Part shown: one piece after another, positions 1 to 57,397 of the stretch
Layout: each line of letters opens with the position of its first letter
Position numbering within the stretch: the first letter of the stretch is position 1
DNA from: Caldifarciminota bacterium
Lineage (GTDB): Bacteria; Hydrothermota; Tepidihabitantia; SM23-42
Direction of reading: 5' to 3'
Assembly (NCBI GenBank): GCA_020349965.1
Contig: CP070705.1
Location: 890,782 to 948,178, forward strand
Length of the DNA stretch: 57,397 bases
The notes under the pieces: generated by a model
The model's database searches: none
Told to the model about the DNA's origin: nothing
Seen by the model: only the letters and a program-made list of their open reading frames with translations
Made by a program: the position numbers and the translations under genes

Positions 1-91
1 ATAGCGGTTTTCCACCCATTGTCAATGAATACCCTTATTTTTCAAGGTGTTTTTCTTGTATTGCTCTTATGAGATCAGGGTATCTTCGATT

Positions 92-544
92 CTAGTACTT
101 GGCGTAATAGATCTTATACTTGTCGCCTGTCTTCTTGAAGCTCGCGCGTACTGTACCTGGTCTTACAAGTCCGCCGTAGGCAAGCACGCGTTCACCTTCG
201 TAGCGGGCAAGCACCCTCACTCCCAGGCTGCAACTGGCGAAAATCGTCTTATCCTTGCTTGTTGAGTCTATCTCGAGTTCAATGCGACCTATCTGTACTC
301 TTATAGAATCAACTTCCATGAAGAACTGGCCGATGAGAGCGGTGATGTCGTCCCGGGTCAGATTATCATCATCTAGATATTGGAGATCTATGTATTCCAT
401 GACCCTATCCACAGATTCGGACTCCACTGCTTTTCGTAGGGAATGTATGTCGGATTTCAACATCCGTTCTTCCGTAGGAAACCAGATAAGGAAGAGCACA
501 ACCATGATTACAATTAACGGAACTGCCCAGAATACCTTCTTCAT
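92..544 (-). CDS. Small membrane-anchored protein of unknown function
   Basis: About 150 aa. One N-terminal hydrophobic segment (residues 2-22, start MKKVFWAVPLIVIM) is followed by a soluble alpha+beta domain that would sit outside the cytoplasmic membrane. The ATG overlaps the stop codon of the upstream CcdA-like gene in an ATGA junction, which fixes the start and shows translational coupling. A longer reading to 793 would only overlap that gene and is not credible. The domain has helix-rich 'EERMLKSDIHSLRKAVES' followed by beta strands, the general look of an NTF2-like/DUF4440-type fold, but no diagnostic motif. The function may relate to the redox membrane protein it is coupled to; that is inference from context. 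Confidence 0.7.
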   Translation of the reverse strand: MKKVFWAVPLIVIMVVLFLIWFPTEERMLKSDIHSLRKAVESESVDRVMEYIDLQYLDDDNLTRDDITALIGQFFMEVDSIRVQIGRIELEIDSTSKDKTIFASCSLGVRVLARYEGERVLAYGGLVRPGTVRASFKKTGDKYKIYYAKY

Positions 545-1983
545 GCCGAAAGAACGAGCAGTATGCCCAGCGCGAAGAAAAGCATTGCCGTGAGGAATTT
601 GACCACTGGCACACGCGCGCTCACGGACTTTGCCACATTCTCCGACGTAAAGACAATGGCAAGGGCGGCGAATATAACCAACGGTACAACAAACATCAAA
701 TTGTACACGATCAGGGCAAGAACGGGTTTTAGATCCCAGCCTATTCTGGATATCATGAACGTTATCGTCGGCAAATAGATCTGGCCCGTGCAACCGAATT
801 CAAGGAAAGAAACGAACAATCCCGCTACGAATGAACCAACGACGATGCCACCTGTTGCCGTCTTCTCCTTGATGTCGCGATGGATACGCTGCTTGATGCC
901 AAGAGGCAGCTGCAGAAGCATCCTGTCAAAAAGCCTCTTCCTTGCAAAGAAGTAGTCGCGGAGGCTCAGAATTCCAAGGACAATCGCAATAACACCGAAA
1001 GCGATGAAGACGATTCTGCCGATGATATCATATGCGACCAGATACTTGAGGATGTTGTATGCGCCGATTCCGATGGAGAAATATGCGACGAAAACAGCAG
1101 ATATGAAAGACACTGCCATGAGAATGATGTCTTTCCGCCTGCGTCCAAGAAACATGAGATAACTGACGAAAAATATGATGGTGGCGAATGCGCAGGGATT
1201 CACTCCGTCGAGGAGGCCAGCCACGGCAATACCCAGCATAGAAAATCGACCGAATCTCTCGAGAATGCTCTGTTCGGCAGAGCCCGACGTCGTATCGGCA
1301 AGTATCTCGTCGCCATTCTCATATTCTGTTATCAGTTCAAAGATCCGCGCAGAAGTTATCTGCTCCTTTATCAAATAGTGCTGACCGATGATTACCACCG
1401 GCACGATAAGCCTCTGACCCTCAGGAATGGCGACCCTTGCGGACAACGCCTCGAGCATAACCTTGTTCGTATCGTCAAAAATGCTGTACCTTTGCACTCG
1501 GATATCCGAATGGTCTATCTCAAGGCGGTCAAAGAGAGCCTCGAGGCGACCACATTCTTTGCATCCGGGTTGAAAAAAATACAGAATATCGACGTGTTTT
1601 TGGATTTGGGGAACGGTCTCTTTTCTCGCGGTGTCAGCGGTTATTACAGTTTTTTTTCTCGTTCTGGAAGAGGTTTCGAGCACTCCTCTGAGCCTGTCGT
1701 ATATGTTTACGGGTCCATAGAAGATCGAATCACCGAGGAAGATCACTGGTAGATCTTCGCCGCTCGCTCCTTTGGCTCCCTCCATTCTTTCCAGAGTCTG
1801 GTAGTTGCTGAGCAGATCGATGTCATATTTCTTCAATGTGAATTTGTAGTTCTTCTCCAGCTCCGGAATATCGGCAAGAAGAATATCCATGCAGTGACCG
1901 CACGATGGACGGTAGAAGAAATGCATCACCGGAACGTTGTCTGATTGACTGCTGAGCAATATGGCAAAGAAGATTGATATCAT
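541..1983 (-). CDS. CcdA/DsbD-type transmembrane thiol-disulfide oxidoreductase with two thioredoxin-fold domains
   Basis: 480 aa in three modules. A short N-terminal hydrophobic segment leads to a glutaredoxin/thioredoxin-like domain with CGHC (C28, C31). A second thioredoxin-like domain has CKEC (C141, C144). From about residue 245 to the end there is a six-helix CcdA/DsbD-beta-type domain with the family's two membrane cysteines in 'GVNPCAF' (C264) and 'EFGCTGQIY' (C398). In this family electrons pass from cytoplasmic thioredoxin through the membrane cysteines to extracytoplasmic thiol proteins; here two acceptor-type domains are fused in front. No clear ribosome binding site precedes the ATG. 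It is coupled to the small anchored protein downstream. Family assignment is firm; the exact substrate is unknown. Confidence 0.88.
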   Translation of the reverse strand: MISIFFAILLSSQSDNVPVMHFFYRPSCGHCMDILLADIPELEKNYKFTLKKYDIDLLSNYQTLERMEGAKGASGEDLPVIFLGDSIFYGPVNIYDRLRGVLETSSRTRKKTVITADTARKETVPQIQKHVDILYFFQPGCKECGRLEALFDRLEIDHSDIRVQRYSIFDDTNKVMLEALSARVAIPEGQRLIVPVVIIGQHYLIKEQITSARIFELITEYENGDEILADTTSGSAEQSILERFGRFSMLGIAVAGLLDGVNPCAFATIIFFVSYLMFLGRRRKDIILMAVSFISAVFVAYFSIGIGAYNILKYLVAYDIIGRIVFIAFGVIAIVLGILSLRDYFFARKRLFDRMLLQLPLGIKQRIHRDIKEKTATGGIVVGSFVAGLFVSFLEFGCTGQIYLPTITFMISRIGWDLKPVLALIVYNLMFVVPLVIFAALAIVFTSENVAKSVSARVPVVKFLTAMLFFALGILLVLSA

Positions 1984-2062
1984 GGTGCTGCGGGGAGAAT
2001 ATTTCTTGAATAATAAAATCTGGGGAAAATAATGAACTGGGGTTGAGTCATCATAATCAAAA

Positions 2063-2135
2063 TGGGTCGTGCAGGATTCGAACCTGCGGCCACCGGATTA
2101 AAAATCCGATGCTCTACCGACTGAGCTAACGACCC
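2063..2135 (-). tRNA. tRNA-Lys (anticodon TTT)
   Basis: On the minus strand the sequence folds as a complete cloverleaf: acceptor GGGTCGT/ACGACCC, D arm GCTC/GAGC, anticodon stem TCGGA/TCCGG (one T-G pair) with loop TTTTTAA (anticodon TTT), and T arm GCAGG-TTCGAAT-CCTGC. The discriminator base is A. CCA is not encoded. A strong promoter ends 8 nt upstream of the first base, so almost no 5' leader is transcribed. Confidence 0.97.
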
Positions 2136-2143
2136 GCTCCGAC

Positions 2144-2171
2144 ATTATATCCAGCAACAGAGGAGTGTCAA
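2144..2171 (-). promoter_or_regulatory. Promoter of tRNA-Lys
   Basis: On the minus strand TTGACA, a 16-nt spacer and TATAAT. The predicted start point lies about 2 nt before the mature tRNA 5' end. Confidence 0.85.
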
Positions 2172-2271
2172 TAAGACACATACAAAGAGCATAGCGCATA
2201 AGGCATGGCGCTCCAAATTGCGGATTTGACAGAATAGATACAGGATACATGATTCAAGATGCATGAAAACG

Positions 2272-2459
2272 ATCAAATCCTAAGCACAAAATACTAAGCA
2301 ATATCAAATGCCAAAATTCAAAATGACATAATACTCTGATCTATTTCGTCACGTCAGTTGATACCGTGCTTTCTCAATTTGCTGCTATATTGTTCGTAGT
2401 AGTTTCGGTCACTTGTATTTCGAAATCCGAATTTTCTTAGTGTTTAGGATTTCGAATTT
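2272..2459. repeat. Non-coding AT-rich repeat with inverted ends (copy 1)
   Basis: The left end contains AAATCCTAAGCAC and, shortly after, CCAAAATTCAAAATG. The right end, read in reverse complement, contains AAATCCTAAACAC and TTCGGATTTCGAAATAC. The ends are therefore imperfect inverted repeats of each other around a unique centre of about 90 bp. A related sequence lies at 37056-37189. There is no reading frame. Apart from the tRNA-Lys promoter, nothing else was recognised in this intergenic stretch of about 340 bp. It is probably a non-autonomous mobile or MITE-like element. Confidence 0.6.
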
Positions 2460-2472
2460 CCCCCGCAGGGGG
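2460..2472. terminator. GC-rich hairpin after rmlB
   Basis: CCCCCGCAGGGGG is a 5-bp all-GC stem with a 3-nt loop immediately after the rmlB stop codon. On the minus strand it is not followed by a T-run, so it is a weak candidate for transcription termination or mRNA 3'-end protection. It sits at the edge of the repeat. Confidence 0.35.
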
Positions 2473-2474
2473 TG

Positions 2475-3497
2475 TTATGTCTCTGACAGTCCCAGCTTAG
2501 AGTAGTATTTTCGATAAAAACTGCGGTAGGCGCCGGTTTGTGTATTCTTAAGCCACCCTCTGTTCTTCTGATACCATCTCATGGTTTTTGCGATACCAGA
2601 TTCAAAAGAAACTCGTGGCTGCCAGCCTAACTGCCTCCTTATTTTCGAAATCGAAAGAGCATACCGACGGTCATGTCCAGGCCGGTCTTTCACATGTTCG
2701 ATCAGTGTTGGCGGTCTATGCAAAATCTTCAGTATTCGCTTTATTACTTGGATATTTGCACGTTCATGCTGCCCACCTATATTGTAGATCTCGCCGGCCT
2801 TACCACCTCGCAGGACGAGATCGATGGCCCGACAATTATCCTCGACAAATAGCCAGTCCCTGACCTGCAGGCCATCGCCGTATACGGGGATCTTTTTATT
2901 TTCCATTGCATTGAATATCACCAGCGGAATAAACTTCTCAGGGAACTGGTACGGACCGTAATTATTGGAGGAACGCGTGATCACAACGGGCAGTCCGTAC
3001 GTCTTATAATATGCTAATACCAGACCATCGGCAGCTGCTTTGCTGGCGGAGTATGGATTAGACGGATTGAGAACAGAGTCCTCACGAAAATTCCCTCTGG
3101 TTATCGAGCCATAGACTTCGTCGGTCGATATGTGTACAAATTTTTCGACACCGTATTCCAGCGCACAATTCAAAAGCACACCAACTCCGATAAAGTTCGT
3201 TTTTAAGAAAACTCCTTGCGTATATATACTTCGGTCAACATGGGTCTCTGCAGCAAAATTGACAACTGCATCTGGTCTAAAATTCTTGAAAATATCCTTC
3301 ATCTTCCTGGCGCTTGCTATGTCCGTCTTTACAAAGCGGTAACCTTTCCGTTTGTCCATACCCTGTAGATTCTGAAGATTGCCGGCATACGTCAATTTAT
3401 CGACGTTAAGGATCTTTTCGGACGGATACTTCGCTGAAAAGTAGCGGACGAAATTAGAGCCAATGAATCCGCATCCTCCGGTGATCAGTATCTTCAT
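2475..3497 (-). CDS. rmlB: dTDP-glucose 4,6-dehydratase
   Basis: 340 aa, the usual length of RmlB, an extended short-chain dehydrogenase that converts dTDP-glucose to dTDP-4-keto-6-deoxyglucose using bound NAD. Visible motifs are the Rossmann GGCGFIGSNF at the N-terminus, 'STDEVYG', the catalytic YSASK (Tyr-x-x-x-Lys) and 'RSSNNYGPYQFPEK'. It is the last gene of rmlD-rmlA-rmlC-rmlB; 24 nt separate it from rmlC. The ribosome binding site is weak. The product feeds RmlC and RmlD to make dTDP-L-rhamnose for surface polysaccharide. Confidence 0.97.
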   Translation of the reverse strand: MKILITGGCGFIGSNFVRYFSAKYPSEKILNVDKLTYAGNLQNLQGMDKRKGYRFVKTDIASARKMKDIFKNFRPDAVVNFAAETHVDRSIYTQGVFLKTNFIGVGVLLNCALEYGVEKFVHISTDEVYGSITRGNFREDSVLNPSNPYSASKAAADGLVLAYYKTYGLPVVITRSSNNYGPYQFPEKFIPLVIFNAMENKKIPVYGDGLQVRDWLFVEDNCRAIDLVLRGGKAGEIYNIGGQHERANIQVIKRILKILHRPPTLIEHVKDRPGHDRRYALSISKIRRQLGWQPRVSFESGIAKTMRWYQKNRGWLKNTQTGAYRSFYRKYYSKLGLSET

Positions 3498-3521
3498 TTT
3501 TTTACTCGGATGTGATTCAGC

Positions 3522-3992
3522 TCAACCGTCCTTACGGGACCAGTCATACGGTATGTCAGACCCATGCGGGGGTTTTCTGTACTCATCCGGTGCACTGTAG
3601 TTGTAGCATTCGGTTACGAGGTTCACTATCATGGCTTCCTCGTCGCTGATGCATTTAAACCCGTGCCATACGTTTTTGGGTATATGAACAAGTATATGAT
3701 TATGGTCACCCACGATGAACTCATTGATCAGCCCCTTTGTCGGACTGTCGGTGCGATCGTCGTACAGGACGATCTTGACCATGCCCTTCAGCGCGGTCAT
3801 GTTATCGTCTTGGATCTTGTGATAGTGCCACGCTTTTACCACTCCCGGGTAAGCGGTCGTCACGTAGACCTGACCGAACTTTGAGAACTCCTTATCGTCG
3901 GCGCGCAGGATTTCCATTAGCCTGCCCCGTTCGTCGGGGATCAACCTTAAATTTTTGGTGACAACGCCTTCTATCGATTTTTTGTTAGCCAT
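3522..3992 (-). CDS. rmlC: dTDP-4-dehydrorhamnose 3,5-epimerase family protein
   Basis: 156 aa cupin, shorter than classical RmlC (about 180 aa). The sequence shows 'DERGRLMEILR', 'VVKAWHYHKIQDDN' carrying the active-site histidine region, and 'PKNVWHGFKCIS', all typical of the RmlC-like cupin fold. The position between rmlA and rmlB and the GGAGAGAG ribosome binding site 4 nt before ATG support a role in the third step of dTDP-L-rhamnose synthesis. Because the motif reads WHYHK rather than the classical GLHYQ, a related epimerase specificity is possible. Confidence 0.85.
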   Translation of the reverse strand: MANKKSIEGVVTKNLRLIPDERGRLMEILRADDKEFSKFGQVYVTTAYPGVVKAWHYHKIQDDNMTALKGMVKIVLYDDRTDSPTKGLINEFIVGDHNHILVHIPKNVWHGFKCISDEEAMIVNLVTECYNYSAPDEYRKPPHGSDIPYDWSRKDG

Positions 3993-4004
3993 TACTCTCT
4001 CCGC

Positions 4005-5072
4005 TTATTTTATGATCTGGACGTAACTTTGATCGCCTAAGATGAATTTATGTGTTCTCGGTGATTCGCTGATCTGGTTGATGACGACATTCCTGCCTAA
4101 TATCGAGCGATCGATTCTCTTTTCGAGGTTACAGATCGTGGCGCCATCCATTATCACACTACACTCAACTTCGGAATTCTCAATCACTACATTATCACCG
4201 ATCGAAGAGAATGGTCCGATATAGGCCCGTGTGATTTTGGTATTCTCGCCAATTATTGCCGGGCCACGAATTGTGCTTTTGTCGACGATTGCACCCTTTG
4301 CCACTCTTACCTGACCATTGACCGTCGAGTCCACGATCTTGCCCTGATTATCTGAATCGATATCTTGCAGGATCAAAAGGTTCGCCTCGATTATATCCTC
4401 AGGCTTACCCGTATCTTTCCACCAACCCTTCACGGTCTGCGATTCAACCTTATAGCCGTTGTCAAGAAGCCATTGGATCGCATCGGTGATCTCGAGTTCA
4501 TTGCGCCAGGATGGTTTTATCTTGTCGATCGCCTTGAAGATCTCCTTGTCGAAGAGATAAATACCAACCAACGCAAGGTTGGAAGGCGGCTCTTTTGGTT
4601 TCTCGATCAATTTCCTCACGCATCCCTTTTCATCGATCACGGCCACGCCAAATTCCTGCGGATTATCTACTTCGGTCAGGAGAATGGACGCGTTAGGGTG
4701 GTTTTCTTCGAACTGATCGACCAATGAGCGGAGATCATCCTTCAGGATATTATCGCCGAGATACATTATGAATGGCTCGGTGCCCAGAAACTCTTTGGCG
4801 ATCTTGATAGCGTGGGCAAGTCCTAACGGCGCCTCTTGAGGAATATATTCGATGTTGATCTTCCACCGCTCACCATTGCCCAAGGTACGCATGACTTCTT
4901 CCTTTGTATCACCTACAACGACGCCAATCTTCTTTATTCCGATATTGACAAGAGTTTCGATCCCATAGAAAATGATGGGTTTATTGGCGACGGGTATCAG
5001 CTGTTTCGCACCGGTATAGGTCAATGGTCTAAGCCTTGTGCCAAAACCGCCGGCGAGTATCAAGCCCTTCAT
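4005..5072 (-). CDS. rmlA: Glucose-1-phosphate thymidylyltransferase, long form
   Basis: 355 aa. The N-terminal nucleotidyltransferase domain has the signature LAGGFGTRLRPLT and 'KQLIPVANKPII'. The C-terminal third is a left-handed beta-helix region ('IRGPAIIGENTKITRAYIGP'), the layout of long-form RmlA. It makes dTDP-glucose from dTTP and glucose-1-phosphate, the first step of dTDP-rhamnose synthesis. A promoter overlaps the end of rmlD and would give a leader of only about 3 nt, so this gene may be expressed both from rmlD read-through and from its own start. Confidence 0.95.
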   Translation of the reverse strand: MKGLILAGGFGTRLRPLTYTGAKQLIPVANKPIIFYGIETLVNIGIKKIGVVVGDTKEEVMRTLGNGERWKINIEYIPQEAPLGLAHAIKIAKEFLGTEPFIMYLGDNILKDDLRSLVDQFEENHPNASILLTEVDNPQEFGVAVIDEKGCVRKLIEKPKEPPSNLALVGIYLFDKEIFKAIDKIKPSWRNELEITDAIQWLLDNGYKVESQTVKGWWKDTGKPEDIIEANLLILQDIDSDNQGKIVDSTVNGQVRVAKGAIVDKSTIRGPAIIGENTKITRAYIGPFSSIGDNVVIENSEVECSVIMDGATICNLEKRIDRSILGRNVVINQISESPRTHKFILGDQSYVQIIK

Positions 5073-5081
5073 GATTGCATG

Positions 5082-5109
5082 ATTATATCAAATGTTCAAC
5101 AGAAATCAA
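5082..5109 (-). promoter_or_regulatory. Internal promoter of rmlA
   Basis: On the minus strand TTGATT, 16-nt spacer, TATAAT, then 9 nt to the rmlA ATG. It overlaps the rmlD stop codon. No Shine-Dalgarno sequence lies between the -10 box and the start. Confidence 0.7.
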
Positions 5110-5957
5110 GGTTTGCGCATCAGACGTTTTATGTATTCAGTCAATGCATCTTCCCAGGATTTCATGCTGCAGGAAAAAAGAAATTCGTAGTTATTCGAAG
5201 AAAGTGGAGCATACCGCGGCCGTTTGGCCGGCAAGCCCAATTCATCCGTCTTTACCGGCCTAATGGTTGTCCTGAATCTCATTATTTTCTTCGCTCTCAA
5301 TACAAAATCGAGCCACGATGCCACTCCGCTATTTACAATATGGTAGGTCCCGTAATTATCAGACTTAATGATTCGCAGTATCGCCTCGCCGAGATGCGGG
5401 ATGTAGGTAAGGGAACCGAATTGATCGCATATGACATTGATCGCGCGCGGTTTCTTCTCCATCGAAAGGAATTTTGAAATGAACGTTTTCGAATTGATGC
5501 CGAACAACCACGATGTGCGCACTACATAGTAGCGGTCACAAATTTCCCTGATGTAGTTCTCGCCGAATAATTTTGTCCTTCCGTATTCGCTTATCGGATT
5601 TGGTTGGCTGTTTTCGGAATAAGGACTTTCGGAATCACCGCTGAACACAAAGTTGGTACTCGTGTAAAGCATCTTTGCGCCAACACGCTTGGCATTTACG
5701 GCCAGCCCGAGCGTACTCAGCGCATTGACACGATAGGCGGTATCGCGATCAGTTTCACAGCTGTCAACGTTGCTAATCGCGGCAAAATGCAGGATCACGT
5801 CTGGTCGATAATCTGATATTACCTTGCTCGTCTTCTTGAAATCCGTGATGTCGAGTTGTTTAATGTCCGTAGGCAGGACTTTTACCTTCGCATGCCGCAA
5901 CAGGGCAGTCATTTCCCTTCCAAGAGCGCCCTCTGCGCCGCTCATGAATACCTTCAT
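5106..5957 (-). CDS. rmlD: dTDP-4-dehydrorhamnose reductase
   Basis: 283 aa counted from the ATG at 5957. Rossmann motif GAEGALG at residues 7-13, 'ILHFAAISNVDSCE', and catalytic YGRTK (Tyr-x-x-x-Lys). RmlD reduces dTDP-4-keto-L-rhamnose to dTDP-L-rhamnose. It is the first gene of the rhamnose operon. A reading starting 7 codons earlier would begin inside the promoter spacer; the consensus TATAAT lies exactly 6 nt before the chosen ATG, so the predicted mRNA begins at the A of the start codon (leaderless). Confidence 0.93.
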   Translation of the reverse strand: MKVFMSGAEGALGREMTALLRHAKVKVLPTDIKQLDITDFKKTSKVISDYRPDVILHFAAISNVDSCETDRDTAYRVNALSTLGLAVNAKRVGAKMLYTSTNFVFSGDSESPYSENSQPNPISEYGRTKLFGENYIREICDRYYVVRTSWLFGINSKTFISKFLSMEKKPRAINVICDQFGSLTYIPHLGEAILRIIKSDNYGTYHIVNSGVASWLDFVLRAKKIMRFRTTIRPVKTDELGLPAKRPRYAPLSSNNYEFLFSCSMKSWEDALTEYIKRLMRKP

Positions 5958-5963
5958 TTCGGT

Positions 5964-5991
5964 ATTATACCGTGGCATACACCATTGTCAA
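5964..5991 (-). promoter_or_regulatory. Promoter of the rml operon (leaderless)
   Basis: On the minus strand TTGACA, 16-nt spacer, TATAAT, both boxes perfect consensus. Six bases separate the -10 box from the rmlD ATG, which places the expected +1 on the start codon. Confidence 0.85.
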
Positions 5992-6005
5992 TTGATATGT
6001 TTTTC

Positions 6006-6033
6006 TTGACTTTTCCACTGTATTATAGATAAT
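6006..6033 (+). promoter_or_regulatory. Probable promoter of asnA
   Basis: TTGACT, 16-nt spacer, GATAAT. It would give a 5' leader of about 108 nt before the asnA start, in contrast to the leaderless genes nearby. Confidence 0.6.
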
Positions 6034-6048
6034 TGTTCCGGTAACAGT

Positions 6049-6130
6049 ATGGTCCAGGTGTGCCGTAAGGATTATTCCAAGGACCATCATATATTTTGAG
6101 ACTTATCACTGGCAGATTTTAACTCAAAAT
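6049..6130 (+). promoter_or_regulatory. Two tandem inverted repeats in the asnA leader
   Basis: ATGGTCC (6049-6055) pairs with GGACCAT (6081-6087). ATTTTGAG (6093-6100) pairs with CTCAAAAT (6123-6130). The second ends just before the AAGGAGG ribosome binding site, so it could influence access to it. Whether it responds to a ligand or protein is unknown. Confidence 0.45.
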
Positions 6131-6147
6131 TGAAAAGGAGGAAGAGA

Positions 6148-7284
6148 ATGGCAGGAAAGGCAGATAAGAAAGCAGATCTCGCTGGTCCGGGTGTTAGCAC
6201 CTACGAAGAAGTAGATAAGATTCTGCCCAACGATTACCAGCCGCTTTTGCCGCCCATGGAGCGGATGAAGGCACTGTACGCGATAAAGGATTACATTGAG
6301 AAGAATATGTGCAAGGAACTCGACCTGAATATGGTTCAGGTCCCATTGATCGTAACGGTTGAAAGCGGTGTCAACGACATGCTGGACCGGGATGGTTCCC
6401 GGACGCCAATCGAGTTCAATTGTGGGCTGGGTCTCGATAAACCCATTCGTGCCTCTATTGTGCAAGCGGCGACCAAATGGAAGCGGCCAGCCCTCAGGCA
6501 ATTCGGCTGCAGAGCTGGTGAGGGTATCAACACCGACATGAGAGCGGTTCGTAAGGATTACTTTCTCGATCACGATCACAGCAGTTACGTAGACCAGTGG
6601 GACTGGGAACGTGTAATGACCATGGAGCAGCGTAATCTTGATTTTCTAAAGGACATCGTGAAGAAAATATGGAAAGTCATCTACGGTGCTAACAAATTCG
6701 CCCAGGAACAGTTCCCCAAGCTTAAGTCGACAAAGTATCCGGAGATCCCCGAAGAGTTGACTTTTATACATGCCGAGGAAATACTCGATATGTATCCGGA
6801 TCTTCCGCGCAAACAGCGCGAAACAGCGGTGCTGCAGAAGTATCCAGCCATATTCATAATCGGCGTCGGATACCCCCTGAAGGATGGATACCCGCATGAG
6901 ATGCGTGCTGCAGACTATGATGACTGGATCACCGAGGTCAAGCATAAGGACGGCATGATCACTCATGGGCTAAACGGCGATATTTTGGTATGGAACCCGG
7001 TAACGAAGCGGCGCCACGAACTAACATCGATGGGTATCCGCGTCACCAAAGAAACGCTGAAGAAGCAACTCGAAATGGCAGGGCAGATGGACTTTCTCAA
7101 ACTACCATACCATCAGGCAATCCTCAACGACCAAATTCCATTGAGTATCGGTGGCGGCATTGGACAATCACGTACCTATATGTACCTGCTGCGCGCCGCG
7201 CACCTCGGCGAGGTCAGTGTTACGGTCTGGCCAAAGCAGCTCAAAGACATCTGTTCGAAACGCAACATCCACGTCCTTGAATAG
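6148..7284 (+). CDS. asnA: Aspartate-ammonia ligase (asparagine synthetase A)
   Basis: 378 aa against about 330 in E. coli AsnA; the excess is mostly N-terminal and internal insertions. AsnA makes asparagine from aspartate, ammonia and ATP and has a class II aminoacyl-tRNA-synthetase-like fold. Diagnostic stretches are 'SSYVDQWDWERVM', 'HAEEILDMYPDLPRK', 'RAADYDDW', 'GLNGDILVWNP', 'LTSMGIRV' and the motif-3-like 'SIGGGIGQSR'. The start is set by AAGGAGG directly upstream; an in-frame TTG six codons earlier lies before that site. A strong hairpin terminator follows. It is a single-gene unit with a structured leader. Confidence 0.95.
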   Translation: MAGKADKKADLAGPGVSTYEEVDKILPNDYQPLLPPMERMKALYAIKDYIEKNMCKELDLNMVQVPLIVTVESGVNDMLDRDGSRTPIEFNCGLGLDKPIRASIVQAATKWKRPALRQFGCRAGEGINTDMRAVRKDYFLDHDHSSYVDQWDWERVMTMEQRNLDFLKDIVKKIWKVIYGANKFAQEQFPKLKSTKYPEIPEELTFIHAEEILDMYPDLPRKQRETAVLQKYPAIFIIGVGYPLKDGYPHEMRAADYDDWITEVKHKDGMITHGLNGDILVWNPVTKRRHELTSMGIRVTKETLKKQLEMAGQMDFLKLPYHQAILNDQIPLSIGGGIGQSRTYMYLLRAAHLGEVSVTVWPKQLKDICSKRNIHVLE

Positions 7285-7296
7285 ACGATATTGAAT

Positions 7297-7329
7297 AAAA
7301 AAGGGGTGCGAACAGCACCCCTTTTTTTT
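7297..7329. terminator. Bidirectional rho-independent terminator
   Basis: A-run, GGGGTGC, loop GAACA, GCACCCC, T-run. The perfect 7-bp GC-rich stem with flanking A and T tracts serves both asnA (plus) and the convergent OmpA-family gene (minus). Confidence 0.95.
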
Positions 7330-7341
7330 GTAGGCAAATAG

Positions 7342-9204
7342 TTACTTCATAACCACAAACTCAACGCGACGATTCTTGGCCATGCCTTCAGGACTGTCAT
7401 TGGAGGCGACTGGCTTCGTCTCTCCGTACCCTCTCGCAATGAGACGGTCCGCATCGATATTGTGATTTAGCACAAGGTACTGCTTGACCGAACCGGCGCG
7501 ATCGTTCGAAAGGTTAAGATTGTACGCATCGCTGCCACGGCTGTCAGTATGGCCCTGGACCTCGATCTTAACGTCTGGATTGCCTTCGAAGACCATCTTT
7601 ATCGTCTTTGCCGCGCCATCGAGGACCGGATATGATTCCGGTTTTATATCTGACTTCGCGGTTTCGAAATAGACCTCGGGCAGGACGATCTTGAATTCCT
7701 TCTTGACCATCGCCACTTCAATCTCGAGTGTCTTCGCGGCTACGATATCCACCACTCTCTCATAGGGCAGATAGTTCTTGTCTTCGGCAACGACAGCTAC
7801 CTTGTAAGCACCTGGTGCCAATGTTTTTTCTATTCTTCCAGTAACCTTCTCAGCTGCCATATCGCCAATCGTGATCATACCGGTGACCGGCTTCTTCGTC
7901 TGAATATCCAGGACATTGACGATCAGCGTACCGACCTTGGGTATTGGCTTCAGGGAGATCGTGATCGGCGTCACTTCACCCGCTCTGACCAGTAGTCCGA
8001 CCTCATAGGGCTCGTAGTCGGCAGCGCTGACCTTAAGCTGATAAGGCCCAGGATCGAGGGTCATGAACCCGAACTGTCCACTTTCGTCACTATCCATTGA
8101 TTTTACGAGAGCGCCATCGGTGTATATCCCAACGTTCGCAATGAGGTTGTCGCCTGTTGTTTCGTCGACAACTTTACCGGCGATATCGCCAAAGACCGGC
8201 TCTGGTGAGAAATCGGTCGTGAATGCCCATCCGAGTATAACTGCCCACGGCGGTGCAGCACCCCAACCGGTCGCGATATTGAAACTGTCGGTTTGGTCGG
8301 TCGGGAAGTCACGCATGTTCTCACCTTCCCAGGCGCGGAAATCAAAAGCAAGATTGATATGCCAGTTTTTGCTTGGCCGGAAGCTTATTCCCGGAGTGAT
8401 ATATACGGCACTCGTTCCCCATAATGAATCGTCGAATACGGTTAACAACTGGTCTTTGCCGCTGTAGTCGACCGCACCTAGCTCGACGAACGGTATGATA
8501 CCCGGCGTATGGAGGCTCAATGCAACATTGTATATGCTTGCATTATTCCTGAGCCCGCCACCCTCGGCATTGCGGAGAACATAACCAAGGTTCAGATCAA
8601 ACTGAAGCATGCCAGTCTTTGCCGTCAACAACGCGACGCCGCCAAAATCCAGCGCATCGCTGCCGAAATATCTGAACACGCCACCGGGGTTTGTGTATGC
8701 TTCGTTGAATATCGGATAGTCCTTGACTTCGTCGCCGACCGTCGAGACATCGCGGTCCGAACCGGTCGGGAGTGATAAGAATGTGTACAATCCATACTTG
8801 ACCGACTCTCCGCCAAAACCAAATTTCAAACCCAGCTTCGTGTCACCAAATCCCAGACTGGCCCGGTTATTACCGGTCTCTTTGTAATCGATACCGTCAG
8901 CATGGAGAATCCCGGCGATGTTGAAGGAGAACCAATCGGTCATTGCGTATCCCAGATAAAGGGCCATATCTCCGCCACCATAGGTAGCATCCTGACCTGC
9001 TTGTGTATCACCGATCGTATCACCAGTGGGAGTCGCAAGGCGATCTTCGTAGAACCCCCTCATATACCATCCTAGATTGAAAGTTCCGGCTGATCCATTG
9101 CCTGCTGACATGGTACGGAACAGCCCCATAGTACCTTCATTGTTCGGCATGGCAAACGCGAGGGATGCCGCGACCAACAACAACACATATTTTTTTATTT
9201 GCAT
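7342..9204 (-). CDS. OmpA-family outer-membrane barrel with carboxypeptidase-regulatory-like domains
   Basis: 620 aa. Signal peptide MQIKKYVLLLVAASLAFA, then about 330 residues of alternating aromatic beta strands (predicted outer-membrane barrel). Next is a CarboxypepD-reg/PEGA-like region ('GDIAGKVVDETTGDN', 'PGPYQLKVSAADYEPYEV') and a second short Ig-like repeat. The C-terminal OmpA domain (about residues 505-620) has 'VQGHTDSRGSDAYNLNLS' and 'NRRVEFVV', which bind peptidoglycan in this family. The start is fixed by AGGAGG 5 nt before the ATG and the signal peptide. It probably tethers outer membrane to cell wall. A promoter and an unusually palindrome-rich region lie upstream. Confidence 0.92.
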   Translation of the reverse strand: MQIKKYVLLLVAASLAFAMPNNEGTMGLFRTMSAGNGSAGTFNLGWYMRGFYEDRLATPTGDTIGDTQAGQDATYGGGDMALYLGYAMTDWFSFNIAGILHADGIDYKETGNNRASLGFGDTKLGLKFGFGGESVKYGLYTFLSLPTGSDRDVSTVGDEVKDYPIFNEAYTNPGGVFRYFGSDALDFGGVALLTAKTGMLQFDLNLGYVLRNAEGGGLRNNASIYNVALSLHTPGIIPFVELGAVDYSGKDQLLTVFDDSLWGTSAVYITPGISFRPSKNWHINLAFDFRAWEGENMRDFPTDQTDSFNIATGWGAAPPWAVILGWAFTTDFSPEPVFGDIAGKVVDETTGDNLIANVGIYTDGALVKSMDSDESGQFGFMTLDPGPYQLKVSAADYEPYEVGLLVRAGEVTPITISLKPIPKVGTLIVNVLDIQTKKPVTGMITIGDMAAEKVTGRIEKTLAPGAYKVAVVAEDKNYLPYERVVDIVAAKTLEIEVAMVKKEFKIVLPEVYFETAKSDIKPESYPVLDGAAKTIKMVFEGNPDVKIEVQGHTDSRGSDAYNLNLSNDRAGSVKQYLVLNHNIDADRLIARGYGETKPVASNDSPEGMAKNRRVEFVVMK

Positions 9205-9246
9205 ATTGCCTCCTTTTTTTGAGTAACTACTCTGCCTATGCCTGTA

Positions 9247-9274
9247 ATTATATCTGTAGTGCATAATAAGTCAA
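9247..9274 (-). promoter_or_regulatory. Promoter of the OmpA-family gene
   Basis: On the minus strand TTGACT, 16-nt spacer, TATAAT, giving a leader of about 36 nt that contains AGGAGG. Confidence 0.85.
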
Positions 9275-9356
9275 TAGTCGGTATTCGAACCGTTCTGCCA
9301 TACGAAAACGGCTGACACCTTTGGGTCGATTACCATCGTCTAGATCAGGCAGTCTT

Positions 9357-9410
9357 ATTATACACACCATTTAAATGGAGACATAGCAGATCTCGACCGT
9401 ATGCATACGG
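9357..9410 (-). promoter_or_regulatory. Palindromes and possible second, regulated promoter upstream of the OmpA-family gene
   Basis: Minus-strand TATAAT (9357-9362) has a 16-nt spacer occupied by the perfect 12-bp palindrome CCATTTAAATGG (9367-9378) and a poor -35 (ATGTCT). The perfect 14-bp palindrome CCGTATGCATACGG follows at 9397-9410. A palindrome inside the spacer of a weak promoter is what an activator- or repressor-controlled promoter could look like. No cognate regulator is proven. Confidence 0.4.
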
Positions 9411-9449
9411 AACATTGCGGGAAGACCAAACTTGCCACACTCCGGACGT

Positions 9450-9484
9450 ATCATTCTATCATTCTGTCGATTGCCTAAATGATA
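9450..9484. promoter_or_regulatory. Operator-like palindrome, site 1
   Basis: A 35-bp site with ATCATT at one end and AATGAT at the other. It is identical at 30 of 35 positions to site 2 at 9810-9844. It lies just after the ArsR-type gene's stop codon and upstream of the OmpA-family gene, so the two copies flank the regulator gene. Confidence 0.6.
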
Positions 9485-9491
9485 GACTATA

Positions 9492-9797
9492 TCACGACCG
9501 AGTTTGGATGACCTCGACGAGTTGCTCGAGATCCTGCATAATGCGCCTGACCGGCCCGGCCTTGATCCAATAGTGGTGGTGCCGCCATGTCACTTCATAA
9601 CGGACAAGATCCAGGTTCCTCAACACGCGCAAGACCTGAGACACCGTGGCAATATTCACACCTAGAATATCGGCGAGTTCTTCTGGAGTCATTCTTCTTT
9701 CGTCGAGCAGGGTCAGAACCTCATAAGCCGTAGGATTACCCAGTGCGCGGCAGAGCCTCGAAGCACGGTACCGAATTTCAGGAATCCTCTTTTTCAT
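9492..9797 (-). CDS. ArsR-type winged-helix transcriptional regulator
   Basis: 101 aa. A winged helix-turn-helix spans about residues 10-85: 'RLCRALGNPTAYEVLTLL', the recognition helix region 'LGVNIATVSQVLRVLRNL', and the wing 'VRYEVTWRHHHYWIK'. The ArsR metal motif (ELCVCDL) is absent, so the signal is not obviously a metal through that site; the RHHHYW cluster is notable. The ATG at 9797 has TATAAT 5 nt upstream, predicting a leaderless mRNA. Near-identical palindromes lie on both sides of the gene, one overlapping its own promoter. This suggests autoregulation and control of neighbours. Confidence 0.88.
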   Translation of the reverse strand: MKKRIPEIRYRASRLCRALGNPTAYEVLTLLDERRMTPEELADILGVNIATVSQVLRVLRNLDLVRYEVTWRHHHYWIKAGPVRRIMQDLEQLVEVIQTRS

Positions 9798-9802
9798 GAG
9801 CA

Positions 9803-9830
9803 ATTATACATCATTTTATTATTTTGTCAA
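9803..9830 (-). promoter_or_regulatory. Promoter of the ArsR-type gene (leaderless)
   Basis: On the minus strand TTGACA, 16-nt spacer, TATAAT, 5 nt, ATG. The spacer and -35 lie inside operator-like site 2. Confidence 0.85.
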
Positions 9831-9844
9831 TTGCCAAAATGATA
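9810..9844. promoter_or_regulatory. Operator-like palindrome, site 2
   Basis: ATCATTTT ... AAAATGAT forms an 8-bp perfect inverted repeat around an 18-nt centre. The site covers the -35 and spacer of the regulator's own promoter and ends 18 bp before the -35 of the divergent gene at 9907. Confidence 0.65.
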
Positions 9845-9862
9845 AAACGAACAGAGGAGGGG

Positions 9863-9890
9863 TTGACTTGATGGCAAACTGAAGTACAAT
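9863..9890 (+). promoter_or_regulatory. Promoter of the secreted propeller-type gene
   Basis: TTGACT, 16-nt spacer, TACAAT, followed by a short leader with GGAGG before the ATG at 9907. It lies next to operator-like site 2. Confidence 0.75.
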
Positions 9891-9906
9891 TTCTTGGAGG
9901 CATACA

Positions 9907-11334
9907 ATGTATAAAAATTCAAGGTCTGTGTTTTACTGTAGCTTCATGGTCCTTCTTTTTTCTATCTCCTATGGCCAAAACATTCATTTCGTAGCCAATT
10001 CCGATTCGCCCGAAGCGACAGCATGCAATAACAGCCATAAGATCGCACTCAAATCCGGGGAAGGAACAAATGACACCATCAACGTCGTCTTTCAATCTTC
10101 TGACAGCGTGTACATTGCCGTGACGACCAACTGCGGGTACACATGGTCGACACCGGTCGCGTTCGGCCAGGGGAGATCTCCTGCCATCGATGTGAATCTA
10201 TTCGGATTTCGCCACGTAGCATGGCAGTCTCTCGATAACGAGATCTACTACGACTGCCTGGATGATTGGGCACCACCGGTCAACGTCAGTCAGTCCGCGG
10301 GGCTGTCAACATTACCCGATCTGGTCGCCGACTCCAGTGGAGTTATACATGTGGTATGGGTTGAGCAAATCGGTGGGTATAATCACATATACTACCGGAC
10401 TGCAATCGGTGGCGGTGTATCGAGCGATACAGTACGGATCAGCGGATACGGTTCGCCTGAGGCAACCTATGATCATCCATCGATCAGCATCTTCCACCCT
10501 GGCTACCGTCTATACGCTCTGTGGGAGTGTTACGATCTGCAGTGTTATTCACCATACCAGATCCATCTCCGTCACAAGGAAGGAACCTTATGGGACACGA
10601 CCAGAGTGTGGTCGCACTACTTACCGATGCGCCATCCGTCGATAGACTACGCGCATGGACAGATTTACGACACACTATCTTTTTGCTACGAAGATAGCAC
10701 AAGCGGCAATTTGGAAGCCACATTCTATGGAGGGAACGGTGGGGGGTATCAAACACAAGGGAATTCAACCTATCCCGTAGTCTCGACCGTTGGGTCAACA
10801 TGGAGCTACCTTTTCTGGCAAGAAGATTCAGCCGGTTCCAATGACATCTATTTTGACCTTTACTACTTCAGCTCTGGGTGGACCCAAGGGTCATTGAACT
10901 ATCCAGAATCAATTAGATACCCAAGCGTATGCGGTGCATATGTGGTGTGGACCCAGGGAGATAGCGATCCATACAGCATCTACCTCGCGGATTTCGGATA
11001 TCCCATAGGTATCGACGGAGCGGCGCAGGAACAACTTTTCGTGCTAACGGCATTTCCCAACCCTTTCAGCGAACGTACAACATTGACCATGGCAGGACCA
11101 ACGATGCAAACCGAGACACGTTTGAATATATACGATTCATCTGGACGATTAGTCACGGTCCTCGTTGCCGAGTCAGTGACATCTGCCCCGTTGATGGCGC
11201 AAAAGGATCAAAGATGCACTTTTATATGGGATGGATTGGATGCCACTGGGAAAAAAGTTTCTGCGGGGATTTACTGGGGTTGTCCGGCCAACAACCACGA
11301 TTATCCAACACTGAAGGTAATAAAGGTCAATTAA
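9907..11334 (+). CDS. Secreted beta-propeller-like protein with C-terminal sorting-type domain
   Basis: 475 aa. An N-terminal signal sequence ends near 'ISYGQN'. The body has repeated short blades such as 'SPAIDVNLFGFRHVAWQS', 'LPDLVADSSGVIHVVWVE' and 'HPSISIFHPGYRLYALWE', like sialidase/propeller repeats. The C-terminal about 90 residues start at 'AFPNPFSERTTLTM' and contain 'IYDSSGRLVTVLV', 'WDGLDATGKKVSAGIYW' and 'KVIKVN', the pattern of FlgD-Ig/type IX secretion C-terminal domains. It is expressed divergently from the ArsR-type gene from a promoter beside its operator. Substrate unknown; probably surface-exposed or secreted. Confidence 0.85.
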   Translation: MYKNSRSVFYCSFMVLLFSISYGQNIHFVANSDSPEATACNNSHKIALKSGEGTNDTINVVFQSSDSVYIAVTTNCGYTWSTPVAFGQGRSPAIDVNLFGFRHVAWQSLDNEIYYDCLDDWAPPVNVSQSAGLSTLPDLVADSSGVIHVVWVEQIGGYNHIYYRTAIGGGVSSDTVRISGYGSPEATYDHPSISIFHPGYRLYALWECYDLQCYSPYQIHLRHKEGTLWDTTRVWSHYLPMRHPSIDYAHGQIYDTLSFCYEDSTSGNLEATFYGGNGGGYQTQGNSTYPVVSTVGSTWSYLFWQEDSAGSNDIYFDLYYFSSGWTQGSLNYPESIRYPSVCGAYVVWTQGDSDPYSIYLADFGYPIGIDGAAQEQLFVLTAFPNPFSERTTLTMAGPTMQTETRLNIYDSSGRLVTVLVAESVTSAPLMAQKDQRCTFIWDGLDATGKKVSAGIYWGCPANNHDYPTLKVIKVN

Positions 11335-11338
11335 CTTA

Positions 11339-11734
11339 TCAAATAACGAATTCGAGTTCCGGAGCGACCTGCAGAGTACCGACGACAGAGCAGTACTTGT
11401 CCCGAGAAAGTTCAAACGAACGGACAAGATCTTCCCGCCTGTAGTCGCCATCGCACCTGATTCTGACAGTGATTTTTGTGAAACGGTGGGGATGATCTTC
11501 GGCGCGAATGCCTTCGGATTCGAGTCTGAAATGATCAATCTTTCCACCTTTCTTCTGGAGAATGGAAACTATGTCCATGCCCATGCAACCTACAAGGGAA
11601 ACCAGCAACAGATCCATCGGCGTAAAGCCCTGGTCCAAACCGCCCATTTCCTTGTGAGTGTCTACGAATATCCTGTGCTTATGATCGTCTTCGGCCGTAA
11701 ATTGCAGGCCTCGAGACCACGTGAGGGTAATCAT
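11339..11734 (-). CDS. OsmC family peroxiredoxin-like protein
   Basis: 131 aa OsmC/Ohr-fold protein. It shows 'GGLDQGFTPMDLLLVSLVGCMGMDIVSIL' split around the first catalytic Cys (GCMGMD) and the second in 'DKYCSVVGTL'. Members reduce organic hydroperoxides with paired cysteines. It is probably the last gene of the long minus-strand run beginning at mglB and directly follows two thioredoxin-fold genes, so a thiol-redox/peroxide role fits. Convergent with the propeller gene; only 4 nt separate the stop codons and no hairpin terminator is visible. Confidence 0.93.
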   Translation of the reverse strand: MITLTWSRGLQFTAEDDHKHRIFVDTHKEMGGLDQGFTPMDLLLVSLVGCMGMDIVSILQKKGGKIDHFRLESEGIRAEDHPHRFTKITVRIRCDGDYRREDLVRSFELSRDKYCSVVGTLQVAPELEFVI

Positions 11735-11761
11735 ACAGGTGATCTCCTAAATGGCATCATC

Positions 11762-12259
11762 CTATTCATTTATCAGAGAGTCAATCAGAGCATCGAACTG
11801 GGCTTCCAATTCAGGAGCAAACCCCACCTGAGTCTTCCGTACCCTTCCTTTTCTGTCGACGAATATCGTCTTCGGGATACCAGTCACTCCGTATGCCTTT
11901 GCAACATCGTTATTGCCGATGAGGACCGGATACGGTATTCCCACTTCATCTCTGTACTTGAGCAATGCTTGTTCGTCATCGAGGCCAATACCGAGGATAG
12001 TAAATCCATGCTCATGGTATTTATTGTACAGCCGAATGAAGGTGGGGATGCTGTTCCTGCACGGAGGGCACCACGTTGCCCAGAAATCTATTAAGACAAC
12101 CTGACCCTCTGTATCTGCCAATTTGATCTCATTTCCATCGAGCGAGCGTAAGGAGAAATCGGCGAGAACGGGATCAGTCGATTTTGAATTCTCTTTCGAA
12201 CCGCAAGTAACCAACACTATTCCGGCTATGAGTAGAAGCATCAACACGTTCTTCTTCAT
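11762..12259 (-). CDS. TlpA-like thioredoxin-fold lipoprotein
   Basis: 165 aa. Hydrophobic N-terminus with lipobox-like 'VLVTCGS' predicts a lipid-anchored extracytoplasmic protein. The redoxin domain has 'IDFWATWCPPCRNSIPTF' with active-site WCPPC, 'YPVLIGNNDVAKAYGVTGIPKTIFVD' with the cis-Pro loop, and ends normally. TlpA/ResA-type proteins reduce disulfides outside the membrane, often with a CcdA-type electron donor; one is encoded at 541-1983. It lies 9 nt after the thioredoxin gene. Confidence 0.92.
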   Translation of the reverse strand: MKKNVLMLLLIAGIVLVTCGSKENSKSTDPVLADFSLRSLDGNEIKLADTEGQVVLIDFWATWCPPCRNSIPTFIRLYNKYHEHGFTILGIGLDDEQALLKYRDEVGIPYPVLIGNNDVAKAYGVTGIPKTIFVDRKGRVRKTQVGFAPELEAQFDALIDSLINE

Positions 12260-12268
12260 AACGCCCCC

Positions 12269-12592
12269 TTATTCCTTGATGTATTTCTCTATTTTCTTGA
12301 CAATCTGATCTTTTGGCAAAGCTCCGATGATCCTTTCAACCTCTTTGCCCTCATTGAATACGATCATTGTCGGGATATTCTGAATACCAAATTCATTAGC
12401 AGTCTTTATCTCATTATCAACGTTCACCTTACCAATGCAAAGACGCCCCTCATAGTCTTTTGCGATCTCATCCAGGATAGGCGCAACCATCGAACATGGT
12501 GGACACCATATCGCCCAGAAATCAACTAGAAAAGGAAGATTTGCCTTGTCGACTTCCCGGTGGAAGTCATTATCGGTCAGCTCCTTAACCAT
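12269..12592 (-). CDS. Thioredoxin with WCPPC active site
   Basis: 107 aa, normal thioredoxin length. 'LVDFWAIWCPPCSMVAPILDEIA' (split here around the active site), 'VNVDNEIKTANEFGIQNIPTMIVF' with the conserved cis-Pro, C-terminal helix 'IVKKIEKYIKE'. Cytoplasmic; no signal peptide. Classical thioredoxins read WCGPC; the Pro in the second position is unusual and is shared with the TlpA-like neighbour. The start is chosen because AAGGAGG lies 6-7 nt upstream; an alternative start five codons earlier lies within that region. Part of the thiol-redox trio with TlpA and OsmC. Confidence 0.93.
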   Translation of the reverse strand: MVKELTDNDFHREVDKANLPFLVDFWAIWCPPCSMVAPILDEIAKDYEGRLCIGKVNVDNEIKTANEFGIQNIPTMIVFNEGKEVERIIGALPKDQIVKKIEKYIKE

Positions 12593-12669
12593 TAAAACCT
12601 CCTTCATTTAAAGCGTAATTATACTCAGTGATGTTCAAGTTACCCATGATGGCTTCAATTTGCACAATA

Positions 12670-12685
12670 TGTTTCACGTGAAACA
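12670..12685. promoter_or_regulatory. parS: parS centromere site
   Basis: TGTTTCACGTGAAACA, a perfect 16-bp palindrome identical to the widely conserved chromosomal ParB-binding consensus. It abuts the stop codon of the barrel gene and lies between it and the thioredoxin gene. parS sites usually cluster near the replication origin, so this gives a positional clue for the window. No parA or parB gene is in the window. Confidence 0.9.
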
Positions 12686-13357
12686 TCAGAAACTCTGTTC
12701 AACACCCAATTTAATGCAGCGGTTGAATTGCTGATCACCTACGTTATTGCCAAGTAGGTCTCTGAGCGAGAATTCGAAGTACATTTCACCATAAAATAGC
12801 AGGCGCAGCCCCATATTCAAGTAGCCTTTGTTCCGGTCTGTCGGGTCGTTCAGGTTCAATGAATAATCGATCAGAAACGCGCCAGAACCCCCAAATTGAG
12901 CCACGAACCCGGCGAACATGTCAAACTGATTCTCTGACTCAAAGCAATAGTTAACGCCGAGGCTGGGGACTATCAATAAATTCGCTGACCCCACAGACCT
13001 CGAAAGCTGGGCATAAAGTCCTTTTGACCGTATATTGTATCGATCAGTGTAGTCTCCATAACCCTGATTGTCAAAACCGAAGAAAAGAGACGGATAGAAC
13101 ATACCTTCTTCGATAGCAAGTAACCTGATCTGTACTCCTGGCTGTTCGTAGAACTCAGGATCGCCATATCCGATCAAATTTGACGCTCCATAACTCAAAC
13201 CTAGCCCAAATCTGTCCCATAAACCAACGTTGAAATAGCCCAATATACCACCATCCGGACCAAATCGGAGTTCCACGTTGAAGACGCCGTGTTCGGGTGG
13301 CAAAGGATAGGGTTGATCCACATAGTAAAGGCTCGCTATCAGAACCAAGATCACCAT
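12686..13357 (-). CDS. Predicted outer-membrane beta-barrel protein
   Basis: 223 aa. Short signal sequence (MVILVLIASLYYV), then alternating amphipathic beta strands rich in Gly and aromatic residues ('FNVELRFGPDGGILGYFNVGL', 'NKGYLNMGLRLLFYGEMYF') and a C-terminal Phe (EQSF), the hallmark of BAM-inserted barrels. The start follows GGGAGG at proper spacing; the longer in-frame start five codons earlier overlaps that site. It sits 40 nt downstream of dnaE. I do not recognise a named family. Confidence 0.8.
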   Translation of the reverse strand: MVILVLIASLYYVDQPYPLPPEHGVFNVELRFGPDGGILGYFNVGLWDRFGLGLSYGASNLIGYGDPEFYEQPGVQIRLLAIEEGMFYPSLFFGFDNQGYGDYTDRYNIRSKGLYAQLSRSVGSANLLIVPSLGVNYCFESENQFDMFAGFVAQFGGSGAFLIDYSLNLNDPTDRNKGYLNMGLRLLFYGEMYFEFSLRDLLGNNVGDQQFNRCIKLGVEQSF

Positions 13358-13397
13358 AATGCTCCCTCCCAAGGTTGATTTTTACTAACCTTCAGCA

Positions 13398-16300
13398 TCA
13401 AATCTTACCGTAAATCTTCAGACTCTCTTTACCGAGGATACTCTTTATCCTTCCAATGACTTCGGCATCCGGACTGATCTTCAAGCTTCGAGAACGGAAT
13501 CTCTTCGATTCCTTATCATTATTCACTTTGAACCACACTTCGCATTCACCCTGGTGGTCGTTAATCAAGTCGCACAAAACCTTGAGCGTATCTTCATCTG
13601 CATTATGGTCGTTGAAATTGATGAAGATTTTCTTGTAGTATTTCCAGGCATCACTCAAGGCAACTATGTCCTCGGCCCTAATGGATTTCCGGTCTTCTTC
13701 TCCAGAGATTCTACCTTTGATGATAAGAGGATTATCGATCTTAAGTAATCCGGCAAAGCGTTCGAAATGATCAGAAAAGATGAACACATCGATAGCGCTT
13801 TCCAGATCAGCCAAGTTGATGATCGCATAGTTTCTTCCATTCTTATCACGTTTTATCTTCTTAGTATTTAAAATGCCTCCAATTGCAATGACTTCGCCGT
13901 TTTCTACAGTGCCCAACTGGTTGATCGGCTTCAACCCGAGGGCAGTAAATTCCTCCTGGAATCTTTCCAGCGGGTGTTCGGTAAAGTAGAATCCAAACGC
14001 TTCCTTTTCATAGATCGTTCTATCCTGAACCGGTTTGTCTGGTGCGCCACTTTGCACTGACGTTTCTGTACCGAACAGTTCTGTCTGGGTCCCGATATGG
14101 TCTTTGCTTTTTTGGGCAAGCCCAAGTAATTTATCGACGTCGGATTCAAATTCCCGGAATGCTCCTGCCTTAATCAAAGACTCGATCGACTTCTTGTTAA
14201 GACCTTTGGTGCGCGCTTGAAAATCAAAGAACGACTTGAATAGACCGCGGGATCTTTCAGTCGTAATCGTTTCTACGATCGGTCTGCCAAGGTTCTTCAA
14301 AGCACCGAGCCCATACCTGATGCCTTCTCCTTCGGCCTTGAATTCGAAATTACTTGTGTTTATGTCGGGAGGCAGGATAGCCAAGCCCATCCTGCGCGAT
14401 TCCCTTACTAGGACCCATAAACGGTTTGTATTGTTAATCTCACTATTCAGCGATGCGTTCATGAATTCCAAGGGATAATGGCATTTCAGATAGGCAGTCT
14501 GGTTGGCCAGCGCGGCGTAAGCTGCAGCATGCGATTTATTGAATCCGTAGCCAGCAAATGGAATGAGTTTCTTAAATATCTGATCGGCAAGGTCGGCTTT
14601 GACACCATTCTTAACGGCTCCACCAATGAATTTTTCCCTGTTGTCAACCATTAGATCGGCGATCTTCTTACCCATTGCACGCCTGAGCATGTCAGCCTCA
14701 GCAAGCGAAAACCCCGCAATGCGCGATGCGATCTGGATTACCTGTTCCTGATATACAATCATCCCATAGGTTTCCCGGAGAATGGGTTCGAGCCACGGGT
14801 GCATGTATTCGATCTTTTCTGGATTTTGCTTATTAGCAATCATCTGCTGCAGGTTGACATTTGCCATAGGCCCGGGACGATACAGAGCAATGACCGCGAT
14901 TATATCCTCGAATCGTTCTGGTTGGAAATTCCGCAGGATGTCCTTCATGCCCTGGCTCTCTAACTGAAAAACACCGACTGTCTCTGCGCGTTTCAGCATG
15001 TCATAGGTGTCTTTGTCGTCGATCGGAATGTCGCTGAGCTGACGGGCAATCATCTTGAGGGTGATTTCTATGACCGTGAGCGTACGTAAGCCCAGAATAT
15101 CCATCTTTATAACACCAATGTCTTCAAGTGAATTCTTCGCGTATTGGGTAGATATTTCACCTCGTTCCGGACTCTTGTATAACGGAACGTATTCAACGAG
15201 TTCCTTTGGTGTTATGACGACGCCGGCCGCATGCGTCGCCGGATGGCGCGCAAGACCCTCCAACTTCCTGGCAATGTCGAACAGTTCCTTGTATTCTTCT
15301 TTGGAAAGTATCAAGGTCTCCAGCTCTTTGATCGTTGACACCGCTTCATCAATGTCTGAGTGGAAAGGTATGAGTTTTGCCAACCGGTCAATCTCATTGT
15401 AGGGGATACCCATGACACGACCAACATCACGTACTACTGCCCGCGCCTGCATTGTACCGAATGTAATGACCTGAGTGACGTTCTTTTCTCCGTATCTTTT
15501 CTTAATAAAGTCTATTATCTCATCACGGCGGGTGTCGCCGAAATCAGCATCGATGTCTGGCAGGCTTACGCGTTCCGGATTTAGAAATCGTTCGAAGATG
15601 AGATTATACTGAAGGGGATCGATATCGGTGATGCCAAGTGAATACAATACGAGACTTCCCACTGCCGAACCGCGACCAGGGCCAGTCGGAATACCATTCT
15701 GGCGCGCGAACTCGACAATTTCCCTAACAATGAGAAAGTAACCGGACAGACCCATTCTTTTTATTATGCCCAATTCATAATCCAGCCGATCTTGCATACC
15801 TTGAGTGGTTCTGGGAAAACGATGGGTTATCCCTTCTTTGGTCAGGAATCTGAGGTAGTCAAAATCCGTTTCAAAATTGGCTGGTCTTGGAAAACTAGGC
15901 AGTTTAACATCCTTGCCCGTCGTGTCGATCAGGAGATTGCACTTCTCGGCGATCAATGATGTATTAGATATGGCCTCGGGAAGGTCATCGAAGAGTCTTG
16001 CCATCTCCTGAGGCGACCGGAAATAGACCTGATGGCTTTCAAACTTCAAACGTTCCCGGTCAGACAAAGTTTTCTTCGTTCCGATGCACAGCAGAACATC
16101 ATGCGCTTTGTAATCATCAACATCCAAATAATGGCAGTCATTCGTCGCTACGATGGGAACATCAAATTCATGGGCGAGTTTTATCAACTCGCCGTGTATC
16201 TTGTTTTCACTACGCATACCCAACCGCATTATCTCGAGATTGAAATTCTCCGGTCCGAATATCTCTACGTACTCGGCCAGTGATTTCCGTGCACCTTCAA

Positions 16301-16757
16301 GGTCACCCATTGCAATCTTATAGGGAATTTCGCCTTTGAGGCATCCGGAAAGTCCGATCAAGCCCTTGCAATGTTCGGAGAGTAATTCCTTATCGATACG
16401 GGGTTTGTAGTAGAAACCTTCAAGAAAAGCCAATGACGATAGTTTTATCAGATTCTTATACCCGGCCTCATTTTCGCAAAGAAGTGTGAGGTGGAATGAA
16501 CTCTCGGGTATCCGCATATCCCTCGACTGGTCCAAACGCGACCTTGGGGCGATGTATGTCTCAATACCAATGATCGGTTTTATGCCAAGTTTGCGCGCGC
16601 TGATGTAGAACTCGATCGCCCCGAACATATTGCCGTGATCCGTAATGGCCAGAGCTGGCATCTCGTAGTTTGCCGCACGCTCGGTCATGCGGTCGATCTT
16701 CATCGCACCGTCGAGCAATGAGTATTCTGTGTGATTATGGAGATGTACAAATCTCAT
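13398..16757 (-). CDS. dnaE: DNA polymerase III alpha subunit
   Basis: 1119 aa. N-terminal PHP domain with '[15 protein letters not shown]' and 'ITDHGNM', and later '[10 protein letters not shown]', so its metal ligands look largely intact. The polymerase core has '[23 protein letters not shown]' (split motif) and the catalytic '[14 protein letters not shown]' with its paired Asp. Helix-hairpin-helix and OB-fold regions follow ('[19 protein letters not shown]'). Replicative polymerase. It lies in a run with mglB, mglA and a Zn-ribbon gene upstream and shows no obvious promoter or good ribosome binding site of its own, consistent with read-through. Confidence 0.98.
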   Translation of the reverse strand: [1119 protein letters not shown]

Positions 16758-16800
16758 TCATGCACCATATAAGACTTAATTCTCGCTCATATACCGCCTG

Positions 16801-17088
16801 CTACTCAGGCTCAGAACCGCCCAGCGGTAGATTCAAGGGGTTGGCGCAGTAGATCTCTTTGCAGCGAGGACACAGGACGTACTGAAATTCTCTGTATACC
16901 TCTTCATTTATCAGTTCCTCAGGATATGACTTCACTTTCTCGAATTCCTCCGAAATATCATATTTCTCATCTTTGATATTGATCACACCATCGAAGCCGG
17001 AAGAGACCTTTATGAGCAGGCTGTAAAACAGGTCACCGGGCTGAATGATGCGGCTACACCTACTGCAGATTCCTGATGACACCGTCAA
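16801..17088 (-). CDS. Small zinc-ribbon-like protein of unknown function
   Basis: 95 aa. Two cysteine pairs, 'CSRC' near the N-terminus and 'LCPRCKEIYC' near the C-terminus, suggest a zinc ribbon split by a central acidic segment of about 50 residues ('DISEEFEKVKSYPEELI'). The start is a TTG or, two codons later, a GTG; AGGA lies just upstream. It sits 27 nt after mglA and 43 nt before dnaE in the same direction. No known family recognised. Confidence 0.7.
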   Translation of the reverse strand: MTVSSGICSRCSRIIQPGDLFYSLLIKVSSGFDGVINIKDEKYDISEEFEKVKSYPEELINEEVYREFQYVLCPRCKEIYCANPLNLPLGGSEPE

Positions 17089-17115
17089 TTCCTAAGCGAT
17101 CCGGGGCTATACATT

Positions 17116-17697
17116 TTAAGCCAAGGCCTTAAGAACCTGTTTGCAGATCTCCTTTAGGGTTTCAAATACGCCGATCCCCTGAGTGGCTACAGCTTCGAAG
17201 TAACGGTATTCATTCCTTGGATTTAAGATATTCTGCAACTCTTCCACCGACGTGATGTTAGGCAAATCCCTCTTATTGTACTGAAGGACTAACGGCACTT
17301 TATCCAACGTAAGATTGTGCGCTTTCAAATTGTCATTCAAGTTGTCCAGCGATTCAATGTTCTCATCAAAACGTTCAATCTGCGAATCGGCCACAAAAAC
17401 TATACCATCAACGCCCTTGAGGATGAGTTTCCTGGAGGCATTGTAGAAAACCTGACCCGGAACGGTGTAAAGATGAAATCTTGTGTTGAAACCTTTAATC
17501 GTCCCGAGATCGACCGGCAGGAAGTCGAAGAACAACGTCCGGTCGAGTTCAGTTGCCAGGCTTATCAACTTTCCTTTGATCGAGGGATTCAATTTCGAAT
17601 AGACGTACTTGATATTTGTCGTCTTCCCGCCCAGACCCGGGCCGTAGAAGACGATCTTGGAGTTTATCTCCCTCGATGCATAGTTAATTAGCGCCAT
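17116..17697 (-). CDS. mglA: MglA-type Ras-like GTPase
   Basis: 193 aa. P-loop [10 protein letters not shown] (about residues 19-28), switch region '[17 protein letters not shown]' and base-recognition 'QYNKRDLP'. MglA GTPases set cell polarity and direct gliding or type IV pilus placement together with the MglB activator. The roadblock-domain MglB-like gene lies just upstream, the usual pair. The P-loop carries PGLGG as in bacterial MglA. Transcribed from the leaderless mglB promoter. Confidence 0.95.
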
Positions 17698-17748
17698 AAT
17701 ATTCTATCCAAATAGTCTTAATATATCCTTGAAAAACCCACACCGCAG

Positions 17749-18243
17749 TTACATCCCGAAGAGTTTGTCTATTTCCTCTTCGGCCATCCGTGTGAAATCG
17801 TCGTCGATCTCTTTTCTGGGCCCAGATTCTCGTCTGACCTTATTGAATATTCCCCTAAAGATCTTCTCAAGCTCGGCGACCGTGCTCTTCGTCTTCACCC
17901 GCACCAGGCCGAGCGTGGTACGATTGTCGAATATCACGGCCAGGATGATACGGTCAGCGACCAGGCTCACATACAGGTTCTCCCTCTCTCCCTGATGAAA
18001 GAGCGTAGAAAATTCCCTTTCGCCGATCAGCGAGGCAAGCTGGCTCGTCGCTGCAAAATCCGCCGCCGAGAGCGTTGCGAACGAAGACGTATCCATACGG
18101 CTCGTATCGCCGGTCGAAGTGATGAGTTGGCCCTCACGGTCGATGAGTAATATTATCTTGGCGTGGGTCCCCTGCAGGAGGCGGTTCATCGCGTCATTTA
18201 TCGACCAAAAATCTTGTTCGAAAATATTTATACCTTCCTGCAT
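17749..18243 (-). CDS. mglB: MglB-like roadblock/LC7 domain protein
   Basis: 164 aa. Roadblock/LC7 domain at about residues 15-125 ('AKIILLIDREGQLITSTGD', 'LYVSLVADRIILAVIFD', 'TTLGLVRVKTKSTVAELE'), plus a charged C-terminal tail. MglB is the GTPase-activating partner of MglA, and mglA follows after 51 nt. The TATAAT box lies exactly 6 nt before the ATG, so the transcript starts on the start codon. First gene of the run that continues into dnaE. Confidence 0.9.
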   Translation of the reverse strand: MQEGINIFEQDFWSINDAMNRLLQGTHAKIILLIDREGQLITSTGDTSRMDTSSFATLSAADFAATSQLASLIGEREFSTLFHQGERENLYVSLVADRIILAVIFDNRTTLGLVRVKTKSTVAELEKIFRGIFNKVRRESGPRKEIDDDFTRMAEEEIDKLFGM

Positions 18244-18249
18244 TGAGCT

Positions 18250-18277
18250 ATTATAAATAGGATTGCTGTAAAGTCAA
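18250..18277 (-). promoter_or_regulatory. Promoter of the mglB-mglA-dnaE run (leaderless)
   Basis: On the minus strand TTGACT, 16-nt spacer, TATAAT, 6 nt, ATG. Confidence 0.85.
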
Positions 18278-18340
18278 GATAAATTAATCTCACCAAGGGC
18301 AATAATCGGGCCTCCGACAATGCCTGAACTCATGAGTCAT

Positions 18341-19360
18341 TCAGAAGGACTTGAAAGCGCGTAGCAAGATTTTAATGGTGAATTTTGGAACGCCAAAAGT
18401 TACGATACCCCACCAAAAGCCAATGCCCCACGACAAATGTAATACAAAGAATACCAAGGGCAGCAGTGGTAAACACTTCCACGATGTCCTTCTTGCTGCC
18501 TTGAAAGAAGCTACAACGCAAGATACTCCATAGATAATGGGTACAACAATGCCTATTCGCCAAGATATGAACATAGTTATCATCGATAATAGCAATAGAA
18601 GCACAAAGATCGGAGCCATGATATGCCGCCATCTCAAGGAAGCAGGATGTGCCACAAGGGTTCGGATTTTCCAATACCCATAACGGGAATATTGTCGCGC
18701 AAAAGAAAAAAGAGTACTTCTCACATAATATTGACAATGTATCCGGGGAGATAGCAATATCTTACCGCCCGCCTTACGAAGACGGTAATTCAATTCATAG
18801 TCTTCATTAATGACCCATTCCTCGTTGAATCCACCAAGCCTGTCAAGTGTTCTCTTATACCAAGCACCCGGGAAGACAGTATCCACCCATTGTTGCTTGT
18901 TTGAATAACGAAATCTTGCATCACCAATGCCAAACGGTGTAGTTATTGCAACCGCTATCGCGTCACTAATATAGCTAGTACCAACAGCGCATTGTACACC
19001 ACTCACATTATCCGCACCAGTAGTTTCAAGCGCCTCAACACACTGCTTCACGTAATCTACAGCATAGGTTGTGTGCGCATTCATACAAAGAATGATCTTG
19101 CCGTGCGCCGCACTTATCCCCAAATTCAAGCCGGCTGATTGGATACGCTTGGGATTGTCGATCAAGTGAACAAAGGAATGTTCTTTGGAATACGCTTTTA
19201 CAATTTCCCTTGAACGATCAGTACTCATACCATCGATAACAATTATTTCTATGAACTGCTGAGGATAGTCGTTCGCGAGTACCGAATCGAGACATCGCAC
19301 AATGTATCGTTCTTCGTTTAACATCGGAATGAGTATTGAAATAGTGGGTAAAGGCTTCAT
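18341..19360 (-). CDS. Glycosyltransferase family 2, membrane-associated
   Basis: 339 aa. N-terminal GT-A domain with 'ISILIPMLNEERYIVRCLDS', 'IIVIDGMSTDRSREIV' and acidic 'INEDYELNYRLRKAGGK' (the ED acceptor motif). The last about 100 residues are hydrophobic with two to three membrane helices. It resembles family-2 enzymes of exopolysaccharide synthesis such as succinoglycan ExoA-like proteins. Last gene of the wbpB-D-E-like run; 101 nt separate it from the aminotransferase and I see no promoter there. Confidence 0.9.
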   Translation of the reverse strand: MKPLPTISILIPMLNEERYIVRCLDSVLANDYPQQFIEIIVIDGMSTDRSREIVKAYSKEHSFVHLIDNPKRIQSAGLNLGISAAHGKIILCMNAHTTYAVDYVKQCVEALETTGADNVSGVQCAVGTSYISDAIAVAITTPFGIGDARFRYSNKQQWVDTVFPGAWYKRTLDRLGGFNEEWVINEDYELNYRLRKAGGKILLSPRIHCQYYVRSTLFSFARQYSRYGYWKIRTLVAHPASLRWRHIMAPIFVLLLLLSMITMFISWRIGIVVPIIYGVSCVVASFKAARRTSWKCLPLLPLVFFVLHLSWGIGFWWGIVTFGVPKFTIKILLRAFKSF

Positions 19361-19461
19361 CCTAATGTCTTATTCAACGCGAACACTAAGAACTGCATCC
19401 TACATCCGTAATCCTTGCACAACCACGAGCCAAGCACGTTATCAATAAACCTCAGATCTAG

Positions 19462-20619
19462 TTACCTATGCTCTGGCCACCTGCTTATTGCGTCACACAC
19501 ATACTCAACCTCTTCAGCAGTCAGCTCGGGGAACATCGGAAGTGAAATCACTTCTCGTGCGCACGCTTCGGATACGGAGAAATCTCCTTCTTTGTACGAC
19601 AGATGTTGGTATGCCTCCTGGAGATGAACAGGCGTAGGATAGTGTACAGAGCTCCCAATGCCGGAGTCTTTTAAGAAATTCACGAACACATCCCTATTCT
19701 TTGAGCGGACAACATAAAGATGATAAACATGTTTTCGCTCCGCGAGTTCTTTAGGCACGATTATTCCATCTATGTCCGACAAATGTTTACCATAAATGGC
19801 TGCGTTACTCCTGCGTTCTTCATTCCATCGATCGAGATGCCCAAGTTTCACATTTAGAATTGCGGCCTGCAAACCGTCCATTTTGAAATTCCAACCTTCA
19901 AATGCATGCAGGTTTTTCGCTCTCTGCCCATGGTCTATCAGCAATCTGATTTTTTCAGATAGCTTGGCATCTTTCGTCGTCACCATACCACCTTGTCCAT
20001 AAGCACCCAGATTCTTACTTGGATAGAAACTGAATGCTCCGATATCGCCAATCGAACCTGCCTTCTTGCCTCCGTATTCAGCACCATGCGCTTGAGCAGC
20101 ATCCTCAACAACATATAGATTATACTGCTGAGCGATTTCGAGAATTTGCCGCATATCTGCCATCTGACCATACAGATGCACCGGCAACACCGCTTTGACT
20201 CGGACGTTTCTTGATTTGTCGACTAATACGCCGCCATCCTGTGTGCAAGACCCTTCAATATATTCAATGATCTTATCAGTACTAATGTTATAAGAATCCT
20301 CATCAATATCTACAAAAACCGGCGTCGCGCCAGTAAGCGAAATCGCTTCGACTGTAGCAATAAATGTATGTGGGATCGTTATAACCGCATCACCCGTGCC
20401 GATACCAAGCGCTCTTAGAGCAACATACAATGCACTGGTACCACTCGAAACCCCTATTGCATGATCAACGCCACAATATGCCGCAAAATTCTCTTCGAAA
20501 TCCTTGACCTTAACACCAGCAACAAAGGCACACGATTGAATGGTATCATGAATCGCCCGGTCAATCTCATCTTTGATTGTTTGATATTGCTTATTAAGGT
20601 CCATAAAAGGAACCTGCAT
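19462..20619 (-). CDS. DegT/DnrJ/EryC1/StrS-type sugar aminotransferase (WbpE-like)
   Basis: 385 aa PLP enzyme. Motifs: 'GVSSGTSALYVALRALGIG', 'VVEDAAQAHGAEY' and the PLP lysine in 'FSFYPSKNLGAYGQGGMV'. The C-terminal 'SVHYPTPVHLQEAY' is typical of the family. The start follows GAAGGAGG. With the adjacent dehydrogenase and acetyltransferase it fits the WbpE step: transamination of the 3-keto UDP-sugar to UDP-2-acetamido-3-amino-glucuronate. Confidence 0.93.
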   Translation of the reverse strand: MQVPFMDLNKQYQTIKDEIDRAIHDTIQSCAFVAGVKVKDFEENFAAYCGVDHAIGVSSGTSALYVALRALGIGTGDAVITIPHTFIATVEAISLTGATPVFVDIDEDSYNISTDKIIEYIEGSCTQDGGVLVDKSRNVRVKAVLPVHLYGQMADMRQILEIAQQYNLYVVEDAAQAHGAEYGGKKAGSIGDIGAFSFYPSKNLGAYGQGGMVTTKDAKLSEKIRLLIDHGQRAKNLHAFEGWNFKMDGLQAAILNVKLGHLDRWNEERRSNAAIYGKHLSDIDGIIVPKELAERKHVYHLYVVRSKNRDVFVNFLKDSGIGSSVHYPTPVHLQEAYQHLSYKEGDFSVSEACAREVISLPMFPELTAEEVEYVCDAISRWPEHR

Positions 20620-20640
20620 TGAACCTCCTTCTTTAATTTT

Positions 20641-21120
20641 CTATTCGATTTCGTGAATCTTTCTGCGTGTTACTCGTGCAGGTACACCAACAACAATAGC
20701 GTTCGCAGGCACATCTTTTGTAACAACGCTCCCCGCACCAACGATTGCGTTCTCGCCTATCGTAACACCACACATTATTGTCGAACTTGAACCGATTGAA
20801 GCACCGTTCTTCACGAACGTTGGTACAACCTGCCAATCTGCTTCCGTTTGAAGCGCCCCAGCTGCAGATGTTGCGCGAGGATATTTGTCATTTACGAAGG
20901 TAACATTATGACCTACGAAAACATTGTCTTCAATGGTAACACCCTCACAGATGAAGGTATGTGTAGATATCTTGCAATTCTTCCCGATATAAGCGTTCTT
21001 TTGTATTTCAACGAATGAACCGATCTTCGTGTTATCACCAATGGTGCATCCATACAAATTCACGTAGCCGAATATCTTCACATTCTTACCTAGTTTAACG
21101 TCTCTTATTAATTGATCCAT
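20641..21120 (-). CDS. Hexapeptide-repeat N-acetyltransferase (WbpD/WlbB-like)
   Basis: 159 aa left-handed beta-helix protein. Hexapeptide repeats run throughout ('[16 protein letters not shown]', '[16 protein letters not shown]', '[18 protein letters not shown]'). The segment '[10 protein letters not shown]' followed by '[18 protein letters not shown]' closely matches the WbpD/WlbB subgroup that acetylates the 3-amino group of UDP-2-acetamido-3-amino-2,3-dideoxyglucuronate. It lies between the dehydrogenase and aminotransferase genes, the same functional trio as in the Pseudomonas B-band O-antigen locus. Confidence 0.9.
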
Positions 21121-21133
21121 ACCATTAGCCTGG

Positions 21134-22132
21134 CTATAACTCCACCACCAGACCTTTATTCTTTATTGACTTCTCGGCAGCTTCCAGGATTCTGATGATG
21201 TTAAGCCCAGCCACACCATCAGTCAAGGGTTTGCGGCGCGCATTAATGCTTTCAACGAACTCATTCGCCACTGCAGCCAGGGGTTCAGTCGTTCCAAACT
21301 TGGGTGCATACATATCTCCCATACGATACTGCACCAAAATTTTATCAACCTCCTCTTTAGTCGTTACTTCCACACCCTTGTCATATATCTTTATTTTTTC
21401 AAACGCTTCCATGTCATCATACACTATCATTTTGTTTGATCCGCCGATCAAAATCCTTCGGACTTTAACCGGCGCCAGCCAACTAACATGTACATGTGCT
21501 ATGCAATTATCGGCGAAGAACATCGTTACGTAGGCAATATCTTCATATTTGTCATAATGACTCCACCCGACGGCAGAGACTGCGACTGGCTTCTTGTTCA
21601 GCAAGAAATCCATAATTGAGATATCGTGTGGAGCTAAATCCCAGACGACATTTATGTCGCCCTGAAAAAGACCCAGGTTTACTCGCACGGCATCATAGTA
21701 AAGTATATCACCTATTTCTTTGCTATCGATCAAATCACGCATCTTTTGTACTGCACCATTATATACGAAAGTATGATCGACCATTAGTGCGCAACTATTC
21801 TTTTCTGCGAGGTCAATTAATTCTGCAGCCTCTTGAGTACTACCCGTCATCGGTTTCTCAATGAGGACATGTTTTTTCTGCTCCAATGCGGCCTTTGCCA
21901 GTTCGAAATGACTGCTCAGCGGAGTAGCAATCACGACGCCGTTAATAGTTTTATCTCTTAGTATCTGATCATAGCTTGATGCCACATCTATACCAGGAAA
22001 ATCTTTCACCACTCTTTCGAGTCTCTCTTTCTTAAGATCGAAACACACAACGCTCTCAACGTCTGGATGTTTCGCAAAATTCCTTGTAAGGTTAGGGCCC
22101 CAATATCCAACCCCAATAATCGCTATTTTCAT
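21134..22132 (-). CDS. Gfo/Idh/MocA-type sugar dehydrogenase (WbpB/WlbA-like)
   Basis: 332 aa. N-terminal Rossmann '[17 protein letters not shown]', '[20 protein letters not shown]', 'HVLIEKPMT' (the conserved EKP) and '[11 protein letters not shown]' in the catalytic domain. In this context it should oxidise the C3 hydroxyl of UDP-GlcNAc-uronate (WbpB/WlbA). The GTG two codons before the chosen ATG lies between the -10 box and the start; with TATAAT 6 nt upstream of the ATG the message would be leaderless. Confidence 0.92.
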
Positions 22133-22138
22133 GGGCAC

Positions 22139-22166
22139 ATTATATGCAGGTAAATGGCAATGTCAA
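22139..22166 (-). promoter_or_regulatory. Promoter of the sugar-modification run (leaderless)
   Basis: On the minus strand TTGACA, 16-nt spacer, TATAAT, 6 nt, ATG. Perfect consensus boxes. Confidence 0.87.
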
Positions 22167-22204
22167 GTATATGCCCTGTGAGAATCAGTATTGTTGAATT
22201 GGTA

Positions 22205-23347
22205 TTAAGGCAAATCTTGATACAATTTTCTCAAACGTACCACCATATTCGGCCAATTACACTGGCTCTGGCCAGCCATTTGCGCATTCTTCTGGTAGTA
22301 ACGCAACATTTTCTTGTTCAAGAACGCACGGATAGTATCTGCAATCCTGTCATGCGAACTGTCCTCCACGAGCAATCCGCATTTGAATTTACGCACGGTT
22401 GGGCCAATCTCACCGTGGTCAGATCCTAACACAGCTCGGCCGTTCATTAGTGCAAACCCAAGACTGTTCGGCGATTGATATGCACTTATCGGCTGCTTGT
22501 CATTCAGTATATAACATATAACGTCGGCTGCGGCAGTATAATAAGGAACCATGGACAGAGGCACTACACCAAGGTAAGTTACATTATCCACATCCAGACA
22601 TGCTTCCTGAATCTTCATCTTTTGCACTCCGTCGCCACATATGATCAGCTTTGCTTCTGGTATCGATTTTACTGCATTAATAACGGGAAGTATTTCGCGA
22701 GATTTGTCCAAAATCCCGATATAAGCAATGAGTAACCTGTAACCTCCACCGTACATCCTTCTTATTGAGTACACACGTGCCTTGTTTAGAGGCACGAATT
22801 CTTGCCAATTCCCGATGACAACAACCTCTCTTGCTAGACGATCACTCCATTCAGCGCCAAGCTTGGTACTGGCAACGATAATAGCATCAGCAAACAGGAT
22901 GAGTACTCTTTCGAGAATTTCAACGAGAAACGCCACAAATCTTGGTGAGTTCATCAGAGTCATCCTTGAGTATTTCTCATGAGAATCGTAAATGAGCAGT
23001 TTCTTGTAGAATACCTTTAAAAAAACACCAACTATTAATGTATCTAAATCATGACAATGAACAATTTTGAAGGTTCTATTCTTTGAAATGCGGGCGGCCG
23101 TAGTCCAGTACAAAAAAAGCCTGAGTATTTTCCAAACACCGGTTCCATATGATGCACTTATCCTTACTCTCCTAATCTGTATACCAGAAATCTCCTCTTC
23201 AGTCCGATACCCACATTGGCGATCCCATGCAACAATCGTAACTCTGTATCCCAATTTTACAAGACTCCTTGCCTCTCTGTACACGCGTAAATCGGGTTTA
23301 AAGGGGTTTGAGAGTAACATGACTACATCTTTCTTGCTGCCATTCAT
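22205..23347 (-). CDS. Glycosyltransferase, GT-B fold (family 4-like)
   Basis: 380 aa. 'VVMLLSNPFKPDLRVYREARSL' at the N-terminus, 'KIVHCHDLDTLIVG', 'LLIAYIGILDKSREI', 'AYQSPNSLGFALMNGRAVLGSD' and 'CGLLVEDSS' are typical of retaining GT-B transferases. The ATG overlaps the stop of the upstream glycosyltransferase by an ATGA-type junction; the longer in-frame reading to 23404 would overlap that gene and is rejected. It adds a sugar in the surface-polysaccharide repeat unit; donor unknown. Confidence 0.88.
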   Translation of the reverse strand: MNGSKKDVVMLLSNPFKPDLRVYREARSLVKLGYRVTIVAWDRQCGYRTEEEISGIQIRRVRISASYGTGVWKILRLFLYWTTAARISKNRTFKIVHCHDLDTLIVGVFLKVFYKKLLIYDSHEKYSRMTLMNSPRFVAFLVEILERVLILFADAIIVASTKLGAEWSDRLAREVVVIGNWQEFVPLNKARVYSIRRMYGGGYRLLIAYIGILDKSREILPVINAVKSIPEAKLIICGDGVQKMKIQEACLDVDNVTYLGVVPLSMVPYYTAAADVICYILNDKQPISAYQSPNSLGFALMNGRAVLGSDHGEIGPTVRKFKCGLLVEDSSHDRIADTIRAFLNKKMLRYYQKNAQMAGQSQCNWPNMVVRLRKLYQDLP

Positions 23348-24477
23348 CTTTCTTCTAATACTCCTTGGTAAACTTGAATCATCTTTTCTACACAATTTGA
23401 CCATTCAAATTCGGCCGTCACAAACTTTCTACCGTTCCTACCCAATTTTCTTCTCAAGGAGGGATCCTTGATCAGCGTAAGACATGCGTCTGCAATTGCG
23501 CATTCATCCCGGGGAGGCACCAGTATCCCCGTCACTCCGTCCCGAACGGCTTCTCGTATCCCCCCAAGATCAGAGGCGACAATGGGAATTTCCATCGCCG
23601 AAGCCTCGATTGCCGCAACACCGAATACTTCACTCTCGTAAACCGACGGCATCACGAAAATGTCGGTATCTTCTAGAATTTCAACGACCTGTCCATGGGG
23701 TATTCCGCCCAGGAAATTAACATACTTTTCTATCTTAAGATCTGCCGCCAGTTTCTTCAAATATTCATCTTGCGGCCCAGTTCCAACAATATTGATCGCT
23801 ATATTACGTGTTCTTTTAAGCAAATGCGGTACTGCCATCAATAGAAAACGCGGTCCATATTTCTCCTTTAGGTGTTTGATAAAACTGATAACAATAATGT
23901 TTTGTTTCCTTGATCTCCTTCTCTTGAAAAGATCCGTTTCCACGCCAAAAGGTATCACTTTGGGTGTGCGTTTTACATACCTCTGTATATGCCATGCGAG
24001 AAATTCGGTGGTCGCAGTTATCCTTTTTGCCCATTTCAAAAGTGCTTTTTTGTATAGAATCAGCGCCAAAGGTTCACGTCCATGATCGTATATAATATCG
24101 TTCCCCCATGGTGACACGACCAATTTCCGGATTCTCCAGAAGGCTAACGCCAAGGGTGTATTGACAAGATAGTGAACGTGGAGAATATCCGGCTTGATTT
24201 GCCTAATGGCGCGGCGTAAGAGGAAAACCATCTTAACGCCTCGTAATAACCTCAGGTACTTCTCATATCTTGGTTTGCCTCGCATACTGGAACAAGAAAT
24301 GTCATAAACGCGCACTGCATCTAATGCAGCCTTTCTATATGAGATGATTGACAAGTTGCAGCCTGCATTTCTTAGGGCAATTGCCCACCTTCTGAGGTGA
24401 ACGCTCGACAGATCACCAAAAAGACAGATTTTGGATTTCAATATACCCTCATCTAGGTGTTTTAAATCATTTCTCAT
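23344..24477 (-). CDS. Glycosyltransferase family 4
   Basis: 377 aa GT-B enzyme. 'ICLFGDLSSVHLRRWAIALRNAG' at the start, 'PDILHVHYLVNTPLAL' and 'VVSPWGNDI' mid-protein, and the donor-site 'IFVMPSVYESEVFGVAAIEASAM' with the E-x7-E pattern and 'GILVPPRD'. Its promoter predicts a leader of about 3 nt. It starts the leftward half of the divergent polysaccharide locus and is translationally coupled to the next transferase. Confidence 0.93.
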   Translation of the reverse strand: MRNDLKHLDEGILKSKICLFGDLSSVHLRRWAIALRNAGCNLSIISYRKAALDAVRVYDISCSSMRGKPRYEKYLRLLRGVKMVFLLRRAIRQIKPDILHVHYLVNTPLALAFWRIRKLVVSPWGNDIIYDHGREPLALILYKKALLKWAKRITATTEFLAWHIQRYVKRTPKVIPFGVETDLFKRRRSRKQNIIVISFIKHLKEKYGPRFLLMAVPHLLKRTRNIAINIVGTGPQDEYLKKLAADLKIEKYVNFLGGIPHGQVVEILEDTDIFVMPSVYESEVFGVAAIEASAMEIPIVASDLGGIREAVRDGVTGILVPPRDECAIADACLTLIKDPSLRRKLGRNGRKFVTAEFEWSNCVEKMIQVYQGVLEER

Positions 24478-24486
24478 AGGATCAAT

Positions 24487-24514
24487 AGTATATGCACGAT
24501 GTGTAGCAAGTCAA
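24487..24514 (-). promoter_or_regulatory. Promoter of the leftward glycosyltransferase pair
   Basis: On the minus strand TTGACT, 16-nt spacer, TATACT, 9 nt, ATG; no Shine-Dalgarno between. Confidence 0.75.
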
Positions 24515-24587
24515 GTTACGGCTAATCTCAGCAAAAAAGCTCCATTCACCTTTAAGTATATACCCACATAGATCCATATCAGAAATC

Positions 24588-24615
24588 TTGACATCCTCGT
24601 CTTCCAGATTATATT
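24588..24615 (+). promoter_or_regulatory. Promoter of the rightward polysaccharide arm
   Basis: TTGACA, 16-nt spacer, TATATT. It lies 157 nt before the glycosidase-like gene and only 5 nt before a small reading frame at 24621. Confidence 0.6.
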
Positions 24616-24620
24616 CGTTT

Positions 24621-24731
24621 ATGAACGCAATGACACCTCACCATCGCTATGATCCTAACGCCTACCTGTTTGTACCTGCACTAACCTGGCAATCGAACGA
24701 CACTGTAGACATCAGGAGGTCTCTTCCATAA
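24621..24731 (+). CDS. Possible 36-residue leaderless leader peptide
   Basis: An ATG 5 nt after the TATATT box opens a 36-codon frame (MNAMTPHHRYDPNAYLFVPA...) ending at TAA. Its placement matches the leaderless pattern seen elsewhere here. There is no homology I recognise. It could be a real small protein, an upstream regulatory frame for the glycosidase-like gene, or chance. Confidence 0.25.
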   Translation: MNAMTPHHRYDPNAYLFVPALTWQSNDTVDIRRSLP

Positions 24732-24771
24732 GCAACCTTATGGCTGACTTGCGCTGCGCATTCAAACAGCA

Positions 24772-26556
24772 ATGATAGTCAAGAAGATATTCATTACCGC
24801 TACTCTCATAGCAACCCTGACCAGGGCTCAACTTTTTCCGATCGGAGGTTATCGATGTGAATTGTTGCAACAGGCAGATTCATGCAACATTAATATGGTG
24901 CTCTTCTATGGCGGAGTATTTGGTGCATCCCGCTTCGACAGCGTTGAAACTTTACTCAATCATGCAAATGATTTGGGCATAAAAGTAATTCTGACCCGAG
25001 CTCAACTGCCCGCAACTACGGATATCAATACTATGTCAAGTGGAAAGCGCTATGTATACGAAAGTGAATCAGATTTTGCACATGAAATAGGCCAAGAGCT
25101 CAGCGATTACGATGCGGCAAACCATCAATCATGGGGCGTACGGGGTACAAGAGCAAGCTGGTTTCAACGAGGACCACGGACCGATGCACAATCACAGCGA
25201 TACGATGACAACACAACATACTACGCTGTCTTTAGATTGAAAATCGACCATGTAACTGGAGAAGCTCCAATCTGTAGTTTGTTTGTCCGGAAAAAAGAAG
25301 ATAAAAGAACCATCAAATATGCAGTTCGCGCTGTTACTCAGCAGGATTTTTCAGGAATTGGAGTCTACGATACTTTTGCTCTCAAATTCAGGCTCACCAA
25401 AGGCAGCGGCAGTCTTGACTATGCCATTTGGTATACGGGAACCGACACACGCCTGTATTGCGATCAGGTGATAGTTATGGATACAATAGCATATTCACTC
25501 TACGCTGGCTATTACGAAGCAGATATTAAAGCCATCACAACGCACTTTAATACAGAAGAAGCACTCTTCCGTTACTACATGTGGGATGAACCTCAGCCGA
25601 GCCAGTTTTGGGCAAGCAGTGAGGTTAACCGCCTGTTGAAAAAACAGAATGAACGCCGCGGGGGCATACAGGCAGTCTGCCGCAAAGATCTTATACGTGA
25701 CTATCTCGACATTGTGCAAACCGATGAACTCTTTGTTGACTTCTATCCATTAAATGGTGGTGCCTGCACATATAGTTTTCACTACGTCCCCGTGGATAGT
25801 GGGAAAGAATTTCAGGGTCGAATTGACGACATGTGTGATTTTCTCGGTGAGGCTCGCAAAGCAATTCTTTCACACCCAACCAAGAGATTCTGGTTCATTC
25901 CTCAAACATTCGGCCAAGGTATTTCTTCTCGCGATAGTACATGGGCATCGTGGTGGAATAAAGCTTGGCTGCATGATAGTGCAAGCACCGGCTGGTGGCG
26001 TGAACCAAGTCCGAGAGAACTCAATTGCATGGTCTGGATCGCCCTGGCTTATGGCGCCAAAGGTATATGCTACTATATCTACCACAGCAACCATCATTAT
26101 TTTTCAATGCCGAAGTGGTCCCATTATGTCTGGGACGTTGGCTTAACCAACTCATCTGGTAACATCAAAAGACCGATATGGAACACAGCAAAATCAATAA
26201 ACTCTGCACTCACTGACATGGGACCGATTCTTAGCGGGTTAACGTCGGACACGGTCTTCAAATCAGAACAGATTCCACAAAATTGCTTCATCAAATCGGT
26301 GAGCGCAGACCTTCTGCACATCGGAATATTGCACGACGATAACTACCACTATTTTATTGTCGTCAACCGAAATTGCCTTCCAGGTAAGACGCTTGAGGCA
26401 GTCGTTGGCATCAACTTCCATAATCTGAAGTACCTAAGTGACTGTCATAAGCAGGAAATCATTAAACCTGAGGCAACGATAGGGTCTCCCCCGATCTATT
26501 ATTTTAAGATCAGGCTGGCGCCCGGACAAGGCAGATTATTACGTCTCCATCTATAG
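24772..26556 (+). CDS. Exported glycosidase-like protein with inserted beta-sandwich
   Basis: 594 aa. N-terminal signal sequence (MIVKKIFITATLIATLTRA). Residues about 25-85 ('NMVLFYGGVFGASRF', 'NDLGIKVILTRAQL') and 255-500 ('FRYYMWDEPQPSQFW', 'DELFVDFYPLNGG', 'GAKGICYYIYHS') look like halves of a TIM-barrel glycoside hydrolase. Residues about 125-250 read as an inserted carbohydrate-binding-like beta-sandwich ('YYAVFRLKIDH', 'DTFALKFRLTKGSG'). The C-terminal part is a small beta domain. Asp-Glu in WDEPQ is a candidate acid/base site. No ribosome binding site is evident. Function in glycan trimming is inference from the polysaccharide locus. Confidence 0.65.
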   Translation: MIVKKIFITATLIATLTRAQLFPIGGYRCELLQQADSCNINMVLFYGGVFGASRFDSVETLLNHANDLGIKVILTRAQLPATTDINTMSSGKRYVYESESDFAHEIGQELSDYDAANHQSWGVRGTRASWFQRGPRTDAQSQRYDDNTTYYAVFRLKIDHVTGEAPICSLFVRKKEDKRTIKYAVRAVTQQDFSGIGVYDTFALKFRLTKGSGSLDYAIWYTGTDTRLYCDQVIVMDTIAYSLYAGYYEADIKAITTHFNTEEALFRYYMWDEPQPSQFWASSEVNRLLKKQNERRGGIQAVCRKDLIRDYLDIVQTDELFVDFYPLNGGACTYSFHYVPVDSGKEFQGRIDDMCDFLGEARKAILSHPTKRFWFIPQTFGQGISSRDSTWASWWNKAWLHDSASTGWWREPSPRELNCMVWIALAYGAKGICYYIYHSNHHYFSMPKWSHYVWDVGLTNSSGNIKRPIWNTAKSINSALTDMGPILSGLTSDTVFKSEQIPQNCFIKSVSADLLHIGILHDDNYHYFIVVNRNCLPGKTLEAVVGINFHNLKYLSDCHKQEIIKPEATIGSPPIYYFKIRLAPGQGRLLRLHL

Positions 26557-26641
26557 GCAGTTTGGTCACCTAAACACAATTCTACCATTCCAGACAGGTC
26601 TTGTATTGTTTGATCTATGTATGTAGCTTCAATGTGGTTGG

Positions 26642-26669
26642 TTGACATCAAAAGAGAATTGAATATACT
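26642..26669 (+). promoter_or_regulatory. Promoter of wzz (leaderless)
   Basis: TTGACA, 16-nt spacer, TATACT, then 7 nt to an in-frame GTG. It lies within the longer reading frame that begins at 26617, arguing that the GTG at 26677 is the true start. Confidence 0.65.
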
Positions 26670-26676
26670 TTCTTTT

Positions 26677-27924
26677 GTGAAAGAAAAAAGAATTTCCTCA
26701 ATTGCCGATTATCTGGCAGTGTTAGTAAAGTGGCGCGTTTTCTTGATCCGCAATGTCTTCATAGTCACCCTCATAGCAATCGTGATAAGCCTTGTACTTC
26801 CCCACAAATATACTGCTACGGCAACGATCCTGCCACCAAGTCCTCAACAAGAAGCACTCTTTGGTATGTTTTCAGGAGGAATTTCCGCCGGTCTTTCTGC
26901 TGCGGCTCTAGCACAGGGAGGATTTCCGGGTATGGTCACACCTTCAGATCTATATGCAGCAATAATGAATAGCTCCAGCATCAAAGGTACGATAATAAAG
27001 AACTACCACCTCCAGCAAGAATTCAAGAAAAAAACTATGGATGATACATACGAAGCGCTGGACGATATCGTCGATATAGTTGTCACTCCAGAGGGCATAA
27101 TATCTATATCAGTAACTTACAAGAATAAAAATCTTGCCGTGGATATTGCCAACGCATTTGTAAATGAGCTAGATCGGTTCAATACCGAGACTGCAATGAC
27201 AGTGGGTAAGCGGTATCGAATCTTTATTGAACAGAGACTAAAAGAAACTGAAGATTCTCTTAAAACAGCCGAAGAGACTCTTAAACTCTTTCAGGAAGAA
27301 AATCGAACAGTTGCAATGGACGCCGAGATTCAAGCGGCCATAGAAACTATAGCTCAGCTGAAGAGTCAAATAATCATGTATGAAGTGCAGAAAGGTGCCT
27401 GGTCAGCGGCGGGGCAGACAGACAATCCTTATCTCCACAACATCAACCGTGAATTGAATGCCCTGCGGAGCCAATTATCCAAGATTGAGATGGGCGAGAA
27501 GACAAAAGACAAAAACGGGTTTGGTGCTGGCTTCGCTGTCCCCTTGATGAAACTACCCGAAGCAGCTCTCGAATATGCACGTCTGTACCGTGACGTCAAA
27601 GTACAAGAAGCCATATACCAACTGCTAGCACAACAATACGAACAAGCCAAAATAATGGAACTAAAAGACACCCCAACAGTTCAATTCTTGGACCAAGCAT
27701 CTCCGCCTGAGAAGAGAAGCTTTCCTCAGAGGAAAATAATGGCAGTCCTTGCAGTTATTTTCTCCGGCTTATTCAGTATCGTTTTTATATTCACGGCAGA
27801 ATACATAAACAAGATCAGACAAAACAAGGATTTGTCTAATAAATGGCAATACATGGCAGGCGAACTCAAGAAAGACTACACCTCCATCAAGTCGAAGATC
27901 AAAAAGTGGCGCAAAAAGACCTAA
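26677..27924 (+). CDS. wzz: Wzz-type polysaccharide chain-length determinant
   Basis: About 415 aa from the GTG start. N-terminal membrane helix 'FLIRNVFIVTLIAIVISLVLP', then 'KYTATATILPPS' typical of Wzz, a long periplasmic coiled-coil part ('QRLKETEDSLKTAEETLKLFQEE' region), and a C-terminal helix 'IMAVLAVIFSGLFSIVFIF' preceded by 'DQASPPEKRSFPQRK', the Pro-rich Wzz motif. It sets chain length in Wzy-dependent polymer assembly. No tyrosine-kinase domain is attached. The start is preferred because a promoter lies immediately before it; the ATG at 26617 remains possible. Confidence 0.9.
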   Translation: MKEKRISSIADYLAVLVKWRVFLIRNVFIVTLIAIVISLVLPHKYTATATILPPSPQQEALFGMFSGGISAGLSAAALAQGGFPGMVTPSDLYAAIMNSSSIKGTIIKNYHLQQEFKKKTMDDTYEALDDIVDIVVTPEGIISISVTYKNKNLAVDIANAFVNELDRFNTETAMTVGKRYRIFIEQRLKETEDSLKTAEETLKLFQEENRTVAMDAEIQAAIETIAQLKSQIIMYEVQKGAWSAAGQTDNPYLHNINRELNALRSQLSKIEMGEKTKDKNGFGAGFAVPLMKLPEAALEYARLYRDVKVQEAIYQLLAQQYEQAKIMELKDTPTVQFLDQASPPEKRSFPQRKIMAVLAVIFSGLFSIVFIFTAEYINKIRQNKDLSNKWQYMAGELKKDYTSIKSKIKKWRKKT

Positions 27925-27952
27925 CCAGTATTTCTTGAATTAACTTTCATAG

Positions 27953-29386
27953 GTGACCGAATCACTTCGTTTCGCTAAGAACCTCGGAGTTCTATATTCA
28001 GCCGAAATCGTCAGCCACGTCATTGGTTTTATCGTCTCCGTCTATATTGCCAGAGTATTCGGAAGTGAAGCTTTCGGGCAGATATCTTTTTCCTTAGTTT
28101 TACTTAGTTACTTTGTTCTCTTTACGAATTTTGGACTCGCGACCTATGGAATCAAGGAGGTAAGTCACAATGTCAAGAGAACAACCAGCATAGCTAGTAC
28201 ACTCATATTAATCCAGGCAGTACTTTCAATCATAGCATACTCCGTCCTCATTATTCTCATCACCGCCGTATGGGGTCATTTTCCTTCCGAAAAGAAATAC
28301 CTTATATTGATTCTCGGGCTATCCATGTTTCCAACGGTTTTCGACCTGACATGGGTTTTCATGGGCCACGAAAAAATGGAGTTCAGGGCAATTGCGTATT
28401 CAATTCGCTATCTAACCTACGCATTAATAGTCTTCCTGTTCCTACCGATTCGTTCTACAATAATCACCGTTGGAATTGCATACTTGTCATCAACAGTTAT
28501 TATGGCACTTTTCTCCACTTCGGCCTATCTTAAATCCTTTCATTCCTTCCGCTTCGTCCAGAGCGATTTAGCTGCTAATCTCAAGATATTCCTAAGAGGT
28601 GCACTGCCAATAGGGTGGGCAACGCTCATGTCTCGTGTTTACTATAATTTCGACACACTTATGCTTTCCTTTCTGCGTAGTGATCAGGTAGTTGGCTGGT
28701 ACAGTGCGGCCTACAGAATAGTTCTTGTGCTCACCGGTATTGCGGGCATTTACGGTATGGTATACCTGCCGGCTTTAACCAAACGAATCAGGGTATCTAA
28801 ATCCGCAGCAAAAGCACTCGTCAATCGGTCTTTCAAGATATTGTTGTCATTCTCTGTCCCGATAACTGTTGGCGGAATTCTGCTTTCCTCCCACATCATA
28901 AAATTCATCTTCGGTGAACAATACTTAGAGGCAATTGTGCCCTTTCAGATACTGTTAATTGCAGTATTGATAATATTCACCAGTGTTGTATTCTCCTACG
29001 CTATGATAAGTCTCGGTAAACAGAAACAACTGGCAATCTATTCAACCTTGGCCGCGGTATTCAATGTTGGCCTGAATTTCTTAGTGATTCCAAGATACGG
29101 AGCTGTGGGGGCAGCGATAACAACAGTGATCTCTGAGGCAACGGTATTCACTGGAGTATATTACGTCCTCAGGAAGGAAATGCTGGCACCATCATTAGTC
29201 TTTTTCCTTAGGCCGGTCGTAGCAGCTGGGTGCATGGCTGCACCAATTCTCCTTAAAATCAGTGGTGATCTCATTATCCTCTTGCTGCTCAGTATTCTAG
29301 TTTACGTAACGGTACTTTATATAATTGGTGGCATATCGAATGAGGATCTGCATTTGATTAAGCAAATCCTGCGAAGAAAAGTATGA
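27953..29386 (+). CDS. wzx: Wzx-type lipid-linked repeat-unit flippase
   Basis: 477 aa, about 12-14 membrane helices, polysaccharide-biosynthesis transporter family (MOP superfamily). 'KNLGVLYSAEIVSHVIGFIVSVYIARVFG' region and 'LGPE'-like equivalents at the N-terminus, and 'PIGWATLMSRVYYNFDTLML' mid-protein, are characteristic. It moves undecaprenyl-linked oligosaccharides across the cytoplasmic membrane. The start is a GTG without an obvious ribosome binding site, 28 nt after wzz; the stop overlaps the next gene's ATG (ATGA). Confidence 0.93.
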   Translation: MTESLRFAKNLGVLYSAEIVSHVIGFIVSVYIARVFGSEAFGQISFSLVLLSYFVLFTNFGLATYGIKEVSHNVKRTTSIASTLILIQAVLSIIAYSVLIILITAVWGHFPSEKKYLILILGLSMFPTVFDLTWVFMGHEKMEFRAIAYSIRYLTYALIVFLFLPIRSTIITVGIAYLSSTVIMALFSTSAYLKSFHSFRFVQSDLAANLKIFLRGALPIGWATLMSRVYYNFDTLMLSFLRSDQVVGWYSAAYRIVLVLTGIAGIYGMVYLPALTKRIRVSKSAAKALVNRSFKILLSFSVPITVGGILLSSHIIKFIFGEQYLEAIVPFQILLIAVLIIFTSVVFSYAMISLGKQKQLAIYSTLAAVFNVGLNFLVIPRYGAVGAAITTVISEATVFTGVYYVLRKEMLAPSLVFFLRPVVAAGCMAAPILLKISGDLIILLLLSILVYVTVLYIIGGISNEDLHLIKQILRRKV

Positions 29387-30369
29387 AGAATTCACCTCGC
29401 GTAAAACTTGGCGCAGACGCCAAACCCTTGCTCTCGGTTATCATCGTCAGCTACCAAGTAAGAGAATTCTTGAGGAACTGCCTAGATTCGATCTTCAAAG
29501 ACCCTCCAAATTTTTCCCTTGAAGTGATAGTTGTGGATAACGCTTCAACTGACGGAACATCAACAATGCTGAAGGATTTCAGCAGCAAAACAAAAATAAT
29601 AATCAACGACAAGAACGTAGGATTCTCAAGAGCAAATAATATCGGTATAGAAGCATCGCGCGGTGAATTCGTGCTCCTTCTGAATCCTGATACGGTAATG
29701 TTACCCGGAGCCCTCGACAAAATGCTAAATTTCATGCAATCTCATCCTAATATCGGAGCAATGGGATGTCGTCTTGTCGACAAGAATGGTAACACTCAAT
29801 CAAGTTGTGGCCGCCATCCTACACCAAGACTAGTACTGCCACACCTCTTCGGATTATGTAAGCGCATTCCCAGACTGAAATCCTTTTACATGTCGGACTG
29901 GAACCACTCTTCAAACCTAATGGTTGATTGGGTCTGTGCTGCCTGTTTTCTAACAAGACGCAGAGTCATCAACGAAGTCGGATTACTCGATGAATGTCTC
30001 TTCCTCTATGGTGAAGAAATGGATTGGTGTACCAGGATGTCTATGCACAAATGGAAAACTGCATATTACTCGGAGGCTAGCGTAATACACTACGGCGGTG
30101 AAAGCATTATGCAAACTACAAGCACACAAGGGAAGGAACGAATCGATTATGCGAGGCTCTATGTGAGCCTTTACCGCTATTTTTCAAAATTCTACGGTAG
30201 GGCGACTACAAACACACTGAAGTTCCTGATCACAATTCTCGTGTTTCTAAATCTGTTCGCGATAATGTTCTCCCCGTTTCTACGCCCAAGAAACTACGCT
30301 ACCCGTTTAATGAAGGCTACTGGGCTTATCAGGGTGGCATTTATGAACATGCATCTTTTAAGGTATTAG
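29383..30369 (+). CDS. Glycosyltransferase family 2 (rhamnosyltransferase-like)
   Basis: 328 aa. GT-A motifs 'LSVIIVSYQVREFLRNCLDS', 'VIVVDNASTDGTSTML', 'VGFSRANNIGIEASRGEFVLLLNPDT' region with DxD-like NPD, and 'FLYGEEMDWCTRMSMHKWK' (EEMDW acceptor motif). Bacterial proteins of this type are often rhamnosyltransferases, which would fit the rml operon elsewhere in the window, but donor specificity is inference. Two C-terminal hydrophobic stretches. Coupled to wzx by a 4-nt overlap. Confidence 0.92.
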   Translation: MKNSPRVKLGADAKPLLSVIIVSYQVREFLRNCLDSIFKDPPNFSLEVIVVDNASTDGTSTMLKDFSSKTKIIINDKNVGFSRANNIGIEASRGEFVLLLNPDTVMLPGALDKMLNFMQSHPNIGAMGCRLVDKNGNTQSSCGRHPTPRLVLPHLFGLCKRIPRLKSFYMSDWNHSSNLMVDWVCAACFLTRRRVINEVGLLDECLFLYGEEMDWCTRMSMHKWKTAYYSEASVIHYGGESIMQTTSTQGKERIDYARLYVSLYRYFSKFYGRATTNTLKFLITILVFLNLFAIMFSPFLRPRNYATRLMKATGLIRVAFMNMHLLRY

Positions 30370-30370
30370 T

Positions 30371-31837
30371 ATGTCAGCGTTACTAAAACTTTGGGGGCTA
30401 GGATCTTTTGTACCAACGTACAGTTACATAAAATGGCTCCTTATATCTTTCATATGCTTGCAGGGCGCACTCATCGCTTTCTATATCCTCTACCCAGCAT
30501 CTTTTGTACCATTTGTTATTTCTGCATTGCTTCTGACGATATTTCTCACCCTCATGTTCCACAACCCTTTGTACGGCCTTCTTTTCATCGTTGTCACTAT
30601 GATAGTAACCAACCACTATTTCCCGTTCGCAGCAGTCCTTGTATTCCGCGAGCGCATGCTGCTGATGGTAATCCTACTTCTGTTTCTTGTCACCTCAGGG
30701 GCTGCCGGTAGTAGTATACTAAAAGGCGGCGATTTCAGCCGTCCCCTTCTGATATTTCTAGCCATTCTGTTCACAAGCGCAATCTACGGATTAGCAAGAG
30801 GGAATTCCCAGTTCATTGTTGCACAAGAATTTGAAATGTATGTCTATTTACTTGCCTACTTCATGATTGTTTCACTGGTTAACACACCGGAAGATGCTAA
30901 GCTTGTCGTGAGTACGATAATCATTGCTACAGTAACCATGGCATTCATCGCGGTCGTCATTTTTTTCTATATGCTTCAATTCAAGCAAATATTCTTTTAC
31001 AAAGGTTCCCTCGGGCATGTAGTATACGTGAAGAACGCTATGATACCACGGGTGATATCCAACGCGGAGATGTTTCTGCCAGTAACTGTTAATTTGATAG
31101 TAAGTTTATTGCTATTTGTCAGAAGCACGAGAGCCACCAGATACCTTCTTACGTCGGCGCTCATCGTGTTGTTATTTGCAGTCTTCATTTCGCTTACTCG
31201 CGGTATGTGGCTGAGTACTTTGATTTCAACTACCATCCTTATAGGATACTACCTTTATCTGCGGGGTAGAAGGGCTTTTTTGAACCTTGCTAGAGTATCT
31301 TTCATCGCTGTCATCATACTTATCATCCTCGCTTACACTCTGGCTTCTCAACCAATTTGGCAGCGAATCGTTGACTTGGGTGCAATAAGGGCGACATCTA
31401 TATTTCAAGGAACCTTGGACATTTCGCTATTCAACCGCTATCAGGAAATCCTTCAGGTAATGAAATCCGTACGTTCGCACCCCCTCTTTGGCATCGGGCT
31501 AGGTGCAATCATTTCATGGCGTGACATGCTTTTTCCGTGGATCACACATGCAGTGTTTTACATACACAACAGCTACTTCTGGATGTTATTGAAAATGGGT
31601 ATCATTGGAATCAGTGCATTCACGGTTATTCTTTACTTCGTATTCAGAAAAGCTATCACTCTATTAAGAACATTGGAATCATCCTACCAAAGAGCAATTA
31701 TCGCAGGCCTATCCACAGGGTTGGTCTCAGTGCTGATTTTTTCGATCACATCTCCCTTCATCAATCTCGGTGCGGGTAATTTCTACATCGCGCTGACAAT
31801 TGGTTTGATTACAGTCGTTGAAAAATTAAACAGATGA
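30371..31837 (+). CDS. wzy: Wzy/O-antigen ligase-like polymerase
   Basis: 488 aa, about 12 membrane helices. The O-antigen ligase/polymerase domain shows 'FISLTRGMWLSTLISTTILIG', the large loop and then 'HPLFGIGLGAI' followed by 'IHNSYFWMLLKMGIIGISAF', the classical Wzy_C/WaaL pattern. Between flippase, Wzz and glycosyltransferases it most likely polymerises repeat units; a ligase role cannot be excluded by sequence. Starts 1 nt after the preceding stop. Confidence 0.88.
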   Translation: MSALLKLWGLGSFVPTYSYIKWLLISFICLQGALIAFYILYPASFVPFVISALLLTIFLTLMFHNPLYGLLFIVVTMIVTNHYFPFAAVLVFRERMLLMVILLLFLVTSGAAGSSILKGGDFSRPLLIFLAILFTSAIYGLARGNSQFIVAQEFEMYVYLLAYFMIVSLVNTPEDAKLVVSTIIIATVTMAFIAVVIFFYMLQFKQIFFYKGSLGHVVYVKNAMIPRVISNAEMFLPVTVNLIVSLLLFVRSTRATRYLLTSALIVLLFAVFISLTRGMWLSTLISTTILIGYYLYLRGRRAFLNLARVSFIAVIILIILAYTLASQPIWQRIVDLGAIRATSIFQGTLDISLFNRYQEILQVMKSVRSHPLFGIGLGAIISWRDMLFPWITHAVFYIHNSYFWMLLKMGIIGISAFTVILYFVFRKAITLLRTLESSYQRAIIAGLSTGLVSVLIFSITSPFINLGAGNFYIALTIGLITVVEKLNR

Positions 31838-31838
31838 A

Positions 31839-33035
31839 GTGAAGATTCTATTCGCCACATATATATACCTTTACCCTCCGGAGAGTGGATATAAGAAAAG
31901 CCTTTATCCTATTGTCGAACACATAGCAAAGAAGCATGACACAACTGTTTTGTCATTTTATGAAGAAGGCGACGTCCAGCATCTGGATAGTATCCACAGA
32001 AAGACGGCTGCCCGCGAGATCAATGTGGCACGCGCAAGAATGAGCAACTGGAGGAAATTCACTTATCCCATAAGGTATTTGACGAGCATTTTATTCTCTA
32101 TACCCATTCTCGAAGACAACCCCGTTATGACGAAGGTTGTAAAACAATTGCTCCACAAAGAAGATTTCGATATCATCCAAATTCAGCATCTCATGATGGC
32201 CCAATACTTCCTGAACTGTAGAGCCCCAGTTCTTCATGCGGTACAGGATGTGTTGTCTGCAAGGTATAAAAGGCAGATTCATCATGATATTACCTTCATG
32301 GATAGACTGCGGTCTCTACTTTATTATTTCACTATTTTCATATTTGAGAAACGTACTGTCAAACATCTCACTCATTGTGTTATGCTCTCAGAACCTGAGA
32401 AAAGACGCTTGCTGAGTGTTGTGCCAAGGTATAAGGATACGTCAATTATACGATACGGTGTCGACATAAAGAGCCGGGTTGATTTCAACACCGGGAAGCC
32501 CAAGGATATACTCTTTATCGGGTATATTGCATATCGCCCAAACTTTGATGCAGTCAAGTATTTCATTAAAGATATTTTCCCTTCCGTTAAGACTCATATG
32601 AAGAATGCAAAGCTTACCATTGTTGGCAAGGGATATGAGGACGAACTAAAGCAAATAGCGATGAATAAGGATATCGATGTAATAGGACCCGTTAGCGATA
32701 TTTCCCCCTATCTTTCAAGCCATAAAGTATTCGTATCTCCTATACGCTACGGTGGAGGTGTCCGGGTAAAAATTCTTGAAGCTATGGCCCATGGCACTGC
32801 CGTTGTTTCAACATCTCTTGGAGCAGATGGAATCTCTGTAACACACAGAAAAGATATCATACTTGCAGATGATCCGAAGTCTTTCGCTCAATGGGTGGTA
32901 GAATTACTCCAGAATCATGAATTGAGACAAGAGATCGCCAAGAACGCATATGAGTTCGCCAGAAGATTCCATGATGTAAGAGCCTACGTAAGGCAATATG
33001 AGGGTTTGTACAAGCAGCTTCTGAAGCACAAATAG
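31839..33035 (+). CDS. Glycosyltransferase family 4
   Basis: 398 aa GT-B. 'KILFATYIYLYPPESGYKKSLYPIV', 'DIIQIQHLMMAQYF', 'DILFIGYIAYRPNFDAVKYF' and 'KVFVSPIRYGGGVRVKILEAMAHGTAVVSTS' region (donor site with E-A-M), typical of family 4 enzymes. GTG start 1 nt after the wzy stop region. Last gene of the rightward polysaccharide operon before a new promoter. Confidence 0.92.
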   Translation: MKILFATYIYLYPPESGYKKSLYPIVEHIAKKHDTTVLSFYEEGDVQHLDSIHRKTAAREINVARARMSNWRKFTYPIRYLTSILFSIPILEDNPVMTKVVKQLLHKEDFDIIQIQHLMMAQYFLNCRAPVLHAVQDVLSARYKRQIHHDITFMDRLRSLLYYFTIFIFEKRTVKHLTHCVMLSEPEKRRLLSVVPRYKDTSIIRYGVDIKSRVDFNTGKPKDILFIGYIAYRPNFDAVKYFIKDIFPSVKTHMKNAKLTIVGKGYEDELKQIAMNKDIDVIGPVSDISPYLSSHKVFVSPIRYGGGVRVKILEAMAHGTAVVSTSLGADGISVTHRKDIILADDPKSFAQWVVELLQNHELRQEIAKNAYEFARRFHDVRAYVRQYEGLYKQLLKHK

Positions 33036-33138
33036 CATTTACTGGGCTATCTGATCAGATTAGGAACATCAAGACCTCTCCTTATCCACACTTCGCTAGA
33101 ATCCTGAATCTGCACAAAATATAGCACCGAATACCCTG

Positions 33139-33166
33139 TTGACTTACGCAGACGGCATATTATAAT
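33139..33166 (+). promoter_or_regulatory. Promoter of the WbpG-like gene
   Basis: TTGACT, 16-nt spacer, TATAAT, then an 17-nt stretch with AGAGGG before the ATG at 33184. Confidence 0.8.
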
Positions 33167-33183
33167 CGTCAGTAAGAGGGTAT

Positions 33184-34251
33184 ATGGTACATTCTACTAT
33201 ACGGTGCACGCAATGTGTCCTCACTGAAAAAACCCCTAATATTTCGTTTAATGAAGACGGAGTGTGCAACTATTGCACCAGCTACGAGAAATTTCGCCCC
33301 CACGGAGAAAGAAGATTATTGCGAATCATCGACTCTCATCGTAACAAAGCAAAGAAGTATGAATGTATGGTAAACATCAGTGGCGGGAGGGATAGCACGT
33401 ACACCCTTCTTAAGTTACGAAAAGACTATGGGGTGAAGGTCCTCACCTTTAACTATGCAAACCCCTTCACTGATGAACAGGCGGAAAAGAATATCAATAA
33501 TATGGTTAGAATACTCGGGATTGATCTTATTAAGTTCAAACACACAAGCAGTATCCATGAATCCTGCTTCAAAAATAACCTCACCGCCTGGTTTAAGAAT
33601 CCTTCGCCCGCTATGGTACCAATGATGTGCATCGGCTGTAAATTGATCTGGAAGAATGTTGTCGAGACAGCGAAGAAATTAGGAATATCTCTAATCGTCA
33701 GTGGTGGTAATCCCTATGAGTACACCTCTTTCAAGAAAGAACTGCTCACTGTATCAAGAGATGTTGATCTATCTACCTACTACGTACAGTACATACGAGG
33801 ACTTGCTAAGGAATCTTTGAAGAATCTATCATACGTAAAACCGCACTACCTCCCGACGTTGCTAAAAGGTTACTTATTCGCCAATCAAACTGCGATTGGC
33901 CCCAGAGTCTTCGCGTCCGATATCGAAAAAATCGATTTCTTCCATTACATTAAATGGAATGAAAAAGACGTCATTTCAAGAATTACGAATGAGCTCAAAT
34001 GGAATTATCCGAAAGAACTGCACTCAACGTGGAGATTCGACTGCAGAATCAGCCATTTGAAAGACTACATGTACATGAAAACACTGGGCATGACAGAAAA
34101 AGACGATTTTTACGCAAAGATGGTGCGTGAAGGGCTGCTAACCAGAAATCAGGCGTTAGCAAGGCTCGAAAAAGAAAACCAACTCCATATGGATAAAATC
34201 GCAAAAATTTTGGAGCAAATGAGTCTGTCACCTAAATATTTTCTTACTTAA
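33184..34251 (+). CDS. N-acetyl sugar amidotransferase (WbpG/PseA-like PP-loop enzyme)
   Basis: 355 aa. N-terminal Cys pairs 'RCTQCVL' and 'VCNYCTSYE' (zinc-type), PP-loop 'NISGGRDSTYTLLKL', 'MMCIGCKLIW', and the C-terminal 'DCRISHLKDYMYMKTLG' are features of the N-acetyl-sugar amidotransferase family, which activates an acetamido or carboxyl group with ATP and adds ammonia to make amidine sugars. In Pseudomonas WbpG works with HisH/HisF-like partners that supply ammonia; none is present here. Own promoter. The 3' end overlaps the convergent aminopeptidase by 8 nt. Confidence 0.9.
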   Translation: MVHSTIRCTQCVLTEKTPNISFNEDGVCNYCTSYEKFRPHGERRLLRIIDSHRNKAKKYECMVNISGGRDSTYTLLKLRKDYGVKVLTFNYANPFTDEQAEKNINNMVRILGIDLIKFKHTSSIHESCFKNNLTAWFKNPSPAMVPMMCIGCKLIWKNVVETAKKLGISLIVSGGNPYEYTSFKKELLTVSRDVDLSTYYVQYIRGLAKESLKNLSYVKPHYLPTLLKGYLFANQTAIGPRVFASDIEKIDFFHYIKWNEKDVISRITNELKWNYPKELHSTWRFDCRISHLKDYMYMKTLGMTEKDDFYAKMVREGLLTRNQALARLEKENQLHMDKIAKILEQMSLSPKYFLT

Positions 34252-36094
34252 CCACCACTACCCTGTATTTTTGCTCCCCCACTATAACATGGTATATCCC
34301 CGCGCTGGAAGGCTGGTAATTCATTTCTTCGGCATGCGTCTGGTAGACCTGGCGGCCCGTAATGTCATAGACCTTGATCAGCCCCGGCATACTTAGCTTC
34401 AAGTTAACGGCCCGGCCAATAGTCTGAATCCTCTGAACGAATAGATCGCCTTTTGCCGCGTATTCATCGATCCCGGTCACAGTGTTCTGCTGAATGATCC
34501 ACGTTTCCGGATCGACCGTGATCCCGGTCGGTTCATACGGTAATACATACTCAAAATGCTGGGGAGATGAGTTTATTGCCAGGGTGAGAATTGTATCACC
34601 AGCAACATAACTTACACCGATTGGCAAAGGCATATGAAAGACCGGGGGTCCTATCGTTTGGTATTGCGTGATGTCCATAACCAGGCGCCAGTTAGGTGAT
34701 TCGTGAATCTTGCTCCATGTTATATTGTATCTGGGATAACCGGGGCTATAAATCCATTCGTCGAAGAACCAGTCGTAATTGCCGCCGAGCAGTTGATTCA
34801 GCAAATCGTTTACATCATCGGTTGAGGCATTCCCATAACCAAATGAATCACGGTATGCCTCCATGAAATTCAGCCACGTCGCATCTTCCCCACACAAATA
34901 TCTGATCATGTGCAGCACCCATGATGATTTATAATAATCATGACCCAGACAAAAAAGATCGACAAGCGTCGTATCATAGAGGGGACGCGGGTGAGATGCT
35001 TCTGCTGCGAAATAGGAACCGCGACGCGAGACCATTGTATTGATAAATGCCTGATGTCCTTCTCTGCGTTCCCTATACAGCGCATCCGAATATGTAGCAA
35101 AACCCTCGTTGAGCCAGACATTGAACCAGCCAAAACACGTTACCATGTCTCCCCACCACATATGGGACATCTCATGAGCCATGAGATAGTAATCGTTAGT
35201 CAAAAATCCGGTACGCCAGATCGAACCCAATGTTTGATGCTCCATGCCCGCATAGTAGAATGGACTTAGAATAACCATGCCGTACCGCTCAAACGGGTAT
35301 TCACCATAAAGAGAGTCAAAGAAAGTCATCATGTCTACGGTGTGCTGGAATGCCGTTGCTGCGTAGATCGTATCTTGAGGCCAGAAGAAATACTTTATCT
35401 CAATGCTATCTGCAGGTGCGGGATAATACCAGTCCGAGTACGTGGTGAATTTGCTCGCAGCGAAGTGGATCAGATAAGGCGCGATCGGCCAATCGTGCTT
35501 CCAGTGGTATGTCGCCATGCCGGCCACACTGTCAATGCCACGAAATTCACCATTTGCGCATACCATGAACGAATCGGGTACCGTAATAAAGAATTCAACA
35601 CCGTAATCTGCCTTTTCCCACATCCGATCATAGCAAGGCATCCACCGTCTCGTGCAAAAAGGGCACCCCAACGTATACGAAATCCTTTGAGGACTGGAAT
35701 AATAAAGATAACCCATAGTCCCTGAACCTGTCCCGCTGTAGCCTATCTGAATATCGAATGAGTCACCTATGTTTGCCGGCTGCGGTAGATAAACTAATAG
35801 CGTTTCGCCGTTATGGCTATACGACGCAGTTGCACCGTCCACTTTGACTGAATCGACATTCCACCCGAGAAGATGGATGTCAATTGCGGTAAGATTATTT
35901 TCCTTACTGCGCGCGGAGACAGTCACCGCACCCTCAAGATCGCGCGATGTCATAGGGAGATCTAAGTCTATTAAGTAGTGAAGGACATCATATGAATGAG
36001 TAGATTCGGCACGGATGACCTCGGGATAATACACATGTTTGCACTCCGTCGCAGCAAAAAAACTCGATACCACGAATACCGCTAATATTGTCAT
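34244..36094 (-). CDS. Secreted M1-family aminopeptidase with C-terminal sorting-type domain
   Basis: 616 aa. Signal peptide ending near 'FFAATECK'. The catalytic domain has zinc motif 'AHEMSHMWWGDM' with the distal Glu in 'WLNEGFATY', and the substrate motif variant 'AGMEHQTLGSIW'. Residues about 545-616 form a beta domain with 'IKVYDITGRQVYQT' and 'SSAGIYHVIVGEQKYRVVVVK', the type IX-like C-terminal sorting signature. Extracellular peptide hydrolysis is expected. A promoter and GGAGGAG site precede it. The C-terminal end overlaps the WbpG-like gene on the other strand. Confidence 0.94.
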   Translation of the reverse strand: MTILAVFVVSSFFAATECKHVYYPEVIRAESTHSYDVLHYLIDLDLPMTSRDLEGAVTVSARSKENNLTAIDIHLLGWNVDSVKVDGATASYSHNGETLLVYLPQPANIGDSFDIQIGYSGTGSGTMGYLYYSSPQRISYTLGCPFCTRRWMPCYDRMWEKADYGVEFFITVPDSFMVCANGEFRGIDSVAGMATYHWKHDWPIAPYLIHFAASKFTTYSDWYYPAPADSIEIKYFFWPQDTIYAATAFQHTVDMMTFFDSLYGEYPFERYGMVILSPFYYAGMEHQTLGSIWRTGFLTNDYYLMAHEMSHMWWGDMVTCFGWFNVWLNEGFATYSDALYRERREGHQAFINTMVSRRGSYFAAEASHPRPLYDTTLVDLFCLGHDYYKSSWVLHMIRYLCGEDATWLNFMEAYRDSFGYGNASTDDVNDLLNQLLGGNYDWFFDEWIYSPGYPRYNITWSKIHESPNWRLVMDITQYQTIGPPVFHMPLPIGVSYVAGDTILTLAINSSPQHFEYVLPYEPTGITVDPETWIIQQNTVTGIDEYAAKGDLFVQRIQTIGRAVNLKLSMPGLIKVYDITGRQVYQTHAEEMNYQPSSAGIYHVIVGEQKYRVVVVK

Positions 36095-36111
36095 AACTCC
36101 TCCTTCATTTG

Positions 36112-36139
36112 ATTATAAAAACGCTATCCAGAAAGTCAA
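36112..36139 (-). promoter_or_regulatory. Promoter of the M1 aminopeptidase
   Basis: On the minus strand TTGACT, 16-nt spacer, TATAAT, followed by a short leader with AAGGAGGAG. Confidence 0.83.
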
Positions 36140-36233
36140 TGACCCTGCGGGATAAAGTAGATACCAATTCATGGAATCCAGAAGACGGAAGTGTTGGTAG
36201 TGGAATAATAGTTGTCGGGTGTGAAAAGCGAAA

Positions 36234-37055
36234 CTAGCCCTGGTGGGCCATGACCAGGATCAGTTCGCGCAGTACTTCGGCGACGGTCGACCCCGAGGCA
36301 TAAGGTGGGGCAGCAAGTGGGTTATATTCTACGATGTCGCCAGCGATGACTCTTTTGCCCTTGAAGAGAATCAAAGAGTCTATCAACTCCCGGTAGGAAA
36401 TGCCGCCCGGCTCGGGTGTTGATACTGCCGGCAAGACGCCTGGGTCACAGACATCGACGTCGATCGTGATATATATGGGATCTTTTATCCTGTCGATTAC
36501 TTTCGACAAAGGTTCGAACGCTTTGTACTTGAAAAGATTCTTGCCCGACGCGAATTCTTCCTTTGTACCAGAACGGATACCAAACTGGAAAACACGGTCA
36601 GCGCCCAGCACGTCTATCACGCGGCGCATGGCCGTTGCATGGCAGTCCTTCTCGCCAAGGTATTCATCGCGCAGGTCGCAATGGGCGTCGAATTGCACTA
36701 TTGTGAAAGCACCGGCTTTCTTGTGTATGGCCCTGATTATCGGCGCGGTGATCGTGTGTTCGCCGCCGAGAAAGACAGGCGATCTTCTGCCGTCATGAAT
36801 GTTAGAAACTTCCTTTTCTATCTGTTGCAGCCAATTGTCGCCATAGAATTGGATATCATCCATGTCGCATATTTTAAGGTCACACAAAGTCTTATTCTGA
36901 TAGGGAGAATAGTCCTCGATGTTTTCACTGCATTGACGTATGAATTGCGGGCCAAAACGTGAACCCGGGATAAAGGATGACGTCCGGTCATAGGGGATAC
37001 CCAACACTATTACATCGGCATGTGCTTTTGTGCTATTTGCGTAGTATAGTTTCAT
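36234..37055 (-). CDS. speB: Agmatinase (ureohydrolase family)
   Basis: 273 aa. The manganese-binding motifs of arginase/agmatinase are present: 'FLGGEHTITAP', 'VQFDAHCDLRDEY' and 'ITIDVDVCDPGVLPAVSTPEPGG' region (DVDVCDP). Converts agmatine to putrescine and urea. An in-frame longer reading to 37109 runs into the upstream repeat; the ATG at 37055 begins the ureohydrolase homology (MKLYYANS). The AT-rich repeat ends 1 nt before this ATG and no Shine-Dalgarno is seen, so how it is expressed is unclear; read-through from the RnfB-like gene is likely. Confidence 0.93.
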   Translation of the reverse strand: MKLYYANSTKAHADVIVLGIPYDRTSSFIPGSRFGPQFIRQCSENIEDYSPYQNKTLCDLKICDMDDIQFYGDNWLQQIEKEVSNIHDGRRSPVFLGGEHTITAPIIRAIHKKAGAFTIVQFDAHCDLRDEYLGEKDCHATAMRRVIDVLGADRVFQFGIRSGTKEEFASGKNLFKYKAFEPLSKVIDRIKDPIYITIDVDVCDPGVLPAVSTPEPGGISYRELIDSLILFKGKRVIAGDIVEYNPLAAPPYASGSTVAEVLRELILVMAHQG

Positions 37056-37189
37056 AAATTCTAAGCACAAAATCCTAACATCTAAACAAATACAAGGCAC
37101 AAATACCAAAATTCAAAACTATGCAAAGAATATTCGAATTTTTGATTTGGGATTTGTTGAGAATTTCGAAATTCGAATTAAGGATTTCC
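37056..37189. repeat. Non-coding AT-rich repeat with inverted ends (copy 2)
   Basis: Left end AAATTCTAAGCACAAAATCC and internal ACCAAAATTCAAAAC match the left part of the 2272-2459 copy. The right end GAATTTCGAAATTCGAATTAAGG is in inverted orientation as there. It fills the whole gap between the RnfB-like stop and the agmatinase start. No gene within it. Confidence 0.6.
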
Positions 37190-37202
37190 ACTTCTTCTGT
37201 TG

Positions 37203-38219
37203 TCATGCTGCTTCAGCATAGCCCAGGGCGCCGATCATCGTCACCGCCTTGATCGGACAGACCTCGAAACAGCGACCGCAGCCAATACAATTATCTTTAA
37301 TTACCGTATGTTTCTTGCCCTGCTCGCCTTCGATCGCTTTAAAAAGACAAACCTTCACGCAATCTCCGCAGCCATCACACTGCTGTGATATCGTAGCATA
37401 AGGACGCGCCTTCGCACGATCAATGAACGATTTGGTCGGACACTTGTTGTGGCATATACCGCAAGAAGTACATTTATCGTAATTCATTAACGGCAGGTTG
37501 CCTTCCATGGCTATCGCACCTTCATATGGACAGACTTTCACGCACATGGTGCAGGCAATGCACCCAACTTTGCACACGTTCTTCACTGCCTTGCCTTTGT
37601 CCAATGACTTGCACGCAAGGTATACCAACTGGGATCTTGGTATGAGTTCGAGAACCTGTCTCGGACATTCTTTGACGCATATTCCACATGCAGTGCACTT
37701 GTAAGGATCGATCACCGGGAGATGATTCTCGTTCATCCGGATCGCCTTGAAAGGACATACGGTCACGCAGTGCCCACCGCCCAGACATCCATAGGCGCAC
37801 GCTTTATTTCCACCGTGAAGGATATAGTTGCTGCGGCAATCGCCTGGGCCTAAATACTCATAGCGCTCAACGGCTTCGGCTCTGCCTCCCTTGCATCGCA
37901 GCACGCAGAACCTTGGCTCGGTCTCTTCAACTTCTATACCCAGTATTTCACCTATCTTTCGGGCCGTATCGGCTCCGCCTACTGTACAGAGATTAGGAGC
38001 GTAGTCACCGGGCTTCTCGGCAAGGGCTTTGGCATACGCCTCGCAGCCTGGGTACCCACACGCTCCACAATTCGCGCCAGGCAAGAGTTCTTTGATCTTC
38101 CTTTCTTCTTCGCTGACCGCCACTGCAAATCGCCTAAAAGCAACAGCGAGGATAATACCGAAGACGAGGCTCAGACCTCCCAAGCCAGCAACAGATTTCA
38201 TTATCTCGGATAGGTTCAT
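37203..38219 (-). CDS. RnfB-like ferredoxin-type electron-transfer protein with extended iron-sulfur domain
   Basis: 338 aa. N-terminal membrane helix ('AGLGGLSLVFGIILAVAF') then the RnfB Fe-S motif 'LPGANCGACGYPGCEAYA'. After it come several CxxCxxCxxxCP clusters ('CTACGICVKECP', 'CIACTMCVKVCP', 'CTSCGICHNKCP', 'CDGCGDCVKVC', 'CIGCGRCFEVCP'), more than in ordinary RnfB. RnfB is the ferredoxin-interacting subunit of the ion-translocating Rnf complex. The other rnf genes are not in the window. The promoter predicts a leader of about 3 nt. Confidence 0.92.
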   Translation of the reverse strand: MNLSEIMKSVAGLGGLSLVFGIILAVAFRRFAVAVSEEERKIKELLPGANCGACGYPGCEAYAKALAEKPGDYAPNLCTVGGADTARKIGEILGIEVEETEPRFCVLRCKGGRAEAVERYEYLGPGDCRSNYILHGGNKACAYGCLGGGHCVTVCPFKAIRMNENHLPVIDPYKCTACGICVKECPRQVLELIPRSQLVYLACKSLDKGKAVKNVCKVGCIACTMCVKVCPYEGAIAMEGNLPLMNYDKCTSCGICHNKCPTKSFIDRAKARPYATISQQCDGCGDCVKVCLFKAIEGEQGKKHTVIKDNCIGCGRCFEVCPIKAVTMIGALGYAEAA

Positions 38220-38228
38220 GATCCATCC

Positions 38229-38256
38229 ATTATACAAACATCAAGACGCATGTCAA
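38229..38256 (-). promoter_or_regulatory. Promoter of the RnfB-like gene
   Basis: On the minus strand TTGACA, 16-nt spacer, TATAAT, 9 nt, ATG (near-leaderless). Confidence 0.82.
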
Positions 38257-38418
38257 CAGCATGCAGCGAATCTAATAGAAGCTTCTTTATCCTCGAATGC
38301 TACTCTTTGAGGTTTCTTCGTGTTCTATAGCGCGCGCCACTCAACAGCACATGCATGCATTCTTTCTCGTGCCGCGCACCGTCATCAACATCATACGCTG
38401 TACAAAGTAATTCATTTG

Positions 38419-38446
38419 TTGACTCGACTTCCCATGCGCGTATAAT
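38419..38446 (+). promoter_or_regulatory. Promoter of the small membrane lipoprotein gene
   Basis: TTGACT, 16-nt spacer, TATAAT, followed by a leader with GGGGGAGG before the ATG at 38476. Confidence 0.83.
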
Positions 38447-38475
38447 AATGGTGAAAACAACTGGGGGAGGTATCT

Positions 38476-38949
38476 ATGGAAAAGAGGTTCATCGTATTCG
38501 GTCTTATCCTGATATTCACGCTCGTCGCATTGAATTGCGCGCCTGGCAATGAACGCTGGGTAGAGGATCACAAAGCAGGATTTTGGGCCGGTATATGGCA
38601 TGGAATTATCATCATAATTACATTCATCGTCAGCCTTTTTACAAACGACGTCGGTGTATATGAATTCAATAACAGCGGATGGCCTTATAATCTCGGATTT
38701 CTCATTGGCCTTTGTTTTTCAGTTGGAGCTCCATGGCGCGCGAAGCCGTGGAAATGGGGCAAGAAGTGCCGCCCAAAGAAAGATGAGTGGGCCGAGATCA
38801 GTGTAAAAGTCGAGGAGAAAGTCCGTGAGGGTCTGAAAGCGTGGTTGGACGAAACGAAGAAAAAAGAACGCGACAAGGAGTGGGAGGAAATCGCCCAGAA
38901 AATCGAAGAAAAGATCAAGAAGTCGTTGAAGGAGTGGGCGGAAAAATAG
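38476..38949 (+). CDS. Small membrane lipoprotein-like protein with C-terminal charged helices
   Basis: 157 aa. N-terminal signal with lipobox-like 'LVALNC' (C21), then two hydrophobic segments ('AGFWAGIWHGIIIIITFIVSLF' region and 'WPYNLGFLIGLCFSVGA') and a strongly charged C-terminal half predicted helical ('EWAEISVKVEEKVREGL', 'EEIAQKIEEKIKKSLKEW'). The segment 'AGFW-x-G-x-W-H-G' followed by 'NSGWPYNLGFLIG' is a recurring bacterial inner-membrane protein pattern of unknown function. Asn before Cys makes lipidation uncertain. Confidence 0.8.
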   Translation: MEKRFIVFGLILIFTLVALNCAPGNERWVEDHKAGFWAGIWHGIIIIITFIVSLFTNDVGVYEFNNSGWPYNLGFLIGLCFSVGAPWRAKPWKWGKKCRPKKDEWAEISVKVEEKVREGLKAWLDETKKKERDKEWEEIAQKIEEKIKKSLKEWAEK

Positions 38950-38981
38950 TATAGATCTGCGGTAAAACACAAGGGGGGAAG

Positions 38982-40349
38982 ATGACCACCAAGTATTGGT
39001 ATAGTTTCTTGGTCAGAAGATGCTCTACCGTGGCCGTCGTCATTCTGCTCCTGGAATCATGTAGCGAAATCGAAATCAAATGGACACGCGATGTCGATGC
39101 GTTGGGGCCAGGAAACTACCTCGTTAACAGCGTAAGCGCAATGAAAGATGAGATATACATCATCGGTACGTATTGGCAAGATAAGAAGGATTCTCGATGC
39201 TTCGCTGCAAAGTATGACGCCGACGGTTCACCCGACTGGTTCAGCGTATTTGAATCACCGGGTATAAGACAGGCAGCCGGTATTCAAATCGTCGCGTCGA
39301 TGACGAGCGCTGAACCGTTGGAAGCAAGGAGCAAAGTCTACGTGCTCGTCCAGACGGGAGACACGAATGGTCACCAAAGTGTCGTGCTTGCAACGTATGA
39401 CACACTCGGAAATGTCCATTGGCAGAATACCGTTATTTCCAGCGAAGGAACCCTGCATGCCGCGCTCTTGTCAGATCATGTGGGTAACCTTTATGTCGCG
39501 GGTTGGGAAAGGGATGTCGAAGATAGACCAAGCATCTATATCGGGAAGTACAACGAATCGGGGGATGTTGTTTGGTTCACGAAATACTACAATGAGGAAA
39601 TTAACTTCACCGACCTGCGGTGTGATATGATGCAATCGAACTATCTAGTATTGGCCGGTGTGCTCAAACCCTCAGGCGAATTGTTCTCTATGAAATACGA
39701 TGGCTCTGGTCAATTCATGGGATATACCATTCATGAAGGTCTCAAGGTAAGTGAACTCTGTGGTGTCAAGATAGACCCGCAGGGTTATGTCTACATTACC
39801 GCAAGCATCAGTGATCCTGAGAATGGAGAAGATTATCTCACTGTTGTCTATGATGAAAGCAACAATCTGCAATGGATGAGCCAATACGACGGTGCCGCGC
39901 ACCGCGACGACAAACCGAAGGCGATCGCTATCGACGAAGCCCTGAGCGTGTATGTTGCGGGCACGAGTGAAGACGCGCAGGGGATGACCGTCATAACGGT
40001 CGTGAAGTACGACAGCACAGGCTCTCCTGTCTGGGTTGCGAACCCTCCACAAAAAGAAGCGGCGGATCTTCTTTTTCTGGAACCACGATACATACCAAAG
40101 GGCAGGTATGACGATGCACGTTATTTCCATGTAGCCGGCACGACTGGTTGCAAGGCAATATTAGCACGGTGCAACCTTGAGGGTGTCTTCTCTTGGTCGG
40201 AAGAATACGGGCAAAATCGGACGATGACTGAACCAACCGCGATATCAGGACACGTTCTCGCTTTTCAGAGCATCGAAGATGGGATATCCCGTGCGAGTAT
40301 CAGCAAGTTCGGCCCGTCGACCATAATGGGTCTGGCACGATGGGATTGA
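38982..40349 (+). CDS. Secreted or lipid-anchored beta-propeller-like protein
   Basis: 455 aa. N-terminal hydrophobic segment ending in 'LLLESCSE', a possible lipobox with Cys27. The body contains repeated 'SBBP-like' blades: 'DEIYIIGTYWQDKKDSRCFAAKYDADGSPDW', split here, 'GNLYVAGWERD', 'GYVYITASISD', 'LSVYVAGTSED', each followed by a KYD-type strand. The start follows AAGGGGGGAAG. It lies 32 nt after the small membrane lipoprotein in the same direction. Function unknown; a binding or surface role is inference. Confidence 0.82.
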   Translation: MTTKYWYSFLVRRCSTVAVVILLLESCSEIEIKWTRDVDALGPGNYLVNSVSAMKDEIYIIGTYWQDKKDSRCFAAKYDADGSPDWFSVFESPGIRQAAGIQIVASMTSAEPLEARSKVYVLVQTGDTNGHQSVVLATYDTLGNVHWQNTVISSEGTLHAALLSDHVGNLYVAGWERDVEDRPSIYIGKYNESGDVVWFTKYYNEEINFTDLRCDMMQSNYLVLAGVLKPSGELFSMKYDGSGQFMGYTIHEGLKVSELCGVKIDPQGYVYITASISDPENGEDYLTVVYDESNNLQWMSQYDGAAHRDDKPKAIAIDEALSVYVAGTSEDAQGMTVITVVKYDSTGSPVWVANPPQKEAADLLFLEPRYIPKGRYDDARYFHVAGTTGCKAILARCNLEGVFSWSEEYGQNRTMTEPTAISGHVLAFQSIEDGISRASISKFGPSTIMGLARWD

Positions 40350-40364
40350 AGACTTTCTGCGGTT

Positions 40365-41669
40365 TTACTTTACGATCTCACGCACCAGTTTTGTATGCCT
40401 GGGGGGTCTATCTTTTATGCTGAACGCTTGCTCCAACCTATGTGCTACGTGCTGTGCCGTCGCACGATCGTCAGCAAGCACCTGGGATAGGCATGTACCC
40501 TTCTTTACACGGGCGCCGGTCTTCTTCAGAATCTTAAAGCCGCAAGATGCATCAATTGAATCCTCTTTTCTTTTTCTACCACCACCCAGTTCGATCAGCA
40601 ACATCCCGACGGAGAAAGAATCTATCCCATATATAAAACCGGTTTTCCGCGCCAATACATCGGTTGTGTGCTCTGGCAGCGGAAGATGTGAATAATCCTC
40701 GATGATCCGCGTATTGCCGCCCTGACATTCAATCATCTCCCGGAACTTGTGCAGTGCCGCACCCTCTTCGAGGTTCTCCCTGAGCAACTCAGCACCAGCA
40801 CGGATCCTTGCCACCTTCAGCATCTCCGTTCCCAATGTCAAGGTCACTTCAATCAGATCTTCCGGCCCCCTTCCCTTTAAACACTCGATCGCCTCAATAA
40901 CCTCGAGCGAATTTCCAACGTTCACACCCAGCGGATCGCACATGCTCGTCAGGACGGCAACTGTCTTCACACCTGACCGCCGGCCAATCTGAACCAAGGT
41001 CTGGGCGAGCTGTTTTGCCCTTCTATACTCGGGCATGAACGCACCGTTACCGAATTTGACATCGAGAACAAGGCCATTGAGATCCTCGGCGAGCTTCTTG
41101 GACATGATACTTGCCGCGATCAATGGTATGGAATCTACAGTAGCCGTAACATCTCTCAGGGCATAGATCTTCTTGTCGGCGGGCGCTATCTCGACAGTTT
41201 GCCCGATCATCGCAACGCCAATCTTTCTCAATTGTCGTTCGAATTCGGTGCTCGTTAGGTCGGTCCTGAAGCCAGGAATGGACTCGAGCTTGTCCAGAGT
41301 GCCTCCCGTATGGCCAAGCCCACGACCAGAGATCATTGGCACGCACACACCACACGACGCGATAAGAGGTGCCAGGATGAGCGAAACCTTATCACCCACG
41401 CCACCGGTCGAATGTTTGTCTACCCTGGGTGCTTTGACTCTGGAGAGATCCAACATTGCCCCCGAACCCATCATCGATCGCATCAAATGCGTCGTTTCCT
41501 CGGGGTCCAGCCCCTGTAGATATGCTGCCATTAAGAAAGCTGATATCTGATAATCCGGGATGTTGCCTTTTGTATATTCAGAGATCAAATATCCGATCTC
41601 TTTCGCGCTCAGTCTTTCACCATCGCGCTTTTTTCTGATGATGGCAGCTGGATTGAAATGAATATTCAT
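40365..41669 (-). CDS. Pyrimidine-nucleoside (thymidine) phosphorylase
   Basis: 434 aa. The family signature is 'DKHSTGGVGDKVSLILAPL' and 'SGRGLGHTGGTLDKLESIPGF' (split), with N-terminal 'MRSMMGSGAMLDLS' and a C-terminal barrel-sandwich domain 'GARVKKGTCLSQVLAD'. It splits thymidine or uridine with phosphate into base and (deoxy)ribose-1-phosphate. DeoA and Pdp cannot be separated by eye. It is the last gene of the scpB-queuosine run and overlaps queC by 4 nt. Confidence 0.95.
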   Translation of the reverse strand: MNIHFNPAAIIRKKRDGERLSAKEIGYLISEYTKGNIPDYQISAFLMAAYLQGLDPEETTHLMRSMMGSGAMLDLSRVKAPRVDKHSTGGVGDKVSLILAPLIASCGVCVPMISGRGLGHTGGTLDKLESIPGFRTDLTSTEFERQLRKIGVAMIGQTVEIAPADKKIYALRDVTATVDSIPLIAASIMSKKLAEDLNGLVLDVKFGNGAFMPEYRRAKQLAQTLVQIGRRSGVKTVAVLTSMCDPLGVNVGNSLEVIEAIECLKGRGPEDLIEVTLTLGTEMLKVARIRAGAELLRENLEEGAALHKFREMIECQGGNTRIIEDYSHLPLPEHTTDVLARKTGFIYGIDSFSVGMLLIELGGGRKRKEDSIDASCGFKILKKTGARVKKGTCLSQVLADDRATAQHVAHRLEQAFSIKDRPPRHTKLVREIVK

Positions 41670-42283
41670 TTGCGGGCTTCGATGAGTCTCTTACATGAGG
41701 CGCACTTACCGCACATCTCCTTCTCTCCCAAATAGCATGAATAGATAAGCTCAAGCGGCGCATTATGCTTTAATCCTAACTGATAAATTTCCTTCTTCGT
41801 AAAATCCGCCACATAGCTCTTCACCTTTACCCGGTTCAGCGTACTGTAATGCAACGATTCGTTTATCGCAACCATAAATTCTGCTGAGTTATCAGGAAAT
41901 TCGCATGCTTCTTCGCGATTGAAGCCGGTTATGATAAGCTCGGCACCGCAATATTCAGCATAGCAAGCAGCGATGTTGATGAATAAACCGTTCCGGTTTG
42001 GCACCCATAGACTTTCTACTTTCCTGAGCTTCTTGATATCAACATTCTTCGAGCGCAACAGCATCAACCTGTTGAATTCTTCGAAGAAAGGCAGTTTGAC
42101 CGTTTTGTGTTTGATCTTAAGAACCCGGCATATCTTCTTGGCGGCAGTCAATTCCATGGCCGTAGCCCGCTGACCGTAGTCGAACGTCATCGCGAAAAGA
42201 GGAGAGGTCTCCTGCCGGGCAATCGCTGCACTCACCGTTGAATCAAGTCCGCCGGAAAGTAGAATAATGCTCTTAGCCTTCAT
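41666..42283 (-). CDS. queC: 7-cyano-7-deazaguanine synthase
   Basis: 205 aa. PP-loop 'LLSGGLDSTVSAAIA' at the N-terminus, 'FDYGQRATAMELTAA', 'VPNRNGLFINIAACYAEY', and the C-terminal zinc motif with four Cys in 'CYLGEKEMCGKCASCKRL'. Converts 7-carboxy-7-deazaguanine to preQ0 with ATP and ammonia in queuosine synthesis. Overlaps queD by 11 nt and the nucleoside phosphorylase by 4 nt. QueE, QueF and Tgt are not in the window. Confidence 0.96.
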   Translation of the reverse strand: MKAKSIILLSGGLDSTVSAAIARQETSPLFAMTFDYGQRATAMELTAAKKICRVLKIKHKTVKLPFFEEFNRLMLLRSKNVDIKKLRKVESLWVPNRNGLFINIAACYAEYCGAELIITGFNREEACEFPDNSAEFMVAINESLHYSTLNRVKVKSYVADFTKKEIYQLGLKHNAPLELIYSCYLGEKEMCGKCASCKRLIEARK

Positions 42284-42638
42284 CAGAATAATACGTTACT
42301 GAATAATTAGGTCCTTCCCAGACTGTGACGGTAATGACATTATGGATATGTTTCTTCATCTGGTCGAAGACATATTTCGCAACATATTCTGCCGTCGCAT
42401 TGTGTTCTTCAAAGAAAGGAAGCGAGTTTAAATTCTTGTGATCCAAGCCTTTCAGGATTTCGTCAAGCTTTTTCTTGATGCTGCGAAAATCCACTGCCAT
42501 GCCTATCTTATCGAGCTTCCCAGCCCCAATCTTTGCCGTTACCTTATATGTATGGCCATGGATATCTGCACAATCGCCAGGATAACCCTTTACTTGATGG
42601 GCGGCTGCGAAATATCCCTCGACCGACAATTCAAACAT
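42273..42638 (-). CDS. queD: 6-carboxytetrahydropterin synthase
   Basis: 121 aa, normal length. Zinc His ligands in 'AAHQVKGYPGDCADIHGHTYKV' region (His plus HGH), the catalytic Cys of 'DCADIHGH', and 'MAVDFRSIKKKLDEI' and 'NATAEYVAKYVF' typical of QueD. Converts 7,8-dihydroneopterin triphosphate to 6-carboxytetrahydropterin, the step before QueE. Lies between DUF4416 and queC. Confidence 0.96.
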   Translation of the reverse strand: MFELSVEGYFAAAHQVKGYPGDCADIHGHTYKVTAKIGAGKLDKIGMAVDFRSIKKKLDEILKGLDHKNLNSLPFFEEHNATAEYVAKYVFDQMKKHIHNVITVTVWEGPNYSVTYYSDEG

Positions 42639-42651
42639 ACTCTCTCCTTTG

Positions 42652-43188
42652 TCAATTCTCCTGAAATTCTGCCAACTTCCGTTTCAAAATCTCGCGGGTT
42701 TCGGTAAAAAAATCCAATGCTTTCTCTTCGCGATAATCCGGATAGGTCCAATCGAGCGGAACGAACCGCTGTTGCCTGAATATCAAAGTCACTTCGGCAT
42801 AGATACCGCGACCGAGATATGTACGATGTGAATAATTCTTCGTGGAAGCCAGGACCAGATTACCAAGCGATACAATCCCGGGGTCGATATTGACTCTGCG
42901 GCCGCCATGCCGATTGGGATGTTCCATCTCCATGGCATTTGTCACGTGTTTGAGATCAACGAGTGCATCAGGCCACACCAGATTCTCGAACGCATACCAC
43001 TGCCTTATCAACCCAGAGCCCATCTCTTGCTCATAGTATGTCGTATGATGGAAGGGGAAGGGTTCTGACTTGAGCAAGACTCGACCCGTCTTGCTTTCGA
43101 GTTCTCCGAACAGATCATCTTTGAAGTCCGGAGCTGTAAGCAAACCCACAACCGGGATCACTCTCTGCGGGTCTTTAATGTCGCCCAT
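42652..43188 (-). CDS. DUF4416 family protein
   Basis: 178 aa. Shows the family's N-terminal 'VVGLLTAPDFKDDLFGELE', 'FHHTTYYEQEMGSGLIRQWYAFENLV' region, and 'INIDPGIVSLGNLVLASTKNYSHR' type stretch (here VNIDPGIVSLGNLVLASTK). The family has no established function known to me. Here it overlaps the QueG-like gene by 14 nt and precedes queD by 13 nt, so an association with queuosine or folate-like metabolism is plausible but only inferred. Confidence 0.9.
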   Translation of the reverse strand: MGDIKDPQRVIPVVGLLTAPDFKDDLFGELESKTGRVLLKSEPFPFHHTTYYEQEMGSGLIRQWYAFENLVWPDALVDLKHVTNAMEMEHPNRHGGRRVNIDPGIVSLGNLVLASTKNYSHRTYLGRGIYAEVTLIFRQQRFVPLDWTYPDYREEKALDFFTETREILKRKLAEFQEN

Positions 43189-43825
43189 CGCACACCTTCA
43201 CGCAGACTCCGCAGATATATTGACCGATGCCCCGGACCTTCGAAAACTCGCGGAGCTTGTCCAGACATTTTGCGAGGTCAATGCCGTCTTCTTCTATCGC
43301 CCTCGCCGGACATGCGGCCACGCACTTCATACAATTACCGCATGAAGTAACCGCTTTAGCAGACACGGGAAATTCCATATCTGTAAAAACCGATGCATAC
43401 CTGACCTGGGCGCCTAATCGAGGATGTATGACGAGTCCGCTCCGGCCGATGTGACCTAAACCGGCCGCGACAGCGAGTGCCTTGTGCGAGACGTGCCCCT
43501 TTTGTTTCTCCCAATCAACGGTCTGTGAAGCCGGAAGCGCCAAGGCTCGACTGCCCAGTTCTTCAATGAAGCGGGAAAGGCGAAAACCGGTCTGGTCGAG
43601 CATCCAGTTGACCGTTTTATAATGGTTCTTGTAAAGCAGTGTCGGCCGATCCATTATTGTGTTGAGTACTGACTTCGAAAGCGAAAAGCCAAAGACGATC
43701 GCTCGGGGAAACGTTTCATCGATCTCTGCAATCTGCAACGTGCTCGGGATTTCGCAAAAACCGACGATGCCAGTTCCATGATGTTTCAAGAAATCGACAA
43801 ATTGAGTACGGTTGTCAGGTGTCAC
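43175..43825 (-). CDS. QueG-like iron-sulfur protein (short form)
   Basis: 216 aa, much shorter than E. coli QueG (about 380 aa). 'ALAVAAGLGHIGRSGLVIHPRLGAQVRYASVF' region matches the QueG cobalamin/substrate-domain pattern; C-terminal ferredoxin-like clusters 'CGNCMKCVAACPARAI' and 'YICGVCVKVC'. QueG reduces epoxyqueuosine to queuosine in tRNA. The protein lacks QueG's C-terminal HEAT repeat. The queuosine neighbours (queD, queC) support the assignment, but the many QueG-like 4Fe-4S proteins leave room for another reductase role. GTG start, 25 nt after scpB. Confidence 0.75.
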   Translation of the reverse strand: MTPDNRTQFVDFLKHHGTGIVGFCEIPSTLQIAEIDETFPRAIVFGFSLSKSVLNTIMDRPTLLYKNHYKTVNWMLDQTGFRLSRFIEELGSRALALPASQTVDWEKQKGHVSHKALAVAAGLGHIGRSGLVIHPRLGAQVRYASVFTDMEFPVSAKAVTSCGNCMKCVAACPARAIEEDGIDLAKCLDKLREFSKVRGIGQYICGVCVKVCDGRH

Positions 43826-43850
43826 AATTCACGCACATACTGCTGTGTGA

Positions 43851-44738
43851 CTACTGAGAATCAACATTTCTCTCTTCGGATTCCTCGATATCTTCCAACA
43901 GATCACCACCCCCAACAGAATCAGGGGTCCCGCCTGTCAACTTGTCATCGTGTTCAAACGTGTCTGTCTCTTCACTCTCTTCTTCATCATCGACACCTAG
44001 ATCTACGATTTCATCTCCAGTCTGCTCCGTTACCGTTCCGGCCGCTGAATCCCCTTCCTCTGCCATGATGTCACCGCGCCTTAAGCCGCTCTCGCTTTCC
44101 TGCCCTTCTGCTTGCGCTATTTCAGAGGCCGGGAAACTGCCACTGACATGGTCACCAAAATCTTCCTCTTTTGGGAGTTCACCTATATCCTTAATACCAA
44201 AGTACCTCAAGAATTCCTTAGTCGTCCCATACTTTATTGGCCTGCCCGGAGATGGCAACCTTCCGCATGTCTTGATGAGGTTCTTCATGAGTAAGGTATC
44301 AAGGACCGAGGTTGTATCGACTCCCCTAATCTTTTCGATATCAGCTCTGATTATTGGCTGATGGTATGCCACGATCGCCAGCGTTTCCAGCGCAGCCTTT
44401 GACAACTTCTCCTTTTTCTTATGCAGGGCTCCAACCCATTGAGCAAATCTCGGAAGCGTATAGATCTGAAACCCTCCGGCGATCTCCTTGATTTCAAACG
44501 CCCGCGAAGCGGCCCGGTACTCCTGGTTCAGCTCCTCAATGATCGCTCTGACAACCCCCTCAGGCACATTCGCAATCTGGGCTATGCCCCTCACGGGAAG
44601 CGGTTCTGTCGTGGCAATGACCAGGGCCTCAACGATCGCCTTGGTATTGCCCCCCTCTCGCGCGACAACCTGGGATTGTGCCTCCTGTTCAGAATCTGGC
44701 TTTTCTTCCTGAATGCTCTCTTCTCTGTGCTGCTCCAT
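43851..44738 (-). CDS. scpB: Segregation and condensation protein B
   Basis: 295 aa. Two winged-helix domains with 'AIVEALVIATTEPLPVRGIAQ', 'FEIKEIAGGFQIYTLPRFAQWV', 'LSKAALETLAIVAYHQPIIRADIEKIRGVD' region and 'GRPIKYGTTKEFLRYFGI', all ScpB features. The last about 100 residues form a highly acidic low-complexity tail, longer than in typical ScpB (about 190 aa total). ScpB is a kleisin-binding subunit of the SMC condensin. scpA is not adjacent. The ATG has TATAAT 5 nt upstream (leaderless). Confidence 0.93.
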   Translation of the reverse strand: MEQHREESIQEEKPDSEQEAQSQVVAREGGNTKAIVEALVIATTEPLPVRGIAQIANVPEGVVRAIIEELNQEYRAASRAFEIKEIAGGFQIYTLPRFAQWVGALHKKKEKLSKAALETLAIVAYHQPIIRADIEKIRGVDTTSVLDTLLMKNLIKTCGRLPSPGRPIKYGTTKEFLRYFGIKDIGELPKEEDFGDHVSGSFPASEIAQAEGQESESGLRRGDIMAEEGDSAAGTVTEQTGDEIVDLGVDDEEESEETDTFEHDDKLTGGTPDSVGGGDLLEDIEESEERNVDSQ

Positions 44739-44743
44739 TGTCA

Positions 44744-44771
44744 ATTATACTGATATTCGGTCCATTGTAAA
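44744..44771 (-). promoter_or_regulatory. Promoter of the scpB-queuosine run (leaderless)
   Basis: On the minus strand TTTACA, 16-nt spacer, TATAAT, 5 nt, ATG. Confidence 0.78.
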
Positions 44772-44820
44772 GCCACCGGACGCCCATTACTAATGCCTTT
44801 GCCAAGAGCGTTAAAGTGCG

Positions 44821-44848
44821 TTGACATTGTGTCCATAATAAGTATAAT
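44821..44848 (+). promoter_or_regulatory. Promoter of tRNA-Glu
   Basis: TTGACA, 16-nt spacer, TATAAT, with 7 nt to the first base of the tRNA, so transcription would start within 1-2 nt of the mature 5' end. Confidence 0.87.
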
Positions 44849-44855
44849 TACGCAT

Positions 44856-44931
44856 GGCGCCATCGTCTAGTCCGGCCTAGGACGTCGCCCTCTCAAGGCG
44901 AAGATCACGGGTTCAAATCCCGTTGGCGCTA
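44856..44931 (+). tRNA. tRNA-Glu (anticodon CTC)
   Basis: Cloverleaf with acceptor GGCGCCA/TGGCGCT, D arm GTCT/GGAC, anticodon stem TCGCC/GGCGA with loop CTCTCAA (anticodon CTC) and T arm ACGGG-TTCAAAT-CCCGT. The outermost acceptor pair is a G-T wobble. Discriminator A. CCA not encoded. Confidence 0.95.
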
Positions 44932-44954
44932 TATTAATATATTCTATCTTGTGC

Positions 44955-44982
44955 TTGACAGTTTTTGACTTTTAAGTATAAT
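44955..44982 (+). promoter_or_regulatory. Promoter of the bactofilin gene
   Basis: TTGACA, 16-nt spacer, TATAAT, then a leader of about 27 nt containing AAGGAGG. Confidence 0.87.
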
Positions 44983-45015
44983 AAATTTACACTCGGTGTG
45001 GGTTAAGGAGGATTG

Positions 45016-45363
45016 ATGAACAAAGAGGACAAGATCGACAGCGTAATCGGCAAAAGCACATCGATCGACGGCGATATCAAAGTCAGTGGCTCGATCAAGG
45101 TCGACGGCAAAATTGAAGGCAATATCCACAGTAAAGAAAGCGCCCTCATTGGTAAGGATTCTGCGGTCAAAGGTAATATCAGCTGTCGCTCTGCGGTTGT
45201 CGGCGGCAAGATACAGGGTAATATCAATGCCCAAGAGGTAATAGAGTTCCAGAGCGGGGCACAGATGTACGGCGATATCATCTGTAAGGGACTCATCGTT
45301 GAAAAAGGTGTCTTCTTTGACGGCAACTGCCGCATGTCCCAGGAAACAAAGGAAAAGCAGTAG
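45016..45363 (+). CDS. Bactofilin
   Basis: 115 aa. Central bactofilin domain of short beta-helical repeats: 'GDIKVSGSIKVDGKIEGNI', 'SALIGKDSAVKGNISC', 'AVVGGKIQGNINAQE', 'VIEFQSGAQMYGDIICKG'. Bactofilins polymerise into cytoskeletal filaments tied to the membrane and cell-wall enzymes. The ATG follows AAGGAGG; a TTG one codon earlier is too close to it. Followed directly, without a gap, by the metallo-hydrolase gene. Confidence 0.94.
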   Translation: MNKEDKIDSVIGKSTSIDGDIKVSGSIKVDGKIEGNIHSKESALIGKDSAVKGNISCRSAVVGGKIQGNINAQEVIEFQSGAQMYGDIICKGLIVEKGVFFDGNCRMSQETKEKQ

Positions 45364-46182
45364 ATGGTTCTGACATTATACGGGACCCGAGGTTCGATTG
45401 CGGTTTCCAATAAACATACCAAGAAGCACGGCGGCAATACGACCTGCATATCTGTCGAGGCGGAGTCCGGAGACACTATAATCGTAGATGCCGGAACCGG
45501 TATCCGAGACTTAGGCGTCGAACTGCTCGATAAAGGAAAACGCAAACTGAATCTCCTGTTCACCCACTATCACTGGGATCATATCCAGGGTTTCCCGTTT
45601 TTCACACCCATCTTCCAGAAGGCGACAGAACTGACGATCCTCGGTCCTAGTGAAGAAGTATCTGCCGAAAAAGCATTGTCTTATCAAATGACCAGACCAT
45701 ATTTCCCCACAGATTTTACCAGCCTCCCCTCGAAAATCACGGTCAAGCCGCTGAAGAAATCTATCACAATCGGGTCCATTGAAATCGACACCATTGTCAA
45801 CAACCACCCCAATCACACTCGCGGCCTGAAATTTACCGAAGGAAAGAAGAGTTTTGTCTTCCTGACCGACAACGAGTTGTTTGCCCAGGACGGTAAGACA
45901 CCTTATGAAGAATTCGTGAAGTTCATAACCGGTTCGGATTTTTTCATTCATGACGCCCAATATACTGAAGAAATATACAAGAAGAGGCTAGGTTGGGGCC
46001 ATTCAACATACGGGCAGGTCGCTAAACTCGCCAGCGATGCCGGAGTCAAAAACTTCATGGTCACCCACCATGACCACTCCAGCACTGATAAATTCATTGA
46101 GAAAAACATTAAAAACCTCAAAAAGAAATATCCAAAATACAAGATCGAAGCCGCCGCAGACGGCAAAACCCGCAAATTTTAG
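45364..46182 (+). CDS. Metallo-beta-lactamase-fold hydrolase
   Basis: 272 aa. 'LTLYGTRGSIAVSNKHTKKHGGNTTC' region at the N-terminus and zinc motif 'FTHYHWDHIQGFPFF' (HxHxDH), later 'VNNHPNHTRGLKF', 'FLTDNE' and 'VTHHDHSSTDK'. Resembles the phosphodiesterase/RNase Z-like branch that hydrolyses phosphodiester or cyclic-nucleotide bonds; substrate unknown. Starts at the base after the bactofilin stop codon, so the two are co-translated. Confidence 0.9.
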   Translation: MVLTLYGTRGSIAVSNKHTKKHGGNTTCISVEAESGDTIIVDAGTGIRDLGVELLDKGKRKLNLLFTHYHWDHIQGFPFFTPIFQKATELTILGPSEEVSAEKALSYQMTRPYFPTDFTSLPSKITVKPLKKSITIGSIEIDTIVNNHPNHTRGLKFTEGKKSFVFLTDNELFAQDGKTPYEEFVKFITGSDFFIHDAQYTEEIYKKRLGWGHSTYGQVAKLASDAGVKNFMVTHHDHSSTDKFIEKNIKNLKKKYPKYKIEAAADGKTRKF

Positions 46183-46221
46183 TAGTTCACGAATTGCCCG
46201 TACCACACAACATATAAAGAA

Positions 46222-46989
46222 ATGAAACCGAAAGTAATGATTATTCGAGCAGCCGGTACGAATTGCGATATCGAAACACAGCATGCATTTGAACTTGCCG
46301 GTGCCAATGTAGAAAGGACCTATATCGATGATGTCCAACAGATAAATCTGCTCGACTACCAGATTATCGCACTGCCAGGTGGTTTTACTTACGGCGACGA
46401 CATTGCCGCCGGTAAAATCCACGCGAATGAGATAAAACACAGATACCGTGACAAGTTCATGAAATTCATCGAAAAGGAAAATCTCATTATAGGCATCTGT
46501 AATGGGTTCCAGGTTCTTGTGAAGTGTGGTATATTGCCGGGTATCGATGGTTATTTCGAGGAGCAAAAAGTGAGTCTCGTCGCCAATGATTCAGAGCGCT
46601 TTGAAGACCGCTGGATATACCTCAGAGTGCAGGGCGAACGATCGGTATTTACCGGGAATTCAAAGGATATCATCATTTTGCCAGTTGCCCATTCCGAAGG
46701 CAAATTCGTCGCTAAAGATGACACGGTACTCGAAAAAGTTAAGGGATTGACCGTCTTCACCTATGTGAATGAGAGAGGAGAGGAGGCTCAATACCCGCTA
46801 AATCCGAACGGCTCTACCCTGGGCATCGCCGGCATTGCCGACTCCACGGGACGAATTCTCGGCCTCATGCCTCACCCGGAGCGACACGTATCCTACATCC
46901 AGCATCCGACTCGCCGCAACCAGGGAGAGAACGGGGAGGGTGATGGTCTATTCATATTCAAGAATGCAGTCAATTATTTTAAATCCTAA
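46222..46989 (+). CDS. purQ: Phosphoribosylformylglycinamidine synthase subunit I (glutaminase)
   Basis: 255 aa class I glutamine amidotransferase. N-terminal 'RAAGTNCDIETQHAFELAGA', 'ALPGGFTYGDDIAAGK', nucleophile Cys93 in 'GICNGFQVLV', and the C-terminal His-x-Glu of 'MPHPERHV'. Supplies ammonia to PurL in the fourth step of purine synthesis. purS and purL are not adjacent. The 3' end reads TTTAAATCCTAAAATCG, where the stop codon coincides with a short match to the AT-rich repeat ends. Confidence 0.95.
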   Translation: MKPKVMIIRAAGTNCDIETQHAFELAGANVERTYIDDVQQINLLDYQIIALPGGFTYGDDIAAGKIHANEIKHRYRDKFMKFIEKENLIIGICNGFQVLVKCGILPGIDGYFEEQKVSLVANDSERFEDRWIYLRVQGERSVFTGNSKDIIILPVAHSEGKFVAKDDTVLEKVKGLTVFTYVNERGEEAQYPLNPNGSTLGIAGIADSTGRILGLMPHPERHVSYIQHPTRRNQGENGEGDGLFIFKNAVNYFKS

Positions 46990-47058
46990 AATCGAAATTC
47001 GGATGTTCAATACATTACCATCTATTTGGGTCACTTTTCTCAAGAATCGAGAGAAACC

Positions 47059-47370
47059 ATGAAAGAGTATATTGAGCTTCATCCAATCTTGCAATTCACC
47101 CACGCAAAGAAGGTGAGATTCATGTTCGAGGAAGAAGAACTCGAGGGCTATGAGAATGAACCGATCGCTGCTGCACTTCATGCCGCAGGAGTAAGGGTTC
47201 TCTCGTATTCAGAAAAACACAAGCGGCCGCGTGGATTCTTTTGCGCAGTCGGCAAGTGTTCATCATGTCTCATGGAAGTGGACGGACGTCAGAACGTGAT
47301 GGTCTGCATGGAACCCCTGCGTGCCGGGATGAAAGTGCGCCGCCAAAAAGGAAGACATCAGAGCAAATGA
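47059..47370 (+). CDS. HcnA-like [2Fe-2S] subunit of an amine/amino-acid oxidoreductase
   Basis: 103 aa from the ATG at 47059. The 2Fe-2S motif 'GFFCAVGKCSSCLMEVDG' with a fourth Cys in 'VMVCMEPLRAGM' matches the small ferredoxin-like subunit of hydrogen-cyanide synthase, opine oxidase and sarcosine-oxidase-type enzymes. GAGAGAAA precedes the start. The gene overlaps the FAD subunit gene by 4 nt. Which substrate the enzyme oxidises is not decided by sequence. Confidence 0.83.
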   Translation: MKEYIELHPILQFTHAKKVRFMFEEEELEGYENEPIAAALHAAGVRVLSYSEKHKRPRGFFCAVGKCSSCLMEVDGRQNVMVCMEPLRAGMKVRRQKGRHQSK

Positions 47371-48470
47371 CAGAAAACAAATACCAGATTGCAGAGAAGA
47401 CCGTCGACATCTGCGTGGTCGGCGGAGGACCGGCCGGTTTGCAGGCGGCGATCGTTGCCAAAGAACTCGGCTGTAATGTGCTCATTATCGATGATAATCC
47501 CATCCTAGGCGGGCAATTAATCAAGCAAACGCATAAATTCTTTGGTTCGAAGCTACACTATTGCGGGGTGCGTGGCATAGACATTGCAACGATCCTCAGC
47601 AACCGGGTTCAAGGTTTGGGAATTGAAGTGATTAACGACGCCACGGTTGTTGGGTACTATGACCACGATACGCTCGGTATCTTAAGGCATGACAACTTAT
47701 TCTCTCTTAAGGCCAAACGTTATATTTTCGCGACCGGAGCAAGTGAGAATATGCTCGCCTTTGACAACGCTGATCTGCCGGGCGTGTACGGCGCGGGTGC
47801 GGTCCAGACAATGATGAATGTATTCGGCGTTGTCCCGGGCAAGCGCGCTCTGGTCATTGGCTCTGGCAACATAGGCTTGATCGTCCCCTATCAGCTGCTC
47901 CAGGCAGGAGTGGAGGTTGCGGCCATTGTCGAGATAATGGCTAAGTTCGGCGGATACTACGTTCACGCCGCAAAAATAAAGAGAGCAGGCGTTCCTATTT
48001 ATCTCAAACACACGGTGATTGAAGCAAAAGGTAGGGACCGGGTTGAAGCCGCAGTGATATCAGAGGTCGGCGATGACTATACATGCTTGCTCGGAACCGA
48101 GAAAGCGATCGAGTGCGACATGATACTCATCGCAATAGGTCTGTCACCGCTCTGCGATCTCCTGTATCACGCGGGCTGTAGGATCGAATACATACCGGAC
48201 CTGGGTGGCCATGTGCCATACCATGATACGAACATGCTGACCTCAAAACCGAATATCTTTGTCTGCGGTGACCTCGCGTGCATCGAAGAAGCATCGACCG
48301 CAATGCTCGAAGGCAGGATCGCCGGAGCCCGTGCCTATGAAAGCATATACGGAAAGAAAGGAGAAGCAGAAAGCATTGCTAAAGAGGCGGCAAGAGAGCT
48401 CGCCATTATTCGCACCTCACCGTTCGAAGAAAGAATCGTATACGGCAAGAAAACACTCGCGGCACGATAG
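47367..48470 (+). CDS. HcnB-like FAD-dependent oxidoreductase subunit
   Basis: 367 aa. Two dinucleotide motifs: 'VDICVVGGGPAGLQAAIVA' (FAD) and 'KRALVIGSGNIGLIVPYQLL' (second Rossmann). 'NPILGGQLIKQTHKFFGS' and 'NIFVCGDLACIEEASTAMLEG' are typical of the HcnB/opine-oxidase subunit A family. The true start is the ATG that overlaps the HcnA-like stop (ATGA); longer readings lie inside the preceding gene. The usual third (HcnC/DadA-like) subunit is absent, so the pair may act alone or with a distant partner. Confidence 0.88.
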   Translation: MTENKYQIAEKTVDICVVGGGPAGLQAAIVAKELGCNVLIIDDNPILGGQLIKQTHKFFGSKLHYCGVRGIDIATILSNRVQGLGIEVINDATVVGYYDHDTLGILRHDNLFSLKAKRYIFATGASENMLAFDNADLPGVYGAGAVQTMMNVFGVVPGKRALVIGSGNIGLIVPYQLLQAGVEVAAIVEIMAKFGGYYVHAAKIKRAGVPIYLKHTVIEAKGRDRVEAAVISEVGDDYTCLLGTEKAIECDMILIAIGLSPLCDLLYHAGCRIEYIPDLGGHVPYHDTNMLTSKPNIFVCGDLACIEEASTAMLEGRIAGARAYESIYGKKGEAESIAKEAARELAIIRTSPFEERIVYGKKTLAAR

Positions 48471-48494
48471 CCATTCGCCAGAACATCCTGCCCT

Positions 48495-48522
48495 TGACTT
48501 GCTACTGAATTTAATTAAGATA
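48495..48522 (+). promoter_or_regulatory. Probable promoter of recA
   Basis: TTGACT, 16-nt spacer, TAAGAT, with a leader of about 100 nt ending in GGAGGAAGGAGG. A small inverted repeat TCCGA ... TCGGA follows the -10. No LexA-type box recognised. Confidence 0.6.
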
Positions 48523-48628
48523 TTCCGAGGAAGATTCGGAGATAGATACCTGGATTGCAGAGATATGACAAACCCATCACTGTAATCTATTCTTTCATCG
48601 CCGTGATCGATCCGGAGGAAGGAGGAAT

Positions 48629-49663
48629 ATGGGGAAAGACGATAAAGAAAAAGTATTATCATTAGCCATAAGCCAGATCGAAAAACAGTTCGGTAAGGGT
48701 TCGGTTATGAGGCTCGGCGACAAAACGACGCGGGCGGATGTTGAGATCATTCCCACCGGTTCACTGGGACTGGATTTTGCCCTGGGAATAGGCGGTCTGC
48801 CAAGGGGCAGGGTGGTCGAAATCTACGGACCCGAAGCAAGCGGCAAAACCACCCTCGCGCTCGAAGCAATTGCACAGGCACAAAAACTTGGTGGTAATGC
48901 CATATTCGTCGATGCCGAACACGCCTTTGACCCAACCTACGCCGAAGCGCTTGGTATAAACCTCAGCGAATTGCTCATCTCGCAGCCCGATACCGGCGAA
49001 CAAGCACTGGAAATCGCTGAAATCCTCACACGATCGGGCGGCGTCGACATTGTGGTCATCGATTCGGTCGCTGCCCTCGTACCGAAGGCAGAGATCGCCG
49101 GAGAAATGGGTGAGATGCAGGTTGGTCTCATTGCGCGCCTCATGTCTCAGGCCCTGAGAAAGCTGACGGCAGTCATCAGTAAATCAAAGACCTGCGCTGT
49201 CTTCATAAACCAGATCCGGCACAAGATCGGCGTTATGTTCGGGTCTCCAGAAACCACGCCCGGAGGATTGGCTCTAAAATTCCATTCGTCAGTCCGAATC
49301 GATATCAGAAGAATTGCGTCGATAAAGAAAGGGGATACGGTAATCGGGAACCGCACAAAGGTCAAAGTCGTCAAGAATAAACTGGCACCCCCTTTCAGAA
49401 TCGCCGAATTTGACATCATCTATGGCGAAGGGATCTCGGAATACGGCGAATTAGTGGACATCGGCGCGCAACATAACATACTTCAAAAATCCGGAACATG
49501 GTACTCCTTTGGTGACGACAAGATCGGACAGGGCAGGGATGCCGCGATAGAATTCCTCAAAACCAATCAAGACATTGCCAAAAAGGTCGACCAGAAGATC
49601 CGCGAAGCGATGTTCGGTAAATCCAGTGAAGATAAGCAAGATCGAACCGCAAAAGAAAAATAA
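48629..49663 (+). CDS. recA: Recombinase RecA
   Basis: 344 aa. Walker A '[12 protein letters not shown]', '[12 protein letters not shown]', Walker B '[17 protein letters not shown]', '[24 protein letters not shown]' region (loop L2). ATP-dependent strand exchange and SOS coprotease. The start follows a strong AAGGAGG. First gene of recA-recX-alaS; recX starts inside its 3' end. Confidence 0.99.
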
Positions 49664-50237
49664 GAATCGTTCTTCAATTTTCGTCGATGGAAAGTTCGCC
49701 TTTGGCCTATCCAACGAGGTTTTAGTAAAATTCGACCTGCACGAAGGCGATGACCTCGATGACGAGACGGTACAGAACGTCTTGCTTGAAAGTGAAAAAC
49801 AAATGATACGCAACCGTGCATTCCGTCTTCTGCGCTACCGCAGCCGATCGACACAGGAATTGAAGACACGCCTCTTGAGAATCGGGTTCGATGATGAACT
49901 CGTTGCTGGTGTGATCGAAGAATTGATGCAGAACAATAGCCTTGACGATGAGAAATTTGCCCGATCTTTTGTGGCAGATTACACTAAATTGAGACCCAGA
50001 GGTAATGTTTATATCCGGCGAGAGTTGACGAAGAGGGGAATCGCCGGTGAGGTAATCGAGCATTTAATCACGAATCGTGATGAGAAAGTCGTTATCGAAG
50101 GTCTTGTGCAGAAGAAATTATCTGACCTGAACATCAAGAAGCCAAAGGATCGGGCAAGGGCCATACGTCGCCTGCTGACAAGAGGTTTCACTCCAAGCGT
50201 CGTATATGAGGTAATACGAGAACATGAAAAGTGCTGA
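49626..50237 (+). CDS. recX: Regulatory protein RecX
   Basis: About 203 aa. Three tandem helical repeats with '[20 protein letters not shown]', '[14 protein letters not shown]' and '[20 protein letters not shown]', as in RecX, an inhibitor of RecA filaments. The GTG at 49626 is preferred: it begins about 13 codons before the end of recA, a normal coupled arrangement; the longer frame to 49575 only adds residues overlapping recA. Overlaps alaS by 14 nt. Confidence 0.93.
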
Positions 50238-52779
50238 ACTGCGCAAAAGCTTCCTGGATTTTTTCAAGGAACGGGACCATACTATAGTACCGTCGATGTC
50301 CCTGATCCCGAGGGACGATCCAAGCCTCCTGTTCACAAGCGCCGGAATGGTCCAGTTTAAACCTCTGTGGACTGGCACAACGGCCCTGCCATACCGCCGC
50401 GCTACGAGCGTTCAGAAATGCCTCAGAACCACGGATCTCGATAATGTCGGCAGAACCCGCCGACACCTGACCTTCTTCGAAATGCTCGGAAATTTCTCGT
50501 TTGGTGATTATTTCAAAGAAGACGCAATCGTATGGGCGTGGGAATATCTCACCGAAGTACTGGCAATAAACAAATCAAAACTCTCAGTCTCAGTCTACAC
50601 TGACGATGATGAGGCCTATGACATCTGGCACAAGAAGATCGGGCTCGGGAAAGATTTGATCGTCCGTCTGGGCGATGATCACAATTTCTGGGGACCTGCC
50701 GGCAATTCCGGTCCCTGCGGCCCCTGCTCAGAGATTTTTTACGATCTGGGGAAGGAATTTTCATGCGGAAAGAAATCGTGTGCCCCGGGCTGCGATTGTG
50801 ACCGCTTCCCCGAAATTTGGAACCTCGTCTTTCCACAATTCAACCAGACCGTCTCCGGCGAGAGACAGCCTCTGCAGAACCGAGGAGTCGATACGGGCAT
50901 GGGATTCGAGCGACTGGCTTCGGTTCTTCAAAGGAAGGATTCAAATTTCCAGACCGATCTTTTCGCTCCTATCATCGATGAAATCGCTGAACATACGAAG
51001 ATAAAACACGGCGGGGACCCGGAAACCGACATCGCTGTCAACGTCTTAGCCGACCATATACGTGCTCTCGTCTTCGCGATCGGCGACGGTATCATCCCTT
51101 CGAATGAAGAACGCGGCTATGTGCTGCGCCGGTTATTGCGGCGAGGCGTAAGGCTCTGCAGAAACCTGAAGATCAAGGATTCGTTCCTTTATAAACTTGT
51201 GCCACGGGTCGTCCAAATATATGGACCGGTTTATCATGAGCTGGCCGACCGCAGAGAAGAGATAACCCTGGTGATAAAATCCGAAGAGGAAAGATTCCTC
51301 AGTACTCTGGAAAAAGGACTCATCCAACTCGAAGAATTGTTCAACAAGCAACAAACCATCTCTGGTGAAGATGCGTTCCGGCTCTACGACACTTATGGTT
51401 TCCCCGTTGAACTAACCCAGGAGATCGCCAAGGAGCGGACCATTAAGGTAGATGAGCAAGGATTCATGCGAATGCTCGGGGAGGCCAGAGAGATTTCAAA
51501 GGCAAAAGCAAAATTCATACCCAAGGGTGAATGGAAAGTCTTGAAAGATGGTGTTGGCTCATTCGTAGGCTATGAAAGTACCGATATTGAAACAACAGTA
51601 TTGCGGTATAATGTACACGATCATACGGTCGAACTTGTACTTGCCGAATCGCCTTTTTATGCAGAAGCAGGCGGGCAGGTGGGTGAGCAGGGTCAGATAG
51701 AAGGTCCGAGTTTTAAACTGAAGGTCATCGACACATACTGGTATCAAGGAATGATAGTATGCCACTGCAAACTTACCTCTGGTAAATTGACCTCGGGATC
51801 AGTGCGGGCAATCGTTGACCTGAGCAAAAGGAAGGAGAGCGCACGCGCCCATACCGCGACGCACCTGCTGCATGCCGCACTCCGAGAGACGCTCGGTGAA
51901 CATGCACGGCAGGAAGGTTCTTTTGTCGAACCCGGCAGGTTCCGATTCGACTTCACGCACTTTAAACCGCTCAGCGATGACGAGGTCAACGCCATTGAGG
52001 ATACCGTCAATGAAAAAATCCTTTCCGCAATGCCCGTCGAAAAGTTCTTCACTTCCCTCGATGAAGCGAAGAAGATGGGAGCAATGGCCATCTTCGGAGA
52101 AAAATACGGCGAACGCGTACGTGTTGTCAGAATCGGTGATTTCTCGATCGAACTATGCGGCGGTATTCATCTGGAAAACACTGGCGAAATCGGTTTGTTC
52201 AAGATCGTAGGGCAGGAATCTGCCGCCGCCGGCATAAGAAGGGTGGAGGCAATAGTCGGTCTGCACTCGTTTGAGGAATTCAGGAAAAGCTATGCACAGA
52301 TACAGGAGCTTAACGGCATCTTCGGCACAGATAAAGATCTGCTCCAAAAAGTCCACGATTTCCAAAGCAGAATGCATGAACTGGAAAAGGCCAACCAGGA
52401 TAACTGCCTCCGAATTGCCAGAGTAGAAGCAGCTGAAATGCTTGCCAGGATGAAAAAGGAAAGGAGCCATTTTATCAGCCAGCAATTCGCCGATTACTCG
52501 AGCGATGCAATGCGAGCCATCGCCGATATACTCCGTGAAACGGAGAAGGGTGCGATCGGCATTCTATACCAGGAATCAAGGGGAAAGATCAACTACCTGC
52601 TTTTTGTAGGTCCCGAACTCATCGATAAACACCCGGCAGACAAGCTTGTCAAAGATATTTCAAGGATATTCGGCGGCGGCGGCGGCGGAAGACCGCATCT
52701 TGCCGAGGGAGGCGGAGGCGATCCCAAGAAGATCCAAAAAGTACTCACTTTCCTGAAAGAACTTGCGTCTGCCGGATAA
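50224..52779 (+). CDS. alaS: Alanine-tRNA ligase
   Basis: 851 aa. Class II core 'KCLRTTDLDNVGRTRRHLTFFEMLGNFSFGDYF' region, 'GRTRRHLTF', editing-domain zinc site 'HTATHLLHAAL' and 'ELCGGIHLENTG', and the C-terminal Gly-rich 'GGGGGGRPHLAEGGG' that is a normal part of the C-Ala domain. Attaches alanine to tRNA-Ala. Starts inside the end of recX, so recA, recX and alaS form one unit. Confidence 0.99.
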   Translation: MKSAELRKSFLDFFKERDHTIVPSMSLIPRDDPSLLFTSAGMVQFKPLWTGTTALPYRRATSVQKCLRTTDLDNVGRTRRHLTFFEMLGNFSFGDYFKEDAIVWAWEYLTEVLAINKSKLSVSVYTDDDEAYDIWHKKIGLGKDLIVRLGDDHNFWGPAGNSGPCGPCSEIFYDLGKEFSCGKKSCAPGCDCDRFPEIWNLVFPQFNQTVSGERQPLQNRGVDTGMGFERLASVLQRKDSNFQTDLFAPIIDEIAEHTKIKHGGDPETDIAVNVLADHIRALVFAIGDGIIPSNEERGYVLRRLLRRGVRLCRNLKIKDSFLYKLVPRVVQIYGPVYHELADRREEITLVIKSEEERFLSTLEKGLIQLEELFNKQQTISGEDAFRLYDTYGFPVELTQEIAKERTIKVDEQGFMRMLGEAREISKAKAKFIPKGEWKVLKDGVGSFVGYESTDIETTVLRYNVHDHTVELVLAESPFYAEAGGQVGEQGQIEGPSFKLKVIDTYWYQGMIVCHCKLTSGKLTSGSVRAIVDLSKRKESARAHTATHLLHAALRETLGEHARQEGSFVEPGRFRFDFTHFKPLSDDEVNAIEDTVNEKILSAMPVEKFFTSLDEAKKMGAMAIFGEKYGERVRVVRIGDFSIELCGGIHLENTGEIGLFKIVGQESAAAGIRRVEAIVGLHSFEEFRKSYAQIQELNGIFGTDKDLLQKVHDFQSRMHELEKANQDNCLRIARVEAAEMLARMKKERSHFISQQFADYSSDAMRAIADILRETEKGAIGILYQESRGKINYLLFVGPELIDKHPADKLVKDISRIFGGGGGGRPHLAEGGGGDPKKIQKVLTFLKELASAG

Positions 52780-52875
52780 GACCCTGGCAGATGCATAATA
52801 CCTTCAAAGAGAAATTTCCGTTGATACTTGAAATCAGGCTCTATTTGTATAGAATCGTATAAAAGGAGGACGGAC

Positions 52876-53394
52876 ATGAAAAGGTTGAGTATCATTCTGC
52901 TTCTTCTGTTGATGGTCGGGCTTGGTGAAGCTGCCCTTCGCAAGAGTTCCAGGAGACCATTCATCGAACTGGGACCGAAAGCAAGCCTCTATATTGGAAG
53001 CGTTGGACTCGGGCTTGGTGCCGAGGTGGTGGTCAATCCACTGAGGAACATAGGATTACGCATGGACATCGCTGAACTGTACTTTGGTGATCGCGATGGC
53101 GACGGAGAGGGGGATACGCAATTCTACTTCAACCTGCGCAATCTAACGGTCGATGGAATCCTGTATATTCCGATGAGCGGGATCAAACCCTATGCCTTCT
53201 TTGGCATTGGCGTAGCAGCAGATGGACGTACTGATTTCGATTTTCGCAGCGGGATGGGATTTAATTATTCTGTGACCTCGGGCACCGATCTGTTCTTTGA
53301 ACCCGGGATCATTGTTTCCTACAACAGCGCACGCGATGAAACCGACGTGTGGTTCCGTTTTTCCTTCGGAGGACGATTAGGTATCATTAGATGA
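52876..53394 (+). CDS. Small outer-membrane beta-barrel protein
   Basis: 172 aa. Signal sequence (MKRLSIILLLLLMVGLGEA), then alternating beta strands in an OmpW/OmpA-like small-barrel pattern ('ASLYIGSVGLGLGAEVVVNP', 'IKPYAFFGIGVAADGRTDFDF'). Asp-rich turn 'YFGDRDGDGEGDTQ' looks calcium-binding-like. The start is fixed by AAGGAGG and the signal peptide. The stop overlaps thi4 by 4 nt. Function unknown. Confidence 0.85.
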   Translation: MKRLSIILLLLLMVGLGEAALRKSSRRPFIELGPKASLYIGSVGLGLGAEVVVNPLRNIGLRMDIAELYFGDRDGDGEGDTQFYFNLRNLTVDGILYIPMSGIKPYAFFGIGVAADGRTDFDFRSGMGFNYSVTSGTDLFFEPGIIVSYNSARDETDVWFRFSFGGRLGIIR

Positions 53395-54161
53395 TCGAAG
53401 AAACAATTATCTCAAAAGCGATAATCGAATCGTACCTTCATGAACTGATCGATTCCGTAGAAAGCGAAATCATTGTCGGAGGCGGCGGACCATCCGGATT
53501 GTGTGCGGCGTACTATCTGGCAAAAAGAGGACTCAAAGTCGTGCTCTTTGAAAGAGCACTCAAGCTCGGCGGCGGAATGCCCGGCGGCGGTATCATGTTC
53601 AATCGTATCGTGGTCCAGGAAGAGGCGCGCGATATGCTTGCAGAATTCGACATCCGTTGTCAAGAATACAAGAAAGGTTATTTCGTGGCCAACTCACTTG
53701 AAGCATCGGCAGCCCTCACTGATAAAGCATTGAAGGCAGGAGCAAGGATATTTAACCTGATAACGATAGAAGATGTTATCGTACGCGAGCAACAGGTTGC
53801 CGGAGTCGTCATAAACTGGACGAGCGCTGAAATGGCAAAACTCCACATCGATCCGATTTCATTCAAATCGAAGGTGGTAATCGATGCCACGGGACATCCG
53901 TGTGAAATAACGCGCATCGTGGAGAAGAAGAGCGGCGGCAGGCTGGACACGCCGTCGGGAAAGATCGAGGGCGAAAAGTCTATGTGGGCCGACGTTGCCG
54001 AGCAGTTCACGATAGACAACACCAAAGAGGTCTTCCCCAATCTATACGTATGCGGTATGGCATCAAACGCTGTGTTCGGCGGGCCGCGGATGGGTCCGAT
54101 CTTTGGCGGCATGCTCCTCTCAGGCAAGAAAGTCGCCGAACTCATCGCCCACAAGATGTAG
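53391..54161 (+). CDS. Thi4-type thiazole synthase, sulfide-dependent form
   Basis: 256 aa. FAD/NAD-type 'EIIVGGGGPSGLCAAYYLAKRG', 'LGGGMPGGGIMFN', and C-terminal 'VCGMASNAVFGGPRMGPIFGGMLLSG' (split) typical of Thi4. In the loop where yeast THI4 has its sacrificial Cys (SCMDP), this protein has His152 (HIDP), as in archaeal enzymes that use free sulfide catalytically. It makes the ADP-thiazole precursor of thiamine from NAD and glycine. Overlaps the barrel gene by 4 nt. Confidence 0.92.
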   Translation: MIEETIISKAIIESYLHELIDSVESEIIVGGGGPSGLCAAYYLAKRGLKVVLFERALKLGGGMPGGGIMFNRIVVQEEARDMLAEFDIRCQEYKKGYFVANSLEASAALTDKALKAGARIFNLITIEDVIVREQQVAGVVINWTSAEMAKLHIDPISFKSKVVIDATGHPCEITRIVEKKSGGRLDTPSGKIEGEKSMWADVAEQFTIDNTKEVFPNLYVCGMASNAVFGGPRMGPIFGGMLLSGKKVAELIAHKM

Positions 54162-54182
54162 TCAGCAACCGCCGCCTCAGCT

Positions 54183-55406
54183 TTGATCAACCCTGCACTC
54201 ATTCCCCAAAAATCGAAACGCGCCCTTAAGAATTACCTAAATAATCTCCGTCTATTCTCACGGAACGCACGTTTATTTCTACTCGCAACGTTCTTCTGGG
54301 GAATGGGATTTTCAGGATTCATGCTGCTTTTCAATCTCTACCTCAAGGAACTAGGCTATGCTGAAGGTAACATCGGGAACATAATTTCACTTTCCACCCT
54401 CGGAATGGTGATGATGGCTATCCCTGCTTCCGTCGTGCTACGCAGATTTCCCATCAAGCCGATTCTCTTGGCAATCACACCGATTGCGGTCCTGTCGTAC
54501 GCCGTTCAGGTAACATCTGAATATTACCCGATCATTCTCACTGGCGGGTTCTTCGCTGGCATGGCGGGTGTATTCTCCAGGGTCGCCGCTGCGCCATTTT
54601 TCATGCGCAATAGTACGATCAAAGAGAGACCGTACCTTTTCAGCATGTGGTTTGCCCTCATGCTCTTTGCCGGCATAATCGGCAACTTGCTTGGCGGATT
54701 CCTGCCTGGTTTTATTAAGCAATCGGGGCTGGCCCCGCATCTAGCATACCGTTACACACTCTTGATATTCAGCGGACTTGTACTTGCGGCCCTCATCCCC
54801 ATTTCATTGATCAAACAGAAGCCAGCACGGCGGGTCGAACGGATGAGAATACATTCCAGCCGGATGATCGCGAAGTTGTTCTTTCCAAATCTTGTCGTCG
54901 GCATCGGCGCCGGCCTCAGCATACCGTTCTTCAACCTGTATTTTAAGAACGTATTCAGCGCAACCGATTCTTTGATCGGGATTTTCTACAGTATGCAGCA
55001 GTTCTTAATGATCACCGGGCTCCTGGTTGCGCCCGTGATCGCCGAGCGCATCGGAAAAATACGAACGGTCGTGCTGTCGCAAATCATCTCAATACCCTTC
55101 TTGATCATCCTTGGCATTACAAACAACCTTTCGCTCGCGGTCCTTGGCTTCCTGACCCGTGCAGCATTCATGAATATGGCTCAACCGCTCTATACGAATT
55201 TTGCCATGGAGAAAGTCAATCATGACGAACAACCGCTCACAAATGCACTCTTGACCGTGGCATTTACGGCAGGATGGGGGGCGAGCGCGAATCTGGGTGG
55301 ATATCTCATCGAATTCTTCGGGTATGCCGCTCCTTTCCTTGCAACAAGCGCCCTCTACCTTATCTCGACAGGTATGACTTATGCGCTGTTCAGACACGAA
55401 AAATAA
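54183..55406 (+). CDS. MFS transporter
   Basis: 407 aa, about 12 membrane helices. 'LLATFFWGMGFSGFMLLFNLYLKELGYAEGNIGNI' region at the N-terminus and 'RRFPIKPIL' between helices 2 and 3 fit the major facilitator family. Substrate unknown. A TTG start with no clear ribosome binding site; a later start would lose the first helix. The stop codon is immediately followed by the inverted-repeat element at 55407. Following thi4, a role in thiamine-precursor transport is only a guess. Confidence 0.85.
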   Translation: MINPALIPQKSKRALKNYLNNLRLFSRNARLFLLATFFWGMGFSGFMLLFNLYLKELGYAEGNIGNIISLSTLGMVMMAIPASVVLRRFPIKPILLAITPIAVLSYAVQVTSEYYPIILTGGFFAGMAGVFSRVAAAPFFMRNSTIKERPYLFSMWFALMLFAGIIGNLLGGFLPGFIKQSGLAPHLAYRYTLLIFSGLVLAALIPISLIKQKPARRVERMRIHSSRMIAKLFFPNLVVGIGAGLSIPFFNLYFKNVFSATDSLIGIFYSMQQFLMITGLLVAPVIAERIGKIRTVVLSQIISIPFLIILGITNNLSLAVLGFLTRAAFMNMAQPLYTNFAMEKVNHDEQPLTNALLTVAFTAGWGASANLGGYLIEFFGYAAPFLATSALYLISTGMTYALFRHEK

Positions 55407-55520
55407 GGGGACGGGCTACTTTTCTCTTCTCGACATAACTCATCACGGCTGATTCATTTAAGTAGAATTTCAATTACTAAAGGGAGCAGGATCCTGCTCT
55501 AAGAAAAGTAGCCTGTCCCC
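55407..55520. repeat. Short inverted-repeat (REP/MITE-like) element, copy 1
   Basis: Ends are GGGGACGGGCTACTTTTCT and AGAAAAGTAGCCTGTCCCC, a 19-bp terminal inverted repeat with one mismatch. The centre holds the perfect 16-bp palindrome GAGCAGGATCCTGCTC. No coding capacity. The same ends occur at 57124-57248. Such ends resemble short non-autonomous elements mobilised by Y1-type transposases, though no transposase is in the window. Confidence 0.8.
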
Positions 55521-55528
55521 ATTTCTTA

Positions 55529-55557
55529 TTGACTCGCTGCCCCTGAGCCCGTATAAT
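55529..55557 (+). promoter_or_regulatory. Promoter of the GNAT-nitrilase fusion
   Basis: TTGACT, 17-nt spacer (the only one not 16), TATAAT, then 8 nt to the ATG. It lies just outside the repeat element. Confidence 0.78.
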
Positions 55558-55565
55558 AATTTACA

Positions 55566-57119
55566 ATGAAAGATGTAGACATAAAGCAATTTGAGAAGAA
55601 GATAAAATTGCGCCAACTCAATCAGGGTGATTACGAAGCGGTGATCGGTCTCCAGCGAAAATGCTTCCCCGGAATGAAAACATGGACCCGTGAACAGTTC
55701 GAGAGCCTTATCTCTATCTTTCCTGAAGGTCAGCTCTGCATTGTTCTGCGCAAGAAGGTAATTGCTTCGTGCAGCAGCCTCATAGTGGATTTCGATGAAT
55801 ACCACGACACACACACATGGCGCGACATCACCGGGCAAGGATACGCAACGACGCACGATCCGCACGGAGATACGCTGTACGGTATCGAGATAATGGTCGA
55901 TCCTGAATTCAGGGGTTACAAACTAAGCCGCAGACTTTATGACGAACGCAAGAAACTCGCCGGCAAGATCAATTTGAGAAGGATCATCTTGGGCGGACGC
56001 ATCCCCGGATATCACAAGCACGCGAATAAAATATCGGCACGGAAATATGTCGAAAAGGTGCTTGACAAAGTAATATATGACCCGGTACTGACAGCACAGC
56101 TGGCCAATGGCTTTGTTCTGAAAAGGCTCATACCCGATTATCTTCCGGGAGACAAGGAATCGCGCGGGTATGCTACACTTCTCGAATGGACGAACATCGA
56201 CTACATTCCCGCGCCAGAAGTAGCACTCGCACCGCTCTACGTTAGGGTCTGTGCTGTACAGTACATGATGCGCATGGTCGAAGATTTCGATGATTTTGCC
56301 GATCACTGTACGTATTTCGTCGACGTCGCATCTGATTATAAATGTGATTTCATCATGTTCCCGGAGATGTTCACTTCGCAACTCCTTTCTTTTTTGAAGA
56401 TCAAACGTCCGGGCAAGGCCATGCGCGCCCTTTCCGAATTCACGCCTCGCTATCTCGATCTTTTCACAAAGCTGGCGATAAAGCACAACATAAACATAAT
56501 AGGAGGATCGCACTTCGCCATTGAGGATGACGGGCTGTACAATATATCCTTTCTTTTCCGCCGCGATGGCACAATCGGGAAACAGTACAAAATACATATC
56601 ACCCCTAGCGAGCGCCGCTGGTGGGGTGTGAAACCCGGCCGCAAGGTAGAGGTTTTTGACACGGACAAAGGCAAAATCGCAATCCTTGTCTGTTATGACA
56701 TCGAATTCCCGGAGCTGTCCCGAATAGCCGTACGCAAAGGAGCCAACTTGATATTCGTCCCTTTCAACACCGATGAGCGTAGAGCCTACCTGCGCATCCG
56801 ATACTGCGCGCACGCACGCTGCATCGAGAATGGAATATACGTGGTGATCGCCGGTTGCGTCGGTAACTTACCAACGGTCAAGAACCTCGATATCCATTAT
56901 GCGCAATCAGCCATTCTAACACCGAGCGACATTCCTTTCCAGCGCGATGGAGTCGCTGCCGAGTGCGCACCCAACATCGAAACGATGATCTTCCAGGATT
57001 TGGATCTGAAACTCCTCAAGAAACACCGATCTGATGGAAGCGTTCTTACCTGGCAAGACCGCCGGTCTGACCTTTATCAGATAAGTTACAAAGAAGAAGA
57101 AAAAGACGAAATCTTCTAA
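55566..57119 (+). CDS. Fused GNAT acetyltransferase - nitrilase-family amidohydrolase
   Basis: 517 aa. Residues about 15-210 form a GNAT domain ('YGIEIMVDPEFRGYKLSRRLYDERKKLA' region, acetyl-CoA motif RGYKLSRRL). Residues about 225-500 form a nitrilase-superfamily domain with the catalytic triad Glu267 (FPEMF), Lys342 (GKQYKIH) and Cys376 (VCYDIEFPEL). The fusion is a known bacterial arrangement of uncertain substrate; it may acylate and hydrolyse amides. The promoter gives a leader of 1-2 nt. The gene is flanked on both sides by the same inverted-repeat element. Confidence 0.93.
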   Translation: MKDVDIKQFEKKIKLRQLNQGDYEAVIGLQRKCFPGMKTWTREQFESLISIFPEGQLCIVLRKKVIASCSSLIVDFDEYHDTHTWRDITGQGYATTHDPHGDTLYGIEIMVDPEFRGYKLSRRLYDERKKLAGKINLRRIILGGRIPGYHKHANKISARKYVEKVLDKVIYDPVLTAQLANGFVLKRLIPDYLPGDKESRGYATLLEWTNIDYIPAPEVALAPLYVRVCAVQYMMRMVEDFDDFADHCTYFVDVASDYKCDFIMFPEMFTSQLLSFLKIKRPGKAMRALSEFTPRYLDLFTKLAIKHNINIIGGSHFAIEDDGLYNISFLFRRDGTIGKQYKIHITPSERRWWGVKPGRKVEVFDTDKGKIAILVCYDIEFPELSRIAVRKGANLIFVPFNTDERRAYLRIRYCAHARCIENGIYVVIAGCVGNLPTVKNLDIHYAQSAILTPSDIPFQRDGVAAECAPNIETMIFQDLDLKLLKKHRSDGSVLTWQDRRSDLYQISYKEEEKDEIF

Positions 57120-57123
57120 CGAC

Positions 57124-57248
57124 AAAGGGGACAGGCTACTTTATCTCGCGTGTCATAATCAACTCAAAAGCTGCTTTAATCTTAGAGTGCCTTAACAAAA
57201 TTGGGTGATTAGATAGCAGGTAAGTAGAAAAAGTAGCCTGTCCCCTTT
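57124..57248. repeat. Short inverted-repeat (REP/MITE-like) element, copy 2
   Basis: AAAGGGGACAGGCTACTTT at the left and AAAGTAGCCTGTCCCCTTT at the right: a perfect 19-bp terminal inverted repeat. The interior differs from copy 1. It lies between the GNAT-nitrilase stop and the 5S rRNA 3' end and could also act as a bidirectional transcription barrier. Confidence 0.83.
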
Positions 57249-57254
57249 TTAGCG

Positions 57255-57265
57255 GCAAAAAAAGA
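57255..57265 (-). terminator. Terminator tract after 5S rRNA
   Basis: On the minus strand the 5S 3' end is followed by TCTTTTTTTG; the terminal 5S helix plus this T-run can act as an intrinsic terminator for the rrn operon. Confidence 0.5.
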
Positions 57266-57381
57266 CCCGGCAGCGACCTACTCTTCCATGCCGTCACCAG
57301 CATAGTACCATCGGCCCTGATGGGCTTAACTTCTCTGTTCGGAATGGGTAGAGGTGTTTCCCCATCGGTAATGCTACCGGG
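57266..57381 (-). rRNA. rrf: 5S ribosomal RNA
   Basis: The minus strand reads CCCGGTAGCATTACCGATGG at its 5' side. It contains the conserved 'CCCATTCCGAACAGAGAAGT' stretch and 'GGTACTATGCTGGTGACGGC', and ends in complementary GCTGCCGGG. Length about 116 nt. As the usual last gene of an rrn operon, 23S rRNA is expected just beyond the right edge, on the minus strand. Confidence 0.96.
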
Positions 57382-57397
57382 AATTGTGAGGGAACAG

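Follow-up and report, generated by a model that had tools for sequence, protein, structure and literature searches.

The window analysed here, a 57,397-bp stretch of DNA (C1:890782-948178 of genome G000), is part of the single-contig, 2.30 Mb chromosome of an uncultured WOR-3 (Stahlbacteria) bacterium. It carries a gene for a small ArsR-type regulator that lies between two copies of one palindrome. What can be said most safely is that this gene belongs to a family of arsR genes that are self-bracketed and probably autorepressing, and whose second operator is part of the regulator gene. The explanation that we favour, and regard as fairly probable from the sequences, is an autorepressed ArsR with an operator at its promoter and a duplicate operator at the 3' boundary of the gene. 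A small dimeric protein of the ArsR fold would bind the upstream palindrome (O1) over its own -35 element and repress its own gene. The same protein would bind the duplicate (O2), which would be kept directly behind the stop codon as a part of the arsR unit, independent of the next gene.

Two palindromes bracket the arsR gene

The arsR gene (9492-9797, minus strand) encodes a protein of 101 amino acids (MKKRIPEIRYRASRLCRALGNPTAYE...) with an HTH_5 domain and a predicted ArsR/SmtB fold. O1 (TTATCATTTTGGCAATTGACAAAATAATAA; 9816-9845, minus strand) is located upstream of the gene, and O2 (CTATCATTTAGGCAATCGACAGAATGATAG; 9456-9485, minus strand) lies 6 bp past its stop codon. A sequence-only reading of the window had proposed that twin 35-bp palindromes at 9450-9484 (site A, corresponding to O2) and 9810-9844 (site B, corresponding to O1) flank an ArsR-type gene. 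This was confirmed. The two sites are identical at 30 of 35 positions (5 mismatches), and a search allowing up to 3 mismatches to their consensus returned only this pair in the window and no match in 100 shuffles. The gene between them contains the HTH_5/ArsR domain. In the palindromic cores, 13/15 dyads are paired in O1 and 11/15 in O2, and the axes are separated by 360 bp. O2 is conserved within the genus.

The arsR promoter (TTGACA-16-TATAAT; 9803-9830, minus strand) agrees with the consensus at 12/12 positions. Its -35 element (9830-9825) falls within O1, as had been claimed for site B, and this coverage makes autoregulation likely. The homologs likewise have a palindrome at the arsR promoter, which adjoins the -35 element instead of covering it in one of the paralog groups. 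The -10 element (9808-9803) ends 5 nt upstream of the ATG; since the spacing is similar in most homologs, the arsR genes of this family are predicted to yield leaderless mRNAs. In the window (9795-9808) and in the homologs, TATAAT mostly ends about 5-8 nt ahead of the start codon.

The arsR product scored 36.2 bits against the HTH_5 profile (Pfam cut-off 22), which places it in the ArsR/SmtB superfamily. Its AF2 model (pLDDT 92) displays the wHTH fold alone, and structure comparison of this model gave SmtB, CzrA and NolR as top matches (TM about 0.8). On the basis of the model, we are confident that the regulator is a small protein of the ArsR/SmtB fold. The scores against NF033788 (ArsR/SmtB metalloregulators; 47.5 bits, cut-off 55) and NF033789 (SdpR autorepressor family; 34.1 bits, cut-off 100) were both below the cut-off. 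The metal-ligand positions of SmtB are a D/H...H/E set in alpha-5. Neither this set nor an alpha-3 CxC is present in the homolog alignment, in which Cys16 alone is invariant. The family resembles the ArsR/SmtB autorepressors SmtB, CzrA, NolR and SdpR in its wHTH fold, small size, own-promoter palindrome and expected autoregulation. It differs from the SmtB type in these ligands and in its NCBIfam scores, and from the autorepressors in having a duplicate operator past the stop codon; a literature search for a precedent of such a site was negative.

The bracket is conserved across the family

Homologs of arsR were found in 38 of the 61 genomes searched, and the close ArsR family essentially occurs in a single order, apart from a few outliers. 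Conservation of the bracket was assessed by a motif-free test. Basically, the best palindrome upstream of each gene was determined, and a copy of it was then sought near the stop codon of that gene. A copy of the gene's own O1 (at least 21/30 positions) was present directly past the stop codon in 35 of 62 core homologs and in 1 of 486 control windows. In a distant, ancient paralog clade, twins agreeing at 19/24 positions or more were found in 11 of 20 genes, compared to 1 of 100 controls. The motifs of these distant twins are unrelated (e.g. GTTCGATAGTTGTACAATTGT), and the two copies have the same orientation in all cases. When 19 ArsR genes of other families were analyzed in this way, copy scores were 13-18 and none reached 19. 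The homolog counts are raw, relatedness being handled only via a tree of 82 rows. On this tree twins are present in every main clade, with a minimum of 13 changes, a count that takes in seven genes whose downstream site was judged by eye. The sequence-only reading had made its case depend on conservation of the sites in relatives, and the twin palindromes are indeed kept there. As relatives and distant paralogs keep the bracket with palindromes of their own, the second copy is part of the regulator gene rather than a switch of the neighbouring ompA gene. O2 is missing in 20 of the 62 homologs and is thus dispensable, a point against the favoured explanation.

The locus L041 (G011:C170) contains a tandem pair of near-identical self-bracketed arsR genes, 2.3 kb apart. 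In L051, L054 and L055, a group-2 arsR precedes a nitroreductase-like gene of 189-190 aa and follows Rnf-like membrane genes, so that the gene order is conserved. A group-2 arsR is also located before a 189-190-aa gene in L216, L217, L223 and L226, judged by next-gene length only.

O1 and O2 change in concert

O1 and O2 of the same gene are alike at 25.7/30 positions, compared to 19.1/30 in shuffled pairs; the same-gene value was reached by none of 10,000 shuffles. Mantel correlation with ArsR protein distance gave r = 0.57 for O1 and 0.54 for O2, and O1 correlated with O2 at 0.87 (0/2000 permutations each). Paralogs within one genome have different motifs. We infer that ArsR binds to both sites and represses its own gene; the case for cognate binding is built on this co-variation, part of which is also due to shared ancestry.

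The two sites are direct repeats. Where O1 is asymmetric, O2 repeats the asymmetry in the same orientation at 31 dyads and in the opposite one at 6. Considered gene by gene, the same orientation was better in 20 cases and the opposite in 5, with 10 ties. Such shared asymmetry goes beyond what a symmetric dimer requires, suggesting that O1 and O2 arise or stay alike through copying or gene conversion. The two copies of G005 are identical and share an unusually centred sequence. Comparison of G020 with G016 revealed that arsR is absent from G020 exactly between the copies: the flanks are of the G016 type, and the one remaining site has the sequence of the downstream copy. Among several 'empty' loci considered as precise excisions, only this one stood. 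In G010, G001 and G014 the precision of the arsR loss was not demonstrable. G026 was rejected, as this locus (L167, G026:C100) contains an arsR pseudogene with an internal deletion and retains both bracketing palindromes.

O2 follows the arsR stop codon and not the next gene

According to the sequence-only reading, ompA is controlled via site A, and both arsR and a divergent gene for a secreted protein via site B, so that one regulator coordinates two envelope genes. The OmpA-family gene (7342-9204, minus strand, 620 aa) is the gene next to arsR in this genus only. The secreted-protein gene (9907-11334, plus strand, 475 aa, C-terminal FlgD_ig-like domain) is a syntenic neighbour in most close relatives. 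In support of the proposal, members of the genus share the order secreted gene-arsR-ompA. However, each of the two genes has a conserved promoter of its own, located outside the sites. The ompA promoter (TTGACT-16-TATAAT; 9247-9274, minus strand) is located about 190 bp from O2, and this interval shrinks and grows among species. Site A is directly downstream of arsR. The secreted-gene promoter (TTGACT-16-TACAAT; 9863-9890, plus strand) adjoins site B as described, but is not covered by it. The two genes are putative targets at most. In Brucella, ArsR6 was shown by ChIP, EMSA and footprinting of the omp promoter to regulate itself and Omp25D (PMC8509827). The connection of an ArsR protein with an outer-membrane gene resembles the proposal for the window; here, the site lies away from the ompA promoter.

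The offset of O2 from the arsR stop codon has an sd of 6 bp, and the distance to the next gene ranges from 33 to 438 bp (sd 105 bp). In other genera the next genes differ, and judging by sequence features they are probably DUF5916-like, GGDEF-like, nitroreductase-like and others. O2 was still found at the arsR stop in five loci with a convergent next gene, for example an MscS-like gene with its stop codon 38 bp away (counts of convergent and tandem genes are approximate, since genes were called as longest ORFs and most of the genomes are MAGs). A perfect TATAAT follows O1 in 21/35 cases and O2 in 0/35, which is the background level; O2 has no promoter in these sequences.

The genome of the window was also scanned for further members of a regulon. 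One strong extra site (C1:682344) and one weak site were found, and nothing more. The strong site is upstream of a putative envelope gene, presumably DUF5916-like, as would be expected for an envelope regulon. However, it lies behind a phosphatase-like gene, an arrangement also seen in species in which the gene after the site is convergent. Among genes adjoining other palindrome copies there was no excess of signal peptides (27% vs 25%), which led us to discard the envelope regulon. Promoter position, variable interval and the different and convergent neighbours ruled out site A as an ompA operator. Altogether, we consider coordination of the two envelope genes by one regulator very unlikely.

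Possible functions of O2

Our first choice for the function of the duplicate operator is a protein-bound 3' boundary or roadblock against transcription out of or into arsR, which might tighten autoregulation. This tentative choice is based on the link of O2 to the stop codon, its indifference to the neighbour and its more frequent absence when the next gene is close. The median gap to the next gene was 49 bp where O2 is absent and 103 bp where it is present (p = 0.009), although this link may reflect lack of space. Cooperative binding is another candidate role. That O2 is a copied palindrome without a regulatory role appears somewhat unlikely.

A further function, already raised in the sequence-only reading, is DNA looping: ArsR would bridge O1 and O2 into a repression loop of roughly 360 bp, as in lac or lambda. 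Loops form at operator spacings of ~360 bp in known systems, and the two copies are spaced within a narrow range of 359-383 bp, which follows from gene length and tight offsets. However, helical phasing was absent (Rayleigh R 0.17 at 10.5 bp for 35 spacings; phasing may be less important at a distance of 360 bp), which leaves looping without support. Moreover, ArsR proteins are usually dimers without a known bridging domain, and the AF2 model consists of the wHTH fold only. We regard looping as unlikely. Several operators for one repressor, in or around its gene, are familiar from lac O2/O3, the E. coli purR operators and lambda OL/OR around cI. In contrast to these systems, the second site is found here directly past the stop codon across much of a protein family, promoterless and unphased.

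The position just past the stop codon would also suit an RNA hairpin, that is, a terminator or mRNA stabiliser merely resembling an operator. This candidate was rejected because O2 has no U-run, the Rfam search was without match and broken dyads showed no clear excess of G-U over A-C (32 vs 44 at solo 3' sites, 31 vs 22 at O2 of arsR). In addition, no terminator was called at O2, and a hairpin would leave the sequence identity of O2 and O1 without explanation. It is extremely unlikely. A phage origin was ruled out as well, a phage match being absent.

Solo copies of the palindrome

Matches to the motif of the window number 0-15 per genome. Out of 83 solo sites, 39 are located between tandem genes, 17 between convergent and 15 between divergent ones; a further 11 lie at contig edges and 1 inside an ORF. 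The gap types correspond roughly to their share of intergenic bases, with no promoter bias, and in tandem gaps the stop side is preferred (26/39 sites; p about 0.01). Such placement is odd, being unlike that of ordinary promoter operators, and speaks against the favoured explanation. The same is true for G017: the search of this 97% complete genome revealed no close group-2 ArsR gene, yet it has five group-2 palindromes with the identical core TCATTCTGGTAATTACCAGAATGA (L150, L152, L153, L155, L156). The strongest solo site in G000 (C1:682344-682371; L078, about 4000-4028) has its axis 47 bp behind the phosphatase-like gene and lies 260 bp ahead of the DUF5916-like gene. Sites at the corresponding position exist in G002, G004 and G005, and G001 and G003 have weaker counterparts; some of these sites are flanked by convergent genes. 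In G004 and G005 the site is behind the phosphatase-like ortholog, between convergent genes.

The solo copies bring up another origin of the bracket, in which the palindromes are a low-copy, dispersed REP-like element, arsR is the resident flanked gene and the twin arose via copying or recombination. In favour of this origin, the copies, of which a genome has up to 15, lie in intergenic DNA and are distributed over the gap types, convergent gaps included, according to length. Their direct-repeat arrangement with shared asymmetries and the precise loss of arsR in G020 also fit. On the other hand, profile matches of the flanked gene are to wHTH families only, and no recombinase was noticed among the arsR neighbours inspected in a non-systematic look. 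O1 is located at the arsR promoter, the motif differs between ArsR clades, REPs are present in far higher copy number, and the solo copies gave no demonstrable case of a new insertion. We judge this origin quite unlikely. In REP/RAYT systems, a gene is flanked by two palindromes whose relatives are dispersed in intergenic DNA, and hallmarks are a Y1 tyrosine transposase, inverted flanking palindromes and >100 copies per genome (PMC2817692). Here, a palindrome-flanked gene with dispersed intergenic relatives is likewise found, but it encodes a regulator without a transposase domain, the copies are direct and they number 0-15 per genome. The features of REP/RAYT are thus mostly absent. A transposase-free counterpart, in which ArsR is self-bracketed by a private palindrome and operator copies are spread and homogenised intergenically by recombination, is of similarly low probability. 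If it were true, the transcription-factor genes of one lineage would diversify carrying matched operator pairs along.

For the favoured explanation of an autorepressed gene with a duplicate operator, the putatively matched protein-operator pairs, at least 35 core and 11 distant ones, form a natural data set for the evolution of DNA specificity. The family can also be used to test the role of a 3'-end binding site as a boundary, a loop or a recombination relic. Finally, some genes other than arsR lie between two palindrome copies: L112 (G011, 671 aa), L134 (G022, 971 aa), L161 (G024, 541 aa) and L064/L139 (G016, DUF5916-like).
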